Below, one piece after another: positions 1 to 64,000 of a stretch of 64,000 nt of DNA. This DNA comes from Gemmatimonadota bacterium. GTDB taxonomy: Bacteria > Gemmatimonadota > Gemmatimonadetes > Longimicrobiales > Gaopeijiaceae. The first letter of the stretch is position 1; each line of letters opens with the position of its first letter. The notes beneath the pieces are model-generated. The model did not search any database. It was not told the origin of the DNA and saw only the letters and a program-made list of their open reading frames with translations. The position numbers and the translations under genes are program-made. The stretch spans positions 124,001 through 188,000 of the forward strand of contig SHZR01000001.1 in NCBI GenBank assembly GCA_009692205.1, written 5' to 3'.

Positions 1-2162
1 CGGAGGTCATGCGGCGGCTCGGTCAGCCCGCGGTCATCGGCGAGCTCCTCGCGGGGATCGTCCTGGGTCCGACGCTGCTCGGCCATTTCGCGCCGGCGCT
101 TTTCGAGCTGGCGTTCCCACCGGACGAATCGCAGCGCCACCTGCTCGAGATCATCTCCTGGCTGGGCATGGTGCTGCTCCTCCTCCTCACGGGGATCGAG
201 ACCGACATCCGCGCGATGCGGAACCTCGGGCGCGCCGCGTTCATGGCCTCGGTGTTCGGCATGGTGGTTCCGTTCGCGACCGGCCTCGCGCTCGGTTGGC
301 TCCTGCCGGATGCTTACCTGACCGACCCGGACAACCGCCCGATCTTCGCGCTCTTCCTCGCCACGGCGATGGCGATTTCGGCGATGCCGGTCATCGCGAA
401 GATCTTGCTCGATCTCGATCTCATCGCGCACCGAACCGGGATCGTAATCCTGTCGGCGGCCGTCGTGGACGACACGATAGGATGGCTGATATTGTCGGTC
501 ATCGCCGGTATCGCAGCCGGTGGAGTGTTCTCGCCCACCGAGCTCGGCATCACGCTGCTCTGGCTCGCGGCGTTTCTCGCCGGCATGCGCTGGGTCGCCT
601 ATCCGGCACTCCGCACGGCGCTCCAGTTCGTGAACGAGCGTGTCGACCTCACGGGCGCGGACATCTCGCTCCTACTCGGGTTCACGTTTCTCGCCGCGGC
701 GGCTACCGAGGCGATCGGCGTGCACGCGGTTTTCGGCGCGTTCGTCGCGGGGCTCCTCATCCGCCAGCTGCCGCGCGTGCAGTCGCGCTCCCTCGAGGTC
801 ATCGAGGTGTTCGTGGTATCGTCGCTGTCCCCGATCTTCTTCGCCTTCGTCGGCATCCGCGTCGACCTGTGGTCGCTCTCGGGATGGGCGCTGCCGCTGG
901 TTGTGATCGGTGTGGCGGTCTTCGGCAAGCTCGTGGGCTGCTACATCGGCGGGCGCCTCGGCCGACTCTCGCACTGGGAGTCCCTCGCGGTCGGCTTCGG
1001 CATGAACGCGCGCGGCGCGATGGAGCTCATCGTCGCGCTCATCGGGCTCTCGCTCGGCCTTCTGACGCAGGAGATGTACTCCACGATCGTGCTCGTCGCC
1101 GTGGTGACCTCGTTCATGGCGCCTCTGCTCCTCCGCTGGGCCATGCCGCACCTCCCCATGAGCGACGACGAGCGGCTGCGCGCGGAAGCGGGCGGACGGC
1201 GCTCGCTGGTTCGTCCTGGGGGACTCCGTGTGCTCGTGCCGACCGCGGGCGGCGCGAACGCCATGACCGCCATCGAGTTCGCCGCGCCGCTCATTCGCAA
1301 CACGAACGGACGGCTCACCGCGCTCTATGTGGACGAGGGCGCCCCGAGCTCGAAGCTGGCCGGCATGCTCACGGGACGTGGCACGTCCCTCGCGGGTACC
1401 AACCTCGCCGAGCATTTCAACCGGGCCGCGGCAGTCGTGAACGGCGCGGGCGACCACTTCACGGTGCGGCAGGTTCGCGCGCAGCACGTGGCGGACGCGG
1501 TCATCGAGGAATCGCGGCGCGACTACGACCTACTGCTGCTTGGCGCGGCGGGAGAGCGGATGCTGGACGATCCGCTCGCGCTCCAGATCGTGCGGACGTC
1601 GCCCATCCCAGTCGTGATCGTGCGCGGCCGCGAGGCGGACCAGCCCTGGGACGACGACAGCGCCCGCGGGGCGACGCCAGCCGGCGAGAGCGAAGGCATG
1701 TCCTTCCACCGCATCCTCGTCCCGGTGGACGGGAGCATCTTCTCGCGCTATGCGGCGGAGCTCGCCTTCGCCTACGCAGGGGCGACCGGGGCGAAGGTTC
1801 GGATCCTGCACGTGCTCAGCAAGAGTTGGCTCACCGAGGGATCGATCCCGGTCACCGACCGGCGGGACCACGAAGCGCGGCGCTCTCATATCGAGCAAGC
1901 CGAGAAGGAGATCCGCCAGGAGCTCGACCCGCTCGCCGCTGCCTATCACACGAGCTTCGCCATCCGCGTCCTCAGCAGCGGAGCTCCTCGCGAGATCATC
2001 ATCGGAGAGTCGCGCTCGAGCGACTACGACCTGCTCGTCCTCGGCACGGAGACCAAGCTGCTCGGGCAGCCGTTCTTCATCGGCCAGGGAACCGCGGAGA
2101 TCGCGGAACACGCCGGGTGCACCACGGCGATCGTGCTCCCGGGAGCGCACGGAGGCCCCTGA
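1..2162 (+). CDS. CPA2 cation:proton antiporter with two C-terminal universal-stress domains (5' partial)
   Basis: Inner-membrane monovalent cation/proton antiporter of the CPA2 (KefB/NapA-like) family, with cytoplasmic UspA-type nucleotide-binding domains. The first in-frame ATG is at 9, but the family's first helix normally precedes the RLGQPAVIGE motif and the frame is open to base 3, so the true start lies left of the window. Residues about 1-385 are hydrophobic helices with GILLGP-like and AVFGAFVAG segments. USP domain 1 spans about 403-545 and USP domain 2 about 563-712 (RILVPVDGS start). It ends convergently against the TauE-family gene. The substrate ion cannot be read from sequence. 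Confidence 0.9.
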   Translation, partial: EVMRRLGQPAVIGELLAGIVLGPTLLGHFAPALFELAFPPDESQRHLLEIISWLGMVLLLLLTGIETDIRAMRNLGRAAFMASVFGMVVPFATGLALGWLLPDAYLTDPDNRPIFALFLATAMAISAMPVIAKILLDLDLIAHRTGIVILSAAVVDDTIGWLILSVIAGIAAGGVFSPTELGITLLWLAAFLAGMRWVAYPALRTALQFVNERVDLTGADISLLLGFTFLAAAATEAIGVHAVFGAFVAGLLIRQLPRVQSRSLEVIEVFVVSSLSPIFFAFVGIRVDLWSLSGWALPLVVIGVAVFGKLVGCYIGGRLGRLSHWESLAVGFGMNARGAMELIVALIGLSLGLLTQEMYSTIVLVAVVTSFMAPLLLRWAMPHLPMSDDERLRAEAGGRRSLVRPGGLRVLVPTAGGANAMTAIEFAAPLIRNTNGRLTALYVDEGAPSSKLAGMLTGRGTSLAGTNLAEHFNRAAAVVNGAGDHFTVRQVRAQHVADAVIEESRRDYDLLLLGAAGERMLDDPLALQIVRTSPIPVVIVRGREADQPWDDDSARGATPAGESEGMSFHRILVPVDGSIFSRYAAELAFAYAGATGAKVRILHVLSKSWLTEGSIPVTDRRDHEARRSHIEQAEKEIRQELDPLAAAYHTSFAIRVLSSGAPREIIIGESRSSDYDLLVLGTETKLLGQPFFIGQGTAEIAEHAGCTTAIVLPGAHGGP

Positions 2163-2170
2163 GGCCAGGT

Positions 2171-2195
2171 GCCGCCGCCGCATGGCGACGGTGGC
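2171..2195. terminator. Hairpin between convergent genes
   Basis: GCCGCCG (2171-2177) can pair with CGGTGGC (2189-2195), including one G-U pair, in the 35-base gap between two convergent stop codons. There is no clear U tract, so termination in either direction is an inference from position. Confidence 0.35.
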
Positions 2196-2197
2196 GA

Positions 2198-3454
2198 CTA
2201 GGACCCCGTCGGACCCGGCCCGACACCGAACAGCTGCAGCACCAAGACGACGCCGAGACCCGTCAGCACGACGGCGAGCACCCGCTCGAGCACGGTGCCG
2301 CTCACGTGTCTCGACATCCGCGCGCCGGTCCTCGATCCGATTTGGATGCCGAGCACCGCGGGAATGGCGATGGACAGATCGATGATCCCGTGCACGTAGT
2401 ACATGTACGCGCTCGCCGACACGGTGAACCCGCCCATGAGCACGCTCGTCGCGGCCGCGGCCTTCACGGGCATGCGCATGATCGAGTGCATGACGGGCGT
2501 CTTGATGACGCCCCCCGCGAGGCCGAGCATCCCAGAGAGGACGCCGCCCACCAAGCCCGCTGCCGCCCCGAGCCGGAGTCGCTGCGGCACATAGGTCACG
2601 TCCTCGCCGGAAGCGCGGTCGTGGTACGCGCCGGCGACACCGAGCGGATCGGCCCCCTCCCGCACGACCTCCCCGCCGCCAGGGCGCGTGACGACGCGGA
2701 TCGCGAGCCCGAGGAGTACGACGGCGAACACGCCGCGTAGCACGCTCGGCGCGACGGCGACGACGATCAGCCCTCCGGCGACGGCGCCGACGAGCGTGGG
2801 CAGCTCGAGAATCAGCCCTAATCGAATGTTCGGGATCCGGTCGCGCAGGTACGACGAAGCGCCGGCGAGCGAGTTGACCACCACCGAGACCGCGCCGGCG
2901 CCGATCGCGAGCTTCATGGGGACGCCGAAGAATCCGGACAGGATCGGCACCAGGAACGCGGCGCCGCCGAGCCCGACCTGGACGCCGAGCGCCCCGGAGG
3001 CCGCCGCCGCGACGAGCACTCCGAGCTGCATCAGGCCGCTCGGGGGAGGGAGCGACTCCGAGCCCTCACCCGCTCCCGCGAGCAGCGCGGCGAGCAGGCC
3101 GACTACGATCAAGCCGAGCAGGCCCGCAACGATGCCGGCGAACCGACGGTCGCCCTCCCGCGCGAAGCTCACCCCGATCCATGTGAGCGCGATCGGCGGC
3201 GTGGCGAGCAGCAGCAGGATCCCGAGCATGGCGAGAGCGGCCGGCTCGAACCGCGCGAGCCCCTCCGTGAGCAGCGCGGGAGGGATGGAGCCGATCGGCA
3301 ACCGTCCGTCGCGGATGAGCGCGAGCGCGCCCCCAACCATGACGACCACGACCCCCACGGCGAGCAGCGCACGAATCAGCACCGCGACGCTCGCCGACGG
3401 GTCGTGCGCCCGGGGCGATTCGGACCGGGAGGCGGCCCGCAGCCCATACGTCAT
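2198..3454 (-). CDS. DUF1634-TauE/SafE fusion permease
   Basis: Inner-membrane protein of 418 aa. Residues about 20-125 resemble DUF1634: three helices with an LGILLLLATPP-like core followed by FAREGD. Residues about 140-418 are a TauE/SafE (sulfite/organosulfonate exporter) domain, with the GLGGAAFLVPIL repeat near 162 and its second copy GMLGLAGGVIKTPV near 307. TauE/SafE proteins export small anions such as sulfite or sulfoacetate. DUF1634 is usually a separate small gene beside a TauE gene; here both are one chain. Its ATG overlaps the CDF stop (ATGA), so it is last in a four-gene operon. Substrate unknown. Confidence 0.85.
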   Translation of the reverse strand: MTYGLRAASRSESPRAHDPSASVAVLIRALLAVGVVVVMVGGALALIRDGRLPIGSIPPALLTEGLARFEPAALAMLGILLLLATPPIALTWIGVSFAREGDRRFAGIVAGLLGLIVVGLLAALLAGAGEGSESLPPPSGLMQLGVLVAAAASGALGVQVGLGGAAFLVPILSGFFGVPMKLAIGAGAVSVVVNSLAGASSYLRDRIPNIRLGLILELPTLVGAVAGGLIVVAVAPSVLRGVFAVVLLGLAIRVVTRPGGGEVVREGADPLGVAGAYHDRASGEDVTYVPQRLRLGAAAGLVGGVLSGMLGLAGGVIKTPVMHSIMRMPVKAAAATSVLMGGFTVSASAYMYYVHGIIDLSIAIPAVLGIQIGSRTGARMSRHVSGTVLERVLAVVLTGLGVVLVLQLFGVGPGPTGS

Positions 3455-4380
3455 GTGCCGATCTCCCGATCAACCGAAGGGGGCGCGGCCTGCGGATCGT
3501 AGGGCTCCATGTGCACGAGCACGGAGTCCACGCGCGGCTCGGCGGTGCGGATCGCGCTCTTCACCTTCCCGCTGAGGACGTGCGCGTCGTGCAGCGTCAT
3601 GTCTTCGGCCGTCTGCACGTGCAGCGTGACGCGGTACACGAGGCCCGTGCGCCGAACCGCGAGCTTCTCCGTGGCCAGCACTTCGGGGACGCTCTCGGCC
3701 GCGCGGCGCACCGCGTCCACGACGTCTTTCCCCAGGGCACGGTCCATGAGGTCGTGGACAGCAGGTCGGAGGAGCGCGACCCCGTTGTACGCGATCAAGA
3801 GCGACGAGAGGAGTGCGGTCCAGTCATCGGCAGATTCCCAGCCTGTGCCCCCACGGTAGCGGCTGCCGAGCAACGCGATGCTGATGCCGATGAACGCGGC
3901 GGCCGAGGTGAGTGCGTCGCTCAGGTGGTGCGAGGCGTCCGCCCTCACCGCTTGGCTCCCGATCTCGTCGCCCACCGCGCCGACATGGCGCGAGAGCCAT
4001 GTCTTCACCGACACCACGCCGACGAGCACGAGCAGCGTCCACGGCGCCGGCGTCAGGTGCGGCGTGCGGATCTCTCGCACGGCGTGCACGGTGATGAAGA
4101 GCGCCGAGCCCATGAGGATCAGCGCCACCACCGCGGCGGCGAGCGACTCGGCCTTCCCATAGCCGAACGGGTAGTCCTCGTCGGCGGCGCGCCCGGAGAC
4201 GTGGAGCCCACGCCAGACGATCAGCGACCCAAAGACGTCGGCGGTAGACTCGACCGCATCGGCGATCAGCGCGTAGGTGTGGCCCAACACCCCGGCGACC
4301 AGCTTGGTGATCGCCAGGCCGGCGTTCAGCAGGACGGACGTCTGAGCGGACCGGATCCCGCGCTGGGTCGGGGTGGTCAT
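3451..4380 (-). CDS. Cation diffusion facilitator (CDF) metal transporter
   Basis: Inner-membrane divalent-metal/proton exchanger, 309 aa. Six helices are visible, with the metal-site motifs ALIADAVESTAD in helix 2 and ADASHHLSDALTS in helix 5 (D-x3-D and H-x3-D patterns). A cytoplasmic dimerisation domain follows (about 215-300). I chose the ATG at 4380 because it overlaps the upstream stop as ATGA; a longer frame to 4440 would run into the upstream gene. The SHHLSDALTS helix 5 and HPFGYGK-like DYPFGYGKAES are typical of CDF proteins. Metal specificity (Zn, Fe or Mn) is not resolved. Translationally coupled to both neighbours. Confidence 0.92.
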   Translation of the reverse strand: MTTPTQRGIRSAQTSVLLNAGLAITKLVAGVLGHTYALIADAVESTADVFGSLIVWRGLHVSGRAADEDYPFGYGKAESLAAAVVALILMGSALFITVHAVREIRTPHLTPAPWTLLVLVGVVSVKTWLSRHVGAVGDEIGSQAVRADASHHLSDALTSAAAFIGISIALLGSRYRGGTGWESADDWTALLSSLLIAYNGVALLRPAVHDLMDRALGKDVVDAVRRAAESVPEVLATEKLAVRRTGLVYRVTLHVQTAEDMTLHDAHVLSGKVKSAIRTAEPRVDSVLVHMEPYDPQAAPPSVDREIGT

Positions 4381-4937
4381 GGGGTGCGGGTGGACAGGGC
4401 ACGCTTCCACTCGGCCTCTAGGCCGAGCTCCGCAACCCAACGCTCCACATACTCACGATCCAAGTCCTGCCAGCCGCGCTCTAGGAGATGAACCACGTCT
4501 CGACGCTGACGCTCGGACTCGCCGAGGCGACTCCACTCGAGCTTGGAGATCACGATGTCCTCGAGTGTCGCGAGCCACATATCGACGCCGAGGATCGCTC
4601 CACGATGCCGACGCGAGAACTCCTCGACGCTGTAGGGCCGGTCCTTTCTCACGATGAGGTCCAGCTTCCAGCCCAGCCTGGGGTCGATCGCGTTGAACTG
4701 GCCGCGGACCCTGCATGCCACGAGGGCCGCCTCGCGATCCACGTAGCATCCCGCACTCAGGAGCCCGCGCACGATCGCCTCGACCTGGGCCTCAGTGACC
4801 TCGATGACGAGATCGACGTCCTGTGTCGCGCGCGGCGCCGCGTAGTACGCGGCCGCGAGGGACCCCGTGAGGATGTAGGAAACCCTCGCGTTGTCCAGAA
4901 CCGTCGTGACGTCGCCGAGGAACTCCGAGAGGCTCAC
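4377..4937 (-). CDS. MNT/AbiEii-type nucleotidyltransferase
   Basis: A 186-aa cytoplasmic minimal nucleotidyltransferase-fold protein. The GS motif is at residues 25-26, the catalytic pair D40-x-D42 sits in TQDVDLVIEV, and the third acidic residue is D93 in WKLDLI, so the metal site looks complete. Proteins of this type are often annotated as DUF6036-like or AbiEii-like and are found next to a very small partner gene. Start is GTG at 4937, overlapping the small upstream gene (GTGA). It could be one half of a toxin-antitoxin-like pair, but no NMPylating activity can be claimed from sequence. It also couples to the CDF gene downstream. Confidence 0.75.
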   Translation of the reverse strand: MSLSEFLGDVTTVLDNARVSYILTGSLAAAYYAAPRATQDVDLVIEVTEAQVEAIVRGLLSAGCYVDREAALVACRVRGQFNAIDPRLGWKLDLIVRKDRPYSVEEFSRRHRGAILGVDMWLATLEDIVISKLEWSRLGESERQRRDVVHLLERGWQDLDREYVERWVAELGLEAEWKRALSTRTP

Positions 4938-5164
4938 TTGATGGCCGGAAGCTCGATCCCGTAGTCCTCGAGAACCACGCGCCGGATCAGCTCATCATGA
5001 GTGGCATCCGGATGGCGCGCACGGAGACCGGCCAGCCGCATGTCACGCACCGCGTCGCTCAGCTCCAGCGCAACGCGGACGCGCTCCCCACCGCTCATCC
5101 GGTCGAGGGCTGCGTTGTATACAGCCCAGGCCTCAGGCGTCGTGTCGAGCGGCCGTGGAGACAT
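4934..5164 (-). CDS. Small partner protein of the nucleotidyltransferase
   Basis: A 76-aa protein, first of the operon. It is largely helical, with a central ALELSDAVRDMRLAGLRARHP segment (read in parts) and a C-terminal EDYGIEL tail. I recall small proteins of this pattern (helical, ARHP followed by a YG-containing tail) paired with nucleotidyltransferase genes, but no function is established. It has no recognised DNA-binding motif. No Shine-Dalgarno is visible; a TAGATT hexamer lies 7 bases before the ATG, so the transcript may be leaderless. Confidence 0.7.
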   Translation of the reverse strand: MSPRPLDTTPEAWAVYNAALDRMSGGERVRVALELSDAVRDMRLAGLRARHPDATHDELIRRVVLEDYGIELPAIK

Positions 5165-5171
5165 GGCAGGA

Positions 5172-5177
5172 AATCTA
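5172..5177 (-). promoter_or_regulatory. Candidate -10 (TAGATT), possibly leaderless start
   Basis: On the minus strand TAGATT ends 7 bases before the ATG at 5164 and no SD is present, so transcription would start at or beside the start codon. No convincing -35 is visible. Confidence 0.3.
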
Positions 5178-5209
5178 CTCCCTGGCGCCCGTCCGCCGGC
5201 ACCCCCGCG

Positions 5210-6073
5210 TTACCGCCCGATCGTCCTCCGCAGGAAGGCCAGCGTCCTGTCCCGGTGCTCGGGCGCGTAGAACTCGGCGCCGCCGTGCGCGGCGCCGTGC
5301 ACGACGTCGAAGTAGACGTCGAGACCCTGCTTCTCGTACGCGCCCTCGAGCTCGTGGGCCTGGTTGATCGGCATCTGCGGGTCCTGATCGCCGTGCAGCA
5401 GGAGGAGCGGCGGATCGCCCGCGTCCACGTGCACGACCGGGCTCGCGAGTTCGGCGAGCTCGGGCGTCGCGTCCGGCAGCGCCCCGAGCAGCAGCTCGAG
5501 CGCCGGCTCGCGGACGCCGAGTCCGAACGGAGTCGACTGGGCGAGGATCGTGGTCAGGTTCGAAGCGCCGTAGTAGCTGACGATCGCCTGCACGTCGGAC
5601 GACTGATCGCGGTACCCGCCGACGGTGCCCTCGAGCTCGTGGTTTCCGTTGGTCACGCCGACGAGCGCGGCGAGGTGTGCACCCGAAGAGAGGCCTGAGA
5701 TCGCGATCCGGTCCGTGCGATATCCGTACTCTCCGGCTTTCGCGCGCAGGAAGCGAATCGCCGCCTTGATGTCGTGCACCTGCGCGGGGAAGCGCGCGTC
5801 AGTGGACTGGCGGAAGTCGAGGCTCGCCACCGCGAATCCGTTCTCGACGAACACGGGTGGAACATTCGCCTTCGTGAAGTTCCGCCACGCGCCCCCGTGC
5901 ACCCACACGACGAGCGGGGGATGGGTCACGCCCGCGGGCATGTAGATGTCGAGGCCGAGGTCCTTCCCGTCGACGGACGCGTACACGATGTCGCGGTGCA
6001 CCTGCGGCGTCTGCGCCCGAGCGGCCGGCGCCAGGGTGGCGAGCAGGAGGACTGCGAGGCGGATCCGACTCAT
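5210..6073 (-). CDS. Secreted alpha/beta hydrolase (BD-FAE/carboxylesterase-like)
   Basis: A 287-aa hydrolase with an N-terminal signal peptide ending ARAQ at about residue 21, so it acts outside the cytoplasm. HGGAW at 59-63 gives the oxyanion hole, GLSSG at 127-131 carries the nucleophile S129, and GDQD near 235 and the late AAHGG supply the acid and histidine. This set fits the esterase/lipase family that includes feruloyl esterase-like BD-FAE domains. Natural ester substrate unknown. A GGAG stretch precedes the ATG. It is monocistronic, flanked by a short gap on each side. Confidence 0.88.
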   Translation of the reverse strand: MSRIRLAVLLLATLAPAARAQTPQVHRDIVYASVDGKDLGLDIYMPAGVTHPPLVVWVHGGAWRNFTKANVPPVFVENGFAVASLDFRQSTDARFPAQVHDIKAAIRFLRAKAGEYGYRTDRIAISGLSSGAHLAALVGVTNGNHELEGTVGGYRDQSSDVQAIVSYYGASNLTTILAQSTPFGLGVREPALELLLGALPDATPELAELASPVVHVDAGDPPLLLLHGDQDPQMPINQAHELEGAYEKQGLDVYFDVVHGAAHGGAEFYAPEHRDRTLAFLRRTIGR

Positions 6074-6163
6074 GGGCTGCTCCGTTCCTGGGCTGTCCGT
6101 CGTCCCTGCGGCGGCGACACTACTCTAGTCGGGCCCGCCAGCGAGCGCACGTCACCAAGAGTG

Positions 6164-6667
6164 CTACCCCCACTTCTCATCGGCGGTGGGACCGTAGATG
6201 GACGGCAGCGGCACGTCGAGAAGGCGCAGGTACACCGTGAGCTGTCCGCGGTGGTGCACGAGGTGGCTCAGATGCATGCGTGCGACATCTCCCCGGGGCA
6301 TGGCCATCAGGACCTGAGCCCCGTTCTTCAGTGACCAACCCACGTCGAGATCCGGTCCCACCACCGAGACGAGTGCATCGCGCGCGCTGCGAACCTTGTC
6401 GTCGAATTCCTTCAGGAGCGACACGGTCGGCTCGAAGCTGTAGCCGGGCGCGGCAGCGAGGTCGAGGCTACGCTCCCGAAGCGTGCTCGTGATCCAACCC
6501 GGGATCCAGGATATCAGCTGAGCCAGATGCCCGAGCGCGAACGACTTCGGGTGGGGCTTCCATGGCCCCTGGTCGGTGGGAACGCGCTCGAGGAGCCTGC
6601 GTGTCGATGCCATCTCGACGTCGAACTCCTGGATGGGGATCGCGACCCTCGTCGTGACGAAGGCCAT
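6164..6667 (-). CDS. DinB-family protein
   Basis: A 167-aa four-helix-bundle protein of the DinB/YfiT metal-binding superfamily. Candidate ligands are the histidine in LGHLAQL (near 46) and those in HLSHLVHHRGQ (near 132-138), followed by the family tail YLRLLDVPLPSIYGP (in parts). Members include thiol-dependent S-transferases, and such enzymes use bacillithiol in organisms that make it; a bshB1 gene occurs later in this window. A strong SD (GGGAGGTG) precedes the ATG. Confidence 0.85.
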   Translation of the reverse strand: MAFVTTRVAIPIQEFDVEMASTRRLLERVPTDQGPWKPHPKSFALGHLAQLISWIPGWITSTLRERSLDLAAAPGYSFEPTVSLLKEFDDKVRSARDALVSVVGPDLDVGWSLKNGAQVLMAMPRGDVARMHLSHLVHHRGQLTVYLRLLDVPLPSIYGPTADEKWG

Positions 6668-6689
6668 CAGACACCTCCCTGAGTGAGTC

Positions 6690-7382
6690 TCACAGGACCG
6701 TCCCGACGAGACGACCCACCGCCGCGGTGATCGCCATGGCCAGGGCGCCCCAGAAGGCGACCCGGATCGCGCCCCGCAGCGTGGACGCGCCGCCGACGCG
6801 CGCGGACACCGATCCGAGCAGGGCGAGGCTCACGAGCGACGCGGCCGACACGCTCACGCCCACCCGCGAGCCGGGCACCAGCATGGCCACCGAGAGCGGG
6901 AGCGCGGCGCCGACCGCGAACGTGGCCGCCGAGGTGAGCGCAGCCTGCACGGGGCGAGCCGAGAGCACCTCGCTCTGGCCGAGCTCGTCCCGGAGGTGGG
7001 CTCCGAGGGCGTCGTGGCGCGTCATCTGCTCGGCGACTTGCCGCGCGAGGTCCGGCTCGAGTCCTCGCTTGACGTAGATCTGCGTCAGCTCGGCGAGCTC
7101 GAGATCCGGTTGCTCCCGGAGCTCCGTCTCCTCACGGGCCCGATCGGCGCGCTCCGTATCGGACTGCGAGCTGACGGAGACGTACTCTCCCGCGGCCATC
7201 GACATGGCGCCTGCGACCAATCCGGCGACGCCGGCGAGCAGAACTGCCGAACGTGACGAGTCGGCAGCCGCGACGCCCACCACCAGGCTCGCCGTCGAGA
7301 CGATGCCGTCGTTGGCGCCGAGAACCGCCGCGCGCAGCCAGCCGATCCGCTCCGTTCGGTGCAGCTCGAGGTGCGGGGTCAT
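6690..7382 (-). CDS. VIT1/CCC1-family iron/manganese transporter
   Basis: A 230-aa integral membrane protein. It starts with the family signature GWLRAAVLGANDGIVST (residues about 14-30, in parts), then MSMAAGEYVSVSSQ (about 60-73), a cytoplasmic metal-binding helical insert rich in Glu (about 75-140), and three C-terminal helices. Family members move Fe2+ or Mn2+ out of the cytoplasm by proton antiport. Its ATG overlaps the doc stop codon (ATGA), so it is translated as part of the toxin-antitoxin transcript. That is unusual and may simply reflect compact packing. Confidence 0.88.
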   Translation of the reverse strand: MTPHLELHRTERIGWLRAAVLGANDGIVSTASLVVGVAAADSSRSAVLLAGVAGLVAGAMSMAAGEYVSVSSQSDTERADRAREETELREQPDLELAELTQIYVKRGLEPDLARQVAEQMTRHDALGAHLRDELGQSEVLSARPVQAALTSAATFAVGAALPLSVAMLVPGSRVGVSVSAASLVSLALLGSVSARVGGASTLRGAIRVAFWGALAMAITAAVGRLVGTVL

Positions 7383-7768
7383 CGAGCCTGCGTGTGATCG
7401 CGAAGCCAGACTGCCACCTCATTCTCCCCGATCCCGCCGCTGGCCAACGCAAACATCATGTCCACCACGTCCGGCTCCGATGCCGTGATCGTAAGGCCAT
7501 TGAGCCCTAGAAACGTGTACATGGCCTGGAATGCCGCTCGCTTGTTGCCGTCAATGAAGGGGTGATTCTGGGAAATGCCGGCACCATAGGACGCCGCAAG
7601 AGCAGATACGTCTGAGTCCGGCTGGTACCCGGCCAAATTCAGCGGGCGGGCAAGAGCAGATTCAAGGAGGCCCCTATCTCTGACGCCGAGCGACCCTCCG
7701 TGTTCTCGAATCTGATCGGAATGAATGGCCAAGACCACGGATATGTTCAGCCATATCGGCTCGCTCAC
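7379..7768 (-). CDS. doc: Death-on-curing (Doc/Fic) toxin
   Basis: A 129-aa Fic-fold protein. The active-site motif HPFIDGNKRAAF is at residues 69-80, matching the Doc consensus H-x-F-x-D-x-N-K-R. Phage P1 Doc phosphorylates elongation factor Tu and halts translation; the same role is inferred here. The GTG start overlaps the stop of the AbrB-type antitoxin (GTGA). All catalytic residues appear intact, so the toxin is probably functional and needs its partner. Confidence 0.9.
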   Translation of the reverse strand: MSEPIWLNISVVLAIHSDQIREHGGSLGVRDRGLLESALARPLNLAGYQPDSDVSALAASYGAGISQNHPFIDGNKRAAFQAMYTFLGLNGLTITASEPDVVDMMFALASGGIGENEVAVWLRDHTQAR

Positions 7769-7992
7769 TTAGAGAGCTCGCGCATCGCATTCCGATACTT
7801 CTTGGCCCCCTCCTCGTAGATGGACATCGCGTCAGCAAATGTCGGATCGAACGGAGTGATGAGGATTCCTTCTTCAGTCTCCACGAGATGGACCCGGTCC
7901 CCCTCTGCGATCCGATACCGCTCGAGCATAGCCTTCGGAATCGTGGCACCCGCCGAGTTGCCGATGGCGCGAATCGTGGTCTCTTTCGTCAT
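7765..7992 (-). CDS. AbrB/MazE-type antitoxin
   Basis: A 75-aa protein. Residues 1-48 form a swapped-hairpin AbrB domain (TIRAIGNSAGATIPKAMLERY, in parts, then GDRVHLVETEEGILITP). The C-terminal helix (about 50-75) would bind and neutralise Doc. The AbrB domain would bind its own promoter to autoregulate the pair. A good SD (GGAGAGGG) precedes the ATG. First gene of the module. Confidence 0.88.
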   Translation of the reverse strand: MTKETTIRAIGNSAGATIPKAMLERYRIAEGDRVHLVETEEGILITPFDPTFADAMSIYEEGAKKYRNAMRELSK

Positions 7993-8015
7993 GCCCTCTC
8001 CGGTGGAGCTGCTGC

Positions 8016-8032
8016 GTTATAACAACGGTAAC
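8016..8032 (-). promoter_or_regulatory. Promoter/operator candidate of the toxin-antitoxin module
   Basis: An AT-rich island contains GTTATAAC (8016-8023; TATAAC on the minus strand as a -10) and a second half-site, TAAC, ending at 8032, giving GTTA-N9-TAAC. The symmetry lies 24 bases upstream of the antitoxin ATG, where AbrB-type autoregulators bind. No clear -35. Confidence 0.4.
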
Positions 8033-8183
8033 TACACAGCTGTTTGCCCGAAAGATGCCTAGTCAGGCCGCCACGCGGGAGAATTTGCCGACGCGGATGT
8101 CGCCGCTGCGGCTCGCCTGTCATCCGCGCAATCATCGACCCCCACCAGAACCAAGCGCAACCCACACGCAGCCAGCCGCCCCG

Positions 8184-10436
8184 CTAGAACCTGTGCGTGT
8201 AGCTCAGCTTGGTCGCCGCCCGCCGGTCGAGAGTGCTGAACGCCCCCGACCCGAGCACCCCCGACGGGCCCTCCAGCCAGTTGTGCTGGTAGACGAGGTA
8301 GAGGTCGTTGCCGGGGGTGAGGATCCAGCGGAACCGGACCTGCCATCCTAGGACGCGGCTCACGGAGTCGTACTGAATGTTGTTGACGGCGTACACGCGC
8401 GGGTTGAGCTGCGTGTCGAGGATGAGCCGGTAGAGGTTCGTGGTGAAGCTGCCCTGGGCCAGGTCCACGCGATTGCGCTCGAGCGCGCCGTTCATCCGGA
8501 TGCCGGGACGCGGACGCAGCGCGAGGCCGATCGACGTCTCCTGGCGATCTCCGGAGAAGAAGCCGCCCCAGCTGTAGCTGCCGTTCACGGCGATCACACG
8601 TCGGTTGGCCGTCCCCGCGCCGACGCGCCAGCGCGTGAAATGGTAGTCCGTCCCGGTGGGGAGAATGACCCCAGGGCTGATCTGGAAGTCGTCGTCGAGC
8701 AGTTCGTACGTGGGCGTGAGGCCGAACCCGACGTTGTCGCCCGCGTGCGTCGAGACCTCGCTGAAGAGGTTCCACTCGCGCGTGACCGTGGTGTTGGCCA
8801 TGTCGGTGATGACCGACAGGCCCGCTCCGAAGCGGAACTGGCGGATGAGCGGGTGGCCCTGCGGGCGCGGCGCGTAGTTGATGGACGGCGAGTAGCTACG
8901 GAACGCGCGCCTACGCACGAACCCGAGCGCGGGATTGTGGTTCGCCTGCACCTCACTCACGTCGAGGCTGCCGCTCCAGAGATCGTTCGGGTAGGCGAGC
9001 CGCCCGCCGAGCGCGAGCGCATCCTCCATGCTGCCCGCGATGGTGTTGCCGAGCACGAACCCGGAGAGCTCGAGGTTCTCGGAGCCCAGGAAGCTCGAGG
9101 TCGCGAGCCGGAAGTCCACGCCCGCCGTGTGTCGATCGTCCACCGCGGAGCCGCGCTCGTGGCGCCACGTGTAGATCCCGCCGAAGTACGACTGGGTGAG
9201 GACGCGCCGGCGCACGCGCATCACGCCGAAGTCCTCGCCCACGATCCCCTGATCCGAGCCGGTGCGCACGAGCAGGACGCCAACGTCGTTCGCGCCGGCC
9301 TGCCCCGTGAGCTTGGCGCCCCCGTCGATCGTCTGGGGCTGTCCGTTCTGGTCGAGTCCGATGCGCCGGCTGAAGAACGGCTGCACGGGTGCGCCCTGGG
9401 CGAAGTCGAAGAACGTGCCGCCCTCCAGGAAGAACGCGCGCTTCTCGGGGAACTGGATCGGGAAGCGCGTCAGGTTGACCTGTCGCTGATCGACCTCGGT
9501 CTCCGCGAAGTCGGTGTTGACCGTGAGGTTCGCGCGCAGGTTCGGCGTGAGGTTGTAGAACACGTCGAGGCCGACGTCGGCGCTTTCCTCCCGTCCGACC
9601 GGCGGCACGCGCCCGGGCGCCTCGGCGATGTGTCCCGCGGCATAGGGGCGAACATCGAGCCCCACCCCCTGGCTCACGTCCTGGATGCCCACGAGCAGCC
9701 CGGCGTTCGACATCCTGCGGAGGCCCTGGTTCCGTTGATGACCGGTCCAGAGCGCCTCCTCGCTCTTCCGCCGCACGGTGCGCTGGAAGTTGATGCCCCA
9801 CGCGGGCGCGTTCGGATCGAAGTTGAGCGTGCGGAACGGAATCACGATCTCGAGCGTCCATCCGATCTCGCTCCGCACCACGCGCGCGTCCCAGATACCG
9901 TCCCACTGCCGGTTGTTCGAGCCGCCGGGCCCCATCACCGCGTCGGCCATGAGGCCGTACGGGTTCATCTCGAAGAAGTAGCCGCTCTGCTGGTCGAGGA
10001 ACGTGTCCATCGTCCACATGAAGCGGTCGTCGGATTGGAGCGTCTCGTCGCGCCGCATCGTGTTGCCGAGCAGGCGGTCGGGCTCCGAGTCGTGCGCGGT
10101 CACCCCCATGTAGAGGTTGTCGCGGTCGAACGCGATGCGGACCTCGGTCTGCTCGGTGGGCGTTCCACCGAGGATCGGGTCCTGCATGATGAAGTCGGTC
10201 GCCGGCTGCGCGCGCTGCCAGAACGGCTCGTCGAGGCGGCCGTCGAGGCTGAAGTCCTCGCCCTCGCCGAGCCGCTCGGCGGTCATGGTGCGCCGGCCTT
10301 CGCCGAAGATCGGATGATCACTCGCCGTCACCGGAGCGGCGAGCTGCGCCGCAGCGTGAGACGGGAGGGAGAGGACGATCGCGAGGCCGAGCCAGGCGGC
10401 TCGCCTCACGCGGCGGCGGGGTCGTTGTCGGAGCAT
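8184..10436 (-). CDS. DUF5916 outer-membrane protein (paralogue 1)
   Basis: About 750 aa. A signal peptide ends near SHAAAQ. A CBM9-like beta-sandwich (about 40-230) opens with DGRLDEPFWQRA and contains WTLEIVIPFRTL. A long beta-rich part (about 260-750) follows, typical of an outer-membrane barrel, and ends LSYTHRF with a terminal aromatic residue. DUF5916 proteins are common in Gemmatimonadota and Bacteroidota; function unproven, possibly binding of carbohydrate or peptide at the surface. I chose the ATG at 10436, which gives a clean signal peptide. A second paralogue lies at 12516-14747. Confidence 0.85.
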   Translation of the reverse strand: MLRQRPRRRVRRAAWLGLAIVLSLPSHAAAQLAAPVTASDHPIFGEGRRTMTAERLGEGEDFSLDGRLDEPFWQRAQPATDFIMQDPILGGTPTEQTEVRIAFDRDNLYMGVTAHDSEPDRLLGNTMRRDETLQSDDRFMWTMDTFLDQQSGYFFEMNPYGLMADAVMGPGGSNNRQWDGIWDARVVRSEIGWTLEIVIPFRTLNFDPNAPAWGINFQRTVRRKSEEALWTGHQRNQGLRRMSNAGLLVGIQDVSQGVGLDVRPYAAGHIAEAPGRVPPVGREESADVGLDVFYNLTPNLRANLTVNTDFAETEVDQRQVNLTRFPIQFPEKRAFFLEGGTFFDFAQGAPVQPFFSRRIGLDQNGQPQTIDGGAKLTGQAGANDVGVLLVRTGSDQGIVGEDFGVMRVRRRVLTQSYFGGIYTWRHERGSAVDDRHTAGVDFRLATSSFLGSENLELSGFVLGNTIAGSMEDALALGGRLAYPNDLWSGSLDVSEVQANHNPALGFVRRRAFRSYSPSINYAPRPQGHPLIRQFRFGAGLSVITDMANTTVTREWNLFSEVSTHAGDNVGFGLTPTYELLDDDFQISPGVILPTGTDYHFTRWRVGAGTANRRVIAVNGSYSWGGFFSGDRQETSIGLALRPRPGIRMNGALERNRVDLAQGSFTTNLYRLILDTQLNPRVYAVNNIQYDSVSRVLGWQVRFRWILTPGNDLYLVYQHNWLEGPSGVLGSGAFSTLDRRAATKLSYTHRF

Positions 10437-10510
10437 GTGATCTTGGGAGGGGTCGCGAAGTACCCACCCTTCACAGCCGGCCACCCCGCTCTGTTGAGAC
10501 GAGGCGGCGT

Positions 10511-10780
10511 TCAGCGGCCGGAGCGCACCGACCCGGACGAGGCGGTTACTTCATCGTAAAGGCGATCCGACGCGACGTCGAGCTCGCCGGGCCACACGAT
10601 GGTGCCGCTCTGCGGATCCACTCTCACCTGCTCGAACGCACCCGGGTCATCCGTCCACTGCTTGAACACGCCCTTGCCCGCCAGATCCGAGAGATCGGCT
10701 TCGCCTTCGAGCCCGTCCGCGAACCGGACCCAGACCCTGAAGTCAGCCAGGGGCCTCACAGCTACGACGTCGTACCACAT
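10511..10780 (-). CDS. DUF2442 family protein
   Basis: An 89-aa small protein with a DUF2442-like fold: VRPLADFRVWVRFADG, then DLSDLAGKGVFKQW, then IVWPGELDVASDRLYD (each in parts). An AGGAGG Shine-Dalgarno precedes the ATG. DUF2442 genes usually follow a DUF4160 gene; here only a remnant of DUF4160 lies directly upstream. Biological role unknown; such pairs are sometimes proposed as toxin-antitoxin-like, which is unverified. Confidence 0.85.
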   Translation of the reverse strand: MWYDVVAVRPLADFRVWVRFADGLEGEADLSDLAGKGVFKQWTDDPGAFEQVRVDPQSGTIVWPGELDVASDRLYDEVTASSGSVRSGR

Positions 10781-10789
10781 GCCGACCTC

Positions 10790-10861
10790 CTACTCCAACG
10801 GAGCGATCTTCCCGACGCGCTGATGATGCTTCGCCTCGAGCCAAGCGTCCAGGCTCGCTGC
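10790..10861 (-). pseudogene. Remnant of a DUF4160 gene (C-terminal tail)
   Basis: The minus frame just upstream of the DUF2442 gene encodes a 23-residue peptide ending KHHQRVGKIAPLE and a TAG stop. It resembles the C-terminal end of DUF4160 proteins (AWLEAKH ... KIAPLE). An in-frame TAG at about 10862-10864 and the next gene's start leave no room for the rest, so the partner gene seems lost. The match is short, hence modest confidence. Confidence 0.4.
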
Positions 10862-10886
10862 CTAGATACTTCGACCCCCCATCGGT

Positions 10887-10892
10887 TACACT
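10887..10892 (+). promoter_or_regulatory. Candidate -10 (TACACT) for a leaderless transcript
   Basis: TACACT ends 6 bases before the ATG at 10899 and no SD lies between, so the mRNA would start at the start codon. No strong -35 is visible. Confidence 0.35.
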
Positions 10893-10898
10893 AGACCC

Positions 10899-11483
10899 AT
10901 GCAGACGCCCCTCGGCCCTGCCCTTCTCCAGGCGGTCCCGCGCGACGGCCTATCCGTCGCCGCCGACATCTCGATCGTGATCGTGGCGGTCGCGGTCGTG
11001 GTGCTGGCGATCGTTGCCACGTACGTGCTGCTGCGCGTCAACCGCGTGGTCGGACAGGTCGGCGGCAGCGTGCGTCAGAACCTCGGGCCCGTCTCGGAGC
11101 GCGCGCGCGGCATCGCGGAGAACGTCGAGGTCATCACGCGCACGCTCCGGGGGGACATCGAGCGCCTGAACGAGTCCGTGACGTCGGTCACGGACGGGCT
11201 GAAGCTCGCGTCGGAGCGCATGGAAGAGCGCATCGAGGACTTCAATGCGCTCATGGAGGTCGTCCAGGAAGAGGCGGAGGACGTCTTCATCGATACGGCC
11301 GCCACGGTCCGCGGTGTGCGAGCGGGTGCTCGCTCGATCGCGGGCGGGAGGCGGAGGGCTCCTGCCGTGGAAGAGCCCGCAGAAGAGCTGGATGCGCCGG
11401 AGGAGCCGGAGGCCGCAGCCGACGAGCTGCCCGCGGATCCGGAGTCGGAGCGCGCGGGAGCGCTCGCCGCCAAAGGTGGCTGA
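10899..11483 (+). CDS. Membrane-anchored coiled-coil protein (DUF948-like)
   Basis: A 194-aa protein with one strong membrane helix at about 22-46 (IVIVAVAVVVLAIVATYVLL). A long amphipathic alpha-helical region follows (about 50-145), with repeats such as ITRTLRGDIERLNESVTSV, as in DUF948 proteins. The tail (150-194) is Ala/Glu/Pro-rich and probably disordered. Function unknown; a scaffold or envelope role is likely. Its stop codon overlaps the GTG start of the phospholipase-like gene by 8 bases, so the two are coupled. Confidence 0.75.
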   Translation: MQTPLGPALLQAVPRDGLSVAADISIVIVAVAVVVLAIVATYVLLRVNRVVGQVGGSVRQNLGPVSERARGIAENVEVITRTLRGDIERLNESVTSVTDGLKLASERMEERIEDFNALMEVVQEEAEDVFIDTAATVRGVRAGARSIAGGRRRAPAVEEPAEELDAPEEPEAAADELPADPESERAGALAAKGG

Positions 11484-12492
11484 CCCCGAAGCTCGTGCAG
11501 CCCTGCGGGTCCTGACGCCGCTCCTTTTGGCCGCGGGTTGGCTCCTCGTGCCGGAGCCGGTCCTCGCGTGGGGCCCGGCGACCCATGTGGCTCTCGGGGA
11601 GGCGCTCCTCGGCGCACTCTACCTGGTTCCGCCCGCGGCGCGCGCGATCCTCGAGAGGTATCCCCTGCACTTCCTCTACGGCTTGGTCGCGGCCGACATC
11701 TCGTTCGCGAAGAAGTACGTGCCGGAGGGTCGCCACTGCCACAGCTGGTCGGTCGGCGAGGAGATCCTCGACTCCGCGGACTCGGAGCGGCTCACCTCGG
11801 TCGGGTACGGCTACCTCGCGCACCTCGCCGCCGACACGATCGCGCACAACATCTTCGTGCCGCAGCGACTCCTGCTGACGAGCACCACCCAGGCGGTCGG
11901 GCACACGTACTGGGAGCACCGGATGGACATGCACGTGGGCGAGGATTTCCTCGCGCTCGCGCGGCACATCGTGGTCGAGCACGACCACAGCGAGGCCGAT
12001 ATGCTGTTCGACGACGTGCTCAGCCGGACGCTCTTCAGCTTCAACACGAACCGCAGGATCTTCCGCGGGATGATCCGCTTCGGCGGCCACGAGCGTTGGC
12101 AGCGGGTGTTCGGCCGGGTGCTACAGAAGTCACGCTTCGATCTGCCGAATCCCCTGGTCGATCGCTACTTCGAGGTCGCGTTCGACTCCATGGTCGGGTA
12201 CCTGCGCGACCGGCACATGTCGCCGGCGGCCGACATGGACCCGGTGGGGGAGCTGAACCTTCGGCTCGCGAAGATGGTCCGCCGGCGGGCGATGTCGGAT
12301 CACACGGCCGACCACCCCGAGGTGCTCAACCAGATGGCGGAGGACTTCTTCCCGTTCCCCTCGAGTCCGCTGCTCTACTGGCCACAGCTCCAGGATCCCG
12401 ACTTCGCTGCGGGCATCACGTCCTCGGGCGCGAGCGCCAGGACGCTTCCGGCTCCGCGCGCGGGGAAGAGCCTGGCGAAGCCGGCGAGCTAG
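11476..12492 (+). CDS. Zinc-dependent phospholipase C-like protein
   Basis: 338 aa from GTG 11476, chosen because it overlaps the upstream stop (GTGGCTGA) and yields a signal peptide ending PVLA-WG. In zinc phospholipase C the mature N-terminal Trp coordinates zinc, and here the mature protein would begin WGPATH, so export and processing would create the site. Further candidate ligands are HCHSW, HLAADTIAHN, HTYWEHRMDMH and HIVVEHDH (spread over residues about 85-180), matching the PF00882 pattern. Likely periplasmic or membrane-attached; the substrate phospholipid is inferred only. Confidence 0.8.
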   Translation: MADPEARAALRVLTPLLLAAGWLLVPEPVLAWGPATHVALGEALLGALYLVPPAARAILERYPLHFLYGLVAADISFAKKYVPEGRHCHSWSVGEEILDSADSERLTSVGYGYLAHLAADTIAHNIFVPQRLLLTSTTQAVGHTYWEHRMDMHVGEDFLALARHIVVEHDHSEADMLFDDVLSRTLFSFNTNRRIFRGMIRFGGHERWQRVFGRVLQKSRFDLPNPLVDRYFEVAFDSMVGYLRDRHMSPAADMDPVGELNLRLAKMVRRRAMSDHTADHPEVLNQMAEDFFPFPSSPLLYWPQLQDPDFAAGITSSGASARTLPAPRAGKSLAKPAS

Positions 12493-12515
12493 GCTCGAGC
12501 CACGGTCCCTCGGGC

Positions 12516-14747
12516 CTAGAACTGCAGCAGCCGGTTCACCTTGATGACCAGCCCGCGATTACGGAGCTCCGTCGTCCGGTCGGGCGCGAGCGGATCGGTG
12601 TCGCGATCCTCGCTGTAGACGACGAACAGCTCGCTGCCGGCGCTCCACTCCCACCGGAAGCGGAAGTTGGCGCTGAAGGTGTCGTCGCTCGTGCTGTACT
12701 GTGAGAGCCCGCTCAGGAACATCCGCGGCGTGAGCGTATAGGTGAGCCTGAGCCGCACGATCTGAGCATCGAAGTCGCCTTCCGGCAGGTTTACCCAGTT
12801 CATCGAGTAGCTGGGCTCGAGCGATACCTGCGGCGTCACCTCGATGCGGCCCTGGCCGAGGCTGAGCGACGTGTTCGTGCCGCTCCAGAAGTCTCCGACA
12901 CGGAGCGCGAGTGCCCCGCTCACCGGCCGCTGCTGTCCGAAGGTGTACGATGCGCCGAAGCTGGTGAAGTCGTACTCGCCGGGCGGCAAGATCACACCCG
13001 GGGAGATCGTGAACGGAGCGGTCAGCAGCTCGAAGTCGTCGCTCACGGACAGGCTGATCTGGTCGCTGCTCTCGAGCTCGGTGGTGAAGTCGCTCGAGTG
13101 CTGACGGGTCTCGAGCTCCCCTCCGGTCGCCGTCCAGAGGTAGTCGGTGCTCGCCGTGAGGCTGACCCGGCGGACCCACGCCGGTGACGTGGGCCGTCGG
13201 CTGATCCGTGCGGACCCCGTGTACTGTCGGAAGTCGTCGCGCTGCAGGAAGCCCACCTCGGGGGTGAAGTTGTCCTCCACGACCAAGTATCCCGAGGTGA
13301 GACCGTAGCGATCGCCTGCGTACGCGAACTGGCCCATGTAGCTGAGGTCGCGCCCCGGGGCGACGGGCCCGTCCGTCTTGGTCAGGTAGCCCGTGACCGT
13401 GAAGTCGCTGCGGAACGCGAGCGACCCGTCGACGCCGTAGAGCTGGCTCGACCCGTCGCCGGCGAGCGACCGGGATCGGTTCGTGAAGAGCGCGCCGACT
13501 GTGCTCCGGCTCAGCACGTCTCGCTTCAGCCGGACCACGGTGAAGTTGGTCGATTCGATGGTGGCGAAGTCGCTCGCGTCGGTGTGCATGTTGAGGACCC
13601 CGACGTCGAACGCTCCGACCTTCCCCGTCACGCGGGCGCCGTAGAGGATCGGAACGACCCGACCTTGCTGGAGTCCGATCCTGCGGCTGAAGAACATGGT
13701 CGGCGCGCCGGAGCCCGAGGTGAAGTCGAAGTTGCCTCGACCCTCGAGGAAGAACTCGCGCTTCTCCGGGAAGAAGAGGTTGAAGCGGGTGAGGTTCACC
13801 TGCTGCTCGTCGACCTCGACCTGCGCGAAGTCCGTGTTGTACGTGGCGTCGACGGTGAGATTGCTCGTGAGCCCATACTTCACGTCCACGCCGACGTCGC
13901 CGTCGAGGTCGTTGTTCGTGGGCGACGCGGCCACGCGGTCCGTTCGGAGCCCTCCGATCGCGTAAGGCTTCACCTCGACGTTGAGGCTCCTAGCCGGAAC
14001 CTCGACGCCCTCGAGCGTGGCCGCCTGGGAGACACGCCAGATCCCGGCGATCACGCTGTTGCCCCGCGCCGCGGAGATGGGCAGGGCGGTCAGGTACGAG
14101 GCCTCGTTGCGGCGGCGGATGATGCGACGCAGCTGAAAGCCCCAGGACTGATTCGGGCCCGGCCGATAGCGAAGCGAGCGGAAGGGAACGCGGATCTCGA
14201 CGGTCCACCCGCCGTCGAACCGGCCGGTGCGCGAGTCCCAGACGACGTTCCAGTCGGCGTTGACGTTCGCGCCTTCGTTGGTGACCGCGACGTCGGAGAA
14301 CCCGCCGATCGGCGTCACGAGGAAGATCGAGCCGTTCCTGCGGTCGAGGAACGTGTCGAACAGCACGGAGAACGAGTCGTTCTGCCGGAGCTGGTTCGCG
14401 TCCCGACGCATCTCGTTCGCGACCCACTCGCTCGGGGGCGCGGAGTCGTAGTTCCGCGCGGACACGTAGAGGTTGTCGTCGTCGAAGAAGACCCACGCCT
14501 CGGTCCGCTCGCTCGCGGGTGCGCCCTCGTCGGGAAGTTGCTGGATGAACCCCGTCATCGGCGCGGTCGACTGGTAGATCGGCTCGTCGAGGCGGCCGTC
14601 CAGCTCGATGGCGGCGGCCCTCGTGGCCCGGACGGTGATCCGGCCGGCGCTATCCTGGGCCTGGACCGGGGCAGCCCACCCTGCGGTCGCCAGGGATACG
14701 ACGAGCAGGGCCGTGCCGGTGAGCACGAACGGGCGACGTGTGGTCAC
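12516..14747 (-). CDS. DUF5916 outer-membrane protein (paralogue 2)
   Basis: 743 aa. GTG start with GAGGGACC upstream. The signal peptide ends WAAPVQAQ (about residue 31). An N-terminal CBM9-like domain (about 40-240) starts ELDGRLDEPIYQS and includes FDGGWTVEIRVPFRSLRY (in parts). The C-terminal beta-barrel region (about 270-743) contains NLFFPEKREFFLEG, also conserved in paralogue 1 as QFPEKRAFFLEGG. It is convergent with the phospholipase-like gene. Role unknown. Confidence 0.85.
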   Translation of the reverse strand: MTTRRPFVLTGTALLVVSLATAGWAAPVQAQDSAGRITVRATRAAAIELDGRLDEPIYQSTAPMTGFIQQLPDEGAPASERTEAWVFFDDDNLYVSARNYDSAPPSEWVANEMRRDANQLRQNDSFSVLFDTFLDRRNGSIFLVTPIGGFSDVAVTNEGANVNADWNVVWDSRTGRFDGGWTVEIRVPFRSLRYRPGPNQSWGFQLRRIIRRRNEASYLTALPISAARGNSVIAGIWRVSQAATLEGVEVPARSLNVEVKPYAIGGLRTDRVAASPTNNDLDGDVGVDVKYGLTSNLTVDATYNTDFAQVEVDEQQVNLTRFNLFFPEKREFFLEGRGNFDFTSGSGAPTMFFSRRIGLQQGRVVPILYGARVTGKVGAFDVGVLNMHTDASDFATIESTNFTVVRLKRDVLSRSTVGALFTNRSRSLAGDGSSQLYGVDGSLAFRSDFTVTGYLTKTDGPVAPGRDLSYMGQFAYAGDRYGLTSGYLVVEDNFTPEVGFLQRDDFRQYTGSARISRRPTSPAWVRRVSLTASTDYLWTATGGELETRQHSSDFTTELESSDQISLSVSDDFELLTAPFTISPGVILPPGEYDFTSFGASYTFGQQRPVSGALALRVGDFWSGTNTSLSLGQGRIEVTPQVSLEPSYSMNWVNLPEGDFDAQIVRLRLTYTLTPRMFLSGLSQYSTSDDTFSANFRFRWEWSAGSELFVVYSEDRDTDPLAPDRTTELRNRGLVIKVNRLLQF

Positions 14748-14783
14748 AGGTCCCTCACTTTAGGTACGCGAGTGATCTCACTA

Positions 14784-16226
14784 CTACGCTAGCGCGCTCC
14801 TGAGCAGTTCGCTCACGCGCTTCGGGTCCGCCTTCCCGCCGGACCGCTTCATCACCTGACCGACGAAGAAGCCTACGAGCTTGGCCTCTCCTCCGCGGTA
14901 GCGCGCGACCTCGTCGGGGTGTTCGTCGACCACCGCACGGACCCACGCCTCGAGCTGCGAGTCGTCGCGCACCTGGGTGAGCCCTCGGGCCCGCACGATC
15001 TCACGCGGGCTTCCTCCCTCTGCCGCGACCACGGACAACACGCCCTTCGCTACCGCGTCCGAGATGGTCCCGTCGGCCACCAGGCCGATCAGCTCGGCGA
15101 GCGCGGCCGCGCTCACCGCGAACGTCGTCGGGTCCTCGCCCCGCTCGTGCATGAGTGCCTGCGCCGGACCCATTACCCAGTTGGCCGCGGCCTTCGCCTT
15201 TCCGGACGCCTCGGCGACCGTCTCGAAGTAGTCGGCCCCGGCGCGTGACTGCGTGAGCACGCCGGCGTCGTACGCGGACAGCGCGTAGTCGCGCTCGAAG
15301 CGTGCACGGCGCGCGCGCGGCAGCTCGGGAAGCGCAGCCCGTGCCGCCACCACGACCTCCTGCGACACGAGCAGGGGAGGCAGGTCGGGGTCGGGGAAGT
15401 AGCGGTAGTCGTGGCTCTCTTCCTTGGATCGCATCGTTCGCAGCACCGAGCGGTGATCGTCCCAGAGGAGCGTCTGCTGCTCGACCCTCCCACCCGCTTC
15501 GACGACGGCGATCTGGCGCGCGATCTCGACCTCGATCGCCTTCTCGACACCGGAGAACGAGTTCACGTTCTTGATCTCGGTCTTGGCGCCGAGCTCCTCG
15601 ACCCCCCGCGGGCGCACCGACACGTTCGCATCCACGCGGAGGCTCCCCTCCTCCATGTTGCAGTCGCTCACGTCCACGTACTCGAGCATCTGCTTGAGCG
15701 CGGTGAGGAACGCGCGGGTGTCCGCCGCTGAGCGGAGGTCCGGCTCGGTCACGATCTCGACGAGTGGCGTGCCGGCGCGGTTGAGGTCCACCGCGGTCCC
15801 TCCCGCGATGCGGTCGTGAATGGACTTCCCGGCGTCCTCCTCCATGTGCGCGCGACGGATACGCACGATCGCCTCACCGGCCGCGCCGTCGAATGCAACG
15901 AGGCCCCCGGTCGCCAGCGGCTGCTCGAACTGCGTGATCTGATATCCCTTGGGCAGATCGGGGTAGAAGTAGTTCTTGCGCGCCCAGATCGCGCGCTCGT
16001 GCACCGTGCAGCCGAGCGCGAGCGCGGTGCGCACCGCGAGCTGCACGGCCTCCGGGTTCGTCGTGGGCAGCGCGCCCGGCAGCCCGAGGCACACCGGACA
16101 GACGTGCGAGTTGGGCTCGTCCCCGAACACCGCGAGGTCACCACAGAAGAGCTTCCGTGCGGTGCGGAGCTGCACGTGGACTTCAATGCCGATCACCGCC
16201 TCCCACGCTTGCGGGCCGGGGCTCAT
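14784..16226 (-). CDS. gatB: Aspartyl/glutamyl-tRNA amidotransferase subunit B
   Basis: 480 aa. It corrects Glu-tRNA-Gln (and Asp-tRNA-Asn) by kinase and amidation steps within GatCAB. Diagnostic segments are [20 protein letters not shown] at the N terminus, [40 protein letters not shown] and [15 protein letters not shown] (each in parts). The C-terminal YqeY-like tail includes VIGxVMKxSGGKADP-like residues ([17 protein letters not shown]). Start ATG 16226 overlaps the gatA stop (ATGA). Last gene of the operon. Confidence 0.97.
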
Positions 16227-17590
16227 CGTGCCGACCCCCCGAGGCTCTCCTCGATCGCCCCCGCGACGCCGAGCATGCGCTCCTCGTCCCACCACGGCGC
16301 GAGCACTTGCCCGCCCACGGGGAGCCCCCCCACCCGTCCGATGGGCAGCGACAGCCCGGGAATCCCCGCGAGGTTGGCCGTCACGGTGAACACGTCCGAG
16401 AGGTACATCTGGACGGGATCAGACGTGCGCTCGCCCAACTTGAACGCAGGCGTGGGGCTCGTGGGCGTGAAGAGCACGTCCGCCCCGCCGTAGAAGACCC
16501 GCCTGAAGTCGTCGATGATGTGCAGCCGCGCGCGTTGCGCCGTGCCGTAGTACTCGTCGTAGTAGCCGGCCGACAACGCGTAGGTGCCGAGCATGATGCG
16601 GCGCTTCACCTCGGCGCCGAGCCCCCGCGAGCGCGTGCCCTCGTACATCGACACCAGGTCGCCCTCGCCGCGCCGCACGCCGTAACGCACCCCGTCGTAG
16701 CGCGACAGGTTGCTCGACGCCTCGGCGGTGGCGATGACATAGTAGGTCGGGATCGCGTAGCGCGTATGCGGCAGGGATACGCGCCGCACCTCGGCGCCGC
16801 AGGCCCGGAGCGTCTCGAGCGCGCGGTTCACGAGCCTTCGGATCTCGGGGTCGAGCTCGTCCGGGTCGTACTCCGCGGGCACGCCCACGACGAGCCCCGC
16901 CACCCCCCTGCGCACCGCCTTCTCGTAGTCGGGCACGGGGCGATCGACCGAAGTCGCGTCGCGCTCGTCGTGCCCCGCCACCGCCTGCAGCAGTCGCGCG
17001 GCGTCGGTGACGGTGCGGCCGAACGTGCCGACCTGGTCGAGCGAGGACGCGTAGGCCACCAACCCGTACCGGCTCACGCGGCCGTAAGTCGGCTTGATGC
17101 CGACGACGCCGCAGAATGCGGCCGGCTGGCGCACCGAGCCGCCCGTGTCGGAACCGAGTGCCATGGTCACGTACCCGGCCGCCACCGCGGCCGCCGAGCC
17201 GCCCGAGCTGCCGCCCGGTACGCGCGTCCTGTCGTGCGGGTTCAGGGTGGGGCCGTATGCGGAGTTCTCGGTGGAGGAGCCCATCGCGAACTCGTCCATG
17301 TTGGTCTTGCCGACTACCACCGCGCCCGCCGCGCGCGCGCGCCGCACCGCTGTGGCCTCGAACGGGGAGCGGTACCCTTCGAGCACCCTCGAGCCACACG
17401 TCGTCGGGAGGTCGGTCGTCGCGAGGATGTCCTTCACGGCGATCGGCACGCCGGCGAGCGGACCGGTCGGGGCGTCCACGGTGAGCGACGCCGGATCGGC
17501 GACGGAGAGGAACGCGTTCAACGCCTCGGGTCCAGCCTCGCGCTCGCGGATCCTCGCGATCGCGCCGCGCGCGACGTCGAGCAGGCTCAC
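16223..17590 (-). CDS. gatA: Aspartyl/glutamyl-tRNA amidotransferase subunit A
   Basis: 455 aa. Glutaminase and amidase subunit of GatCAB. The Ser-cisSer-Lys triad is present: Lys in VPIAVKDI (about residue 53), the cis-Ser in [13 protein letters not shown] and the nucleophile in [12 protein letters not shown] (about 152). Start chosen as GTG 17590 because it overlaps the gatC stop (GTGA) and begins at the family's [10 protein letters not shown]; a longer frame to 17677 would run through gatC. Confidence 0.97.
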
Positions 17591-17889
17591 GCTCCGTCCT
17601 CCGCGTGCACGCCCGGGAGCGGGGGCACGACGAAGAATCCTTCGCGCCAATCCGGGGCGAACGAGCCGATCTCGCACCGAAGCGCGTCAGGCTCCTCGGC
17701 CGCGGGGCCTCGCGTCGACGCCGTCAGCTCCTCTTTCACGTGGGCCCCGCGCTTCTCGAGCGAGCGGAGCGACTCCACGTGGTCGAGGATGTGGTTCATC
17801 TCCTCGGTGACGCGCGTCAGGTCGGCCTCGTCGAAGTGGAGCCGCGCGAGCGTGGCGATACGCCGGGCCTGCTCCCGCCCGACGCTCAT
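17587..17889 (-). CDS. gatC: Aspartyl/glutamyl-tRNA amidotransferase subunit C
   Basis: 100 aa; stabilises GatA and bridges GatA to GatB. Family features are [17 protein letters not shown], then [15 protein letters not shown] and the late [13 protein letters not shown] (in parts). ATG overlaps the pcrA stop (ATGA), so helicase and amidotransferase are translated in sequence. Confidence 0.95.
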
Positions 17890-20201
17890 GGCCAGTCCCT
17901 CTCGAGCGCAGCGTAGCGCAGGAGGAGTTTCTTCCTGCCGACCTGGTCGAAGTCCACCGTCACCTTGAGGTCGCGGCCGAACCCGGAGATCTCGACGACC
18001 GCTCCGGATCCGAACGTGTTGTGCACGACCCGCTCTCCTTTGACGAAACGGGGGGAGTCCTGGTTCATCGCGTACTCGGGCTCCGGCTCGAAGTGCGTCT
18101 CCCGCGACTCCCCGCTGCTCTCGCCCCCGCTCTCCCGTCTGCTTTCATAGGCGCGCGGCCCGCTGCGGTGCGGCAGGCTGTAGGCATGCACGTTCAGGCG
18201 CTCCGTCCGCCGCGCTTCCACCAGCTCCGGCGGCAACGCCTCCAAGAAGGACGACTGGATGTTGAAGGTGAGTTCGCCTGCGCGTCTCCGCTGCCGCGCC
18301 CACGATAGCGAGAGTTTGTCCTCGGCGCGCGTGATACCGACGTAGAACAGCCGCCGCTCTTCCTCGAGCGCGGCGGGCTCATCGTAGGCACGCGCCAACG
18401 GGAACAGACCCTCCTCCATGCCCGCGATGAACACCAGCGGAAACTCGAGGCCCTTGGCGTTGTGGAGCGTCATGAGCGTGGCGGTCTCCGCGTTCGGATC
18501 CAGGCGATCCACGTCGGCCACCAGCGCAACCTGCTGGAGGAAGAGGTCGAGTTCGGTGAACCGATCCGCGCCCTCCTCCGACCCCGCTGCATCGGGTTCC
18601 CGGTCCTCGACGAGCGAGGCGTCGAAGTCGATCGCACCCGCGATGAGCTCGGCGACGTTGCGCGCGCGATCCTCGCCCTCTGGCCCCTCATCCTGGAGGT
18701 GCCGCACGAGATCGAGCTCTTCGATCAGCTCCTCGAGCAGCTCCCCGATACTCGCCTGCGCGGCCCGCACGCTATACCGCTGGATGAGGTCGGCGAAGCT
18801 CCGGAGGCCCTGCGAGCCCGCGGCCCGCAGATCGAGGATCTCGTCCGACCTCGTGGCCGCGTCGAGCAACGACATCCCCTGCTCCGCCGCCCATCTCCGC
18901 AGGTGCTCGAGCGAGGTGAGCCCGATCCCGCGCCGCGGGTAGTTCACCGCGCGCTCGAACGCGCCTTCGTCACGGGGGTTCGAGATGAGCCGCAGGTACG
19001 AGAGCACGTCCTGGATCTCGCGCCGCTCGTAGAAGCGCACACTTCCCACGACCTGGTACGGCACGCCCGCGCGCCGGAACGCATCTTCGAGAGCGCGCGC
19101 CTGCGCGTTGGTGCGATAGAGCACCGCACAGGACCGGTGCGAGAGCGTCGGTGTGTCGCGCACGCGCACCTCGATCTCTTGCACGATCCAGCGGGCCTCG
19201 TCGCTCTCGTCGAGCGTCTCCATGAGCGTGACGAGCTCGCCGCCCGCGCGCTCGGTGAAGAGCGTCTTGCCTTTGCGCTCGACGTTTTGCGAGATGACCA
19301 CATTGGCTGCGTCGAGAATCACCTGCGTCGAGCGGTAGTTTTGCTCCAGGCGGACGATGCGCGCGCCCGGAAACGCCTGCTCGAAGTCCAGGATGTTCCG
19401 GATGTCCGCGCCCCGCCAGCGGTAGATCGACTGATCATCGTCGCCGACCACCATGAGGTTCCGGTGCCCTCCCGAGAGCAGCTCCACGAAACGGAACTGC
19501 GCGCGGTTGGTGTCTTGGTACTCGTCGACCAGCACGAACGCGAAGCGCTCGCGGTAGCGTGCGAGCAGCTCGGGGGCGGTATCGAGAAGGTCGACGGGCT
19601 TGGTCAGCAGGTCGTCGAAATCGAACGCGTTCTGCTGCTCGAGCGCCTTCTGATATTCGGGGAACACACGCGCGACGTTCTTCAGGAAGATGTCGAACGT
19701 CCCCTCGTTGCGTTCGACGAAGGTCTTCGCGTCGATGAGCTGGTTCTTGGCATTGCTGATCTCCCCGCGGATGGCCTTGGGGCTCCACCGCTTCGGATCC
19801 ATGCCGAGGGACTCCTGCACGCTCTTCACGAGCCGCAGGGCCTGATCTGCATCGAAGATGCTGAACGCTCGGTCGAACCCGAGCCGGTCGGCGTGTCGGC
19901 GGAGCAGCCGTGCGCCCACCGCGTGGAACGTGCCCACCCACATGCCCGCGGGCGCACTCCCGAGGAGCCGCCCGATGCGCTCGCGCATCTCCCCCGCGGC
20001 CTTGTTCGTGAACGTGACCGCGAGCACGCGATCCGGCGCCACGCCGTGCTCGCGCACGAGTTGACACACCCGCGCGGTAAGCACGCGGGTCTTGCCGGAG
20101 CCCGCGCCGGCGAGCACCAGGATGGGCCCCTCGAAGTGGCGCGCGGCTTCGAGCTGTTCCGGATTCAGGCCCTCCAGGTGGGTCAAGGGGCTCTCAGGCA
20201 T
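17886..20201 (-). CDS. pcrA: ATP-dependent DNA helicase PcrA/UvrD
   Basis: 771 aa superfamily 1A helicase for repair and replication restart. Motifs in order: Q motif LNPEQLEAA, Walker A GAGSGKTRVL, TFTNKAAGEMR, DEYQDTN (motif II), VVGDDDQSIYRWRGA, QNYRSTQVIL, TLMTLHNAKGLEFPLVF and the late VGITRAEDKLSLSW. A C-terminal Tudor-like tail (GERVVHNTFGSGAVVEISG, in parts) matches PcrA, which binds RNA polymerase. ATG 20201 overlaps the kinase stop by 8 bases; the in-frame region above it is not family sequence. Confidence 0.95.
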   Translation of the reverse strand: MPESPLTHLEGLNPEQLEAARHFEGPILVLAGAGSGKTRVLTARVCQLVREHGVAPDRVLAVTFTNKAAGEMRERIGRLLGSAPAGMWVGTFHAVGARLLRRHADRLGFDRAFSIFDADQALRLVKSVQESLGMDPKRWSPKAIRGEISNAKNQLIDAKTFVERNEGTFDIFLKNVARVFPEYQKALEQQNAFDFDDLLTKPVDLLDTAPELLARYRERFAFVLVDEYQDTNRAQFRFVELLSGGHRNLMVVGDDDQSIYRWRGADIRNILDFEQAFPGARIVRLEQNYRSTQVILDAANVVISQNVERKGKTLFTERAGGELVTLMETLDESDEARWIVQEIEVRVRDTPTLSHRSCAVLYRTNAQARALEDAFRRAGVPYQVVGSVRFYERREIQDVLSYLRLISNPRDEGAFERAVNYPRRGIGLTSLEHLRRWAAEQGMSLLDAATRSDEILDLRAAGSQGLRSFADLIQRYSVRAAQASIGELLEELIEELDLVRHLQDEGPEGEDRARNVAELIAGAIDFDASLVEDREPDAAGSEEGADRFTELDLFLQQVALVADVDRLDPNAETATLMTLHNAKGLEFPLVFIAGMEEGLFPLARAYDEPAALEEERRLFYVGITRAEDKLSLSWARQRRRAGELTFNIQSSFLEALPPELVEARRTERLNVHAYSLPHRSGPRAYESRRESGGESSGESRETHFEPEPEYAMNQDSPRFVKGERVVHNTFGSGAVVEISGFGRDLKVTVDFDQVGRKKLLLRYAALERDWP

Positions 20202-21375
20202 CGGCGGCGGGGAGGCGAATCTGGAACGTCGTCCCCTCCTCCGTCTCCAGGAGCTCGATGCGCCCGCGGTGCACCCCTTCCACGATGCGCCGGGAGAGAG
20301 CGAGCCCGACGCCCCACCCACTCGCCTTCGTGCTCACGCCGGGCTCGAAGATCCTGGCACGGATCTCGGGGTCGACCCCCGGCCCCGTATCCCGGATGCG
20401 CACGCTCACCCACTTTCCTCCGATATCGCGAGCATAGATGGTGATCTTCCCTCCGCGGCCCGCGAGCGCGTCGAGCGCGTTCTTCACTACGTTCTCGAGC
20501 GCCCAGATGAGCAGCACTTCGTTGCCCTTCACGCGCGGGAGACCCTGCGGCACGTCCACCACGAGATCGATGCCTGTCTTGGCCAGACGCGGGATACGCG
20601 CGACCAGGTAGTGTTCGAGGTCGGTGATGACCTGGCGCAACGAGAGGCTCTCGAGCTCGGGGTCCGTGCCGATGAGCTCGAAGCGGTGGCTGATGCGCTC
20701 CAGCCGCTCGAGGTCCTCCTCGATCGAGCCGGCGATCTCCGTATCGGTGAGGTCGCCGGGGCGTTCGCTGCGGGGGAGCCGGAGCACCTCGAGCCATCCC
20801 TGTAGCGAGGAGAGCGGCGTCCCCAGCTGGTGCGCGAGCTCCCTCGCCATCGATGTCCAGGCCCGCTCGCCCTCGGCGCGGCGCTGCGTCTGCACCACGA
20901 GCAGCCCCACGAACACGGTCAGGAGGAGCCCGCCCGCCTGGAGCCACGGGATCCAGACGGCGCGTCGCACCGCGGGGGTCTGCCCGAAGTGGATGTGCAA
21001 GGTGTTCGGGTCGCCGACCGGCGCGTTCACCGCGTCCAGGAGCAGCACGTACTCGCGGATCTGCGCCTGGCCACTCGCCGTCCTCTCGTCGGCCTCGAAC
21101 GGCAGGTTCGCGTGCTGGAGAACCGTGTCGGCGGGTCCCATCACCACGAGGGGCACTTCGGTCTCCACGACCATGCGCTGGAGGTTCAGCAGCGCCTGCG
21201 TCTCGCGCGTGGGGCTCTGCGTGAGGAGCGCCTCCTGCACCTCCGCGAAGATCCGCGACAACAGCACGGAGTTCTCCTCGACACGCTGCACGATCTGCTG
21301 CGTGTAGATGAGCCACCACCCGAGCAGCAGCACGAACACCGTCGCGAGCGCGACGGGCCATTTGATCCGGATCAT
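20194..21375 (-). CDS. Membrane sensor histidine kinase
   Basis: 393 aa. TM1 at about 7-24, a periplasmic sensor loop (about 25-140) and TM2 at about 144-162. The HisKA-like segment carries phospho-acceptor H182 in ELAHQLGTPLSSL. The catalytic domain has the N box ENVVKNALDAL, G1 RDTGPGVD and G2 GWGVGLALSRRI. No response regulator is adjacent in the operon; the nearest is the single-domain receiver at 23435. The embedding between serS and pcrA is unusual for a kinase. Signal unknown. Confidence 0.9.
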   Translation of the reverse strand: MIRIKWPVALATVFVLLLGWWLIYTQQIVQRVEENSVLLSRIFAEVQEALLTQSPTRETQALLNLQRMVVETEVPLVVMGPADTVLQHANLPFEADERTASGQAQIREYVLLLDAVNAPVGDPNTLHIHFGQTPAVRRAVWIPWLQAGGLLLTVFVGLLVVQTQRRAEGERAWTSMARELAHQLGTPLSSLQGWLEVLRLPRSERPGDLTDTEIAGSIEEDLERLERISHRFELIGTDPELESLSLRQVITDLEHYLVARIPRLAKTGIDLVVDVPQGLPRVKGNEVLLIWALENVVKNALDALAGRGGKITIYARDIGGKWVSVRIRDTGPGVDPEIRARIFEPGVSTKASGWGVGLALSRRIVEGVHRGRIELLETEEGTTFQIRLPAADA

Positions 21376-21379
21376 CGGA

Positions 21380-22657
21380 CTACGACGCGGTCAGCCGCGC
21401 CGTCCCGACGTACGGGACGAGCGGCTCGGGAAGCGAGACGCTCCCGTCCTCCTCCTGATAGGTCTCGAGCAGGGCCGCGACGAGCCTGGGCAACGCCAGG
21501 GCCGACCCGTTCAACGTGTGGACGAACTCGGGCTTCTCGGCCTGGGTGCGGCGGAAGCGCAGGTTGGCCCTGCGAGCCTGATAGTCCGTGTACGTGGAGC
21601 AACTCGACACCTCGAGCCACTTCCCGACCCCGGGAGCCCAGACCTCGAGGTCATACGTCATCGCCGAGCCGCCACCCAGGTCGCCGGCCGCGAGCAGCAC
21701 GCGACGGTAATGAAGCCCGAGGCGCTCGAGCAGCGACTCGGCCTGGCGCGTGAGTTCCTCGAGCGCATCCCGGCTCCGCTCCGGAATCTCGTAGCGGACG
21801 AGCTCGACCTTGTCGAACTGGTGCACGCGCAGGAGTCCCCGGGTGTCCTTGCCCGCCGCACCCGCCTCGCGGCGGAAGCAGGGCGAGTAGGCCGTGTAGC
21901 GCAGCGGCAGGTGCTCGAGACCGAGCAGCTCATCGCGATGCATGTTGGTGACCGGGACCTCGGCCGTCGGGATGAGCCAAAGGCCGTCACGCTCGGTCTG
22001 GTACGACTCCTCCGCGAACTTGGGGAGCTGCCCCGTTCCGGTCATCGTCTGGGCGGTCACCAGGTAGGGCACGCGCAGCTCGACGTAGCCGCTCTCGCTC
22101 GTGTGGACGTCGAGGAACCAGTTGATCAGGCCGCGCTGCAGGCGCGCACCGAGCCCGCGCAGCACAGGGAACCCGGAGCCGGAGAGCCGAGCCCCCGTCG
22201 CCAAGTCCAAGATGCCCAGTCGCTCGCCGATCTCCCAGTGCGGCCGCGCCGCGAAGGCGAACACGCGCGGCTGGCCCCACACGGAGACCACCCGGTTCGC
22301 GTCCTCGCCCCCGGCCGGCACCTCGTCGAGCGGCGCGTTGGGGAGGAGCAACATCTCCGCCTCGATCTCCGCGTCGGCCGCCCGCACGAGCTCGTCGAGC
22401 GAGGCGATCTCGTCCCCGAGCACCTTCGTGCTCGCGATGAGCTCCGTGGCGTCGCCCCCGGTGCGCTTGAGCTCGCCCACCCTCTTGGAGGCCTCGTTAC
22501 GGCGCGCCTTGAGGTGGTTCACTCGCGCGAGCGCTTCACGGCGCTCGAGGTCCTTCGCGAGCACGCGATCGATCGCCGCGCCGAGGTTGGGCTGCCGCTT
22601 GGCCAGGGCCGCCTTCACGGCCTCGGGCTCCAGCCGCAGTCGGCGGACGTCGAGCAT
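21380..22657 (-). CDS. serS: Seryl-tRNA synthetase
   Basis: 425 aa class II synthetase that charges tRNA-Ser. An N-terminal coiled-coil arm (about 30-100) binds the tRNA long variable arm. Motif 2 FRREAGAAGKDTRGLLRVHQF and the motif 3 region NGSALALPRLVAALLE are present (in parts), with LEVSSCSTYTDYQARR before it. The ATG shares one base with the lipoprotein stop (TGATG); the histidine kinase begins 4 bases after its stop. Confidence 0.97.
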   Translation of the reverse strand: MLDVRRLRLEPEAVKAALAKRQPNLGAAIDRVLAKDLERREALARVNHLKARRNEASKRVGELKRTGGDATELIASTKVLGDEIASLDELVRAADAEIEAEMLLLPNAPLDEVPAGGEDANRVVSVWGQPRVFAFAARPHWEIGERLGILDLATGARLSGSGFPVLRGLGARLQRGLINWFLDVHTSESGYVELRVPYLVTAQTMTGTGQLPKFAEESYQTERDGLWLIPTAEVPVTNMHRDELLGLEHLPLRYTAYSPCFRREAGAAGKDTRGLLRVHQFDKVELVRYEIPERSRDALEELTRQAESLLERLGLHYRRVLLAAGDLGGGSAMTYDLEVWAPGVGKWLEVSSCSTYTDYQARRANLRFRRTQAEKPEFVHTLNGSALALPRLVAALLETYQEEDGSVSLPEPLVPYVGTARLTAS

Positions 22658-23223
22658 CAGTTGCCCGGTGAGACGAGCTCGCGGTTATTGCAGATCGGAC
22701 TCGCGATATAGCGGAACGTGAGCTTGCCTTCCGCCACATCGATGACCACGGGCTCCAGCTTCGCGTAATAGACGCAGCTCGACCCGAATGAGCCCCCTTG
22801 CCGATTCGTCCTCACGACATAGACCGACCCGGCGACCAGCGGGATGGGATCGTTCAACTCGTACAGGAGTGTGTCACCTGGCGCTTGCAGGATGTCTTCG
22901 AAGGCCACGCCCACCATGGTCGCCACGGCGGCCCTGGCGGTGATCCCGAGCGCTCCCGGTGGCAAGAGCACGAGCGACGAACCCCGGGTGTCGACCGCGA
23001 CGTCCCAGCTTCCCGTCGCGCCGGGCGTTTCTACCCTCACCGTCGTACGCTCGTAGAAGTTGAACCCCGAGTAGAGGTTGGGCTCAGGCCTCGCCAGCGA
23101 GAAGAGGTAGGTGGTGTCCGGTTGGTCGTACCAGTCGTACGCGAACGGATCCTCACTGCACGCGGCGAACCCCATGAGGAGCGCCGCAGCCACCGTGGCG
23201 ACCCTCTGGGTGCTGAACCGCAT
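22657..23223 (-). CDS. Putative lipoprotein
   Basis: 188 aa. A short signal peptide ends with lipobox-like LMGFAAC, the Cys at residue 22, so lipid anchoring is likely. The rest looks like beta-rich extracytoplasmic sequence with paired cysteines (SSCVYY ... SPICNN). I do not recognise a family. ATG 23223 is preferred; a GTG at 23244 is an alternative. First gene of the serS-gatB operon; function unknown. Confidence 0.7.
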   Translation of the reverse strand: MRFSTQRVATVAAALLMGFAACSEDPFAYDWYDQPDTTYLFSLARPEPNLYSGFNFYERTTVRVETPGATGSWDVAVDTRGSSLVLLPPGALGITARAAVATMVGVAFEDILQAPGDTLLYELNDPIPLVAGSVYVVRTNRQGGSFGSSCVYYAKLEPVVIDVAEGKLTFRYIASPICNNRELVSPGN

Positions 23224-23331
23224 TCGTACGGCGTGCTTGGTCACGACCCGGGCCGTTTCAGGAGGGGCGATCGGAACGCAAAGTTGTCGGGACCGTGCCG
23301 GGGGGTCAACCCCGGGAAGCCCCGTATTTGC

Positions 23332-23360
23332 TTGACTTTACCCCACTCGCCGGGTAGGTT
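23332..23360 (+). promoter_or_regulatory. Sigma-70-type promoter for the response regulator-manC operon
   Basis: TTGACT (23332-23337), a 17-base spacer and TAGGTT (23355-23360) lie about 75 bases before the receiver GTG at 23435. Hexamer quality and spacing support a housekeeping promoter. Confidence 0.5.
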
Positions 23361-23434
23361 CCGCCCGCTCGTGGGGCGGGCCTGCGCGCCGGCCGCGGCC
23401 CGTCCGCCGAAGGCCCCTCCAGCGAGGTGCAGCG

Positions 23435-23830
23435 GTGGCCGACGACGCAGCCCGGACCCGAGGCGGGCGTATCCTCGTGGTGGACGCCGAGCCACACATC
23501 CGGCGTGTTCTGGACACCATATTGGGCAAGGAAGGCTTCGACGTCGTGCTGGCCGATGACGGAGCGGAGGGGCTCTCGGCACTCGCCGCCGGTGGCATCG
23601 ACCTCGTGATCCTCGACCTGCTCATGCCCGGCCCGCACGGCCTCGAAGTGCTGGCCAAGATCCGGTCCTACCCCGACAGGGGAAGGACGCCGGTGATCAT
23701 CCTGACCGCCAAGGGCCAGGACACCGACCGTGAGGCGGCGTTCGCGGGCGGCGCGGACGACTTCGTGACGAAGCCCTTCAGCCCGAAGAAGCTCGTCGCC
23801 CGCATTCGCGAGATCCTCGATGCTCGCTGA
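23435..23830 (+). CDS. Single-domain response regulator
   Basis: 131 aa CheY-like receiver with no output domain. Acidic pocket VVDAEP, phosphorylation site D61 in VILDLLMPG, switch Thr in ILTAKG and conserved Lys in VTKPFSPKK. GTG start with GAGG upstream. Its last 11 bases overlap the manC ATG at 23820, so it is translationally coupled to a sugar-nucleotide gene. The cognate kinase may be the orphan at 20194-21375 (inference from proximity only). Confidence 0.9.
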   Translation: MADDAARTRGGRILVVDAEPHIRRVLDTILGKEGFDVVLADDGAEGLSALAAGGIDLVILDLLMPGPHGLEVLAKIRSYPDRGRTPVIILTAKGQDTDREAAFAGGADDFVTKPFSPKKLVARIREILDAR

Positions 23831-24863
23831 CGACCACGTCTGGGTCGTCGTGCTCGCGGGAGGGGTGGGCTCTCGGTTCTGGCCCGTCAGCACGCCCGAG
23901 CGCCCGAAGCAGCTCCTGCCGCTCGCGAGCGACCAGCCGCTGATCTCGGATACGATGGAGCGCGCCCGCGCGCTCGTGCCGGACGCGCGGATCCGCATCT
24001 TGGCCGGCGAGCACCTCGCCCGCCCCTTCGCCTCCGCGCTCGCCGGGTTCCCCCGCGACGGCTACTGGATCGAGCCACGCGCGCGGGGCACCGCTCCGGT
24101 GCTCGCGTGGGCCGCCCACAAGCTGATGGGCATCGACCCGGATGCGGTGATGGTCTCGCTGCACGCGGATCACCTGATTCGGCCGCTGGACGCGTTCGCG
24201 GAGACGGTGGCTGCGGCGGTACGTGTAGCGCGGCGTGAGGACGCGCTCGTGTGCATCGGGGTCACGCCGGATCGCATCGAGACGGGCTATGGGCACGTGG
24301 AGCCGGGAGCGCCCCTGGACGCGGGCGGCTCGGTGAGCGCGTACCGTGTGCGCGCGTTCCACGAGAAGCCCGACTCCGCCACCGCGCGGCGGTACGTCGA
24401 CCAGGGGTACCTCTGGAATACAGGCATCTTCGTGTGGAAGGCATCCCGGCTCCTCGAGGAGATCGATCGGCACGCGCCCGAGGTGAGCGCCTACATGCCT
24501 TTGCTGGAGAAGAGCGCCGAGGCGTTCTTCGATGCCGTGCCGGTGAGCGTGATCGATCGGGCGGTCATGGAGCGGAGCGAGCGCGTTGCCACCGTGCGGG
24601 CCACGTTTACGTGGGACGACGTGGGAAACTGGGAGGCGCTCTCGCGCACGCGCGCGCCGGATGAGCACGGAAACGTGGCCGTCGGGAAGGCCCGCGCCAT
24701 CGACGCGCGCGACAACGTGGTGTTCGCCGAAGAGGGCGAGGTCGTGCTGTTCGGCGTCGAAGACCTGGTCGTCGTGCGAACGCGCGACACGACGCTCGTG
24801 CTTCCCCGTGGGCGGGCGGCCGACCTCAAGACGCTGCTCGCCGAGCTGGAGAAGCGCGCATGA
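23820..24863 (+). CDS. manC: Mannose-1-phosphate guanylyltransferase
   Basis: 347 aa; makes GDP-mannose from mannose-1-phosphate and GTP for glycans. N-terminal signature VVLAGGVGSRFWPVSTPERPKQLLPL (in parts), then FHEKPD, YLWNTGIFVWKAS and TWDDVGNWEAL. It lacks the C-terminal isomerase domain of bifunctional enzymes. Overlaps the receiver gene upstream by 11 bases and the GlmU-like gene downstream by 4 bases (ATGA). Confidence 0.93.
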   Translation: MLADDHVWVVVLAGGVGSRFWPVSTPERPKQLLPLASDQPLISDTMERARALVPDARIRILAGEHLARPFASALAGFPRDGYWIEPRARGTAPVLAWAAHKLMGIDPDAVMVSLHADHLIRPLDAFAETVAAAVRVARREDALVCIGVTPDRIETGYGHVEPGAPLDAGGSVSAYRVRAFHEKPDSATARRYVDQGYLWNTGIFVWKASRLLEEIDRHAPEVSAYMPLLEKSAEAFFDAVPVSVIDRAVMERSERVATVRATFTWDDVGNWEALSRTRAPDEHGNVAVGKARAIDARDNVVFAEEGEVVLFGVEDLVVVRTRDTTLVLPRGRAADLKTLLAELEKRA

Positions 24864-26083
24864 GCACGGTTCGGCTCTTCTTGTTCGACGACGGACGCGC
24901 GCGGCGTTGGGCACCGTTCACGCTCACGCGTCCGGCGGGAGAGCTCCTCTACGGGTGCATGACCCTGAGGGAGCGCGCCGAGCGGGTCTTCGGCACGAAG
25001 TGCGAGGGACACCTCACGCGCCGCGCGCTGCTCGGGTTCGACGAGCCGGGCGCGGCGCCCGTGGTGACTCTCCAGGACGTCGGCACGCGCGGCCGTCGCG
25101 TGCTGCTCTCGAGCCGCGCGGGGCCGGACCTCGGCGCGGTCGACGTGGGGGACGGCATCGCGCGACTTACGGTAGGCGGCGCGCCCGCCGGGTGGATCCT
25201 CCCGGACGGCGCTCCCCTTCCCTCCGAACTCTGGCTGCGGGACCCGTCCGGGGCTGCGCAAACCGGCCGCGTGGTGGAGCTCGGCGGCACGATGCTCGAG
25301 AGCCCTTGGGACCTGGTGGCCCAGAACCCCGAGCGCATCCGCCGCGACGTCGCGGTGCTCTGGCCGCGAGGCGACGCTCCCGTCGGCATCATCCGCATCG
25401 GAGACGGCGTCCTCTCCCTCGGCGGTGATGCCCAGATCGAGCCGGGCACGTTCGTGGACACGCGCCAGGGCCCCGTGCGACTCGCGGAAGGCGTGCGCGT
25501 CGAGGGTCCCGCGCGGTTGATCGGCCCGCTGTTCATCGGACCCCGCACGAAGATTCTCGGCGGTCACATCGGGACTTCGTCGATCGGCCCGGTCTCGATC
25601 GTCCGGGGCGAGGTCGCCGACTCGGTGATGCTCGGGTTCGTGAACAAGGCGCACGACGGCTACATCGGCCACGCGCTCCTCGGGCGCTGGGTCAACCTCG
25701 GCGCGTACACGACCAACTCGGACCTGAAGAACAACTACGGAACGGTGCGCGTGTGGACGCCCGACGGCGACGTCGACACCGGCCTCCTGAAGGTGGGCTG
25801 CTTCCTCGGCGATCATGTGAAGACAGGGATCGGCACGACGTTGAACACCGGCACGGTGATCGGCGCGGGCAGCAACCTCTTCGGCGGCGTCATGCCACCG
25901 AGCCCCGTGCCGCCCTTCAGCTGGGGCGCGGGTGCCGAGCTCGGCGAGCATCGGCTCGACAAGTTCCTCGCCACCGCCGAGCTCGCGATGGCGCGCCGGA
26001 GCCAGGCGCTCACGCCCGGCGCGCGGCGGGTGCTCGAGACGGCCTGGGAAGGGACCGCCGCGCAGCGGGCGGCCACGCGGTGA
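24860..26083 (+). CDS. GlmU-like sugar nucleotidyltransferase (TIGR03991 type)
   Basis: 407 aa. The N-terminal half begins LFLFDDGRARRWAPFTLTRPAGELLYG and resembles the short alternative GlmU nucleotidyltransferase of Bacteroidota. The C-terminal half (about 200-370) is a left-handed beta-helix with hexapeptide repeats (IGPLFIGPRTKILGG, then GHALLGRWVNLGAYTTNSDLKNNYG, in parts), usual for acetyltransferase or trimerisation. Probable role: UDP-GlcNAc or a related sugar-1-phosphate pathway; exact reaction unproven. Coupled to manC (ATGA). Confidence 0.8.
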   Translation: MSTVRLFLFDDGRARRWAPFTLTRPAGELLYGCMTLRERAERVFGTKCEGHLTRRALLGFDEPGAAPVVTLQDVGTRGRRVLLSSRAGPDLGAVDVGDGIARLTVGGAPAGWILPDGAPLPSELWLRDPSGAAQTGRVVELGGTMLESPWDLVAQNPERIRRDVAVLWPRGDAPVGIIRIGDGVLSLGGDAQIEPGTFVDTRQGPVRLAEGVRVEGPARLIGPLFIGPRTKILGGHIGTSSIGPVSIVRGEVADSVMLGFVNKAHDGYIGHALLGRWVNLGAYTTNSDLKNNYGTVRVWTPDGDVDTGLLKVGCFLGDHVKTGIGTTLNTGTVIGAGSNLFGGVMPPSPVPPFSWGAGAELGEHRLDKFLATAELAMARRSQALTPGARRVLETAWEGTAAQRAATR

Positions 26084-26102
26084 GGCGGCCCCGCGGCCGC
26101 TC

Positions 26103-26924
26103 GTGAGGGTCGCGGTCCTCGGGAGCGGGAGCGGCGGCAACTCGGTGCTCGTGTGGGCGGGAGACACGCGCCTACTCGTCGACGCGGGCTTCAGCGCGCG
26201 GTCGCTCGCCGAGCGCCTGGATCTGCTCGGCGTGGACCCCGGTGAGATCGACGCGATCGTGGTCACGCACAACCACCGGGATCACACGCGCGGCATGGGC
26301 GTGTTCGCGCGGCGACACTCGACTCCGGTGCACATGACGGAGGGCACGCGCCGGGCATGCGCCGATCTGCTCACAGGAGACGAAGAGGTCGTGCTCTACG
26401 GACCCGGGCGTCCGTTCCGGATCGGAGAACTCCGTGTCCATCCGTTCCTCACGATCCACGACGCCGCAGATCCCGCGGGAGTGGCGGTCGTCCACGAGCC
26501 CACGGGGCTCCGCGTCGGCATCGCCACCGACCTGGGGCGGCCGACCGCCCAGACCCGACACGCGCTCGCCGCCTGCGATATGCTGGTGCTCGAGGCGAAC
26601 CATGACGAGGTCCTCCTCCAGATGGGCCCCTATCCCAGCTCGGTGAAGCGGCGCATCGCGTCGAGCCACGGCCATCTGTCGAACCAGGCGGCGGCGCGGC
26701 TCGCGACCGAGCTGCTGCACCCCGGATTGGCGGCCGTCGTGCTGGCCCACCTCTCGGAGGAGTGCAACCGGCCGGCGCTCGCCGAAAGCGTGGTGGGCGA
26801 CGCGCTCCGCAGGGCCGGTTGGACGGGTCACATCGAGGTGGCGAGGCAGGGCCGGCCGACCCGCCTGCTCGACCTCGAGGAGCTTCGCTACCGTATGGGC
26901 CCGACTCAGCTCAGCCTACTCTAG
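26103..26924 (+). CDS. MBL-fold metallo-hydrolase (YycJ/WalJ-like)
   Basis: 273 aa from GTG 26103, the first start giving the family N terminus VRVAVLGSGSGGNS. The metal motif THNHRDHTRG (residues about 55-64) is the H-x-H-x-D-H signature; a later GIATDLGRPTAQT and LEANHDEVLL add the remaining ligands, and SHGHLSNQ precedes the C-terminal region. YycJ-type enzymes are proposed DNA exonucleases linked to repair. It follows the GlmU-like gene by 19 bases. Confidence 0.85.
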   Translation: MRVAVLGSGSGGNSVLVWAGDTRLLVDAGFSARSLAERLDLLGVDPGEIDAIVVTHNHRDHTRGMGVFARRHSTPVHMTEGTRRACADLLTGDEEVVLYGPGRPFRIGELRVHPFLTIHDAADPAGVAVVHEPTGLRVGIATDLGRPTAQTRHALAACDMLVLEANHDEVLLQMGPYPSSVKRRIASSHGHLSNQAAARLATELLHPGLAAVVLAHLSEECNRPALAESVVGDALRRAGWTGHIEVARQGRPTRLLDLEELRYRMGPTQLSLL

Positions 26925-26942
26925 CCCCACTGCATCGACATC

Positions 26943-27985
26943 ATGGAAATCGGCGTCTACACATTCGCGGAGACGCGCTTCGACCCCACGACCGGGCGCC
27001 AGATCGAAGTCGGTGAGCGCCTGCGGCACCTGCTCGAGGAGATCGAGCTCGCCGATCAGGTGGGCCTCGACGTGTTCGGCGTCGGCGAGCACCACCGCGC
27101 CGACTACGCGGTCTCCGTGCCCCACATGGGCTCGCCGCCGCCGCGGCCTGCACGAGCCGCATCCGGCTGACCAGCGCCGTGACGGTGCTCAGCTCGGACG
27201 ACCCCGTGCGCGTCTTCCAGCACTTCGCCACGCTCGACCAGCTCTCGGGCGGACGCGCGGAGATCATGGCGGGTCGGGGCTCGTTTATCGAGTCGTTTCC
27301 GCTCTTCGGTTACGATCTCGATCTGTACGACGACCTCTTCCGCGAAAAGCTCGACCTGCTGCTGCGGTTGCGAGGGCACGACCGAGTCACCTGGTCGGGC
27401 AAGCACCGCCCCGCCATCCAGGACCTGCCGGTGTATCCGCGCCCCGTGCAGGATCCGCTTCCCGTCTGGATCGCGGTCGGGGGGAGCCCGCCGTCCGTCG
27501 TGCGCGCCGCGAGCCTCGGGCTACCGATGGCGCTCGCGATCATCGGGGGCGCGCCCGAGCACTTCAAGCCGATCGTCGATCTCTACCGAGAGGCAGGACT
27601 CCGAGCCGGCCACGATCCGAAGACCCTGCGCGTGAGCATCAACTCGCACGGATTCATCGCCGACGATACCCGCCGCGCGGCCGAGATCGCGTTCCCGCCT
27701 TACCTAGAGACGATGGGACGGATCGGGCGTGAGCGCGGCTGGCCACCCCCGAACCGGCGTAAGTTCGACGCGGAGGCAGAGCTGCGTGGAGCGCTCTTCC
27801 TCGGGAGCCCACAGCAGATCGTCGACAAGATCCTCTTCCAGCACGAACTGTTCGCTCACGACCGCTTCCTGCTCCAGCTCACGGTGGGGCCGATGCCGCA
27901 CGCGGACGTGATACGCGCGATCGAGCTGCTGGGGACCGAGGTCGCGCCGACGGTGCGGAAGGCGCTCGGAGCCGCGAAGCCGTAG
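26943..27985 (+). pseudogene. LLM-class flavin-dependent oxidoreductase, frameshifted
   Basis: Two frames together form one luciferase-like monooxygenase-family protein. 26943-27127 encodes the N terminus ([40 protein letters not shown]). From about 27130 the homology continues in another frame ([29 protein letters not shown], in parts) to the stop at 27985. A single lost base near 27129 (expected ATG GTG CTC, observed ATGGGCTC) explains it. The downstream open frame alone can start at 27179 (GTG). FMN-dependent oxidation of an unknown substrate would be the intact role. Real mutation versus assembly error is open. Confidence 0.85.
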
Positions 27986-27999
27986 GCGAGGAAGTCCGC

Positions 28000-28440
28000 A
28001 TCTACACCGTCATTCTGCACGCGCACGGCTACAACCGCTGGTTGATGCTTCTCGCCGCGGCGTTCGCGCTCTTCGCGGCGTACCGCGGCTGGCTCGGAGG
28101 TCGTGCGTACGGGCGAGTCGAGGCCATCGCGAGTCGAACCTTCGTGGGCCTCCTCGACCTGCAGGTGCTACTCGGGCTCGTCCTCTACGCGCTGAGCCCG
28201 ATTGTCAGGACGGGCCTCGCCGACCTCGGAGCCGCGATGGGTGTGCGCGAGCTGCGCTTCTTCTCCGTCGAGCACATCACGGGGATGCTCCTCGCCCTGA
28301 CCTTCGCGCACGTCGGAGCCAGGCGGGTGCGGGTTGCCTCCACGGACGGGGCGAAGCTGTGTCAGGCGGCGATCTGGCAAACCCTCGCGGTGATCTCGAT
28401 CCTCGTGAGCGTCCCCTGGTGGAGACCGCTGGTGAGGTAG
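28000..28440 (+). CDS. Small polytopic membrane protein
   Basis: About 146 aa, four hydrophobic helices. LHAHGYNRWLMLLAAAFALFAAYRGW (in parts) at the N terminus, LLDLQVLLGLVLYALSP, then EHITGMLLALTFAHVGARR and a final helix before WWRPLVR. Related proteins are uncharacterised. The first canonical start is TTG at 28042, but the family-like sequence extends upstream to an ATC at 28000, which follows GAGGAAG by 5 bases and would give (M)YTVILHAHGYNRW. Either a non-ATG start or a base error is possible. Confidence 0.65.
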   Translation: MYTVILHAHGYNRWLMLLAAAFALFAAYRGWLGGRAYGRVEAIASRTFVGLLDLQVLLGLVLYALSPIVRTGLADLGAAMGVRELRFFSVEHITGMLLALTFAHVGARRVRVASTDGAKLCQAAIWQTLAVISILVSVPWWRPLVR

Positions 28441-28452
28441 TGAGCGCCGTGC

Positions 28453-29805
28453 CTAGAGCCCGAACAACCTCAGGAAGTCGTTCGAGAGCGCCCAGAGCAT
28501 GATGCCGACGATGATGATGAAGCCGACGTTGCTCCACGCCAGGCGCTGCTGAACCGTCAGCCCTCTGCCTCCGCGCACGGCCTCGATGCCGAGGAAGAGC
28601 AGATGCCCTCCGTCGAGCACGGGGATCGGCACCAGGTTCAGCACGGCCAGGTTCACGCTGAAAAGCGCCATGAAGCGGAGGAAGACCTCGAAGCCCGCCT
28701 GAGCCGCCTGACCGGACGCCTCACCGATGGTGACGATACTCCCCACCGAACGAGGCGAGATGCCGCCCGTCACGAGGTCCTTCAGGAACCCGAGGATCAG
28801 CCCGGTGACCGCCACGGTCTCGCGGTAGCCGTGCACGAGCGCCCCGCCGAACGAGGCCCGTGTGTACGTCATCTCAGAGTTCGGTGGCCCGACGCCGATC
28901 TTGCCCACGAGGACCGTCGCGCCGTCCCGGGTCTCCTCCTCGCCCGCGACGTTCACGGCGCGGATGAGCTCCCTGCCCTCTCGTGACAGCGTAAACTCGA
29001 CGCGCTGGCCGGGCTTGCTCTCGACCTCGCGGACCAGATCCCACCAGCTCTCGACGGGTGCGCCGCCGACCAACACGATGCGGTCGCCCGCCTCGAGCCC
29101 AGCGTCGTCGGCAGGCGACCCCGGCACGACCGAGCCGGCGCCCGCTTCGAGCCAGGGCTGCAACGCGCCCGCCATGGCGCGGCGCGCGGGCTCGTCCGCC
29201 GGCACATCGATGGTGACCGAGCGAGAGGCGTCGACGAGGTCGATGGTCAGCGGGCCCGGCTCGGCGGTGTAGAGACCGGAGACGACCTCACCCCAGTTCC
29301 GCGTCGCCTCGCCGCCGATGCGCACGACCCGGCTCCCGGGCTCGATCTCGGCGAGCGCTTCAGCGCGGGCCGGGAGAGACTCCTCCACGACGGTTCCGAT
29401 GCGCGTAGAGGCGTACTCTGGAATGCCCCAACGCACCGCGACGAACGAGTAGACGGCGAAGGCGAAGATCATGTTCATGATCACGCCCGCCGAGATCACG
29501 AAGGTCCTCGCCCAGATGGGCTTGCGATCGAAGTCGCGCGGGCTCGGCACACGCTCCGGGACGGCGCCCCCCTCGACCCGCTCCATCACTTCGTCGTCCA
29601 TGCCGCCCATCTTCACGTAGCCACCGAGCGGAATCGCGCTCAGGACGTATTCCGTCTCGCCACGGCGGAAGCCGAAGAGCTCCGGCCCGAGCCCGATCGA
29701 GAAGCGCTGCACCTCGATGCCCACGGCCTTGGCGGCGCTGAAGTGCCCGAGTTCGTGCACGAAGATGAGCACGCCGAGCACGATGACAGTCGCGAGAACC
29801 GTCAT
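28453..29805 (-). CDS. rseP: RIP zinc metalloprotease RseP (site-2 protease)
   Basis: 450 aa inner-membrane intramembrane protease that cleaves anti-sigma factors and remnant signal peptides. HELGH at 17-21 supplies the metal-binding His pair and Glu; NLVPIPVLDGGHLLF near 395-409 provides the third ligand Asp. Two PDZ-like domains lie between, each with a GSRVVRIGG or AGLEAGDRIVLVGG loop. ATG overlaps the dxr stop (ATGA). Last gene of the conserved block. Confidence 0.95.
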   Translation of the reverse strand: MTVLATVIVLGVLIFVHELGHFSAAKAVGIEVQRFSIGLGPELFGFRRGETEYVLSAIPLGGYVKMGGMDDEVMERVEGGAVPERVPSPRDFDRKPIWARTFVISAGVIMNMIFAFAVYSFVAVRWGIPEYASTRIGTVVEESLPARAEALAEIEPGSRVVRIGGEATRNWGEVVSGLYTAEPGPLTIDLVDASRSVTIDVPADEPARRAMAGALQPWLEAGAGSVVPGSPADDAGLEAGDRIVLVGGAPVESWWDLVREVESKPGQRVEFTLSREGRELIRAVNVAGEEETRDGATVLVGKIGVGPPNSEMTYTRASFGGALVHGYRETVAVTGLILGFLKDLVTGGISPRSVGSIVTIGEASGQAAQAGFEVFLRFMALFSVNLAVLNLVPIPVLDGGHLLFLGIEAVRGGRGLTVQQRLAWSNVGFIIIVGIMLWALSNDFLRLFGL

Positions 29806-30968
29806 GCCACCGCTCCCGCCCGGGCCAGCTTCTGTGCGGCTTCCGTGGCCACGGCGCGTGCCTCATGGTCGGCGGCGATGACGTCTTCCACCGTGCGCAC
29901 CTCGCCCGACCCCACGCTCACCATCGCTTCGCTCACGACGTCTGCCATCTCCGGGAAACGGATCCGCTGCTCCAGGAACGCTTGTACCGCGACCTCATTG
30001 CCCGCGTTGTACACCACAGGTGCACGTCCTCCCCGCCGCCCCGCTTCGGCGCCCAGGCCGAAGAGAGGAAACGCGGCGTGGTCGATCTCCTCGAACGTGA
30101 GGGGGGACGCACGCACCGGGTCGTACGTCCGAAGCACCGGGTCGGGCACCCTCTCAGGATAACTCAGCGCATAGAGGATCGGCAGTTCCATGGTCGGGAA
30201 ACCCAGCTGCGCCAAGACGGAACCGTCCACGAACTCGACGAACGAGTGGATGACCGACTGCGGGTGGATGACCGCGTCGATGGCGTCGTAGTCGAGCCCG
30301 TAGAGGTAGTGAGCCTCGATCACCTCGAGCGCCTTGTTGGCCAACGTCGCCGAATCGATGGTGATCTTGGCGCCCATGTCCCAGGTCGGGTGGCGGAGCG
30401 CCTCCTCCGGCCGAACGTGCCAGAGGTCGTCGCGGCTCCGACCCCGGAACGGTCCGCCCGACGCGGTCAGCACCACGCGATGGACGCTCGACGCAGGGTA
30501 GCCCTGCCGGCACTGCAGGATGGCGCTGTGCTCGGAGTCGATCGGAACGATCTCGCCGCCGCCCCTCGCGGCCGCATCGATCACGAGTTGGCCGCCCGCG
30601 ACGAGAGACTCCTTGTTGGCGAGCGCGAGCCGGTGGCCCGCGAGGAGGGCGAGAAGGGTCGGCTCGAGACCCACCGCCCCGACGAGCGCGTTCAGCACCA
30701 CGTCCACATCGGGGGACTCCGCCACGTCGAGGAGCGCCGCCTTCCCGGAGGCCCACCGCGTGGGTCCGGCCTCTCGCGGCAGCTCGGTCGCATCGTCGCA
30801 GAGCACCGCGCGGTCCGGCCGGAACCTCCGCACCTGCGCCGCGAGCTCGTCCGCGCTCTTGTTCGCCGCGAGCGCGACCACCCGAAAACGATCCGAGTGG
30901 CGCGCGATCACCTCCAACGCGCTCCTCCCGATCGAGCCCGTCGACCCGAGGATCGCCACGCGGATCAC
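29802..30968 (-). CDS. dxr: 1-deoxy-D-xylulose-5-phosphate reductoisomerase
   Basis: 388 aa MEP-pathway enzyme, NADPH-dependent, making 2-C-methyl-D-erythritol 4-phosphate. NADPH site ILGSTGSIGRSALEVI at the N terminus; metal-site PIDSEHSAILQC; the flexible loop TASGGPFRG; HPTWDMGAKITIDSATLANKALEVIEAHYLYG (in parts); C-terminal NAGNEVAVQAFL. Overlaps both neighbours by 4 bases. With uppS it places isoprenoid synthesis in this operon. Confidence 0.97.
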   Translation of the reverse strand: MIRVAILGSTGSIGRSALEVIARHSDRFRVVALAANKSADELAAQVRRFRPDRAVLCDDATELPREAGPTRWASGKAALLDVAESPDVDVVLNALVGAVGLEPTLLALLAGHRLALANKESLVAGGQLVIDAAARGGGEIVPIDSEHSAILQCRQGYPASSVHRVVLTASGGPFRGRSRDDLWHVRPEEALRHPTWDMGAKITIDSATLANKALEVIEAHYLYGLDYDAIDAVIHPQSVIHSFVEFVDGSVLAQLGFPTMELPILYALSYPERVPDPVLRTYDPVRASPLTFEEIDHAAFPLFGLGAEAGRRGGRAPVVYNAGNEVAVQAFLEQRIRFPEMADVVSEAMVSVGSGEVRTVEDVIAADHEARAVATEAAQKLARAGAVA

Positions 30969-31837
30969 GACACGAACTCCAACAGCGCGAGCGCGGCGAA
31001 CGCTCCCGGAACCGTGAACGTGAGCGCGTCGAGTCGGTCGAGAACGCCACCGTGACCCGGAATGACGGCGCCGGAGTCCTTCACGCCGGCCTCACGCTTG
31101 AGCAGCGACTCGGCCAGGTCGCCGAGGATCGCACCGACCCCGAGAAACACGCCGACCACCGCGGCCAGGAATGGGCTCTCGATCGGCATCCCAGGGAGGA
31201 ACGGGCGGGCCACGGCCCACCAGAGCGCGCCCGCCGCGGCCGCTCCCGCGAGACCCGCCCAGACGCCGACCCAGCTCTTCTTGGGGCTGATCGTGGGCGC
31301 GAGGCCGCCATGCCCCCAGGCTCGCCCCGCGTAGAGCGCCAACGCGTCCCCGATCCAGGTGGCCGCAAGCGGGAGAGCCACCACGAGCAGGCCACCCCAC
31401 GAGCCGGTATCCGCACCGCCCCATCCGCTCACCGTCGGAAGCGCGTGCAGAAGCGGCACGAAGGCGAGCGAGAGCCCAGCGTACAGCGCTCCGAACACCG
31501 TGATCGCGACGACCTCGAGCGGTTTGCGCGAGGGACCGCGCACGCGCATCGCGACCACGAGTGCGACGATCGTGAGGGCGCCTAGGAGCGCGAGCGCCGG
31601 CGGTGCGAATCCGGCGAACGTGGGACGCCACGCGCCGAAGAGCACGAGCGCCGCGGCGCTCGCGACGCCGAGCCCGTCGAGAGCGGCAACCTCACCACGG
31701 TCGGCGAGCCGGTAGCACTCCCAAGCCCCCAGGCCCGCGGCTGCCGCGAAGAGGATCGCGATGGGCCAGCCGCCGAGGTAGAGCAGCGCAAAGACAACAG
31801 GCACGCCCACGACCGCCACGGACCAGCGCTTGGCCAT
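30965..31837 (-). CDS. cdsA: Phosphatidate cytidylyltransferase
   Basis: 290 aa inner-membrane enzyme converting CTP and phosphatidic acid to CDP-diacylglycerol. The C-terminal signature SLLKREAGVKDSG, then PGHGGVLDRLDAL, is complete, with PTISPKKSWVG before it. About seven to eight helices. ATG 31837 gives the family N terminus; GTG 31846 three codons earlier is an alternative. The product feeds pgsA at the window's right end. Confidence 0.93.
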   Translation of the reverse strand: MAKRWSVAVVGVPVVFALLYLGGWPIAILFAAAAGLGAWECYRLADRGEVAALDGLGVASAAALVLFGAWRPTFAGFAPPALALLGALTIVALVVAMRVRGPSRKPLEVVAITVFGALYAGLSLAFVPLLHALPTVSGWGGADTGSWGGLLVVALPLAATWIGDALALYAGRAWGHGGLAPTISPKKSWVGVWAGLAGAAAAGALWWAVARPFLPGMPIESPFLAAVVGVFLGVGAILGDLAESLLKREAGVKDSGAVIPGHGGVLDRLDALTFTVPGAFAALALLEFVS

Positions 31838-31871
31838 CTCGCTCACGGGCGAGACCGGAGCACGCGACGCC

Positions 31872-32615
31872 TCACCGGGACTCGACGCGCCCGAACCGGC
31901 GATCGCGACGCTGATAGTCCAGGATCGCCTCGAAGAGGTGCTCCCGATCGAAGTCCGGCCAGTACACGGGCGTGATGTGGAGCTCCGTGTACGCGAGTTG
32001 CCACAGCATGAAGTTGCTGATGCGGTACTCGCCCGAGGTGCGGATGAGGAGATCCGGCGCCGGGAGCTGGCGCGTGAAGAGCGTGTCTTCGAGGGCCTCC
32101 TCGTCGATGTCCTCGGCACGCAGCTCCCCTCTCTGGACCCGCTCCGCGAGGATGCGCGCCGAGCGGATCAGCTCCTCGCGCCCTCCGTAGGAGATCATCA
32201 GGTTGAGCCTCAGAGCCGTTCCGCCGCGAGTCTCCGCGACGATGGAGTCCACCGCCCGTCGGGTGACGTCGTCCACGCGATCCAGTTCGCCGAGCACATG
32301 GACTTCCACGCCTTGGCGGACGAGCTCCTCGCGCTCCCTGCGAGCGTAGAGCTCGAGGAGTCGTATGAGCGCAGAAACCTCCTGCCGCGGTCGCTGCCAG
32401 TTCTCGGTCGAAAACGCGAATAGCGTGAGGATCTGGATTCCCGCCTCCACCGCCCCGGCGATCGTCTCGCGGACCGCCTTCATCCCCTCGCGGTGGCCGA
32501 GGTGCCTCGGCAAGCCACGTTCGGCTGCCCAGCGCCCGTTGCCATCCATGATTACGGCGACGTGCCCCGGCACATCGCCGTGGAGCCTGATACGATCGAG
32601 ACGCTCGGAGGACAT
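31872..32615 (-). CDS. uppS: Undecaprenyl diphosphate synthase (cis-prenyltransferase)
   Basis: 247 aa; elongates farnesyl diphosphate with IPP to the C55 lipid carrier for peptidoglycan. HVAVIMDGNGRWAAERG (catalytic Asp in MDGNGRW), LTLFAFSTENWQRP and RTSGEYRISNFMLWQLAYTEL (in parts) are diagnostic. It sits between frr and cdsA in the order conserved across many bacteria. Confidence 0.97.
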   Translation of the reverse strand: MSSERLDRIRLHGDVPGHVAVIMDGNGRWAAERGLPRHLGHREGMKAVRETIAGAVEAGIQILTLFAFSTENWQRPRQEVSALIRLLELYARREREELVRQGVEVHVLGELDRVDDVTRRAVDSIVAETRGGTALRLNLMISYGGREELIRSARILAERVQRGELRAEDIDEEALEDTLFTRQLPAPDLLIRTSGEYRISNFMLWQLAYTELHITPVYWPDFDREHLFEAILDYQRRDRRFGRVESR

Positions 32616-32639
32616 CGGACGGCCGCGGCGACAGTGGCC

Positions 32640-33191
32640 CTAAATCGCCATGACCTCGGCTTCCTTCTTCTTCAGCAGGTCATCGACCTTCGTAGTGTAG
32701 TCGTGAGTGAGCTTGTCGAGTGCGTCCTCACGCTTCTTCGCGTCGTCTTCTCCGACCTCATGCTTCTTCACCAGTTCGTGGAGTTCGTCGCGAACGATGC
32801 GACGCGCGTGGCGAATCGACACCCTCCCCTCCTCGGCCATCTTGTGCAGCACCTTCGCGTACTCCTTGCGACGCTGCTCGTTGAGGGGCGGAATCGGAAT
32901 CCGGATCAGGTTTCCGTCCGTCGCCGGGTTCAGGCCCAGGCCGGACGAACGGATGGCGCGCTCGATCTCGGACATCAGGCTCCGGTCGAACGGTTGCACG
33001 ACGAGCAGCGTGTGCTCCGGAGTGTTGATCGTGGCGAGCTGGTTGATCGGCATCTTCGAGCCGTAGGCGTCCACGCGCACCGTGTCGAGAAGAGCCGGCG
33101 TGGCCTTGCCCGTGCGTACGGAGGCAAACTCCCGTCGGATCGCTTCCAGCGCTTCATCCATGCGCCTCTTGGCGTCCTCTGCGGTCGGCAT
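32640..33191 (-). CDS. frr: Ribosome recycling factor
   Basis: 183 aa, usual length is about 185. N-terminal helix with MDEALEAIRREFASVRTGKATPALLD (in parts), then LATINTPEHTLLVVQPFDRS of domain II and RRKEYAKVLHKMAEEGRVSIR. Splits post-termination ribosomes with EF-G. Confidence 0.97.
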   Translation of the reverse strand: MPTAEDAKRRMDEALEAIRREFASVRTGKATPALLDTVRVDAYGSKMPINQLATINTPEHTLLVVQPFDRSLMSEIERAIRSSGLGLNPATDGNLIRIPIPPLNEQRRKEYAKVLHKMAEEGRVSIRHARRIVRDELHELVKKHEVGEDDAKKREDALDKLTHDYTTKVDDLLKKKEAEVMAI

Positions 33192-33247
33192 CGGGTCCCT
33201 CCGAGTCGGTGACGGGTCGCTGCGACCCTCGAGGTCAGATCAACGGT

Positions 33248-33973
33248 CTACGATACAAGAGTTCCGACGCGCTCACCACGGATCGCGCCGGCCACGGCCC
33301 CGGGCTCGCTGAGGTTGAGCACGATGATCGGGAGGGTGTTCTCCTTGCACAGGGAGACCGCAGAGGCGTCCATCACCGCGAGCTCCCGGGTCATGACTTC
33401 CTGGAAAGAGATCGCCGGAATGAATTCGGCAGTCGGATCCTTCTCGGGGTCGGCCGTAAACACGCCCTGAACCTTCGTGGCCTTGATCACCACGTCGGCC
33501 TCCATCTCGATGGCCCGCAGGACCGCCGCCGTATCCGTCGAGAAGTAGGGGTTGCCCGTCCCGCCCGCGAAGAGGACCACGCGGCCCTTCTCCATGTGGC
33601 GCAGCGCGCGACGGCGGATGTAGGGCTCGGCGAGCTGCTCCATGCGGATCGCCGTCATCACGCGCGTCTCCACGCCCTTGTGCTCGAGCAGATCCTGCAC
33701 GGCGAGCGCGTTGATCACGGTGGCCAACATCCCCATGTAGTCGGCCTGCACCCGGTCCATGCCCTGCCGCGAGGCCATCGCGCCGCGGACGATGTTGCCA
33801 CCGCCGATCACCACGCCGAGCGAGACCCCCATCTGCGCGAGCGTGCGAATCTCGTCGGTGATCTGATCGACGACACGAGGCTCGATGCCGAAGCCGCGCG
33901 CTCCGGCGAGCGCCTCTCCCGAGACCTTGAGGAGGACGCGCCGGTACCGTAGCTGCTCGGTTGGGCGCCTCAT
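33248..33973 (-). CDS. pyrH: UMP kinase
   Basis: Hexameric UMP kinase (241 aa) of the amino-acid kinase fold. VLLKVSGEALAG near the N terminus, VIGGGNIVRG, DYMGMLATVINALAVQDLLE, GGTGNPYFSTDTAAVLRAIE (in parts) and the C-terminal GAIRGERVGTLVS. I chose ATG 33973, 4 bases after the tsf stop with GAGAGAG upstream; a TTG at 33994 would overlap tsf. Confidence 0.96.
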   Translation of the reverse strand: MRRPTEQLRYRRVLLKVSGEALAGARGFGIEPRVVDQITDEIRTLAQMGVSLGVVIGGGNIVRGAMASRQGMDRVQADYMGMLATVINALAVQDLLEHKGVETRVMTAIRMEQLAEPYIRRRALRHMEKGRVVLFAGGTGNPYFSTDTAAVLRAIEMEADVVIKATKVQGVFTADPEKDPTAEFIPAISFQEVMTRELAVMDASAVSLCKENTLPIIVLNLSEPGAVAGAIRGERVGTLVS

Positions 33974-33977
33974 CGCC

Positions 33978-34589
33978 TCAGGCTCTCTCGCCAACCTTGA
34001 ACCGAGCGAAGCGAGCCACCGCGATCTTCTCGCCGGTCTTGGCTGACACGTCGGTGATGAGCTGCTCGATCGTCTTGTCGGGGTCCTTCACGAACGTCTG
34101 TGAGAGCAGCGCGAACTCCTTGAAGAACTTCTGGAGTTTGCCGTCGACGATCTTGCCGGCGATGTGGTCCGGCTTGCCCTCCGCACGGACCTGCTCGCGG
34201 TAGATCTCTCGCTCACGCTCCACGACGGCCGGATCCATTTCGTCGGACGACACAGCGAGCGGGGCGGCGGAAGCGATGTGCAGCGCGAGATCCTTGGCGA
34301 GCGCACGGAACGCGTCCGTGTTGGCCACGAAGTCGGTCTCGCAGTTGAGCTCGACGATGACCGCGGTCTTCCCGTCGAAGTGCACATAGCTGCCGATGAA
34401 GCCCTCGTCCGCGCTCTTGTCGGCCCGCTTGGCTGCCTTGGAGGCGCCCTTCGCGCGCAGCCAGTCGATGGCCTTCTCGAGGTCGCCACCCGTCTCCTGG
34501 AGGGCCTTCTTGCACTCCATCATCCCCGCACCCGTCTTGTCGCGGAGGTCCTTCACGTCCTTGGCGCTGATCGTCGTCGCGTCACCCAT
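33978..34589 (-). CDS. tsf: Elongation factor Ts (short form)
   Basis: 203 aa nucleotide-exchange factor for EF-Tu; this is the short type (E. coli has about 283). UBA-like start KDVKDLRDKTGAGMMECKKAL, then the core GSYVHFDGKTAVIVELNCETDFVANT (in parts), ending FARFKVGERA. ATG 34589 is preferred because AGAGGG lies 6 bases before it; ATG 34595 is directly abutted by the SD. Confidence 0.96.
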   Translation of the reverse strand: MGDATTISAKDVKDLRDKTGAGMMECKKALQETGGDLEKAIDWLRAKGASKAAKRADKSADEGFIGSYVHFDGKTAVIVELNCETDFVANTDAFRALAKDLALHIASAAPLAVSSDEMDPAVVEREREIYREQVRAEGKPDHIAGKIVDGKLQKFFKEFALLSQTFVKDPDKTIEQLITDVSAKTGEKIAVARFARFKVGERA

Positions 34590-34649
34590 CGTCATCCCTC
34601 TATCGTTATATCGAGTGGTTTTTCACGCTGCGTCGGGTAGGCGTCCGTG

Positions 34650-34695
34650 AAAAGAGGCGGAGCGGACCGGGAACCACGGGCCCTCTGCCGCCTCT
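34650..34695 (-). terminator. Terminator/attenuator between rpsB and tsf
   Basis: On the minus strand AGAGGCGG (34688-34695) and CCGCCTCT (34653-34660) form an 8-bp stem, followed by TTTT. It lies in the 142-base rpsB-tsf gap, so it may attenuate readthrough into tsf, as is known for rpsB-tsf in other bacteria. Confidence 0.5.
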
Positions 34696-34731
34696 GATCG
34701 ATCGCGCCCGTGGTCGGGCAGGCAGGCACGC

Positions 34732-35643
34732 CTAGACTTCTACCGTCTCCTCGTCGCCAACGTCGTCGGCGTCGTCCGTCTCCCCCAAGTCGTCGCCCTC
34801 TTCGCCCGTCTGCAGGTGCTGGGCGATCACTTCGGGCTTCGGCCGACGCTTGCGGCGCGGGCGTCTCCTCTGCGGCTTCTCCTTCTCGGTCGTCTCTCCC
34901 GTCTCGGTCGAGTAGGTCGTCGCCTCCAACTCGTCCACGCGGCGGCGCTCGTCCTCAGGGACCTCGCGGCGCGCGATCTCGATCGTGTCGCAGAGCGCCT
35001 TCGTGATGAGCGCCACGGAGCGAATCGCGTCGTCGTTGCCCGGGACCGGGTAGGTGATGAGATCCGGATCTGCGTTCGTGTCCGTGATCGCGATGATCGG
35101 GATGCCGAGCTTGGAAGCCTCACGCACGCCAATGACCTCGCGACGGGCGTCCACGACGAAGACTGCGCCGGGCAAGCGCCCCATGTCCTTCACGCCCACC
35201 AGGTACTTGTCGAGCTTGATGCGCTCGCGCTCGAGCATCAGCCGCTCTTTCTTCGTGTAGAACTCGAACGCGTTCTCTTCCTGGCCGCGCTCGAGCTCCT
35301 TCAGCCGGCGAATCTGCTTCCGGATGGTCTGGAAGTTCGTCAGCATGCCGCCGAGCCACCGCTCGGTGACCCAGAACGATCCGCTCCGCTGAGCTTCCTG
35401 CTCGATCACCGAGCGGAGCTGCTTCTTCGTGCACACGAAGAGGATTCGGTCTCCACGAAGAACGACCTCGCGAACCGCCTGCTGCGCGAGCCGCAGACGG
35501 TCGAGCGTCTTGCGGAGGTCGATGATGTGGATGCCGTTGCGCTCCGTGAAGATGAAGGGCTTCATCTTCGGATTCCAACGGCGGGTCTGATGGCCGAAGT
35601 GGACTCCGGCTTCCAGGAGCTGGTCGAGCTTTACGTCAGACAT
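34732..35643 (-). CDS. rpsB: 30S ribosomal protein S2 (uS2)
   Basis: 303 aa from ATG 35643. LLEAGVHFGHQTRRWNPKMKPFIF, then IHIIDLRKTL, WVTERWLGGMLTNF and IPIIAITDTNADPDLITYPVPGNDDAIRS are diagnostic. Residues about 232-303 form a low-complexity extension, first basic (QRRRPRRKRRPKPE) and then very acidic, as seen in several phyla. A GTG at 35655 is an alternative start. Confidence 0.96.
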   Translation of the reverse strand: MSDVKLDQLLEAGVHFGHQTRRWNPKMKPFIFTERNGIHIIDLRKTLDRLRLAQQAVREVVLRGDRILFVCTKKQLRSVIEQEAQRSGSFWVTERWLGGMLTNFQTIRKQIRRLKELERGQEENAFEFYTKKERLMLERERIKLDKYLVGVKDMGRLPGAVFVVDARREVIGVREASKLGIPIIAITDTNADPDLITYPVPGNDDAIRSVALITKALCDTIEIARREVPEDERRRVDELEATTYSTETGETTEKEKPQRRRPRRKRRPKPEVIAQHLQTGEEGDDLGETDDADDVGDEETVEV

Positions 35644-35661
35644 GTGGCTCGTCACTGCTAT

Positions 35662-35709
35662 GGGGCTGATTACGCCCCGGTCAGGATTTCCGCACGCGGT
35701 CTCACCGCG
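35662..35709 (-). promoter_or_regulatory. Two hairpins in the rpsB leader
   Basis: Between rpsI and rpsB are GGGGC/GCCCC (35662-35666 with 35674-35678) and a perfect 6-bp CGCGGT/ACCGCG hairpin with a 3-base loop (35695-35709). Position fits an S2 autoregulatory leader, but no published motif was matched. Confidence 0.35.
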
Positions 35710-35736
35710 CTCGGCACTGCTTGATGCTGCGGGCTG

Positions 35737-36132
35737 CTAACGCTTCGAGAATTGGAAGCGCTTGCGGGCCTTCGGTCTACCCGGCTTCTTGCGCTCGACC
35801 TGACGCGCGTCCCGGGTGAGCATGCCGTGCTCGCGGAGCTTGGGCCGGTGCTCGGCGTCGATCTCCAGGAGAGCGCGCGCGACGCCCATGCGTACCGCGT
35901 CCGACTGGCCCGTCAGGCCGCCGCCCCGCACGCGCACCGTCACGTCGAAAATCCCCTCGGAGCCCGTGACCTTGAAAGGCTCCGCGAGCCGGATCTGGTG
36001 CGTCGGGCGCGGGAAGTAATCAGTCAGCTCTCGGCCGTTCACGCTCCACTTGCCGCTGCCCAAGCTGAGGAGCACGCGCGCCACCGAAGTCTTGCGGCGC
36101 CCTACCGTCTGGATCCGTGGTTGTTCGGCCAT
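35737..36132 (-). CDS. rpsI: 30S ribosomal protein S9 (uS9)
   Basis: 131 aa. VGRRKTSVARV near the N terminus, then RVRGGGLTGQSDAVRMGVARALLE and a C terminus ending with ERKKPGRPKARKRFQFSKR (in parts), the basic tail that reaches the ribosomal P site. It starts 5 bases after rplM's stop. Confidence 0.97.
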   Translation of the reverse strand: MAEQPRIQTVGRRKTSVARVLLSLGSGKWSVNGRELTDYFPRPTHQIRLAEPFKVTGSEGIFDVTVRVRGGGLTGQSDAVRMGVARALLEIDAEHRPKLREHGMLTRDARQVERKKPGRPKARKRFQFSKR

Positions 36133-36137
36133 TCGCT

Positions 36138-36578
36138 CTACTTACCTCGTCCGAATTCCAGGGGTTGCGGCTGTTGGCTCTGATGCGGGTGGGTCGGGCC
36201 GGCATACACCTTCAGTTTGGTCTCGAGCCTCTTTCCCAGCGCGCACTTCGGCAGCATCCCCTTCACGGCGAGCTCCACCACTCGCTCGGGGTGGGCGGCA
36301 GACATGCGCTTGAAGGGGATGTGCTGCTCGTGCCCCATGTAACCCGAATGCCGGAAGTACGTCTTGAGCTCCGACTTCCTGCCCGTGAGCCGGACCTTCT
36401 CGGCGTTCACCACCACGACATGGTCACCCGTGTCGAGATGTGGCGTGAACATGGGCTTGTGCTTGCCCCGCAGGATGCGAGCGATCTCCGTGGCAAGACG
36501 GCCCAGTGGCTTGTCAGCCGCATCGACGATCCACCAGTCGTGCGTGATCTCGTCGGCCTTCGGTGTGTAGGTTCTCAT
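36138..36578 (-). CDS. rplM: 50S ribosomal protein L13 (uL13)
   Basis: 146 aa. WWIVDAADKPLGRLATEIARILRGKHKPMFTPHLDTGDHVVVVNAEKV (in parts) is diagnostic; MLPKCALGKRLETKLKVYAGPTHPHQSQQP closes the protein. First gene after a strong promoter at 36632-36661. Confidence 0.97.
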   Translation of the reverse strand: MRTYTPKADEITHDWWIVDAADKPLGRLATEIARILRGKHKPMFTPHLDTGDHVVVVNAEKVRLTGRKSELKTYFRHSGYMGHEQHIPFKRMSAAHPERVVELAVKGMLPKCALGKRLETKLKVYAGPTHPHQSQQPQPLEFGRGK

Positions 36579-36631
36579 GCCTGCGGCAAGCCCTTCGGAA
36601 TCATCAAAGACAACCAGGAATAGAGCCGCGA

Positions 36632-36661
36632 ATGATATCCGAGAGGCCGAGGAGGTGTCAA
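36632..36661 (-). promoter_or_regulatory. Sigma-70 promoter for rplM-rpsI and downstream genes
   Basis: Minus strand: perfect TTGACA (36656-36661), 18-base spacer, TATCAT (36632-36637), then about 55 bases to the rplM ATG. Quality and position argue for a strong housekeeping promoter. Confidence 0.65.
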
Positions 36662-36686
36662 CGAGGGCCCAGGGCCCCGGATTCCC

Positions 36687-37538
36687 CTACCGGTACGTCT
36701 CCAGGAACCGCGCCCGGGAAGCGTGGCGGAGGCGCACCAGCGCCTTCTCCTTGATCTGACGCACGCGCTCCCGAGTAATCCCAAGGATCGAGCCGATCTC
36801 TTCGAGCGTCATCGGATCCTGGTCGTCCAGGCCGAAGTACAGCCGCAGGATCTTGGCCTCGCGCTCCTTGAGCGTCCCGAGCGCTTCCTCGATGGTGTCC
36901 TTGAGAGCGTGCTCGTACGCCTCTTCCTCCGGCCCCGGCGAGTACTGGTCCGGGAGGTAGTCGAGCAGCCGGCTGTCCTCTCCGGGAGTCACCGGCGCGT
37001 CGAGCGACAGGTGGGAGTGGGAGATCGCGAGCGTGCGCTCGATCTCCTCGCGCGAGACGTCGAGCTCCTCGGCGATCTCCTCCACCGTGGGCTCCCGCCC
37101 GAGCTCCTGCAGAAGGTTGGAGCTCCTGCGGCCGATCCTGTAGAGCGCGCCGGCGCGGTTCAACGGCACCCTCACGATCCGGCTCTGCTCGGCGAGCGCC
37201 TGCAGGATCGCCTGCCGGATCCACCACACGGCATAGCTGATGAACTTGATGCCCTTCGTTTCGTCGAACTTGTGGGCGGCTCGGATCAGACCGAGGTTGC
37301 CCTCGTTGATGAGATCGGAGAGCGGGACGCCCTGGTTCTGGTATTTCTTCGCGACGGAGACGACGAAGCGCAGGTTCGAGCGGACCAGTTTGTTGAGGGC
37401 TTCTTCCTCACCCTTCCGGATGAGCTTCGCGAGACGGCCCTCTTCCTCGCGATCGATCAGCGGGTACTGACTGATCTCCTTCAGATACTGATCCAGCGAT
37501 CCTTCCCGAGAAGCACCACGTCGGGGTGTGAAGGTCAT
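36687..37538 (-). CDS. rpoD: RpoD-like primary sigma factor (short form)
   Basis: 283 aa. It lacks region 1.1 and the large non-conserved insert. Region 1.2 DQYLKEISQYPLIDREEE; region 2 NLRFVVSVAKKY, DLINEGNLGLIRAAHKFDETKGIKFISYAVWWIRQAI (in parts); region 3 REPTVEEIAEELDVS; region 4 GLDDQDPMTLEEIG ... ITRERVRQIKEKAL. The short architecture resembles the housekeeping sigma factors of Bacteroidota and Gemmatimonadota. Whether it is the only primary sigma cannot be told here. Confidence 0.93.
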   Translation of the reverse strand: MTFTPRRGASREGSLDQYLKEISQYPLIDREEEGRLAKLIRKGEEEALNKLVRSNLRFVVSVAKKYQNQGVPLSDLINEGNLGLIRAAHKFDETKGIKFISYAVWWIRQAILQALAEQSRIVRVPLNRAGALYRIGRRSSNLLQELGREPTVEEIAEELDVSREEIERTLAISHSHLSLDAPVTPGEDSRLLDYLPDQYSPGPEEEAYEHALKDTIEEALGTLKEREAKILRLYFGLDDQDPMTLEEIGSILGITRERVRQIKEKALVRLRHASRARFLETYR

Positions 37539-37637
37539 CGGCGCCGAAGGCAGCTGTGTCTGGGATCAGTCAGCCGGTGAGGCGCTCGCTCGCCGACACA
37601 CCGGGCGGGTCGATGCATGGATTAGAATCTCTACACG

Positions 37638-37653
37638 GTTGCGCTCGCGCAAC
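37638..37653 (-). terminator. Hairpin downstream of lepB
   Basis: GTTGCG/CGCAAC with a 4-base loop, 24 bases past the lepB stop on the minus strand. It lacks a U tract, so it may be a terminator or a processing site. Confidence 0.3.
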
Positions 37654-37677
37654 AGGGCCCGTCGCTCCCTTCCGACT

Positions 37678-38412
37678 TCAACGGATGGCCGACCCTACGC
37701 GGTCCCAACGGACTCGCCTGAGCCAGGGCAGCGCGCTCGTGGCGGACGACGCGAACGAGTAGTATACCCGCCACGGCTGACCACGAATCTCCTCTCGCTC
37801 CACGAACCCCCAATAGCGCGAATCCTCGCTGTTGTCGCGATTGTCGCCGAGCACGAAGTAGCGTTCCGGGGGCACGACGATCGGACCCCAGTTGTCACGC
37901 GTCGGCTGGTACTTCGGGCGGTGGGAGGCGATGAGGTACCCCGACTGCCAACGCATGTCAGGGTGCACGCTGTCGCCACGGCCGTCGTCGTGGCGCGCCC
38001 ACCGCTCCTCGACTCGAACCCCGTTCCGGTAGAGTCGCTTGTCCCTCATCTCCAGCGTGTCGTTCGGCACGCCGACGACTCGCTTCACGTAGTTGCGCTC
38101 CGGCTCGTGCGGCGGATGGAAGACCACCACGTCACCGAGGGCGGGCTCCCTGTACGCCGCTACTCTGAAGTCCGTACCGGGAACCCGTGTGCCGTAGATC
38201 GCCTTGTTGACCAGGAGGAAGTCACCGACGAGGAGCGTGTTCTCCATCGAGCCGGTCGGAATGCGGTACGCCTCGACCACGAACGTGCGCACGACCACGA
38301 AGACGACCGCTGCGAGCAGAATGGAACTCGCCAAACGGAGGGCGCTGCGTGGAGAGAGATCCGTTCCTCGCCCCGGCGCCGGGGCGGGCGGGGGCGTATC
38401 GAGTTCGGTCAC
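37678..38412 (-). CDS. lepB: Signal peptidase I
   Basis: 244 aa inner-membrane protease that cleaves secretory signal peptides. TM helix at about 26-46, then Ser nucleophile S55 in IPTGSMENTLL and catalytic Lys K110 in NYVKRVVG. Box E GDNRDNSEDSRYWGFV is present. GTG start with GAGGAAGC upstream. Divergent from the matrixin gene. Confidence 0.96.
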   Translation of the reverse strand: MTELDTPPPAPAPGRGTDLSPRSALRLASSILLAAVVFVVVRTFVVEAYRIPTGSMENTLLVGDFLLVNKAIYGTRVPGTDFRVAAYREPALGDVVVFHPPHEPERNYVKRVVGVPNDTLEMRDKRLYRNGVRVEERWARHDDGRGDSVHPDMRWQSGYLIASHRPKYQPTRDNWGPIVVPPERYFVLGDNRDNSEDSRYWGFVEREEIRGQPWRVYYSFASSATSALPWLRRVRWDRVGSAIR

Positions 38413-38540
38413 GCTTCCTCACTTCCAGCGATCATCTCTTCTCGTGCCGTACACGGCCTCGGGAGGCTCGTTCCGGCTCCATGCTTCCTTCGGCCATGAG
38501 ACCAGCCTAGCTTCGCGCGGCCTCCACAGCGAGAGCATCA

Positions 38541-39316
38541 ATGGCGATCTCCCGGAGTGGGCGGAGCAGTCGGCGCCCCAGTCCTCTCACCGTCCTTGCC
38601 GGCGTCCTGGTCCTCGGTGGTGCGTTCGGCCTGTTGCGCGACAGGGGTGGCGAGCAGGGCACCGCGGTGGCCTGCGACCCCGCCGAGCCGACATGCTCGC
38701 AGAGCGAGAGCGAGGCTGCCCTCACGGCTCAGGCACCGACGAGCCCCCCCTCTCCGCCACCACGGCGTGTCGCAACGGGGGGTACCTCTGCGCCGATCTC
38801 GAAACCGTCGATCGCATCCGGCTCCAGCGCTGGAAGGACTTCTCCTGGACGATCGTGGGCCACGTTCCGCGCCCGGACTTCGAAGACGTGGGAGACGCGA
38901 CCCGGCTGCAGCAGGCGGCCGCGTCGGGGCTGCGCGCCTGGAACGGCCAGCCGTTCGAGATCCTGACCGACCTCAGCGGCGACCGCAGCCCGCACTTCGC
39001 GGTGAGTTGGACACATGGCCTCGGCGGCGCTCAGATCGGTGTCGCACGCACACGGTGGTCGCCGCCCACGGGCCTCGTCGTGGTCTCCATCGAGATGACC
39101 ACCCGGAGCCCGTTCGACCCGAGCCGCATCGTCGACGCGCTGCAAGTGCGGCTCACCGCAGCACACGAGATGGGCCACACGCTCGGGCTGCCCCACAGCC
39201 GAGCGGACAACGACGTGATGTATCCCACGAACACCGCGACGTCTCTCAGCGCCCAGGACTACCGCACGATGGAGTCCCTCTACCGGCTTCCGGACGGCAC
39301 CGAGATCGAGCGCTGA
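38541..39316 (+). pseudogene. Matrixin-type zinc metalloprotease, frameshifted
   Basis: The N-terminal membrane anchor (MAISRSGRSS ... LTVLAGVLVLGGAFGLL) is in one frame from ATG 38541. The protease part is in another: residues after CRNGGYLCADLE, including HEMGHTLGLPHS (H-E-x2-H-x2-G-x2-H zinc motif, about 39164-39200) and the Met-turn DVMYPTN, to stop 39316. One lost base, probably within the seven-C run at 38744-38750, would join them. Intact role: secreted or anchored protease. Real mutation versus assembly error is undetermined. Confidence 0.75.
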
Positions 39317-39325
39317 CTCCACGCC

Positions 39326-41332
39326 TTACTGCGTGGGGGCCCCAGTGCCGCCGAAGCCCACGGAAACGCCCAGGTAGACCTGCCGACGGGGGGCGCTGAA
39401 GCCGAACGCCTCCTGGTAACGCTTGGCGAGCAGATTCTCCCCCCGCAGCGAGACCGATACGGCTGGCCGCCCGTCCCCGGGCTCCCGCAACGCCCACTCA
39501 CCGCCCAACGACCACAGCGCGTACCCCGGCAGCTCGACCGGCACAGCCGGAAACGTCGCGAAGTCGCGATCGTCGCGAGACCCTTGGTAGGCGAGGCGCG
39601 TATGCACGCGCGCGCGCGTTCCGAGGGATGACCCCGCGGTGAGTGTGAGAGACTGCCCGGGACGCCGGAGGAGCGGCTCACCATCCACGAAGCTCGCCCC
39701 CGACGACCCGCTGTCGAGACCCGCGTCCACGACCTCCGTGTCGAGCCAAGTCCAGGCGGCGCTCATCTCGAGCGGGCCCACCCGAGCGGCCGCATCGACC
39801 TCGAGTCCGCGCGACCGCGCAGCGGCCACGTTGAAGTAGTTGGGATCCGTCGGGTTCGAGGGCGTGAAGATGAACTGGATCATTTCCTCGAAGCGTTGAT
39901 CGAAGTAGGTGACTCCCACGGTCGCCACCCGGGGGATGACCTCGTGCTCCAGCCCGGCCTCCCACGAGAGCGACCACTCGGGGTCCAGGTCCGGATTGCC
40001 GACCGCGAATCCTGTGGCGTAGTTCTCGGCGAACGTGGGCTCCTTGATCGCGCTGCCCGCGGAGAGCCGCAGGCGCGTGCCTGGTCGACTGGGCAGGTGA
40101 GTCGCCACCCCCGCCTGCCACGTGCCGACCGTGCCGTAGCGCTCATTGTCCTCGAGGCGGCCGCCGAGGCTGAGCGCGAGGACACCACGTTCGCTCGTCA
40201 CGTGCCCGAACGCCGCCATGTTCAGCCGCTGGCTCTCGCTGCGTCCATAGAATGGCCCGAAGCTACTCAGGGACTCGCTGAAGGAGCGCTGCCTCTCCTC
40301 CTCGACCTCACCGCCGATCGTCACGACCGTCTGCCCAGCCCTCAGGTGGGACATGACCTGCGCACTCGCGCGACGGAAGTGGTCGAGACTCTTGAAGGAG
40401 TCCGTGTCCGAAGGATCGTCGGGCGCGTCGTCCGTGCCGCCGTCGGTCTCCACCAATCCGACCAACGCCTCCACTTCGATACGGCTGGTGACGGCACGGG
40501 CCACCGAGAGGTGGGCCATCGACTCGTCTTCGAAGAAAAACGAGTTGCGGTCGACCAGAGCTCCCGCCCCGTTCGTAGGGTAGTGGTACTCACGGTCCTG
40601 GAGGCGCAGCGTGAGCCCGACGCGCGTCCGATCGCCCGGAAGGAACCGCGCCGCTCCCGACAGCATCATGTTCGCGTGGCCGCTATTGAATGCGAGGATG
40701 CCGTCGGCTGCGTCACGGCCGAGCGACACGGAATACCCCGCCCGGTCGGTGCCGCCGCCGAGGTCCGCCGACCAACGCGTAGCGTCGACGGCTCCGCCGA
40801 GGGGTCCTTGGTAGGCACCTGCCTCGAAGCGTACCGCCCCGCGAGTCGGACCACCCCCCACCCGCGTGATGACGTGGATGACCCCCGTCACCGCGTCCGA
40901 GCCGTAGAGGGCGCTGTTGGGACCGCGGACGATCTCCACGCGCTCGATGTTCTGCGTGGTGAGTGACGCGAAGTCGAAGCCTCCTCCGGCCTGGTTCACC
41001 TGCACGCCGTCGATCATGACGAGGGTGTAGTCACTCTCGCCTCCCCTCAGGAACAGCGACGTCACCGCTCCGAATGAGCCGCTGCGGACCACGCCCACAC
41101 CCGACACGTCACGAAGCGCGTCGGCGAGCGAGGAGATGCCTCGCGCCTCTAACTCGCGCCCGTCCAAGATCGTGACGTGCTGGGCCACGGCGGCGAGCGT
41201 CCGCGGGGTGGGGCTCGCCGAGACGACGATGCCGTCGAGCACGTAGGGGTCGGATTGAGCCGACGTGGACCGCGGGAGCGCCACGCAGAAAAGCGCGACG
41301 AGGGAGGCGAGAGAGCGCGAGCGGCTGAGCAT
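39326..41332 (-). CDS. btuB: TonB-dependent vitamin B12 receptor (BtuB-like)
   Basis: 668 aa. Signal peptide ends PRSTSAQ. The plug domain (about 30-150) has VTILDGRELEARGISSLADALRDVSGV and VEIVRGPNSALYGSDAVTGVIHVITR (in parts), followed by a 22-strand-type barrel. BtuB-type assignment rests on the cobalamin riboswitch directly upstream, not on sequence alone. ATG 41332 gives the signal peptide. It is followed convergently by the matrixin gene. No TonB or ABC partners are in the window. Confidence 0.85.
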   Translation of the reverse strand: MLSRSRSLASLVALFCVALPRSTSAQSDPYVLDGIVVSASPTPRTLAAVAQHVTILDGRELEARGISSLADALRDVSGVGVVRSGSFGAVTSLFLRGGESDYTLVMIDGVQVNQAGGGFDFASLTTQNIERVEIVRGPNSALYGSDAVTGVIHVITRVGGGPTRGAVRFEAGAYQGPLGGAVDATRWSADLGGGTDRAGYSVSLGRDAADGILAFNSGHANMMLSGAARFLPGDRTRVGLTLRLQDREYHYPTNGAGALVDRNSFFFEDESMAHLSVARAVTSRIEVEALVGLVETDGGTDDAPDDPSDTDSFKSLDHFRRASAQVMSHLRAGQTVVTIGGEVEEERQRSFSESLSSFGPFYGRSESQRLNMAAFGHVTSERGVLALSLGGRLEDNERYGTVGTWQAGVATHLPSRPGTRLRLSAGSAIKEPTFAENYATGFAVGNPDLDPEWSLSWEAGLEHEVIPRVATVGVTYFDQRFEEMIQFIFTPSNPTDPNYFNVAAARSRGLEVDAAARVGPLEMSAAWTWLDTEVVDAGLDSGSSGASFVDGEPLLRRPGQSLTLTAGSSLGTRARVHTRLAYQGSRDDRDFATFPAVPVELPGYALWSLGGEWALREPGDGRPAVSVSLRGENLLAKRYQEAFGFSAPRRQVYLGVSVGFGGTGAPTQ

Positions 41333-41338
41333 GAAGGA

Positions 41339-41369
41339 CCCGGTCCACCTCCGCGCGGAAGAGACCGGG
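41339..41369 (-). promoter_or_regulatory. Hairpin carrying the btuB Shine-Dalgarno
   Basis: CCCGGTC (41363-41369) pairs with GACCGGG (41339-41345), 7 bp; GGAGG of the ribosome site (41348-41352) is in the loop and the ATG follows 6 bases after the stem. It could be the expression platform of the riboswitch, controlling translation. Confidence 0.45.
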
Positions 41370-41424
41370 TACGCGAAACCCCAGCCCAGGCCGCCTCCCC
41401 ACGGAGGATTGTTGGCGTGGTAGG

Positions 41425-41605
41425 GTGAGTCACGTCTCCTGGCTCTGGGCCGACTGCTCGCCTTCCCGGGGTACCGCTCCCGGTGGCCTTCCGAACAGTC
41501 GTTCCGAGCTACGCGCTCGGTCCCATTACAGTGGCGGGGCCGCGCCGGATTCTCACCGGCTTCCGTATGGCCCACCCGTCGTATCAGTTGTCACACGAAC
41601 CTAGC
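41425..41605 (-). promoter_or_regulatory. Cobalamin (B12) riboswitch
   Basis: The minus strand carries the B12-box core GGAAGCCGGTGAGAATCCGG (41545-41564), followed by CGGCCCCGCCACTGTAAT (41525-41542), and a 3' AGCCAGGAGACGTGACT element (41428-41444). These match the conserved cobalamin aptamer. The rest of the 314-base gene-free stretch is its flanks. Coenzyme B12 binding would repress the receptor gene. The 5' edge is approximate. Confidence 0.85.
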
Positions 41606-41645
41606 GCCATGCGCTTCGCGGGCAACCCCGCCGTCAACCGCGCCC

Positions 41646-43003
41646 CTATGACTCCCGCGTCAGACCGTACTTTTCGATCTTCTTGTAGAGATTCGAGCGC
41701 GGCATGTCGATGCGGCGCGCCGTCTCCGCGACGTTCCAGTCGTTCTCCCGCAGGTGTCGCGCAATATAGGCGCGCTCCGCGCGGTCCTTGAAGTCGGCGA
41801 ACGTATCCGCCGAGAGGATCTCGCCGGTCGCGCCGTGCGCCTGCCCCTTCCCCGCCGCCAGCACGTCGACGTCCTCGGCCCGGACCCGCTCGCCCGAGGA
41901 AAGGATCATCAGTCGCTCCACCGTGTTGCGAAGCTCCCGCACATTGCCCGGCCAGGGGAGGCCGAGCAGGTGCTCGATCGCGCCCGCGTCGAAGCTCCTC
42001 GGCGTCACATGGTCGCGCTTCGCCATCATCTCGGCGAAGTGCTGCACGAGCATCGGAATGTCCTCTCGGCGCTCGCGCAGCGGAGGGACGTCGATGGGCA
42101 CGACGTTGAGTCTGTAGAAGAGGTCTTCGCGGAAGTCGCCGGCCTCGATGGCGCGCGCGAGGTCCTTGTTCGTCGCGGCGATCACGCGCACATCCACCTG
42201 GATCGCCTTCGAGCCCCCGACCCGCGTGATGACCCCTTCCTCGAGCGCGCGCAGAGCCTTGGCCTGCGCGTCGAGCGGCATGTCGCCGACCTCGTCGAGG
42301 AAGAGCGCCCGCCCGCCTGCTCGAACTTCCCGGCCCGATCGGCGATCGCTCCGGTGAAGGAGCCCTTGATGTGGCCGAAGAGCGCGGACTCGATCAGCTC
42401 GGACGGAATCGCCGCGCAGTTCACCTCCACGAACGGGCCCTCCGCGCGCGGGGAGAGCCGGTGAATCGCCCGGGCGACGAGCTCCTTGCCGGTGCCGTTC
42501 TCGCCGGTGATGAGCACGCGCGCCTCCGTCGGCGCCACCTTCTCGACCCGATCCAACACCTGGCGAATGGCGAATGACGTCCCGACGATCTCGTAGCGGC
42601 TCTCGACCTGGCTCTTGAGGTCCGCCATGGTGCGCGTGAGCCCCCTGAGCTTGAGCGCGCGACGGAGCGTGACGAGAAGTCGATCGCTGTCGAGCGGCTT
42701 CTCGAGGAAGTCGTAGGCACCCTTTCGCGTGGCATCGACCGCCGTGTCGATCGTGCCGTGTCCGGAGATCATGACGACCAACGCGGTCGGATCGTTCTCG
42801 CGGAGCCGCGCGAGCACGTCGAGCCCGTCGAGTCCCGGCATCTTCACGTCCAGAAAGATCACGTCCTGCCGCGCCTTGGACGCCATCTCGATTCCGGCGC
42901 GCCCGTCTTCGGCCGTGGAGACGACATGACCCTCGTACTCGAACAGCTGCGCGAGAGCGTCGCGGATTCCTTTTTCGTCGTCGATGACGAGCAGGCGTGC
43001 CAT
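41646..43003 (-). pseudogene. Sigma-54-dependent response regulator (NtrC-type), frameshifted
   Basis: The two frames form one regulator. 42182-43003 holds the receiver (D52 in IFLDVKMPG) and AAA+ start (Walker A GENGTGKE at 167-174, GSFTGA at 214-219). 41646-42281 holds the rest (LFLDEVGDMPLDAQ, then ALRALEEGVITRVGG) and the C-terminal Fis helix-turn-helix (NVAETARRIDMPRSNLYKKIEKYG, in parts). The break is at about 42311-42322 in GGGC repeats, one base (or four) short. No kinase adjacent. The activator loop is GSFTGA rather than the usual GAFTGA. Confidence 0.85.
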
Positions 43004-43285
43004 CAGGGAATGAGCCTCACGCTGGAGAGCACCGTGTACGTCGAGCCCTGCGGAGACGTCTGACTCCTCATGAGATCGACGGTGTGCACCTTCACCTCAC
43101 CGGGGCACTCGAGGTTGGCCAACGCGTCGTCGAGACCACGAAACGCGCCGGCGCCGTCCCGGTCGTCTGCCCGTCCCAAGGTGATGTGGGGGTGGAACGC
43201 GCGCGTCTCTGCCTCGAACCCGAGGTCCCCGAAGGAGTACTCGAGGTCCTGCTTGAGGCAGCGGAGTTCCGGGTTGGCGCCGCCA
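43003..43285 (-). pseudogene. thpR: C-terminal half of thpR (RNA 2',3'-cyclic phosphodiesterase)
   Basis: The minus frame encodes NPELRCLKQDLEYSFGDLGFE, then FHPHITLGRADDRDG, then VHTVDLMRSQTSPQGSTYTVLSSVRLIP and a TGA at 43003-43005. FHPHITLGR is the second H-x-T motif of the 2H phosphoesterase ThpR/LigT. The first half is absent; it is joined at about 43276-43285 to a truncated MscS gene in another frame. The TGA overlaps the regulator ATG (TGATG), so the 3' end looks original. Confidence 0.75.
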
Positions 43286-43693
43286 CAGGATGAAGAACCA
43301 ACCTGCCAGATCGGCGACCAGGTCCTTGAGTGCGATGGCGAGACCGGCCGACAGTAGCCCGAGAAAGGTCCCGAGCGACTGAATGGCGGTGAACCAGACC
43401 TGGAGCAGGACGAGCACGCCGACGAGGAACCCCGCGTACGTCGTCGACTTGGACCAGCGATAGCGGAGAGGCTGCGACTCGACGTGTCGCCCGATGAAGG
43501 CGACGATCGCCCGCCGGGCCAAGAGGATCAGGACGATGACGACCGCGGAGATCAGGAGATTGCGCTGCGTGGTGTCCGGGAGCGGCGGAATCGCCAGCAC
43601 ACCGGAGTCGTCCGGCCCCGGCTGCACCTGGGGCACCAACACCTGCAAGGCCGCGGGGAGCGCCCACGCGAGCGCGGCCAGGCCGGCGCTCAT
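43097..43693 (-). pseudogene. Truncated MscS-family mechanosensitive channel
   Basis: ATG 43693 overlaps the EamA stop (ATGA). About 139 residues are MscS-like: three helices and the pore helix region TYAGFLVGVLVLLQVWFTAIQSLGTFLGLLSAGLAIALKDLVADLAGWFFILWRR (in parts). After WRR (base 43277) the frame reads out-of-frame thpR sequence to a stop at 43097. The beta and C-terminal cytoplasmic domains that complete MscS are missing. Probably nonfunctional. Confidence 0.75.
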
Positions 43694-44676
43694 GCGGGCC
43701 GCCGGACCGCGGGTCCGACGCTCTTGCTTCGCTCGCTCACGCTTCTCGCCTCGGACACAATAAGGATCACAGATCCCACGATGATGGCCGCCGCCATCGC
43801 CGAGCGAAAGCCGACCTGCTCGCCGGCGAGGGCCCAGCCGAGCAAGAGCGCGATCACAGGATTCACATAGGCGTACGTACCGACCCGGGCCGGCGTGGTG
43901 ACCGTGAGGAGCCACACGTAGGCAGAATACGCGACGAGGGACCCGAAGGTCACGAGGTACGCGAGGGCAAGCGCCGACCTCAGGGTCACGTCACCCAGGC
44001 TGAATCCGGCCGGTTCTCCCGCCAGGATCGACATCACCCCGAGCACTAGGCCACCCGCCAACATCTGCATGGACACGAGCACGAGGGGGTTCGACGGTGA
44101 GGGCGCGGTGCGCAGGTAGAGCGAGCCGCCCGCCCAGCAGGCGGATCCGACCACGACGAGGATCGCTCCGAAGATCTCCCGCGGTCCACCGTCCCCGATT
44201 CCGGGCGCGCCCACGAGCAGCGCGACCCCGGCGAACCCCCCGAGGAGCCCCAGCTGAGCTCTTCGGCTCGGCCTCGCCTTCGAGCCAAGCAGCGTGTCGA
44301 GCAGCACGAGCCAGAGCGGCACGCCGCCGACGAGCAGCGCGGTCAGGCCGGAGGGAACCCACTGCTCGGCGACAACCACCGCCCCGTTTCCCCCCGCCAG
44401 CATGAGCGCGCCCGCGACGGCGGCGGCCCGCCACTGCAGCCCCGTGGGGTTCGGCTCGCCACGGATGCGCAGCCAACTGTAAAGCAGGGCACCCGCGAAC
44501 AGGAATCGACCGGACGCCATGAGCAGGGGCGGAATCGAGGCAATGACCCATAGGATGGCGAGGTAGGTCGAGCCCCAGATCAGGTAGATCGCCCCGAACG
44601 CGGCGATCACCAGCGCGAGGCTCGGCTCGATCGGCCGGGTGCCTGACAGCGCGGCGCGCGCTCGAATGGAGGGCAT
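43690..44676 (-). CDS. EamA/DMT-family transporter
   Basis: 328 aa with ten hydrophobic helices in two five-helix EamA repeats (about 20-150 and 165-310), e.g. IYLIWGSTYLAILW in the first and YAYVNPVIALLLGWALAGE near the end. Drug/metabolite-exporter superfamily, substrate unknown. Start ATG 44676 is preferred to a TTG at 44712, which is 8 bases past comM's stop. Its stop overlaps the truncated mscS start. Confidence 0.88.
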   Translation of the reverse strand: MPSIRARAALSGTRPIEPSLALVIAAFGAIYLIWGSTYLAILWVIASIPPLLMASGRFLFAGALLYSWLRIRGEPNPTGLQWRAAAVAGALMLAGGNGAVVVAEQWVPSGLTALLVGGVPLWLVLLDTLLGSKARPSRRAQLGLLGGFAGVALLVGAPGIGDGGPREIFGAILVVVGSACWAGGSLYLRTAPSPSNPLVLVSMQMLAGGLVLGVMSILAGEPAGFSLGDVTLRSALALAYLVTFGSLVAYSAYVWLLTVTTPARVGTYAYVNPVIALLLGWALAGEQVGFRSAMAAAIIVGSVILIVSEARSVSERSKSVGPAVRRPA

Positions 44677-44719
44677 GGCCCGAAAGCTCACGCAGAGCTG
44701 CCCGCCGTTCAATCCGCCG

Positions 44720-46252
44720 TCAGCGCCGCATGCGATCGAGGCTGCGGTAGTGGAGCGCCTCGGCGGCGTGGTGCTGCCGGACGTCGGCCGAGCCGTCCAA
44801 GTCCGCGATCGTGCGCGCCACCTTCAGGATGCGGTGATAGGCCCGCGCGGATAGCCCCGTGAGTTCCAGCGCCCGCTGGAGCATCCCGGCCACCGGGGGG
44901 CTGGGCCGACACCACTTCCGGAGGTCCGCAGGTCGCATGTGGCCGTTGGCGTATACGCCCGGCGAGTCCGCGAACCGCGTGAGCTGGACCGCGCGCGCCG
45001 CCGTGACCCGTCGGCGCACCTCGGCGCTCGACACCCCGTCCTCCTCGCCTTCTAGGCTCTCGAACGGAACCGCGGGCACGTGCAGGTGGATGTCGATGCG
45101 ATCCAGGAGCGGCCCGGACACCCGCCCCTGGTAACGAAGGACGACCCCGGGATCGCATAGACAGCGGTCCGACCCATCGCCGTAGTATCCGCACGGACAC
45201 GGATTCATCGCCGTGACCAAGAGGAAACGGGCCGGATAGAGCACGGACGCACGCGCGCGCGAGAGACGGACGACGCCCTCCTCCATGGGCTGGCGCAGGA
45301 CCTCGAGTACGTTGCGGCGATACTCCGCGAGTTCGTCGAGGAAGAGCACGCCGTGGTGGGCGAGGCTGATCTCTCCGGGCCGGAGCGGCACCCCGCCGCC
45401 GATGAGCCCCGCGTCGCTCACCGTATGGTGCGGCGAGCGGAACGGCCGCTCCGTCACGAGCGTGCCACCCCCGCGCAGGTGGCCCGCCACAGAATGGACC
45501 CGCGTCGCCTCGAGAGCCTCCGCGAGCGTGAGCGGGGGCAGGATGCCAGGGAGCCGCCGGGCGAGCATCGTCTTGCCGGCCCCTGGCGGCCCCAGGAGCA
45601 AGAGATTGTGCGAGCCCGCCGCGGCGATCTCGAGGGCGCGTTTCGCGGCGGCCTGGCCCTTCACGTCCGTGAGGTCCGGCCCGCCTTCCGTGCGCAGACA
45701 GAGCAGAGCCTGAGCATCCACCCTCGTGGACGCGATCGGGCGAGCCCCCACGAGGTGGTCGACCACCGCACGCAGGTCCGGAGCACCGAATACGCTGAGC
45801 CCGTCCACCACCGCCGCTTCGCGCGCATTCTCCAGCGGCAACACGAGGCTCTCGATCCCTGCCTCCCGACAACGTGCGGCGATCGGGAGCACGCCCGTCA
45901 CCGGCCGGAGCGACCCGTCGAGCCCGAGTTCGCCCAGGAACGCGGTGCTCGCCAAGGCGGACGCGGGCGCCCGTCCCGCAGCCGCGAGGAGGCCGATCGC
46001 GATCGGCAAATCGAACGCTGCCCCGTCCTTCGGAACGTCGGCCGGCGCGAGGTTCACCGTGATGCGTCGCTGCGGGAGATCGAAGCCCGTGTTCTTCAGC
46101 GCGGCGGTGACGCGCTCGCGGCCTTCCCGGACGGCCCCGTGCGCGAGCCCGACGACCGTGAAGCTCGGAAGCCCCGACGAGAGATGCACGTCCACGCGCA
46201 CGGGAAACGGTTCGACCCCGAGTACCGAAGCGGTGTGCACGTGCGCGAGCAT
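44720..46252 (-). CDS. comM: ComM-like Mg chelatase-family ATPase (YifB)
   Basis: 510 aa. N-terminal domain VRVDVHLSSGLPSFTVVGLAHGAVREGRERV (in parts); AAA+ core with Walker A LLLGPPGAGKTMLARRLP and LAHHGVLFLDELAEYRR (Walker B); Cys cluster MNPCPCGYYGD; C-terminal LSARAYHRILKVARTIADLDG. ComM is a DNA-branch-migration helicase in natural transformation. ATG 46252 gives the family start. Divergent from pntAA. Confidence 0.93.
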   Translation of the reverse strand: MLAHVHTASVLGVEPFPVRVDVHLSSGLPSFTVVGLAHGAVREGRERVTAALKNTGFDLPQRRITVNLAPADVPKDGAAFDLPIAIGLLAAAGRAPASALASTAFLGELGLDGSLRPVTGVLPIAARCREAGIESLVLPLENAREAAVVDGLSVFGAPDLRAVVDHLVGARPIASTRVDAQALLCLRTEGGPDLTDVKGQAAAKRALEIAAAGSHNLLLLGPPGAGKTMLARRLPGILPPLTLAEALEATRVHSVAGHLRGGGTLVTERPFRSPHHTVSDAGLIGGGVPLRPGEISLAHHGVLFLDELAEYRRNVLEVLRQPMEEGVVRLSRARASVLYPARFLLVTAMNPCPCGYYGDGSDRCLCDPGVVLRYQGRVSGPLLDRIDIHLHVPAVPFESLEGEEDGVSSAEVRRRVTAARAVQLTRFADSPGVYANGHMRPADLRKWCRPSPPVAGMLQRALELTGLSARAYHRILKVARTIADLDGSADVRQHHAAEALHYRSLDRMRR

Positions 46253-46374
46253 GGAGTACGCTCGCGGGCCCGCGGGGGCGCGCCGATGGGCGGATGGGAC
46301 GAGCCGCTTGTGCGGCCTAGAGCCCTTCCCTACCATGCGGCGCCCTAATCATCCCACGAGAGCCGAGCACGCGA

Positions 46375-47517
46375 ATGAAGGTCGCCGTTCCGAAGGAGAC
46401 GCGCCCCGGAGAGCTCCGGGTTGCCCTCGTTCCCAAGGACGTCAAAACCCTCGCCAAGTTGGGTCTCGAGGTGGTCGTGGAGGCCGGCGCGGGTCGGACC
46501 TCGGCGATCTCCGACGAGGAGTACGTCGCGGCGGGCGCGAGGGTCGTCACGACAGCGGCCGAGGCACTCGCGGGCGCCGGCATCGTCCTGCGCGTGAGCC
46601 CACCGTCGCTCTCCGGCCCCGACGAAGTCGGGGGCATCGAGCGCGGCGCGATCCTCGTGTCGTTCCTCAACCCATTCGCCAACCCCGACCTGGTGCGGCG
46701 GTTGGCCACGACGGGCGTCACGTCCCTCGCGATGGAACTCGTCCCGCGTATTACACGCGCCCAGTCGATGGACGCGCTCTCGTCGCAGGCGACCGCGGCG
46801 GGTTACAAGGCCGTGCTGCTCGCGGCCACGCATCTGCCCAGGTTCCTTCCCATGTTCACCACCGCCGCGGGCACGATTCGGCCCGGCAAGGCGCTGATCT
46901 TGGGCGCGGGCGTGGCGGGCCTGCAGGCGATCGCGACCAGCCGCCGGCTCGGTGCGATCGTCGAGGCGTTCGACGTGCGTCCGGCCGTCAAGGAACATGT
47001 CCAGAGCCTAGGCGCGAAGTTCCTCGAGGCCGAGCACTCCGTCACCGCCGAAGGCGAGGGTGGGTACGCGAAGGAGCTCTCGGAGGATCAGCACAAGCGC
47101 GAACTGGAGTTGCTCGCCGGCGCGATCGTGACCGCCGATGTGGTGATCGCCACGGCACAGATCCCAGGCCGCCGAGCGCCCATCCTGATCACCGAGGACA
47201 TGGTGAAGTCGATGAAGCCGGGCTCGGTGATCGTCGACCTCGCGGCCGAGACCGGGGGCAACTGCGCCCTCACCCGCGCGGGCGAGACGGTGGTCGTGGG
47301 CGGGGTTAAGATCATAGGACCGACGAACATCGCGGCCACGATTCCGGTGCACGCGAGTCAGATGTACTCCCGGAACATCGTGACGCTCGTCGGCGAGTTC
47401 GTGGGCAAGGACGGTAAGCTCGCGCTCGACTTCACGAACGACGTCGTGGGACCCTCGACGCTCACGCACGGCGGCGAGGTCAAGAACGACAGGGTGAGGC
47501 AGGCGATCGGGGGGTAG
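46375..47517 (+). CDS. pntAA: NAD(P) transhydrogenase alpha-1 subunit (PntAA), orphan
   Basis: 380 aa soluble NAD-binding domain I. Typical segments: VPKETRPGELRVALVP, the RQD-type loop PRITRAQSMDALSSQ, VLLAATHLPRFLPMF, GAGVAGLQAIATSRRLGAIVEAFDVRPA (Rossmann GxGxxG), and late LALDFTNDVVGPSTLTHGGEV. Split systems also need pntAB and pntB, normally directly downstream; none is here. The next gene is on the opposite strand 52 bases on, so the complex cannot be complete at this locus. Confidence 0.9.
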   Translation: MKVAVPKETRPGELRVALVPKDVKTLAKLGLEVVVEAGAGRTSAISDEEYVAAGARVVTTAAEALAGAGIVLRVSPPSLSGPDEVGGIERGAILVSFLNPFANPDLVRRLATTGVTSLAMELVPRITRAQSMDALSSQATAAGYKAVLLAATHLPRFLPMFTTAAGTIRPGKALILGAGVAGLQAIATSRRLGAIVEAFDVRPAVKEHVQSLGAKFLEAEHSVTAEGEGGYAKELSEDQHKRELELLAGAIVTADVVIATAQIPGRRAPILITEDMVKSMKPGSVIVDLAAETGGNCALTRAGETVVVGGVKIIGPTNIAATIPVHASQMYSRNIVTLVGEFVGKDGKLALDFTNDVVGPSTLTHGGEVKNDRVRQAIGG

Positions 47518-47568
47518 TAGCATGGGGCAGTTCTGAACGGCGGAGGGTGGGCGGCATCGGTAACGATG

Positions 47569-47982
47569 TCACCCTAGGGTGCGGGCGACGAGGTCGTCGG
47601 TGACAGCGAGCCCCGACGAGAGCCGCCGATCGAGCCGTTGCCCGAGCATCCGACCCACGACCGTGTCACGCTCGGCCCAATAGGCGTCGAAGTCGGCGAG
47701 AACGCCCTCGACGCGACGCTGGCCGTCGAAGGCGAAGAGCGTCACGAGCGCCAGGAACACCGCGCCGGCCAGCGACCACCAGCCGCGTCCCCGGGGCCGC
47801 CAGAGCGCAGCGGCCACGCCGAGGGCGGCCAACGCGAGCCAGCGGCCGGCCGGCTCCGACGTCCAAAGTCCGAGCGCCGCGAGCGCTATCCAAGGGCCGA
47901 GCCAGCCCGCGGTGGCGACGGCTCGCGCAGCGAGCCCCGAGGAGCTCGTCACGCCTTCTGGGTGGGCGCCCGAATTCGGCAC
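47569..47982 (-). CDS. Membrane protein of unknown function, probably 3'-truncated
   Basis: 137 aa from GTG 47982 (alternative ATG 48039). Helices at about 15-40, 40-60 and 68-90, then a soluble segment (RVEGVLADFDAYWAERDTVVGRMLGQRLDRRLSSG, in parts) that resembles the start of a HAMP/sensor-kinase periplasmic region, and an abrupt stop after VARTLG. No conserved catalytic part follows. Facing the orphan pntAA, it may be the left end of a gene cut by a deletion. A TATATT lies 36 bases upstream of the GTG. Confidence 0.55.
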   Translation of the reverse strand: MPNSGAHPEGVTSSSGLAARAVATAGWLGPWIALAALGLWTSEPAGRWLALAALGVAAALWRPRGRGWWSLAGAVFLALVTLFAFDGQRRVEGVLADFDAYWAERDTVVGRMLGQRLDRRLSSGLAVTDDLVARTLG

Positions 47983-48018
47983 GACCTCGTCTCGCTCGGA
48001 GGTTCGCTGGAACGGACG

Positions 48019-48024
48019 AATATA
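48019..48024 (-). promoter_or_regulatory. Candidate -10 TATATT
   Basis: Minus strand TATATT upstream of the truncated membrane gene. It favours the GTG at 47982 as start, since 48039 lies upstream of the expected transcript start. No good -35. Confidence 0.35.
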
Positions 48025-48083
48025 CCCGTGCCCCCACACGCATACATCCGAACCGCGCTCACCTAGGGGTGTAGGACCCTCCG

Positions 48084-48779
48084 ATGAGACTCGATCTTTC
48101 CGTGGGGCTCTTGGTCGCCGCCGCCCTCCTCGTGCCTGCTTCCGCCACCGCCCAGGGCATCGTAGTCGACCAGGGGAGATTCGCGGTGAGCTTCCGCGGA
48201 GCGAGCGCCGGGACCGAGGATTTCTCCATTCGGCGCGCGGGACTCGGACGGGAGGAAGCGATCTTCGCGAACGCCACGGTCGCGCTCACTCGCGAGGGTC
48301 TGCCCCAAGAGATCCGTCCCCTGCTCCGCGCAACCCCACCCAACGGAGTCGCCAGCGAGTATCAGGTGGAAGTCGTGGGCGCCGACGCGGTCGACCTGGG
48401 CCTACGGCGTGTCGGGAGGCGCTACGTAGCCACCATCCATTCGGAGATCGGCGAGGAGCAGCGGGAGTTCCCGGCGGAGCCCGACACCTGGATCTTGGAA
48501 GCGGACGTGGCGCACCTCTACTACTTCTTGCGCGACGCGAGAGAGGGCTCGGTCACCCCGGTGGTGGTGCCGCGCGCACGCATACGGCTCGAACTGACCG
48601 CCGGCGCCTCCACGGACGAGGATCTCCGCGTGGGCTCGACGGTCCTCCGTGCGCGTCGCATCGAGTTCAGCGCCGGAGAGGATCGTCGGACCGTATGGTT
48701 CGATCGGCTGGGGCGGGTGCTGCGCGTGGAGATTCCCGCGACCGGCTACGTGGCCGAGCGCACCGACGTGCTGCGCTGA
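48084..48779 (+). CDS. Exported beta-rich protein (DUF6134-like)
   Basis: 231 aa. Signal peptide ends PASATAQG (about residue 24). The rest is beta-strand-rich (QGRFAVSFRGASAGTEDFSIRR, in parts) with the C-terminal ending RTVWFDRLGRVLRVEIPATGYVAERTDVLR (in parts). The pattern (glycine-turn, RTVWFD plus LRVEIP) resembles DUF6134-type periplasmic proteins. Monocistronic between the truncated membrane gene and the kinase. Function unknown. Confidence 0.65.
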   Translation: MRLDLSVGLLVAAALLVPASATAQGIVVDQGRFAVSFRGASAGTEDFSIRRAGLGREEAIFANATVALTREGLPQEIRPLLRATPPNGVASEYQVEVVGADAVDLGLRRVGRRYVATIHSEIGEEQREFPAEPDTWILEADVAHLYYFLRDAREGSVTPVVVPRARIRLELTAGASTDEDLRVGSTVLRARRIEFSAGEDRRTVWFDRLGRVLRVEIPATGYVAERTDVLR

Positions 48780-48806
48780 GCGCGGCCGCAGAGCTTCCCT
48801 AGCGCA

Positions 48807-50159
48807 TCACCACCTGGGACGGAGCGGCGAAACCCCGTTTCCGGAGGCCGGCACCGAAACGAGTACGGACGTGCCTTCTCCGAGCCGGCTGCTGATCTCG
48901 ATGGAGCCCCCGTGCGCCTCGACGATCCGCCTCGCGAGACTCAGCCCGATGCCATAGCCACCGGTATCCCGAGAGCGTGAACGGTCCGCCCGGTAGAATG
49001 GCTCGAAGACGAACGGCAGGTCGTCACGCGCGATGCCGACGCCGTGATCGTGGAAGGAGATCATGATCGCACCGTCCGCCGTGTCGATCACGACGCGCAC
49101 GGGCAAACCTGCGGGGTCCGAGTACTTCACCGCGTTGGAGAGCACGTTGCCCACGAGAATGCGCATCCGCTCTGGGTCGACTTCCGCGTGCAGGGGGCGA
49201 TCCGCCCCCTTGAGATCGATGCCCGGCCCGGAGTCGCTGAGCGCCGTCACGCACTCTCGCACGAGAGCGCTCAAGTCGGTGCGCTCCTTCGCGAGGCCGC
49301 CGTGCGGGCTGTCCAGCCGCTCGGTTTCGAGGAGCTCGCGGATCATCGTCTCGGTCTCCTCGACGTCCTCGATCACGCTGCGTCGGGCCGCCGAGTCCGG
49401 CATCATCTCCAGCGCCACGCGCATGCGCGTCAGCGGCGAGCGGATCTCGTGACTGACGTCCAGCAGCAGCTGGTCGCGGGCCCTGATCCGTTCCCTCACC
49501 GCTCGGGCCATGGCGTTGAACGAGACGATGAGCCGCCCGAGTTCGTCGGTGCGTCGCGTGGGCATCTCCACGTCGAGGTCGCCGGCCCGTAGCCGCTCCA
49601 CACCGTCGCTCAGGACACGCACGGGGCGCAGGAGCCGACGCGTGAGCACGTACACGCCCGCGAGCACGGCGAGCATGAAGAGCGCGTCTGCGACGTTTTC
49701 CCAGTCGGGCCCCGAGCCGAGCGCCGTCCTGCCGGACTGCAGCGAGAGCAGATACCGATACTCGCCGCGTGAGACGTCGGCGCTGAAGCCGAGCGGACTC
49801 GCGATGCCAGCGCGCGAGCCGGCCAGGCCGGGGTAGGGTGGCAGGTCGACATCCTCGAAGTCCGGGAAGTCCGCCGCGCTGGTCCACGCGACACCCGGAC
49901 CCTCGATCCGCATCCCCACGCCCAAGCGCTCGGCTACTGCTCTCGCGGTCGTCGTGTCGGGAGGGTCCCCGAGGTCGCCCAGCACATAGCGGGCATAGTT
50001 GACTGCGGTGGCTTGGATGGTGGGCCGCTCCCGCTGCCAATCGAAGACCCAGAACGTGATCGCGAAGTACGATCCCACCACGGTGAACGCGCCCACGAAG
50101 ACGAGCAGGATCTTGAGGAACAGCGCGCTCCTCACCCTACCGAGCAGCTTAAGCATCAT
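48807..50159 (-). CDS. Sensor histidine kinase (CpxA-like)
   Basis: 450 aa. TM1 about 13-36, periplasmic loop about 37-150, TM2 about 155-178, HAMP with RPVRVLSDGVERLRAGDLDVEMP. The H box is LLLDVSHEIRSPLTRM; N box NVLSNAVKY; G1 DHGVGIA; F FVFEPFYRAD; G2 GGYGIGLSLARRIVEAHGG. ATG at 50159 (or 50156) overlaps the regulator stop. It pairs with the OmpR-family regulator and faces an export operon. Confidence 0.93.
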   Translation of the reverse strand: MMLKLLGRVRSALFLKILLVFVGAFTVVGSYFAITFWVFDWQRERPTIQATAVNYARYVLGDLGDPPDTTTARAVAERLGVGMRIEGPGVAWTSAADFPDFEDVDLPPYPGLAGSRAGIASPLGFSADVSRGEYRYLLSLQSGRTALGSGPDWENVADALFMLAVLAGVYVLTRRLLRPVRVLSDGVERLRAGDLDVEMPTRRTDELGRLIVSFNAMARAVRERIRARDQLLLDVSHEIRSPLTRMRVALEMMPDSAARRSVIEDVEETETMIRELLETERLDSPHGGLAKERTDLSALVRECVTALSDSGPGIDLKGADRPLHAEVDPERMRILVGNVLSNAVKYSDPAGLPVRVVIDTADGAIMISFHDHGVGIARDDLPFVFEPFYRADRSRSRDTGGYGIGLSLARRIVEAHGGSIEISSRLGEGTSVLVSVPASGNGVSPLRPRW

Positions 50160-50838
50160 CGTCGGGCACCCCCACGAACGCGTACCCGGATCCGCGCACC
50201 GTGCGCACATAGCGCGGCTGACGTGGGTCGTCGTCGAGCTTCTGGCGGAGCCGACTCACGAGCACGTCGATCGAGCGGTCGAACGCGTCCCACGACTCGC
50301 CCTTCACCTGGTCGAGGATGTTGCCGCGTGAGAGCACCCTGCCCCGGCTGCGTATCAGGAGCTCGAGCAGATCGAACTCCGCGGTGGTGAGCGGCACCGG
50401 CTCGTCCTTCAGGTAGGCCGAGCGGCGCTGCGGGTCGACCCGTAGCGAGCCGAACTTCCACACATCCTCGGTCGAGCGCCCCCGCCGCAGGATCGCCTGG
50501 ATCCTGGCGACGAGTTCGCGGGGCTCGAACGGCTTGGGCATGTAGTCGTCTGCGCCGAGCTCCAACCCCACGACGCGGTCGGTGACGTCGCCCCTCGCCG
50601 TCAACATGATGATCGGCACCGACGAGGACCGACGGATGGCGCGGCAGGCCTCGAAGCCGTCCATGCCGGGCAACATGACGTCCAGCACGACGATGTCGGG
50701 ATGCTCGGTCTTCAGCAGCCGCAGGCCCTCGTCGGCGTTGACCGCGGTCGCGACCTCGAAGCCGCTGCTCGTGAGATACGCCGACAGGAGCCCGCAGAGC
50801 TTGCGGTCATCGTCGATCACGAGCACCCGTCCCCTCAT
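50149..50838 (-). CDS. OmpR/CpxR-family response regulator
   Basis: 229 aa. Receiver (about 1-120): VIDDDRKL, phospho-Asp in IVVLDVMLPGMDG, TARGD, YMPKPFEPREL. Winged-helix DNA-binding domain (about 130-225): LTTAEFDLLELLIRSRGRVLSR, then DRSIDVLVSRLRQKL and RYVRTVRGSGYAFV (in parts). GGGGAG SD before the ATG. Divergent from the gene at 51053; a palindrome lies between them. Confidence 0.94.
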   Translation of the reverse strand: MRGRVLVIDDDRKLCGLLSAYLTSSGFEVATAVNADEGLRLLKTEHPDIVVLDVMLPGMDGFEACRAIRRSSSVPIIMLTARGDVTDRVVGLELGADDYMPKPFEPRELVARIQAILRRGRSTEDVWKFGSLRVDPQRRSAYLKDEPVPLTTAEFDLLELLIRSRGRVLSRGNILDQVKGESWDAFDRSIDVLVSRLRQKLDDDPRQPRYVRTVRGSGYAFVGVPDDDA

Positions 50839-50966
50839 TTCAGTCTCCCCAATGGAGGCCTAAGGCGCTCCTGACACCTGTTGCGATAGGATCGCGTAGG
50901 ACCCTTACGCGAGTGTGTCCGTGTCGTTGCTGAATGTTGCGCGGCGCCCCTCGCCACCAGCGCATC

Positions 50967-50981
50967 GTTACAATCTGTAAC
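50967..50981. promoter_or_regulatory. Palindrome GTTACA-N3-TGTAAC, candidate regulator operator
   Basis: Perfect 6-bp arms with a 3-base spacer in the 215-base gap between the divergent regulator and the secreted-protein gene. Palindromes or repeats of this size are bound by OmpR-family regulators of metal or envelope stress, so it may be autoregulatory. Confidence 0.45.
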
Positions 50982-51052
50982 CTCGGCAACATGCGGAAGT
51001 AACGCACTCTTGCGAGCTTTGCCCAGAACACTCAGCCGGAGGACATGTAGAA

Positions 51053-51481
51053 ATGAAGAAGATTCGACGCCACGCGCGCGCCTTCACGCTCACGGCCGCG
51101 CTCCTCGGCGCCTTCCTCGCGCCCAACATCGCGTCCGCGCAGTCGCAGCTCGCCGTGGCCGAGGCTCGGACGTTCCTGGGCACTTGGGTCCTGGCGCTCA
51201 CGTCCGACATGGGCTCGTTCAACATGAACCTGGAGGTGACCGACATGGGCGGGAAGGTGGCCGCCAGCATCGGCGCTCCTGAGATGGGTCCCATGCAGGA
51301 CGTCACCGACATCACCAAGGACGGCGAGATCCTGGTGCTCTCGTTCGCGGGTAACGCACAGGGCCAGAGCTTCGAGGCCGTGGTCACGCTCGAGCCGGCC
51401 GGCGAGGAGCTCACGGTCTGGTTCGATATCAACCAAGGCACCTTCGGGATGGGTGGAACGGGCACCAAGTCGGCCAACTAG
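51053..51481 (+). CDS. Small secreted protein of unknown function
   Basis: 142 aa. Signal peptide (MKKIRRHARAF then hydrophobic to NIASAQS, about 30 residues). The mature part starts with TFLGTWVLAL, then short beta strands with many Gly (NLEVTDMGGKVAAS, LSFAGNAQGQSFEAVVTLEP). No recognised domain. A GGAGG SD lies 10 bases before the ATG. It leads the region of the export operon, about 95 bases before tolC. Confidence 0.75.
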   Translation: MKKIRRHARAFTLTAALLGAFLAPNIASAQSQLAVAEARTFLGTWVLALTSDMGSFNMNLEVTDMGGKVAASIGAPEMGPMQDVTDITKDGEILVLSFAGNAQGQSFEAVVTLEPAGEELTVWFDINQGTFGMGGTGTKSAN

Positions 51482-51576
51482 GCGACCGGCTCGGCGCCGC
51501 TGGGGCAACGCCCCCCGTCGGGCGTACGGTCCGCGAGCGCCCACTCACCCGTAACGTAGAGGCACCTCGAACGAGC

Positions 51577-53070
51577 ATGATGAACGGTTTGCGCGCACTC
51601 GCTTTGGCTCTCTGCCTCCTGCCCACGGCACTCCGGGCTCAGGAGACGGTGCCGTCGCGCCTTTCCCTCGAGCAGGCGATCGACCTGGCACGTGCCGAAA
51701 ACCCGAACTTCCGGCAAGCCCGAAACGACGCGGGCCTGGCCGACTGGGATGTGCGTCAGGCCTATTCGGCGTTCTTCCCGCAGGTCACGGCGAGCGGCGG
51801 TGTACAGTGGCAGGGCACGGGCGAACAGCAGTTGGGAAGTCTGACCCTCGGCGACCTCGGATTCGGCAACCAGCCGTCGTACTACTCGTCCAGCTATCGA
51901 CTGGGGCTCACCTACTCTCTCGATTGGCGAACGCTCAAGGGACCGGCCCAGGCCAAGTCGAACCGACGCGTGACGGACGCCCAGATCCGGGCGTCCGAGG
52001 CCAACCTCGTGTCGCAGGTGACCAACGCCTACCTCGAGGTACTGCGCCGACAGGAAGCCCTCCGCATCACGGGGCTCCAGCTCGAGAACAGCGACAACAA
52101 CCTCCGTCTCGCGCAGGCTCAGCTCCAGGTGGGCGCCGTGACGGGCATCGACGTGGGTCAGGCGGAGGTGCAGGTTGGCCGCTCGCGCGTGACGCTGCTC
52201 CAATCCCAGAACGGGCTCGAGACGGCTCGCATGCGGTTGCTGCAGCAGCTCGGGCAGTCCATGGGGCAGGACTTCGAGGTCACGACGACCTTCCCCCTCA
52301 GCGAGCCCACGTGGGACATGGAAACGCTGGAGGCGATGGCCGTGTCCGGGAACCCGACGCTCGCCTCCCGGAGAGACTCCCGCGAGTCGGCCGATATCGG
52401 CGTGAGCATCGCCAGGTCGTCGTACATGCCCACCCTGTCGCTCTCCACGGCGTGGAGCGGCTTCACGCGCGAGGCGAGCAGCACCGACTTCCAGGTCGCG
52501 CAGGCTCAGGCACAGATCGCGAGCTCGATCGCGCAGTGCATCAACACGAACGACCTATACTCGCGCCTCGCCAACCCGCTGCCCCCGCTCGACTGCTCGC
52601 GCTTCACTTTCACCGACACCCAGCGCCAGCGGATCATCGACCAGAACAACCAGTTCCCGTTCGCGTTCGCGCGCTCGCCCTTGACGGTGTCGCTCCAGGT
52701 CAGCGTCCCGATCTTCCAGGGCCTCGGGCGCGAGCGGAACCTCGAGGCCGCGCGCCTCCAGCGTGACGACCTGACCGAGCAGGTTCGGGAGCAGGAGATC
52801 GCGCTCCAAGCCGACATCGCCATCGGGCTCGCGAACGCGCGCACTGCCTACCAGAGCGCGCTGCTCGAAGAGAGCAACCGCGTCCTGTCCGACCAACAGC
52901 TGCGTCTCGCGCGTGAGCGCTACCAACTCGGCGAGATCACCTTCGTCGACCTGGTGGACGCGCAGACCGTGCTGGCCCAAGCGGAGGCCGATCGCCTCAA
53001 CGCGATCTTCGCCTACCACGACCTGGTCACTACGCTCGAGGCCCTCGTCGGCGCCCCTCTCCGTCAATAG
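51577..53070 (+). CDS. TolC-family outer-membrane efflux protein
   Basis: 497 aa. Signal peptide ends LRAQ (about residue 22). The two coiled-coil repeats characteristic of TolC are seen, each with QRLEVGxxTGIDV-like sequence (AQLQVGAVTGIDVGQAEVQ near 190; ERYQLGEITFVDLVDAQTVL near 455). Length is about the usual 450-500. Forms the outer-membrane channel for the MacA-like adaptor gene that starts 31 bases after the tolC stop. Confidence 0.9.
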   Translation: MMNGLRALALALCLLPTALRAQETVPSRLSLEQAIDLARAENPNFRQARNDAGLADWDVRQAYSAFFPQVTASGGVQWQGTGEQQLGSLTLGDLGFGNQPSYYSSSYRLGLTYSLDWRTLKGPAQAKSNRRVTDAQIRASEANLVSQVTNAYLEVLRRQEALRITGLQLENSDNNLRLAQAQLQVGAVTGIDVGQAEVQVGRSRVTLLQSQNGLETARMRLLQQLGQSMGQDFEVTTTFPLSEPTWDMETLEAMAVSGNPTLASRRDSRESADIGVSIARSSYMPTLSLSTAWSGFTREASSTDFQVAQAQAQIASSIAQCINTNDLYSRLANPLPPLDCSRFTFTDTQRQRIIDQNNQFPFAFARSPLTVSLQVSVPIFQGLGRERNLEAARLQRDDLTEQVREQEIALQADIAIGLANARTAYQSALLEESNRVLSDQQLRLARERYQLGEITFVDLVDAQTVLAQAEADRLNAIFAYHDLVTTLEALVGAPLRQ

Positions 53071-53100
53071 CACCTACGTGAATCATCAGCCGAAGGCATC

Positions 53101-54354
53101 ATGAACACCCGATCCAAGATCATCGTCGCAGTGATTGTCGTCGCCGTCCTCGGTGCCGCCGCCGCGTTGTCCGTGACACGCTCCCGGGGCCAGGGGATCG
53201 AGGTGCGCACCGAAGTCATCGAGCGCCGAGATCTGGTCGAGATCGTCACCGCGAGCGGCAACATCCGCGCGCGCCGTACGGTGGACATCAGCTCCGACGT
53301 CTCGGCGCGGGTTGCCGAGCTACTCATCCGTGAAGGCGACGACGTCGTGCGCGGCCAGACGCTGCTCAGGCTCCAGCCGGACCAGTACCGGGCTTCCTTG
53401 TCGCGCAGCCAGGCCTCGCTCGCGCAGGCGGAAGCTCAGCGCACGCAGCAGGAGGCGAACCTCATCCGCACGAGGCGCGACCTGGATCGCCTGCTTGCGC
53501 TCCGCACGAGGGACTCCCTGCTGGTGAGCCGCCAGCAGATCGACGATGCGACGACGAGCCTCGATGTCGCGGCTGCGACGCTTTCGTCGGCCGAGCACGG
53601 CGTGTCGTCGGCCCGCGCCGCGGTGGACGAGTCCCAGGATCAGCTCGCGAAGACGATCTTCGTCGCGCCCATCGACGGGAAGATCACGCGCCTGAACGTC
53701 GAAGAGGGCGAGACGGTGATCATCGGCACGATGAACAATCCGGGCAGCCTGGTGCTCACCATCGCCGACCTGTCGGTGATCGAGGCCGTGATGCAGGTCG
53801 ACGAGACCGACGTGTCGGCTATCACCCTCGGTGACAGCGCGGTCATTCGCATCGACGCCTTCTCCGACCGCGAGTTCGTCGGCCGCGTCACCGAGATCGG
53901 GAACTCCGCGATCAACGCGCCGTCGGGGCAGGCCGCGGGCCAGCAGGCGGCGATCGACTTCGAGGTGGTCGTCACGCTCGACGCGACCGACGCTCTGCTG
54001 CGGCCCGACCTGTCGGCAACTGCCGACATCGTCGTCGAAGGTCGCCAGCAGTCGATCTCCGTTCCGATCATCGCCATGACGGTCCGTGAGGACTCGACCT
54101 GGACCGGAGGGGCCAACGAGGGTGACCGCGGGGCGGCCCGAGAGATCGAGGGCGTCTTCCTCTCGCGCGGCGGGCGGGCCACGTTCACGCCTGTGACCAT
54201 CGGCATCGCCGGCCAGGAGTACTTCGAGGTGCTCACGGGGCTCGCCGAGGGCGACACCGTCGTCGCGGGCCCCTACCAGCGCATCCGCCAGCTCATCGAG
54301 GGCGACGCCATCGTGGCGACGGAAGAGGATCTTCCCGAAGGCGAAGGCAACTAG
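53101..54354 (+). CDS. MacA/HlyD-family periplasmic adaptor
   Basis: 417 aa. N-terminal TM anchor about 7-24. Barrel-sandwich lipoyl half ASGNIRARRTVDISSDVSARV and FVAPIDGKITRLNVEEGETV (in parts), a helical hairpin of about 110 residues between them, and a C-terminal beta-barrel/MP domain to residue about 400. Joins the inner-membrane permeases to TolC. GAAGG SD. Confidence 0.9.
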   Translation: MNTRSKIIVAVIVVAVLGAAAALSVTRSRGQGIEVRTEVIERRDLVEIVTASGNIRARRTVDISSDVSARVAELLIREGDDVVRGQTLLRLQPDQYRASLSRSQASLAQAEAQRTQQEANLIRTRRDLDRLLALRTRDSLLVSRQQIDDATTSLDVAAATLSSAEHGVSSARAAVDESQDQLAKTIFVAPIDGKITRLNVEEGETVIIGTMNNPGSLVLTIADLSVIEAVMQVDETDVSAITLGDSAVIRIDAFSDREFVGRVTEIGNSAINAPSGQAAGQQAAIDFEVVVTLDATDALLRPDLSATADIVVEGRQQSISVPIIAMTVREDSTWTGGANEGDRGAAREIEGVFLSRGGRATFTPVTIGIAGQEYFEVLTGLAEGDTVVAGPYQRIRQLIEGDAIVATEEDLPEGEGN

Positions 54355-54369
54355 CCCGAGGGGGCGCTC

Positions 54370-55611
54370 TTGCAGCTCTGGGAAGGCGTATACCTTGCGT
54401 TCCAGCAGATCTGGACGGAGAAGCTGAAAAGCTTCTTCTCGGTCTTGGGCGTCATCCTCGGCGTGATGTTCCTGATCGTCGTCGTCACCGTCGTAGAGGG
54501 CCTCGACCGGTTGGTGCGCGAAGACTTCTCGTCGCAGGTGTTCGGCGTGAACACGGTCACCCTGCGGCGATGGCAGCAGGTCAACATCAACACGAGCCGC
54601 GAAGAGCGTCGGGAGCGCGCCCGCAGGCCCTTCATCTACTACGCGGACGCCGAGGCGATCGAGGAGCGGCTCACGCTGCCCGCGCGCATCGCCGTGGAGA
54701 ACGGGGGAAGCGCGAGCGCCGTCGGCGACAACGGCAGGGCCGTAAGCGGCGTGCAAGTCACCGGCGCGACTGCCGACATCTTCGCCATCCGGGATCTCCA
54801 GGTCAGCCAGGGTCGCGTCTTCACCCCCCAGGAGGCGGATGCCGGCGCCCCTGTGGTCGTGATCGGCTACGAGACCGCCGACGTCATCTTCGAGGACGGC
54901 GTGGCGCTCGGGCGCGGGATCCGCATCGGCGGCTTCCCCTATCGGATCATCGGGATCCTCGAGGAGCGCGGCTCGATGTTCGGCCAGTCGCTCGACAACC
55001 TCGCGATCGCACCCGCGCGCTCACCGATCCAGTCGATCACATCGCCGCCCCGAGTCGCTGAGAACATCATCATCCAGGCCATCGATCCCGATCAGCTCCG
55101 CGACATTCAGTCGGAGGTGGAGGGGATCATGCGGGCACGTCGCAACCTCCGTCCGACCGAGGAAGCGAACTTCTCGCTCGAGACCGCCGACGAGGCCATC
55201 AGCTTCTGGAACAACATCTCGCGGATCCTCTTCACGGTTCTGCCGCTGTTCGTCTCGATCGCCCTCGTGGTCGGCGGCATCGTGATCATGAACATCATGC
55301 TCGTCTCGGTCATGGAGCGCACCCGCGAGATCGGCGTGCGTAAGGCCATCGGGGCGCGACGGCGCGACATCCTCACGCAGGTGCTCATCGAGTCCGCGAC
55401 GCTCGCCACCCTCGGCGCGATCATCGGCGTTGCGGTCGGACTGGGGATCGCCCAACTCCTCGCAGCGCTCTCGCCCCTTCCCGCAGCCGTGGCGCCGCGA
55501 TGGATCGCTCTAGGAGTGGGCCTGGGGATGACGGTCGGGATCGTCGCGGGGGTGTACCCCGCGACTCAAGCGTCGAAGCTCGACCCCGTGGACGCGCTTC
55601 GCTATGAGTGA
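54370..55611 (+). CDS. MacB-type ABC permease (FtsX fold), without ATPase domain
   Basis: 413 aa. TTG start with GAGGGGG about 7 bases before. TM1 about 21-45; periplasmic MacB core domain about 50-270; three C-terminal helices from about 290 (VGGIVIMNIMLVSVMERTREIGVRKAIGARR is the FtsX coupling helix). It lacks the N-terminal ATPase (no Walker A) found in full MacB. Overlaps the next permease by 8 bases. Confidence 0.9.
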   Translation: MQLWEGVYLAFQQIWTEKLKSFFSVLGVILGVMFLIVVVTVVEGLDRLVREDFSSQVFGVNTVTLRRWQQVNINTSREERRERARRPFIYYADAEAIEERLTLPARIAVENGGSASAVGDNGRAVSGVQVTGATADIFAIRDLQVSQGRVFTPQEADAGAPVVVIGYETADVIFEDGVALGRGIRIGGFPYRIIGILEERGSMFGQSLDNLAIAPARSPIQSITSPPRVAENIIIQAIDPDQLRDIQSEVEGIMRARRNLRPTEEANFSLETADEAISFWNNISRILFTVLPLFVSIALVVGGIVIMNIMLVSVMERTREIGVRKAIGARRRDILTQVLIESATLATLGAIIGVAVGLGIAQLLAALSPLPAAVAPRWIALGVGLGMTVGIVAGVYPATQASKLDPVDALRYE

Positions 55612-56890
55612 CCAACCCGACCTCCGCGGAGCCTCCGGCGCCTCGGCGCTCACGGAGGGGCTCGCCATCGCGTGGGACGCGGTGACGGCCAACAAGGTCC
55701 GCTCCGCGCTGACCATTCTTGGTGTCGCGGTGGGCGTGTCCGTGGTGATGGCGATCGCGGCCCTCGTCACCGGCATCCGCACGAGCGTCATGTCGGCGTT
55801 CGAGTCGGCCGGCCCGAATAACTTCATCGTGACTCGGATCGACTTCACCGCCATCCAGATCTCGGACGGCAGCGACCGGCCGCCTTGGTGGAACCGCCCG
55901 GAGATCGAGCCGGAAGAGGCACGCCGGATCGGCGCGCTCCCCACGGTCAGCGATGCGCTCTACCTGTTCGACTTCCAAGTGGACTTGGCCTTCGAGAGCC
56001 AGCGGCTCGACGAGATCATGGGAAGGGGCTTCTCCGCGGGATGGCCGGCGTACACGCCCGGGACGTTCCTCGCGGGCCGTGACTTCACCCCCGCCGAGGT
56101 GAACCAGAACCGCGCGGTGGTCGTCCTCTCCTCCGGGCTCGCCGAGAACCTCTTCGGCCAGAGGGACCCCGTGGGTCGGGTCATCCGCGTACCGAACGAC
56201 TTCAGGGGGACGCAGGAGTCGTTCACGGTCATCGGGGTCTTCGAGCCCGAGGAGAACATCTTCTCGTCCGCGTTCCAGAACTTCGCCATCTTTCCCTGGA
56301 CCGCGGCCGTGCGGCGCTTACGGCAGTCCTCGTGGCAGGCGCAGATCTTGGTGGTGCCGCGGGACTCCGTCAGCCCCGCGCGCGCGCAAGACGACGTGAT
56401 TGCCGCGATGCGCGGAATGCGCGGTCTGGGTCCGAGTGAGGAGAACAACTTCGCGGTCATGGCATCTGCACAGATTCTCGAACTGTTCAACCGTCTCACC
56501 GCGGTGTTCTTCTTGGTCATCCTCCTGCTCGCGTCGGCGGGACTCCTGGTCGGAGGCGTGGGCGTCGTGGGCATCATGCTCATCTCCGTGACCGAAAGGA
56601 CACGCGAGGTCGGTGTGCGTAAGGCCGTGGGCGCCACGCGGCGAGAGATCCTCTGGCAGTTCCTCGTCGAGTCGTCGTTCCTTACGTCGTTCGGAGCCGC
56701 GGTAGGGATGGCCGTCGGCTTCGGGCTGGCGATCGCCGTAGCCGCATTTACCCCCCTGCCCGCCGAGATCCCCGTCTGGGCCGTCGTCGTCGCCCTCGTC
56801 ATGGCGGCGCTGACCGGCATGCTCTTCGGCCTGCTGCCGGCGTACCGTGCGAGCCGACTCCAACCCGTTGCCGCCCTGAGGCACGAATGA
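55604..56890 (+). CDS. Second MacB-type ABC permease (FtsX fold)
   Basis: 428 aa, paralogue of the preceding permease. TM1 about 37-60, periplasmic domain about 65-300, then VGGVGVVGIMLISVTERTREVGVRKAVGATRREIL coupling helix and two further helices. Also no ATPase motif. ATG starts within the previous stop region (ATGAGTGA) and its own stop overlaps bshB1 (ATGA). The pair could form a heterodimer with an ATPase encoded elsewhere. Confidence 0.9.
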   Translation: MSDQPDLRGASGASALTEGLAIAWDAVTANKVRSALTILGVAVGVSVVMAIAALVTGIRTSVMSAFESAGPNNFIVTRIDFTAIQISDGSDRPPWWNRPEIEPEEARRIGALPTVSDALYLFDFQVDLAFESQRLDEIMGRGFSAGWPAYTPGTFLAGRDFTPAEVNQNRAVVVLSSGLAENLFGQRDPVGRVIRVPNDFRGTQESFTVIGVFEPEENIFSSAFQNFAIFPWTAAVRRLRQSSWQAQILVVPRDSVSPARAQDDVIAAMRGMRGLGPSEENNFAVMASAQILELFNRLTAVFFLVILLLASAGLLVGGVGVVGIMLISVTERTREVGVRKAVGATRREILWQFLVESSFLTSFGAAVGMAVGFGLAIAVAAFTPLPAEIPVWAVVVALVMAALTGMLFGLLPAYRASRLQPVAALRHE

Positions 56891-57621
56891 ACACCTCGAT
56901 GAAGCCCCTCGACCTCCTCGCCATCATGTCGCACCCGGACGACGCCGAGCTACTCTGCGGCGGTTCGCTCATCAAGGCGGCGTCGAGAGGCAAGCGCGTC
57001 GGCATCCTGGACCTCACGGCCGGCGAGATGGGGAGCCAGGGCTCGAGCGAGATTCGGGCGCGCGAGTCCGCGAGGGCCGCCGAGATCATGGGTGTCGCCG
57101 AACGCCGGTGCGCCGGCCTGCCGGACGCCGCGATCGAGAACGACAACGCATCGCGGCACATCATCGCCGGGCACATCAGAGCGCTTCGGCCGCGGGTGGT
57201 TGTGACACACTGGGTCGTCGGCCGCCACCGCGACCACCGCGTCGCCGCGGAGCTCGTCCGGGACGCGTGCTATCTGTCCGGCCTCAGAAAGCTCGACGTC
57301 GACGGCGAGCCGTTCCGGCCGCTGAAGCTCGTGTACGCCACCGCGTTTCGCGAAGACGTCGAGCTCCCGAGCTTCGTGGTCGACATCTCCCAGCAGCTTC
57401 GCAAGAAGCTCGAAGCCCTGTCGGCGTACTCGTCCCAGTTCGACGGGGTTCGTGGCTACGGGGAGGTCTATCCCGGTGGGGAGCGCGACATCCTCGAGCA
57501 GGTCCGCATGAAGATGGCCCACTACGGATCGCTCATCCGCGTCGAGTACGGCGAGCCGTTCCGAGTCGGCGAGCCCTTCGATGTCGCCGACCTGTCGACG
57601 CTGACCGTAGCGACCTTCTGA
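56887..57621 (+). CDS. bshB1: Bacillithiol biosynthesis deacetylase BshB1
   Basis: 244 aa PIG-L/LmbE-fold zinc deacetylase, probably converting GlcNAc-malate to GlcN-malate. Zinc motif SHPDDAELLCGG (H16, D18, D19), a BshB1-type LTAGEMGSQGS, and WVVGRHRDHRVAAEL with the third ligand. bshA and bshC are not in the window. Coupled to the permease gene (ATGA). The alternative is another PIG-L sugar deacetylase. Confidence 0.88.
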   Translation: MNTSMKPLDLLAIMSHPDDAELLCGGSLIKAASRGKRVGILDLTAGEMGSQGSSEIRARESARAAEIMGVAERRCAGLPDAAIENDNASRHIIAGHIRALRPRVVVTHWVVGRHRDHRVAAELVRDACYLSGLRKLDVDGEPFRPLKLVYATAFREDVELPSFVVDISQQLRKKLEALSAYSSQFDGVRGYGEVYPGGERDILEQVRMKMAHYGSLIRVEYGEPFRVGEPFDVADLSTLTVATF

Positions 57622-57631
57622 CCGGCGCCGT

Positions 57632-57985
57632 CTAAGCCACCAGGCAGGACACCTCCAGAAGCAGGCGTCGCCACGACGGGACGTCGGAGCCACGCACGCT
57701 GAGGGCGCGGGCCTCGGCGACGCCTCCCCTCGACATCCAGGGCCACAGCCAGCTGGCGATCTCGGCCGGGAGGTGACCGAGCGGCTCGCCGGACTCCAGG
57801 TGCACCCAGATTTCTGGATCGATCTGGACCGGAGGGTCTGGCACGAGGCGCAGCGAGTCGCCCTCCGCCAGCCCGTCGACGAACCTCTCCCGCCCCGCGA
57901 AGACCGTCCCGTGCACCGTCGAGCGGAAGCACGGGGGCTTGCCTTGGGGGAATGGCGGTGGCGTCATGATCGGGTCGAAGGGCAC
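57632..57985 (-). CDS. Small HIRAN-like protein
   Basis: 117 aa, no signal peptide. TVHGTVFAGRERFVDGLAEGDSLRLVPDP and WVHLESGEPLGHLPAEIASWLWPWM (each in parts) resemble the HIRAN domain, which is an OB-like nucleic-acid-end binder in helicases. Free-standing HIRAN proteins occur but their role is unclear. Start GTG 57985 is used; ATG 57967 is possible. Divergent from the cysteine desulfurase. Confidence 0.5.
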   Translation of the reverse strand: MPFDPIMTPPPFPQGKPPCFRSTVHGTVFAGRERFVDGLAEGDSLRLVPDPPVQIDPEIWVHLESGEPLGHLPAEIASWLWPWMSRGGVAEARALSVRGSDVPSWRRLLLEVSCLVA

Positions 57986-58035
57986 CTCCGGTGGGGTCAG
58001 CCGCCGGGCCCAGTTAACTTACCGGCCACCATACC

Positions 58036-59187
58036 ATGGACGCCACGTACCTCGACTACGCCGCCACGACGCCGCTCCGCGAGGAGGTCGCCGCCGCGAT
58101 GGCTCCCTTCGCCTCGGCCACGTTCGGCAATCCGTCGAGCGTCCATCGATGGGGCCGCGCCGCATACGCAGCGCTCGAGGCAGCGCGGGCGGAGGCCGCC
58201 GAGGCGCTCGGTGCGAAGCCCGCCGAGATCCACTTCGTGCGCGGCGGCACCGAGTCGGACAACCTGGCGCTGCTCGGCTGGTGTGACGCCCATGCGGCCG
58301 GCACGGCCCACCCCACCCTGGCCATCAGCGCGGTCGAGCATCACGCCGTGCTCGAGGCAGCCGAAAGCGCCGGCAACAGGGGCGCCGCGCGTGTCGTAGT
58401 CCTCCCGGTATCGCCGGACGGCGAGGTCGACCTCGACAGGGTTCGACTCGCCGTCGAGAAGAAGCCGGCGCTCGTCTCGGTGATGTGGGTCAACAACGAG
58501 ACCGGCATGATCTTGCCGGTACCGGAGATCGCGGCGGTCGTCGTCGCGGCGGGCGGCACCATGCACACCGACGCGGCGCAGACGTTGGGCAAGGTCGCCG
58601 TCGACGTACGCGACGTCCCGGTGCATCTCCTCTCCGCGACCGGCCACAAGCTCCACGGACCCAAGGGCACGGGGCTGCTGTTCGTGCGAGAGGGGACGCG
58701 GCTGTCTCCCATCCTGCACGGCGGGGGTCAGGAGCGCGGCCTGCGCCCGGGCACGCAGGACGTCGCGGGGGCCGTGGGGCTCGCGCGCGCGCTGCGGCTC
58801 GCCGTGGAGGAGCGTCCTCTCGAGGCGGCCCGCCTCACCGGGCTGCGCGACCGATTGGCGAGCGCCCTCCCCGCGGCGGTCCCCGGCCTGCGAATCAACG
58901 CCGGCGGCGCGCCCCGGGCGCCCCACGTGCTCAGCGTCGGCATCCCGGGCGTGAAGGACGGGGGCGCGCTGCTCATGGCGCTCGACATCGAGGGCATCGC
59001 GGTCTCGGGCGGCTCGGCGTGCCTCTCGGGCGCCGCCAAGCGGAGCCACGTGATGGCTGCGCTCTACGGCGCCGAGGACCCGTATGCTGCGGTGCGCTTC
59101 TCGTTCGGACGGGCGACGGAGCCACGGGACATCGATCGGGCCGTCGAAGCTACCGCCCGCGTAGCCGCGCGCCTGAGGACCGCTTGA
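58036..59187 (+). CDS. Cysteine desulfurase (IscS/NifS family)
   Basis: 383 aa PLP enzyme that removes sulfur from cysteine. VYLDYAATTPL-type start (ATYLDYAATTPL), H-bonding FVRGGTESDN, PLP Lys K205 in SATGHKLHG and active Cys C329 in GGSACLSG. The Cys loop reads ACLSG, different from the common ACSSG. Directly coupled to mnmA by a TTGA overlap, so it probably supplies sulfur for tRNA 2-thiouridine; assignment as iscS, nifS or sufS is not certain. Confidence 0.9.
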   Translation: MDATYLDYAATTPLREEVAAAMAPFASATFGNPSSVHRWGRAAYAALEAARAEAAEALGAKPAEIHFVRGGTESDNLALLGWCDAHAAGTAHPTLAISAVEHHAVLEAAESAGNRGAARVVVLPVSPDGEVDLDRVRLAVEKKPALVSVMWVNNETGMILPVPEIAAVVVAAGGTMHTDAAQTLGKVAVDVRDVPVHLLSATGHKLHGPKGTGLLFVREGTRLSPILHGGGQERGLRPGTQDVAGAVGLARALRLAVEERPLEAARLTGLRDRLASALPAAVPGLRINAGGAPRAPHVLSVGIPGVKDGGALLMALDIEGIAVSGGSACLSGAAKRSHVMAALYGAEDPYAAVRFSFGRATEPRDIDRAVEATARVAARLRTA

Positions 59188-60293
59188 GCCGGATCCTCGT
59201 GGCGATGTCGGGCGGGGTCGACTCGTCGGTGGCGGCCGCCCTTCTCGCCGAGGCGGGACACGACGTCGTGGGTGTCACGATGAAGACGTTCTGCTACTCG
59301 GAGACTCCCGCCCAATCTAAGACGTGCTGCGGCCTCGACGGCATCACCGACGCCAAGCGCGTCGCGGACGCGATCGGGATTCCGCACTACGTGTTCGACG
59401 TCGAGGAGGACTTCACGCGGGACGTCATCGACGACTTCGTCCGCGAGTACGCCCAGGGGAGGACGCCCAACCCGTGCGTGCGTTGCAACGGCAATACGAA
59501 GTTCCGAGACCTGATGGCTCGGGGCCGCGCGCTCGGCTGCGAGCGCATCGCGTCCGGGCACTACGTGCGCATCGAGCACACGAGCCGGGGCTCGACCCTT
59601 CTGCGCGGCGGGGATGCGCAGAAGGACCAGGCCTACTTCCTCTGGGGTCTTCCGGCGGATCTGCTTCCACGCCTGATGTTCCCCGTCGGCGAGCTCACCA
59701 AGTCCGAGGTGCGTGCCCGAGCCCGGGACCTCGGGCTCGTTACGGCGGACAAGCCGGAGTCGCAGGAGATCTGCTTTGTGCCCAGCGGCGACTACAAGGA
59801 CCTCCTCAAGAAGCGGCTCGGCACGCATCCGGCGCTCGAGCCTGGAAGTGTCGTGCGTCGCTCCGGCGAAGTCGTGGGTGAGCACCGCGGTTACGCGGGC
59901 TTCACCGTGGGACAGCGGAAGGGGCTCGGGGGTGGATTCGCCGAGCCTCTCTTCGTGCTCGAGGTTCGCCCCGAGACGAAGGAGGTCGTCGTGGGCACGC
60001 ACGACGAGTTGCTTCAGGACGAGGTCGTGATCGGTGAGGCAAACTGGCACGGAGCGCCGCCCCCGGCGGGCAGCTCGCTCGAAGTGCAACTCCGCCACCG
60101 CGCATCGCCGGTGCGCGCTACCATCGAGTCCCTCGGCGCTCAGGTGACCCTCGTCCTCGACGAGCCACGAGCGGCGGTAACCCCCGGGCAGTCGGCCGTC
60201 CTGTTCGACGGCGATCGGCTCGTCGGAGGTGGGCGCATCGCTGCGGCGGCGCGACGCGCGGCGCGGAAGCACTCGAACCTGTCGCCGTCCTAG
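59184..60293 (+). CDS. mnmA: tRNA-specific 2-thiouridylase
   Basis: 369 aa. N-terminal PP-loop VAMSGGVDSSVAAALL, the first catalytic Cys in GRTPNPCVRCNGNTKF, GHYVRIE, DQAYFLW and the second Cys in SQEICFVPSGDY. Makes 2-thiouridine at U34 of Lys, Glu and Gln tRNAs. TTG 59184 overlaps the desulfurase stop; family sequence starts directly after it. An SKTCCG insert in the early part matches some clades. Confidence 0.95.
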   Translation: MSRILVAMSGGVDSSVAAALLAEAGHDVVGVTMKTFCYSETPAQSKTCCGLDGITDAKRVADAIGIPHYVFDVEEDFTRDVIDDFVREYAQGRTPNPCVRCNGNTKFRDLMARGRALGCERIASGHYVRIEHTSRGSTLLRGGDAQKDQAYFLWGLPADLLPRLMFPVGELTKSEVRARARDLGLVTADKPESQEICFVPSGDYKDLLKKRLGTHPALEPGSVVRRSGEVVGEHRGYAGFTVGQRKGLGGGFAEPLFVLEVRPETKEVVVGTHDELLQDEVVIGEANWHGAPPPAGSSLEVQLRHRASPVRATIESLGAQVTLVLDEPRAAVTPGQSAVLFDGDRLVGGGRIAAAARRAARKHSNLSPS

Positions 60294-60323
60294 AAGCTGA
60301 AGATCTCCTCTGCCGCGAGCCTG

Positions 60324-61448
60324 CTAGTGCTTCAGGCCGCTCGCGTCGGCGAACTCTTCCATCGCCTTCAGCTCGGCCTCCGACAACTCCTCGGGCACCT
60401 GCACCACGACCTCCACGTACTGGTCGCCGACGCGGCCTTCCTTCTGCACACCCTGGCCGCGGATCCGGAACTTCGTGCCTGACTGAGTTCCCTTCGGGAT
60501 CCGCAGCACGACCTTCTTACCCGCCACAGTCCGCACGCGAATCTTCGACCCGAGCGTGGCCTGCGCGATGTTGAGCGGCACGGTGACGTGGATGTCGAGC
60601 CCCTCGCGCTTGAAGAACCGATGCGGGGCCACCTTGAACGTGATGATCAGGTCACCCGGGGGGCCGCCCTCCCGACCGCGCTCTCCCTGGCCCGACAGAC
60701 GGACCCTGGAGCCGCTATCGACGCCCGCCGCGACGTTGATCTCGATTCTCCGCTGTTGGCGCACGGCTCCCTTGCCCTGACACGACTCGCACAGCGCCTC
60801 GGGGATCATTCCACGTCCGAAGCAGGCCGGACACGGCCGCTTCACCGCGAAGCCTCCCTGACCGAAGGAGACCGTGCCCGCTCCCTTGCACTCGTCGCAG
60901 CGGCGGATTTCAGTGCCGGGCTTGGCGCCTTCCCCGCCGCAAACGGCACACTCCTCGGTCACCGCGACATCCACCGACACCTTTCCGCCGGTGATCGCCG
61001 TGAGGAATGGGACCTCGACCACGTACTCGACGTGCCCACCTCGCTGCTTTCCGGTCTTCGCGGCGCCGGGAGCCTGCTTCTTGCCCAGGTCGAAGAGCGA
61101 GCTGAAGAGGTCGGAGATGTTGCCGAAGCCACCCCCGAGGTCGTCGAACGAGATGCCGGCGTCGCCCCCCGGGGCTCCGGCCGGCGAGGACGCGCCGGGT
61201 CGACCGCGCCCGAACCCCAGGCCGCCGAGCTTGCGCATCTGGTCGTACTGCTTGCGCTTGGCCGCGTCGCTCACGACGGAGTACGCCTCACCGATCTCTT
61301 TGAAGCGCTCCGTGGCCTTCGCGTCGCCGCGATTCGCGTCGGGGTGGTGCGTCTTGGCGAGCTTGCGATAGGCCTTCTTGATCTCGTCGGCAGTCGCCTT
61401 CTCGGGCACGCCGAGGATCTGATAGAAGTCCTTGCCACCTGCAGACAT
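60324..61448 (-). CDS. dnaJ: Chaperone DnaJ
   Basis: 374 aa. J domain about 1-70 with HPD in [10 protein letters not shown]; Gly/Phe region about 75-130; four CxxCxGxG-type zinc repeats at about 167-236 ([32 protein letters not shown]); C-terminal substrate domain to 374. J-domain co-chaperone of DnaK. It follows grpE; dnaK and hrcA are not in the window. Confidence 0.96.
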
Positions 61449-61462
61449 GGATGCTCCGCTGC

Positions 61463-62005
61463 TCAGCCGTGCTTGAAGACAGCCACGCGGGCCGGACGCA
61501 TGAGGGCGCCCTTCAGGGCATACCCTTTCTGCATGACCAGAGCGACCGTCTCGTCCTGCTCGGCGCTCTCGGCCGGCATGCGCATGATCGCCTCCATGGT
61601 CTGCGGGTCGAAGCGCTGGCCCGCGGGCTCGATGACCTCCACGCCCGCGTCCTCCAGCATGCGGCTGAACTTTCTCTCGACCAGGTCGACACCCTCCATG
61701 ATCGCCTCGACCGAGGCGTTCCCCATGTCCAACTGCGCGACGCGATGCAGATCGTCCAGCACGTCCAGGAACTTGGTGATGACGTCCGCCTGCGCCCTGC
61801 CCCAGGCGCTCAGGCGGTCCTGCTCGGTGCGCCGGCGGAAATTGCTGAACTCGGCCACCAACCTCAGGTGTCGGTCGTTCAACTCCTCGTAGGTGCGCCG
61901 CAGCTCGCCGGCCTCGTCCAGCTCGGCCGGATCGACACTCGACGACTCCGCCTCAGTCATGGCTAGCTCCGCCGCCACTTCTTCGTCCTCTACGGAATCG
62001 GCCAT
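61463..62005 (-). CDS. grpE: Nucleotide exchange factor GrpE
   Basis: 180 aa. Long N-terminal helix (about 30-95), then [13 protein letters not shown] and a beta domain with [35 protein letters not shown] (in parts). Promotes ADP release from DnaK. The stop is 14 bases before dnaJ. Extended -10 promoter upstream. Confidence 0.95.
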
Positions 62006-62044
62006 CGCTCTGTTTTGCCCGGGGTCCAGGAGATCCGACCGTAC

Positions 62045-62053
62045 ATTATACCA
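62045..62053 (-). promoter_or_regulatory. Extended -10 promoter for grpE-dnaJ
   Basis: Minus strand TGGTATAAT (TG-N-TATAAT), perfect -10, about 39 bases before the grpE ATG and overlapping the end region of cinA. No good -35. No CIRCE repeat seen. Confidence 0.6.
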
Positions 62054-62069
62054 CTGCCGAGCTGGGGGT

Positions 62070-63347
62070 TCAGGCCTTGGCGGCCTCCACCACCCTACGG
62101 AACAGACGCGATAACGCTTCCTGCGCCGCGCGCTCCCGGATCGCCTCCCGGTCGCCGATGAGGCTCAGGAGGCGGGCCTCGACCTGACCGTCCAGCGCGG
62201 TCGCGAGCCAGACCGTGCCGACGGGCTTCTCGGGGGTCCCACCTCCCGGGCCCGCGACTCCCGTGATTCCGATGCCGGCGGAAGCGCCGAAGCGCTCGGC
62301 CACGCCGAGGGCCATCTGTCGCGCCACGACCTCCGATACGGCGCCGTGCCGCCGAAGGTCGTCCGCGGATACTCCGAGTTGGGCGATCTTCACCTCGTTC
62401 TCGTAGGCGATCACCCCGCCGACGAAGACCTCGGAGGAGCCTGGCCGGTCCGTGATCCGCTTGGCGATCAAGCCACCCGTGCAACTCTCCGCCACCGCGA
62501 CCCGCTTGCCCGCCCGCGCGAGCGCGGCGTTGAGCGCCTCGACGACGTCCCCGCTCTCGGCCTCGAACCGCCACGGAGCCACCACGGGTCCGATCGCCTC
62601 CTCGATGCGCGCGAACCACGGCTCCGCCTCGGCGGCGGATATGCCTCGTGAGCTCAGGCGGAGATCGACGCCACGCAGGTCCGGCAGATACGCGAGCGTG
62701 ACCGGCCCCATGTCGGTCGGGCGCCGCGGCTCGACGAGCTCGGCCAGCTTGGAATCCGCCACGCCCGTGGTGTGGATCACGCGGTGGTGTATGGGCTTGA
62801 GTCGCGCGCCGAACCGATCGGCCAAGAAGACGCGCAGATCGCCGTCGAAGATCGCGCGAAGCTCGCGTGGCACGCCGGGAAGCAGCACCACGAGCCGCGC
62901 GTCCGCCGCCATGGCGAGGCCCGGTGCGGTCCCGTTCGGGTTGCGCAGGACCGTGGCACCCTCGGGCACCTCCGCCTGGCTGATGTTGAGCGATGGCATC
63001 TGGGGGTATCCCCTCGCGCGGAAGCGCTCCCTGAGCGCGGCGAGCAACCCCTGGTCGAGCTCGAGCCTACGGCCCAGCAGGTCGGCGACCGCCTGTTTGG
63101 TCGCGTCGTCGGAGGTCGGCCCGAGGCCGCCCGAGACAACGACGAGGTCGGCGATCTCCAAGGCGGCTCGCACGCCCGCCTGGATCTCTCGGGCGATATC
63201 ACCGACGGTGAACTTCCGCACCACCGGAGCACCCAGCGCGGCGAGGGAGCGGGCGAGCCAGGCGGCGTTGGTGTCCACCGTCTCGCCGCACAGCAACTCG
63301 TTGCCCACGGTCACGATGGCCGTAACCGGTACGTGGGCCGCACTCAT
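62070..63347 (-). CDS. cinA: CinA-family nicotinamide-nucleotide amidohydrolase
   Basis: 425 aa. N-terminal molybdopterin-binding-like domain (about 8-175): VTVGNELLCGETVDTNAAWL, VVVSGGLGPTSDDATKQAVADLLGR (in parts). C-terminal amidohydrolase domain (about 265-425): AESCTGGLIAKRITDRPGSSEVF, GITGVAGPGGGTPEKPVGTVW. NMN deamidation and competence/DNA-damage links are family knowledge. Between pgsA and grpE. Confidence 0.93.
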   Translation of the reverse strand: MSAAHVPVTAIVTVGNELLCGETVDTNAAWLARSLAALGAPVVRKFTVGDIAREIQAGVRAALEIADLVVVSGGLGPTSDDATKQAVADLLGRRLELDQGLLAALRERFRARGYPQMPSLNISQAEVPEGATVLRNPNGTAPGLAMAADARLVVLLPGVPRELRAIFDGDLRVFLADRFGARLKPIHHRVIHTTGVADSKLAELVEPRRPTDMGPVTLAYLPDLRGVDLRLSSRGISAAEAEPWFARIEEAIGPVVAPWRFEAESGDVVEALNAALARAGKRVAVAESCTGGLIAKRITDRPGSSEVFVGGVIAYENEVKIAQLGVSADDLRRHGAVSEVVARQMALGVAERFGASAGIGITGVAGPGGGTPEKPVGTVWLATALDGQVEARLLSLIGDREAIRERAAQEALSRLFRRVVEAAKA

Positions 63348-63363
63348 CGCGGAGCGAGCGCCG

Positions 63364-64000
63364 TCAGTTCCGTATGCCGGCGACCGAGCGGTAGGACCAG
63401 AGGTAGTCCATCATCGAGTACACGGTGAGCACGATCGCGATCGCGAGAGTGACCGCCACCCACCCACCATGCAATTGGGCCCAGAAGCTCCACAGGGTTC
63501 CATTCCACGCGCGGTCCTCGGCGATCGCTCGGAGGGGATACCAGAGGAGGAGGCTGCCGGCGAAGACCAGTTGGAAGAGCGTCTTGCGCTTGCCCGACGC
63601 ACCGGCCGGGATCACGACACCGCACCGCACCGCGTAACCCCTGAACAAGGTGATGAAGAGCTCGCGCCCGAAGATCACTACGATCACCCAGATCGGCATC
63701 GCGCCCCACCAGGGGATGAGATCCGCGTCCGAGGCCCGGTGCGAGATGAGGTAGAAGGGAACGAACGTGGCGACGAGCAGGAGCTTGTCGGCGATCGGGT
63801 CCAGCAGCTTCCCCATGTCGGTGATCAGGTCGTAGCGCCTGGCCAGGTAGCCGTCCCAGATATCGGAGAGGGCCGCGGCCACGAAGAGCCCGAAGGCCCA
63901 CAGGCGCAAGCCGATTCCGGGGGCGATGGCCAGGAAGAAGATGACCGGACACGCGGCGATGCGCACCACCGTGATGACGTTCGGGAGGGTGACGCGGCTC
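63364..64000 (-). CDS. pgsA: CDP-diacylglycerol-glycerol-3-phosphate 3-phosphatidyltransferase, 5' partial
   Basis: At least 212 aa. CDP-alcohol motif DIWDGYLARRYDLITDMGKLLDPIAD (in parts), matching D-x2-D-G-x2-A-R-x8-G-x3-D-x3-D, and several helices to residue 201 from GTG 63969. The frame continues in the family manner (SRVTLPNVITVVRIAACP) to the window edge, so the true start is beyond 64000. First phosphatidylglycerol step, using CDP-DAG from cdsA. Confidence 0.92.
   Translation of the reverse strand, partial: SRVTLPNVITVVRIAACPVIFFLAIAPGIGLRLWAFGLFVAAALSDIWDGYLARRYDLITDMGKLLDPIADKLLLVATFVPFYLISHRASDADLIPWWGAMPIWVIVVIFGRELFITLFRGYAVRCGVVIPAGASGKRKTLFQLVFAGSLLLWYPLRAIAEDRAWNGTLWSFWAQLHGGWVAVTLAIAIVLTVYSMMDYLWSYRSVAGIRN

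Follow-up and report, generated by a model that had tools for sequence, protein, structure and literature searches.

A MacB-like export operon that has lost its ATPase gene in one family of Gemmatimonadota and a paralogous ATPase that probably serves it in trans

Introduction

MacB-type export systems depend on an ATPase which, in the part of a MacB review that treats its architecture, is described as fused to a single homodimeric permease (PMC5985334). The window analysed here, a stretch of 64,000 nucleotides from a Gemmatimonadota genome, contains an operon with the permeases of such a system and no gene for an ATPase, raising the question of what, if anything, energises them. A sequence-only reading of the locus had proposed that the ATPase must come from elsewhere or that the permeases have an unusual mode of action. 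We have addressed this question by comparing the operon across the families of the class, designated f1 for the family of the window and f2-f10 for the others, f2 and f3 being sister families of f1.

Results

Six ORFs, extending from a gene for a 142-aa secreted protein to bshB1, lie together on the plus strand. The 142-aa ORF (51053..51481) is followed by a TolC-type outer-membrane factor (51577..53070; OEP PF02321, 9.1e-50), a MacA-type periplasmic adaptor (53101..54354; HlyD_D23 and RND_mfp, with TIGR01730 at 134 bits, above its cut-off) and two permease genes, perm1 (54370..55611, TTG start) and perm2 (55604..56890), which overlap by 8 nt. MacB_PCD and FtsX are matched in both permeases alike, at E 1e-19 to 1e-35, and neither permease carries a nucleotide-binding domain. 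The last gene, bshB1 (56887..57621), overlaps perm2 through ATGA and encodes a bacillithiol biosynthesis deacetylase scoring 206 bits against TIGR04001 (cut-off 182.5), as the sequence-only reading had it. The operon shares with MacAB-TolC an OEP outer-membrane factor, a MacA-like adaptor and the MacB_PCD plus FtsX permease fold, and has no ATPase, either as part of the permease chain or in a gene next to it. Equivalog cut-offs are missed by the MacA (NF008606, 123 of 342 bits) and by both permeases (NF007826, 151 and 163 of 966 bits), as is the ADOP cut-off (TIGR03434, 622 bits) with 134 bits for perm1 and 123 for perm2.

An ATPase hidden inside the operon is ruled out by the ORF list and by tblastn, as four operon ATPases of relatives, used as queries, found no match in window positions 53000-57700. 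The gap between macA and perm1, where the ATPase gene stands in the sister families, is 15 nt long (54355..54369, plus strand) and holds no tblastn remnant. The noted series of TolC, MacA and two permeases with no nucleotide-binding protein is therefore confirmed by ORFs, family matches and tblastn. The genome itself (G000) is a 2.7-Mb assembly of 61 contigs, 97.9% complete, whose closest named relatives are Gemmatimonadetes/Gemmatimonadota metagenome-assembled genomes.

In the sister families the order macA-ATPase-perm1 is observed in 14/14 loci with both macA and perm1 in view, two f2/f3 loci (L072 and L079) being cut at contig ends. Five further families have the ATPase between macA and perm1 in 14 of 16 loci, one of these 14 (G166) being frameshifted, the two exceptions being G162 and an additional permease pair in G192. 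In contrast, macA is followed directly by perm1 in all 33 f1 loci in which both genes are in view, the window and many genera included. A single f1 genome, G099 (L124), has an operon-type ATPase just downstream of perm2 instead, in a gene crossed by an N run. A set of 79 loci from named relatives, nine of them incomplete and partly from the same genomes as the other locus counts, divides in a similar manner: complete loci at ≥50% perm2 identity are without ATPase in 50/50 cases, whereas 16 of the 20 complete loci below 50% carry it, the remaining four being L240 and L242 (both 49%), L252 (broken perm2 frame) and L269 (46%). The operon is therefore old in the class, its ATPase is ancestral between macA and perm1, and loss of the dedicated motor throughout f1 is real. 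Relatives with an ATPase just upstream of perm1, which the earlier reading had expected to overturn its observation, do exist; they indicate lineage-wide loss, and the observation itself stands.

The ATPase did prove to have a near relative elsewhere, as had been anticipated. When 18 f1 genomes were searched with a profile (A1) built from 11 operon ATPases of f2/f3, each yielded a single match that stood out, scoring 397-422 bits, with 327 bits the next best in any of them. In G000 this match is a gene at C20:26146-26844, scoring 413 bits against the operon-ATPase profile, whose product carries GPSGSGKS, MSGGQ, LLADEP and the switch histidine. This site, locus C, was viewed in 29 f1 genomes, with the order ATPase-MacA-permease in 22 and a cut by contig end or N run in six. 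Upstream of the ATPase there is usually a sigma factor (Pfam) and two small proteins which, having no Pfam match, are read as a putative anti-sigma factor and a Spy-like protein. A tolC gene lies ahead of the ATPase in 17 of these 29 genomes, G000 not being one of them. A further system, locus B, is separate, consisting of MacA, ATPase, permease and usually TolC, with more distant ATPases. At one locus (L129) in G109, a genome that does have perm2, the contig end removes the start of a locus-C-type ATPase, and the gene after it is of another kind, neither a MacA nor a permease being adjacent; this copy is possibly kept only for service in trans.

Counting cut copies, an operon-type ATPase is present in 112/121 f1 genomes, full in 106, cut by a contig end in four (G097, G102, G109, G123), crossed by an N run in G095 and located in the operon in G099; none was detected in the other nine. 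perm2 is likewise present in 112/121, with G142 and G144 matching only at the perm1 level. The ATPase accompanies perm2 in 105 of 112 genomes and occurs in 7 of the 9 without perm2, an association within f1 which is weak and does not prove pairing by co-occurrence. Neither is detected in G019 or G020. perm2 occurs with no detected operon-type ATPase in seven f1 genomes (G005, G011, G106, G138, G031, G111, G139); most of these assemblies are fragmented, but two of them, G139 (40 contigs, 91% complete) and G031 (270 contigs, 94%), are counter-evidence to a locus-C motor that is not easily dismissed. G095 was rejected as a further counter-example, its locus-C ATPase being present and cut by the N run.

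Locus C is not confined to f1, as a second operon-type ATPase is found in 15 of 16 f6 genomes (nine viewed) and in the f10 genome G212. The operon ATPase is retained in 12 of the 15 f6 genomes holding the paralogue, so that the latter is not always a replacement. In a tree of 85 ATPases (fragments under 195 aa left out; paired supports are SH-aLRT/bootstrap, read as splits, and single figures are from FastTree), a split at 98.2/100 separates operon and locus-C ATPases from those of locus B and all the rest, and the f1 locus-C ATPases together with that of G099 form one clade at 99.5/100. The f1 locus-C ATPases join those of f6/f10 at 94.3/73 in a tree of 74 sequences, from which a set of similar rows and outgroup D were dropped, and at 0.949 in a FastTree of 88. 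The sister group of the locus-C ATPases is unstable, being f2 in the 85-sequence tree (95.5/88) and lying near f6/f7/f10 in the 74-sequence tree (92.5/62). In contrast to the ATPase, the locus-B and locus-C permeases branch off jointly (0.988, FastTree, 40 chosen sequences), as do their MacAs (0.922, FastTree, 30 chosen sequences). This makes locus C a mosaic, its ATPase grouping with the operon type and its MacA and permease with the locus-B type, and an operon-type ATPase already sits there beside a different type of permease. A simpler scenario, direct transfer of the operon ATPase to locus C in the f1 ancestor, is weakened by the presence of locus C, with its own ATPase clade, in f6/f10; our preferred reading is instead that an older paralogue took over in f1, from a position among the operon ATPases that varies between trees. 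Identity to the operon consensus in the Q-loop segment is 0.919 for the f1 locus-C ATPases (n=21) versus 0.874 in f6/f10, a difference not corrected for ancestry and only suggestive.

Loss of the operon ATPase has recurred outside f1. The gene is cleanly gone in G162 (f6) and G187 (f4), is reduced in G200 (f6) by internal deletions that remove the signature motif, and is frameshifted in G166 (f6), where sequencing error is possible. Lost or broken operon ATPases occur in 4/17 genomes with a second operon-type ATPase versus 0/60 without one (Fisher p 0.0018 with four events, 0.009 with three, in a test that ignores relatedness). The counted genomes are those outside f1 with a judgeable operon, leaving out operons that end at a contig break and those whose perm2 was not among the matches listed (the genomes left out include f5, f8 and part of f4); the 60 comprise a first set of 50, eight f2/f3 genomes and, after inspection, G192 and G179. 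G192 was rejected as a loss, its ATPase-free pair being an extra copy, and G179 was rejected because its operon is split inside perm1 with the ATPase kept, the two parts (L173/L174) being separated by about 70 kb of the same contig. The two other operon-type ATPases of G187 group with those of its own family (93.6/95). The series from both motors kept, through a decaying motor (G200), to a motor that is gone makes the question directly testable. In G149 (f5), the order TolC-MacA-ATPase is followed by mnmA within about 800 bases (L189), leaving no room for a permease pair, which seems to lie elsewhere in the genome; the permeases may be separated from their motor in this case as well.

These repeated losses also bear on whether a different genomic ATPase energises perm1 and perm2, either a solitary LolD-like protein encoded on contig C52 or one beside duplicated orphan permeases. 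The C52 ATPase (G000:C52:20295-20972; L035:2805-3470) adjoins a DUF420 protein and no FtsX-type permease is recognised beside it, further MacB-type ATPases are present, and a motor of this kind could also cover G139 and G031. However, the operon-ATPase profile gives it 219 bits, compared with 413 for the locus-C ATPase, and outside f1 the operon losses go with the presence of the operon-type paralogue; we consider this alternative unlikely. In L109 and L169, relatives of the C52 ATPase (68% identical) have long permeases of the duplicated type nearby, and it may be the motor of such permeases.

The permeases themselves are constrained. Pairwise identity in the coupling-helix segment, placed between TM2 and TM3 after the part of the MacB review concerned (PMC5985334), is 0.832 for perm1 (aa 316-341, 55315..55392, plus strand) versus 0.589 elsewhere in the protein and 0.869 for perm2 (aa 331-356, 56594..56671, plus strand) versus 0.519, among 32 f1 sequences. 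For 15 relatives from the order, the ATPase being in view in 13, the corresponding values are 0.798 versus 0.553 and 0.867 versus 0.504, suggesting that constraint on the coupling helices is equally strong in f1 and in relatives with an ATPase. Within the genus, dN/dS is 0.09-0.17 for perm1 and perm2 (three unsaturated comparisons each, a fourth being saturated), indicating purifying selection on both. A structural model of perm2 (pLDDT 76, 11 sequences) has as its best match by E-value MacB (5gko_A, E 3.9e-24), with a higher TM, 0.70/0.76, to the split-ATPase relative 5xu1_M. Fold, coupling helices and selection are thus ordinary for MacB-type permeases, and the suggestion that they act in an unusual way finds no support. 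By the same evidence, it is quite improbable that perm1 and perm2 need no ATPase, being either a scaffold or channel that works without ATP or a pump in slow decay. The empty site in all 33 f1 loci and the few genomes with no detected operon-type ATPase agree with such a reading, whereas the low dN/dS and the unrelaxed coupling helices argue against it, as does the lack of internal stops among the perm2 matches listed across f1. That the missing gene is an artefact of assembly is scarcely credible: many of the genomes are metagenome-assembled, but the arrangement is the same in 33/33 loci of many genera, including the single-contig genomes G008, G026 and G029, and in the 50/50 named loci, which come partly from the same genomes.

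Discussion

The evolutionary pattern suggests that one paralogous ATPase probably powers two MacB-type pumps in trans. The operon would encode a tripartite MacAB-TolC-like pump, with a perm1/perm2 heterodimer as its likely inner-membrane unit, whose own ATPase gene would have been lost in the f1 ancestor. An ATPase dimer would now be supplied in trans by the locus-C paralogue, which we propose binds not only perm1 and perm2, at their coupling helices, but also its own permease and, once docked, would drive an ordinary MacB-type mechanotransmission cycle. A more extended version, for which we consider the chances even, is that this single ATPase, encoded in a sigma-factor-headed locus, is the obligate common motor of two structurally different pumps, one with one permease gene and the other with two, that where locus C is without TolC, as in G000, the first pump may borrow the TolC of the operon, and that loss of the dedicated motor is a repeated route in the class.

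Sharing of a motor may already occur within operons. Two or three perm1-perm2 pairs stand behind one ATPase gene in L144, L153, L167, L186, L257, L258, L260-L263, L266, L270 and L271, with three tandem pairs in L153, L167, L260-L263, L266 and L271, an arrangement which suggests paralogous pumps with a common motor and adaptor. One ATPase serving several pairs is therefore likely within operons, and from there the step to service in trans is short. A locus that may count against supply by the locus-C paralogue is L269, a named locus below 50% identity without an ATPase in its operon. In five other loci (L064, L069, L135, L240, L256) neither a recognised tolC nor an ATPase is observed, the gene for a 231-aa secreted protein being followed by macA; the outer-membrane factor of such operons may also be supplied in trans.

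The operon resembles MacAB-TolC, a type VII ABC system, in its TolC, MacA-type adaptor and MacB_PCD plus FtsX permeases, and in the match of the perm2 model to MacB, and differs in having a permease of two genes and an ATPase at another locus. In Spr0694-0695 and in LolCDE the ATPase is dedicated and is not known to be common to a second pump. Parts of two papers describe a separate ATPase polypeptide, Spr0694, in Spr0694-0695 (5XU1; PMC8277102) and LolC/LolE as a heterodimeric permease (PMC5985334). The window operon is like the former in its separate ATPase polypeptide and like the latter in its two permeases, which would here also form a heterodimer. The FtsX/MacB_PCD fold is common to perm1, perm2 and ADOP (TIGR03434) as well, ADOP family permeases being orphan; the duplicated permease of ADOP is a single chain, whereas perm1 and perm2 are separate genes accompanied by TolC and MacA.

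ATPase sharing is already established for importers, as the parts concerned of PMC4519317 and PMC9947336 describe one ATPase with more than one transport activity or transporter for MsmK of Streptococcus suis and MceG of Mycobacterium tuberculosis. Those are importers of other ABC classes, whereas here both systems would be MacB-type and the sharing is read from evolutionary pattern only. No description of a MacB-type export pump borrowing or sharing an ATPase was found in the literature searched, coverage of which leaves most subscription papers outside. If the proposal is correct, specificity between ATPase and permease in the MacB-type class is loose enough for motor swaps between permease subfamilies, and permeases annotated as 'orphan' need not be dead or ATP-independent.

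The genes flanking the exporter differ in their conservation. The order perm2-bshB1-cysteine desulfurase-mnmA, the latter two named by similarity to window genes that were themselves named by reading, recurs in most loci of the class, making bshB1 an old neighbour, and its adjacency by itself does not tell the substrate of the pump. The 142-aa protein, which had been suggested as cargo or sensor partner, is not conserved with the operon: besides the window it is found in 2 of 40 relatives' loci, both of the same genus and some of the 40 being cut before the site, and in 2 of the 79 named loci, which are the same two genomes. It has no match in family profile searches and probably lies outside the exporter, and restriction to part of one genus does not support either role. 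Its gene and a histidine kinase and response regulator pair (window 48807-50838, minus strand) separate the 231-aa gene from tolC only in that part of the genus.

The gene for the 231-aa secreted protein (48084..48779, plus strand), in contrast, is conserved class-wide upstream of tolC, in most f1-f4, f6, f7, f9 and f10 loci that reach so far. DUF6134 is matched by 28 of 40 homologues (E<=0.01), the window protein itself not being matched. Its model is beta-rich (pLDDT 92.7), and a fold search gave a sperm axoneme chain (4e-6) followed by DUF1849 6ntr (3e-5), top matches that assign it no function. The 231-aa protein is a conserved secreted neighbour of the operon and possibly a periplasmic partner of the pump.
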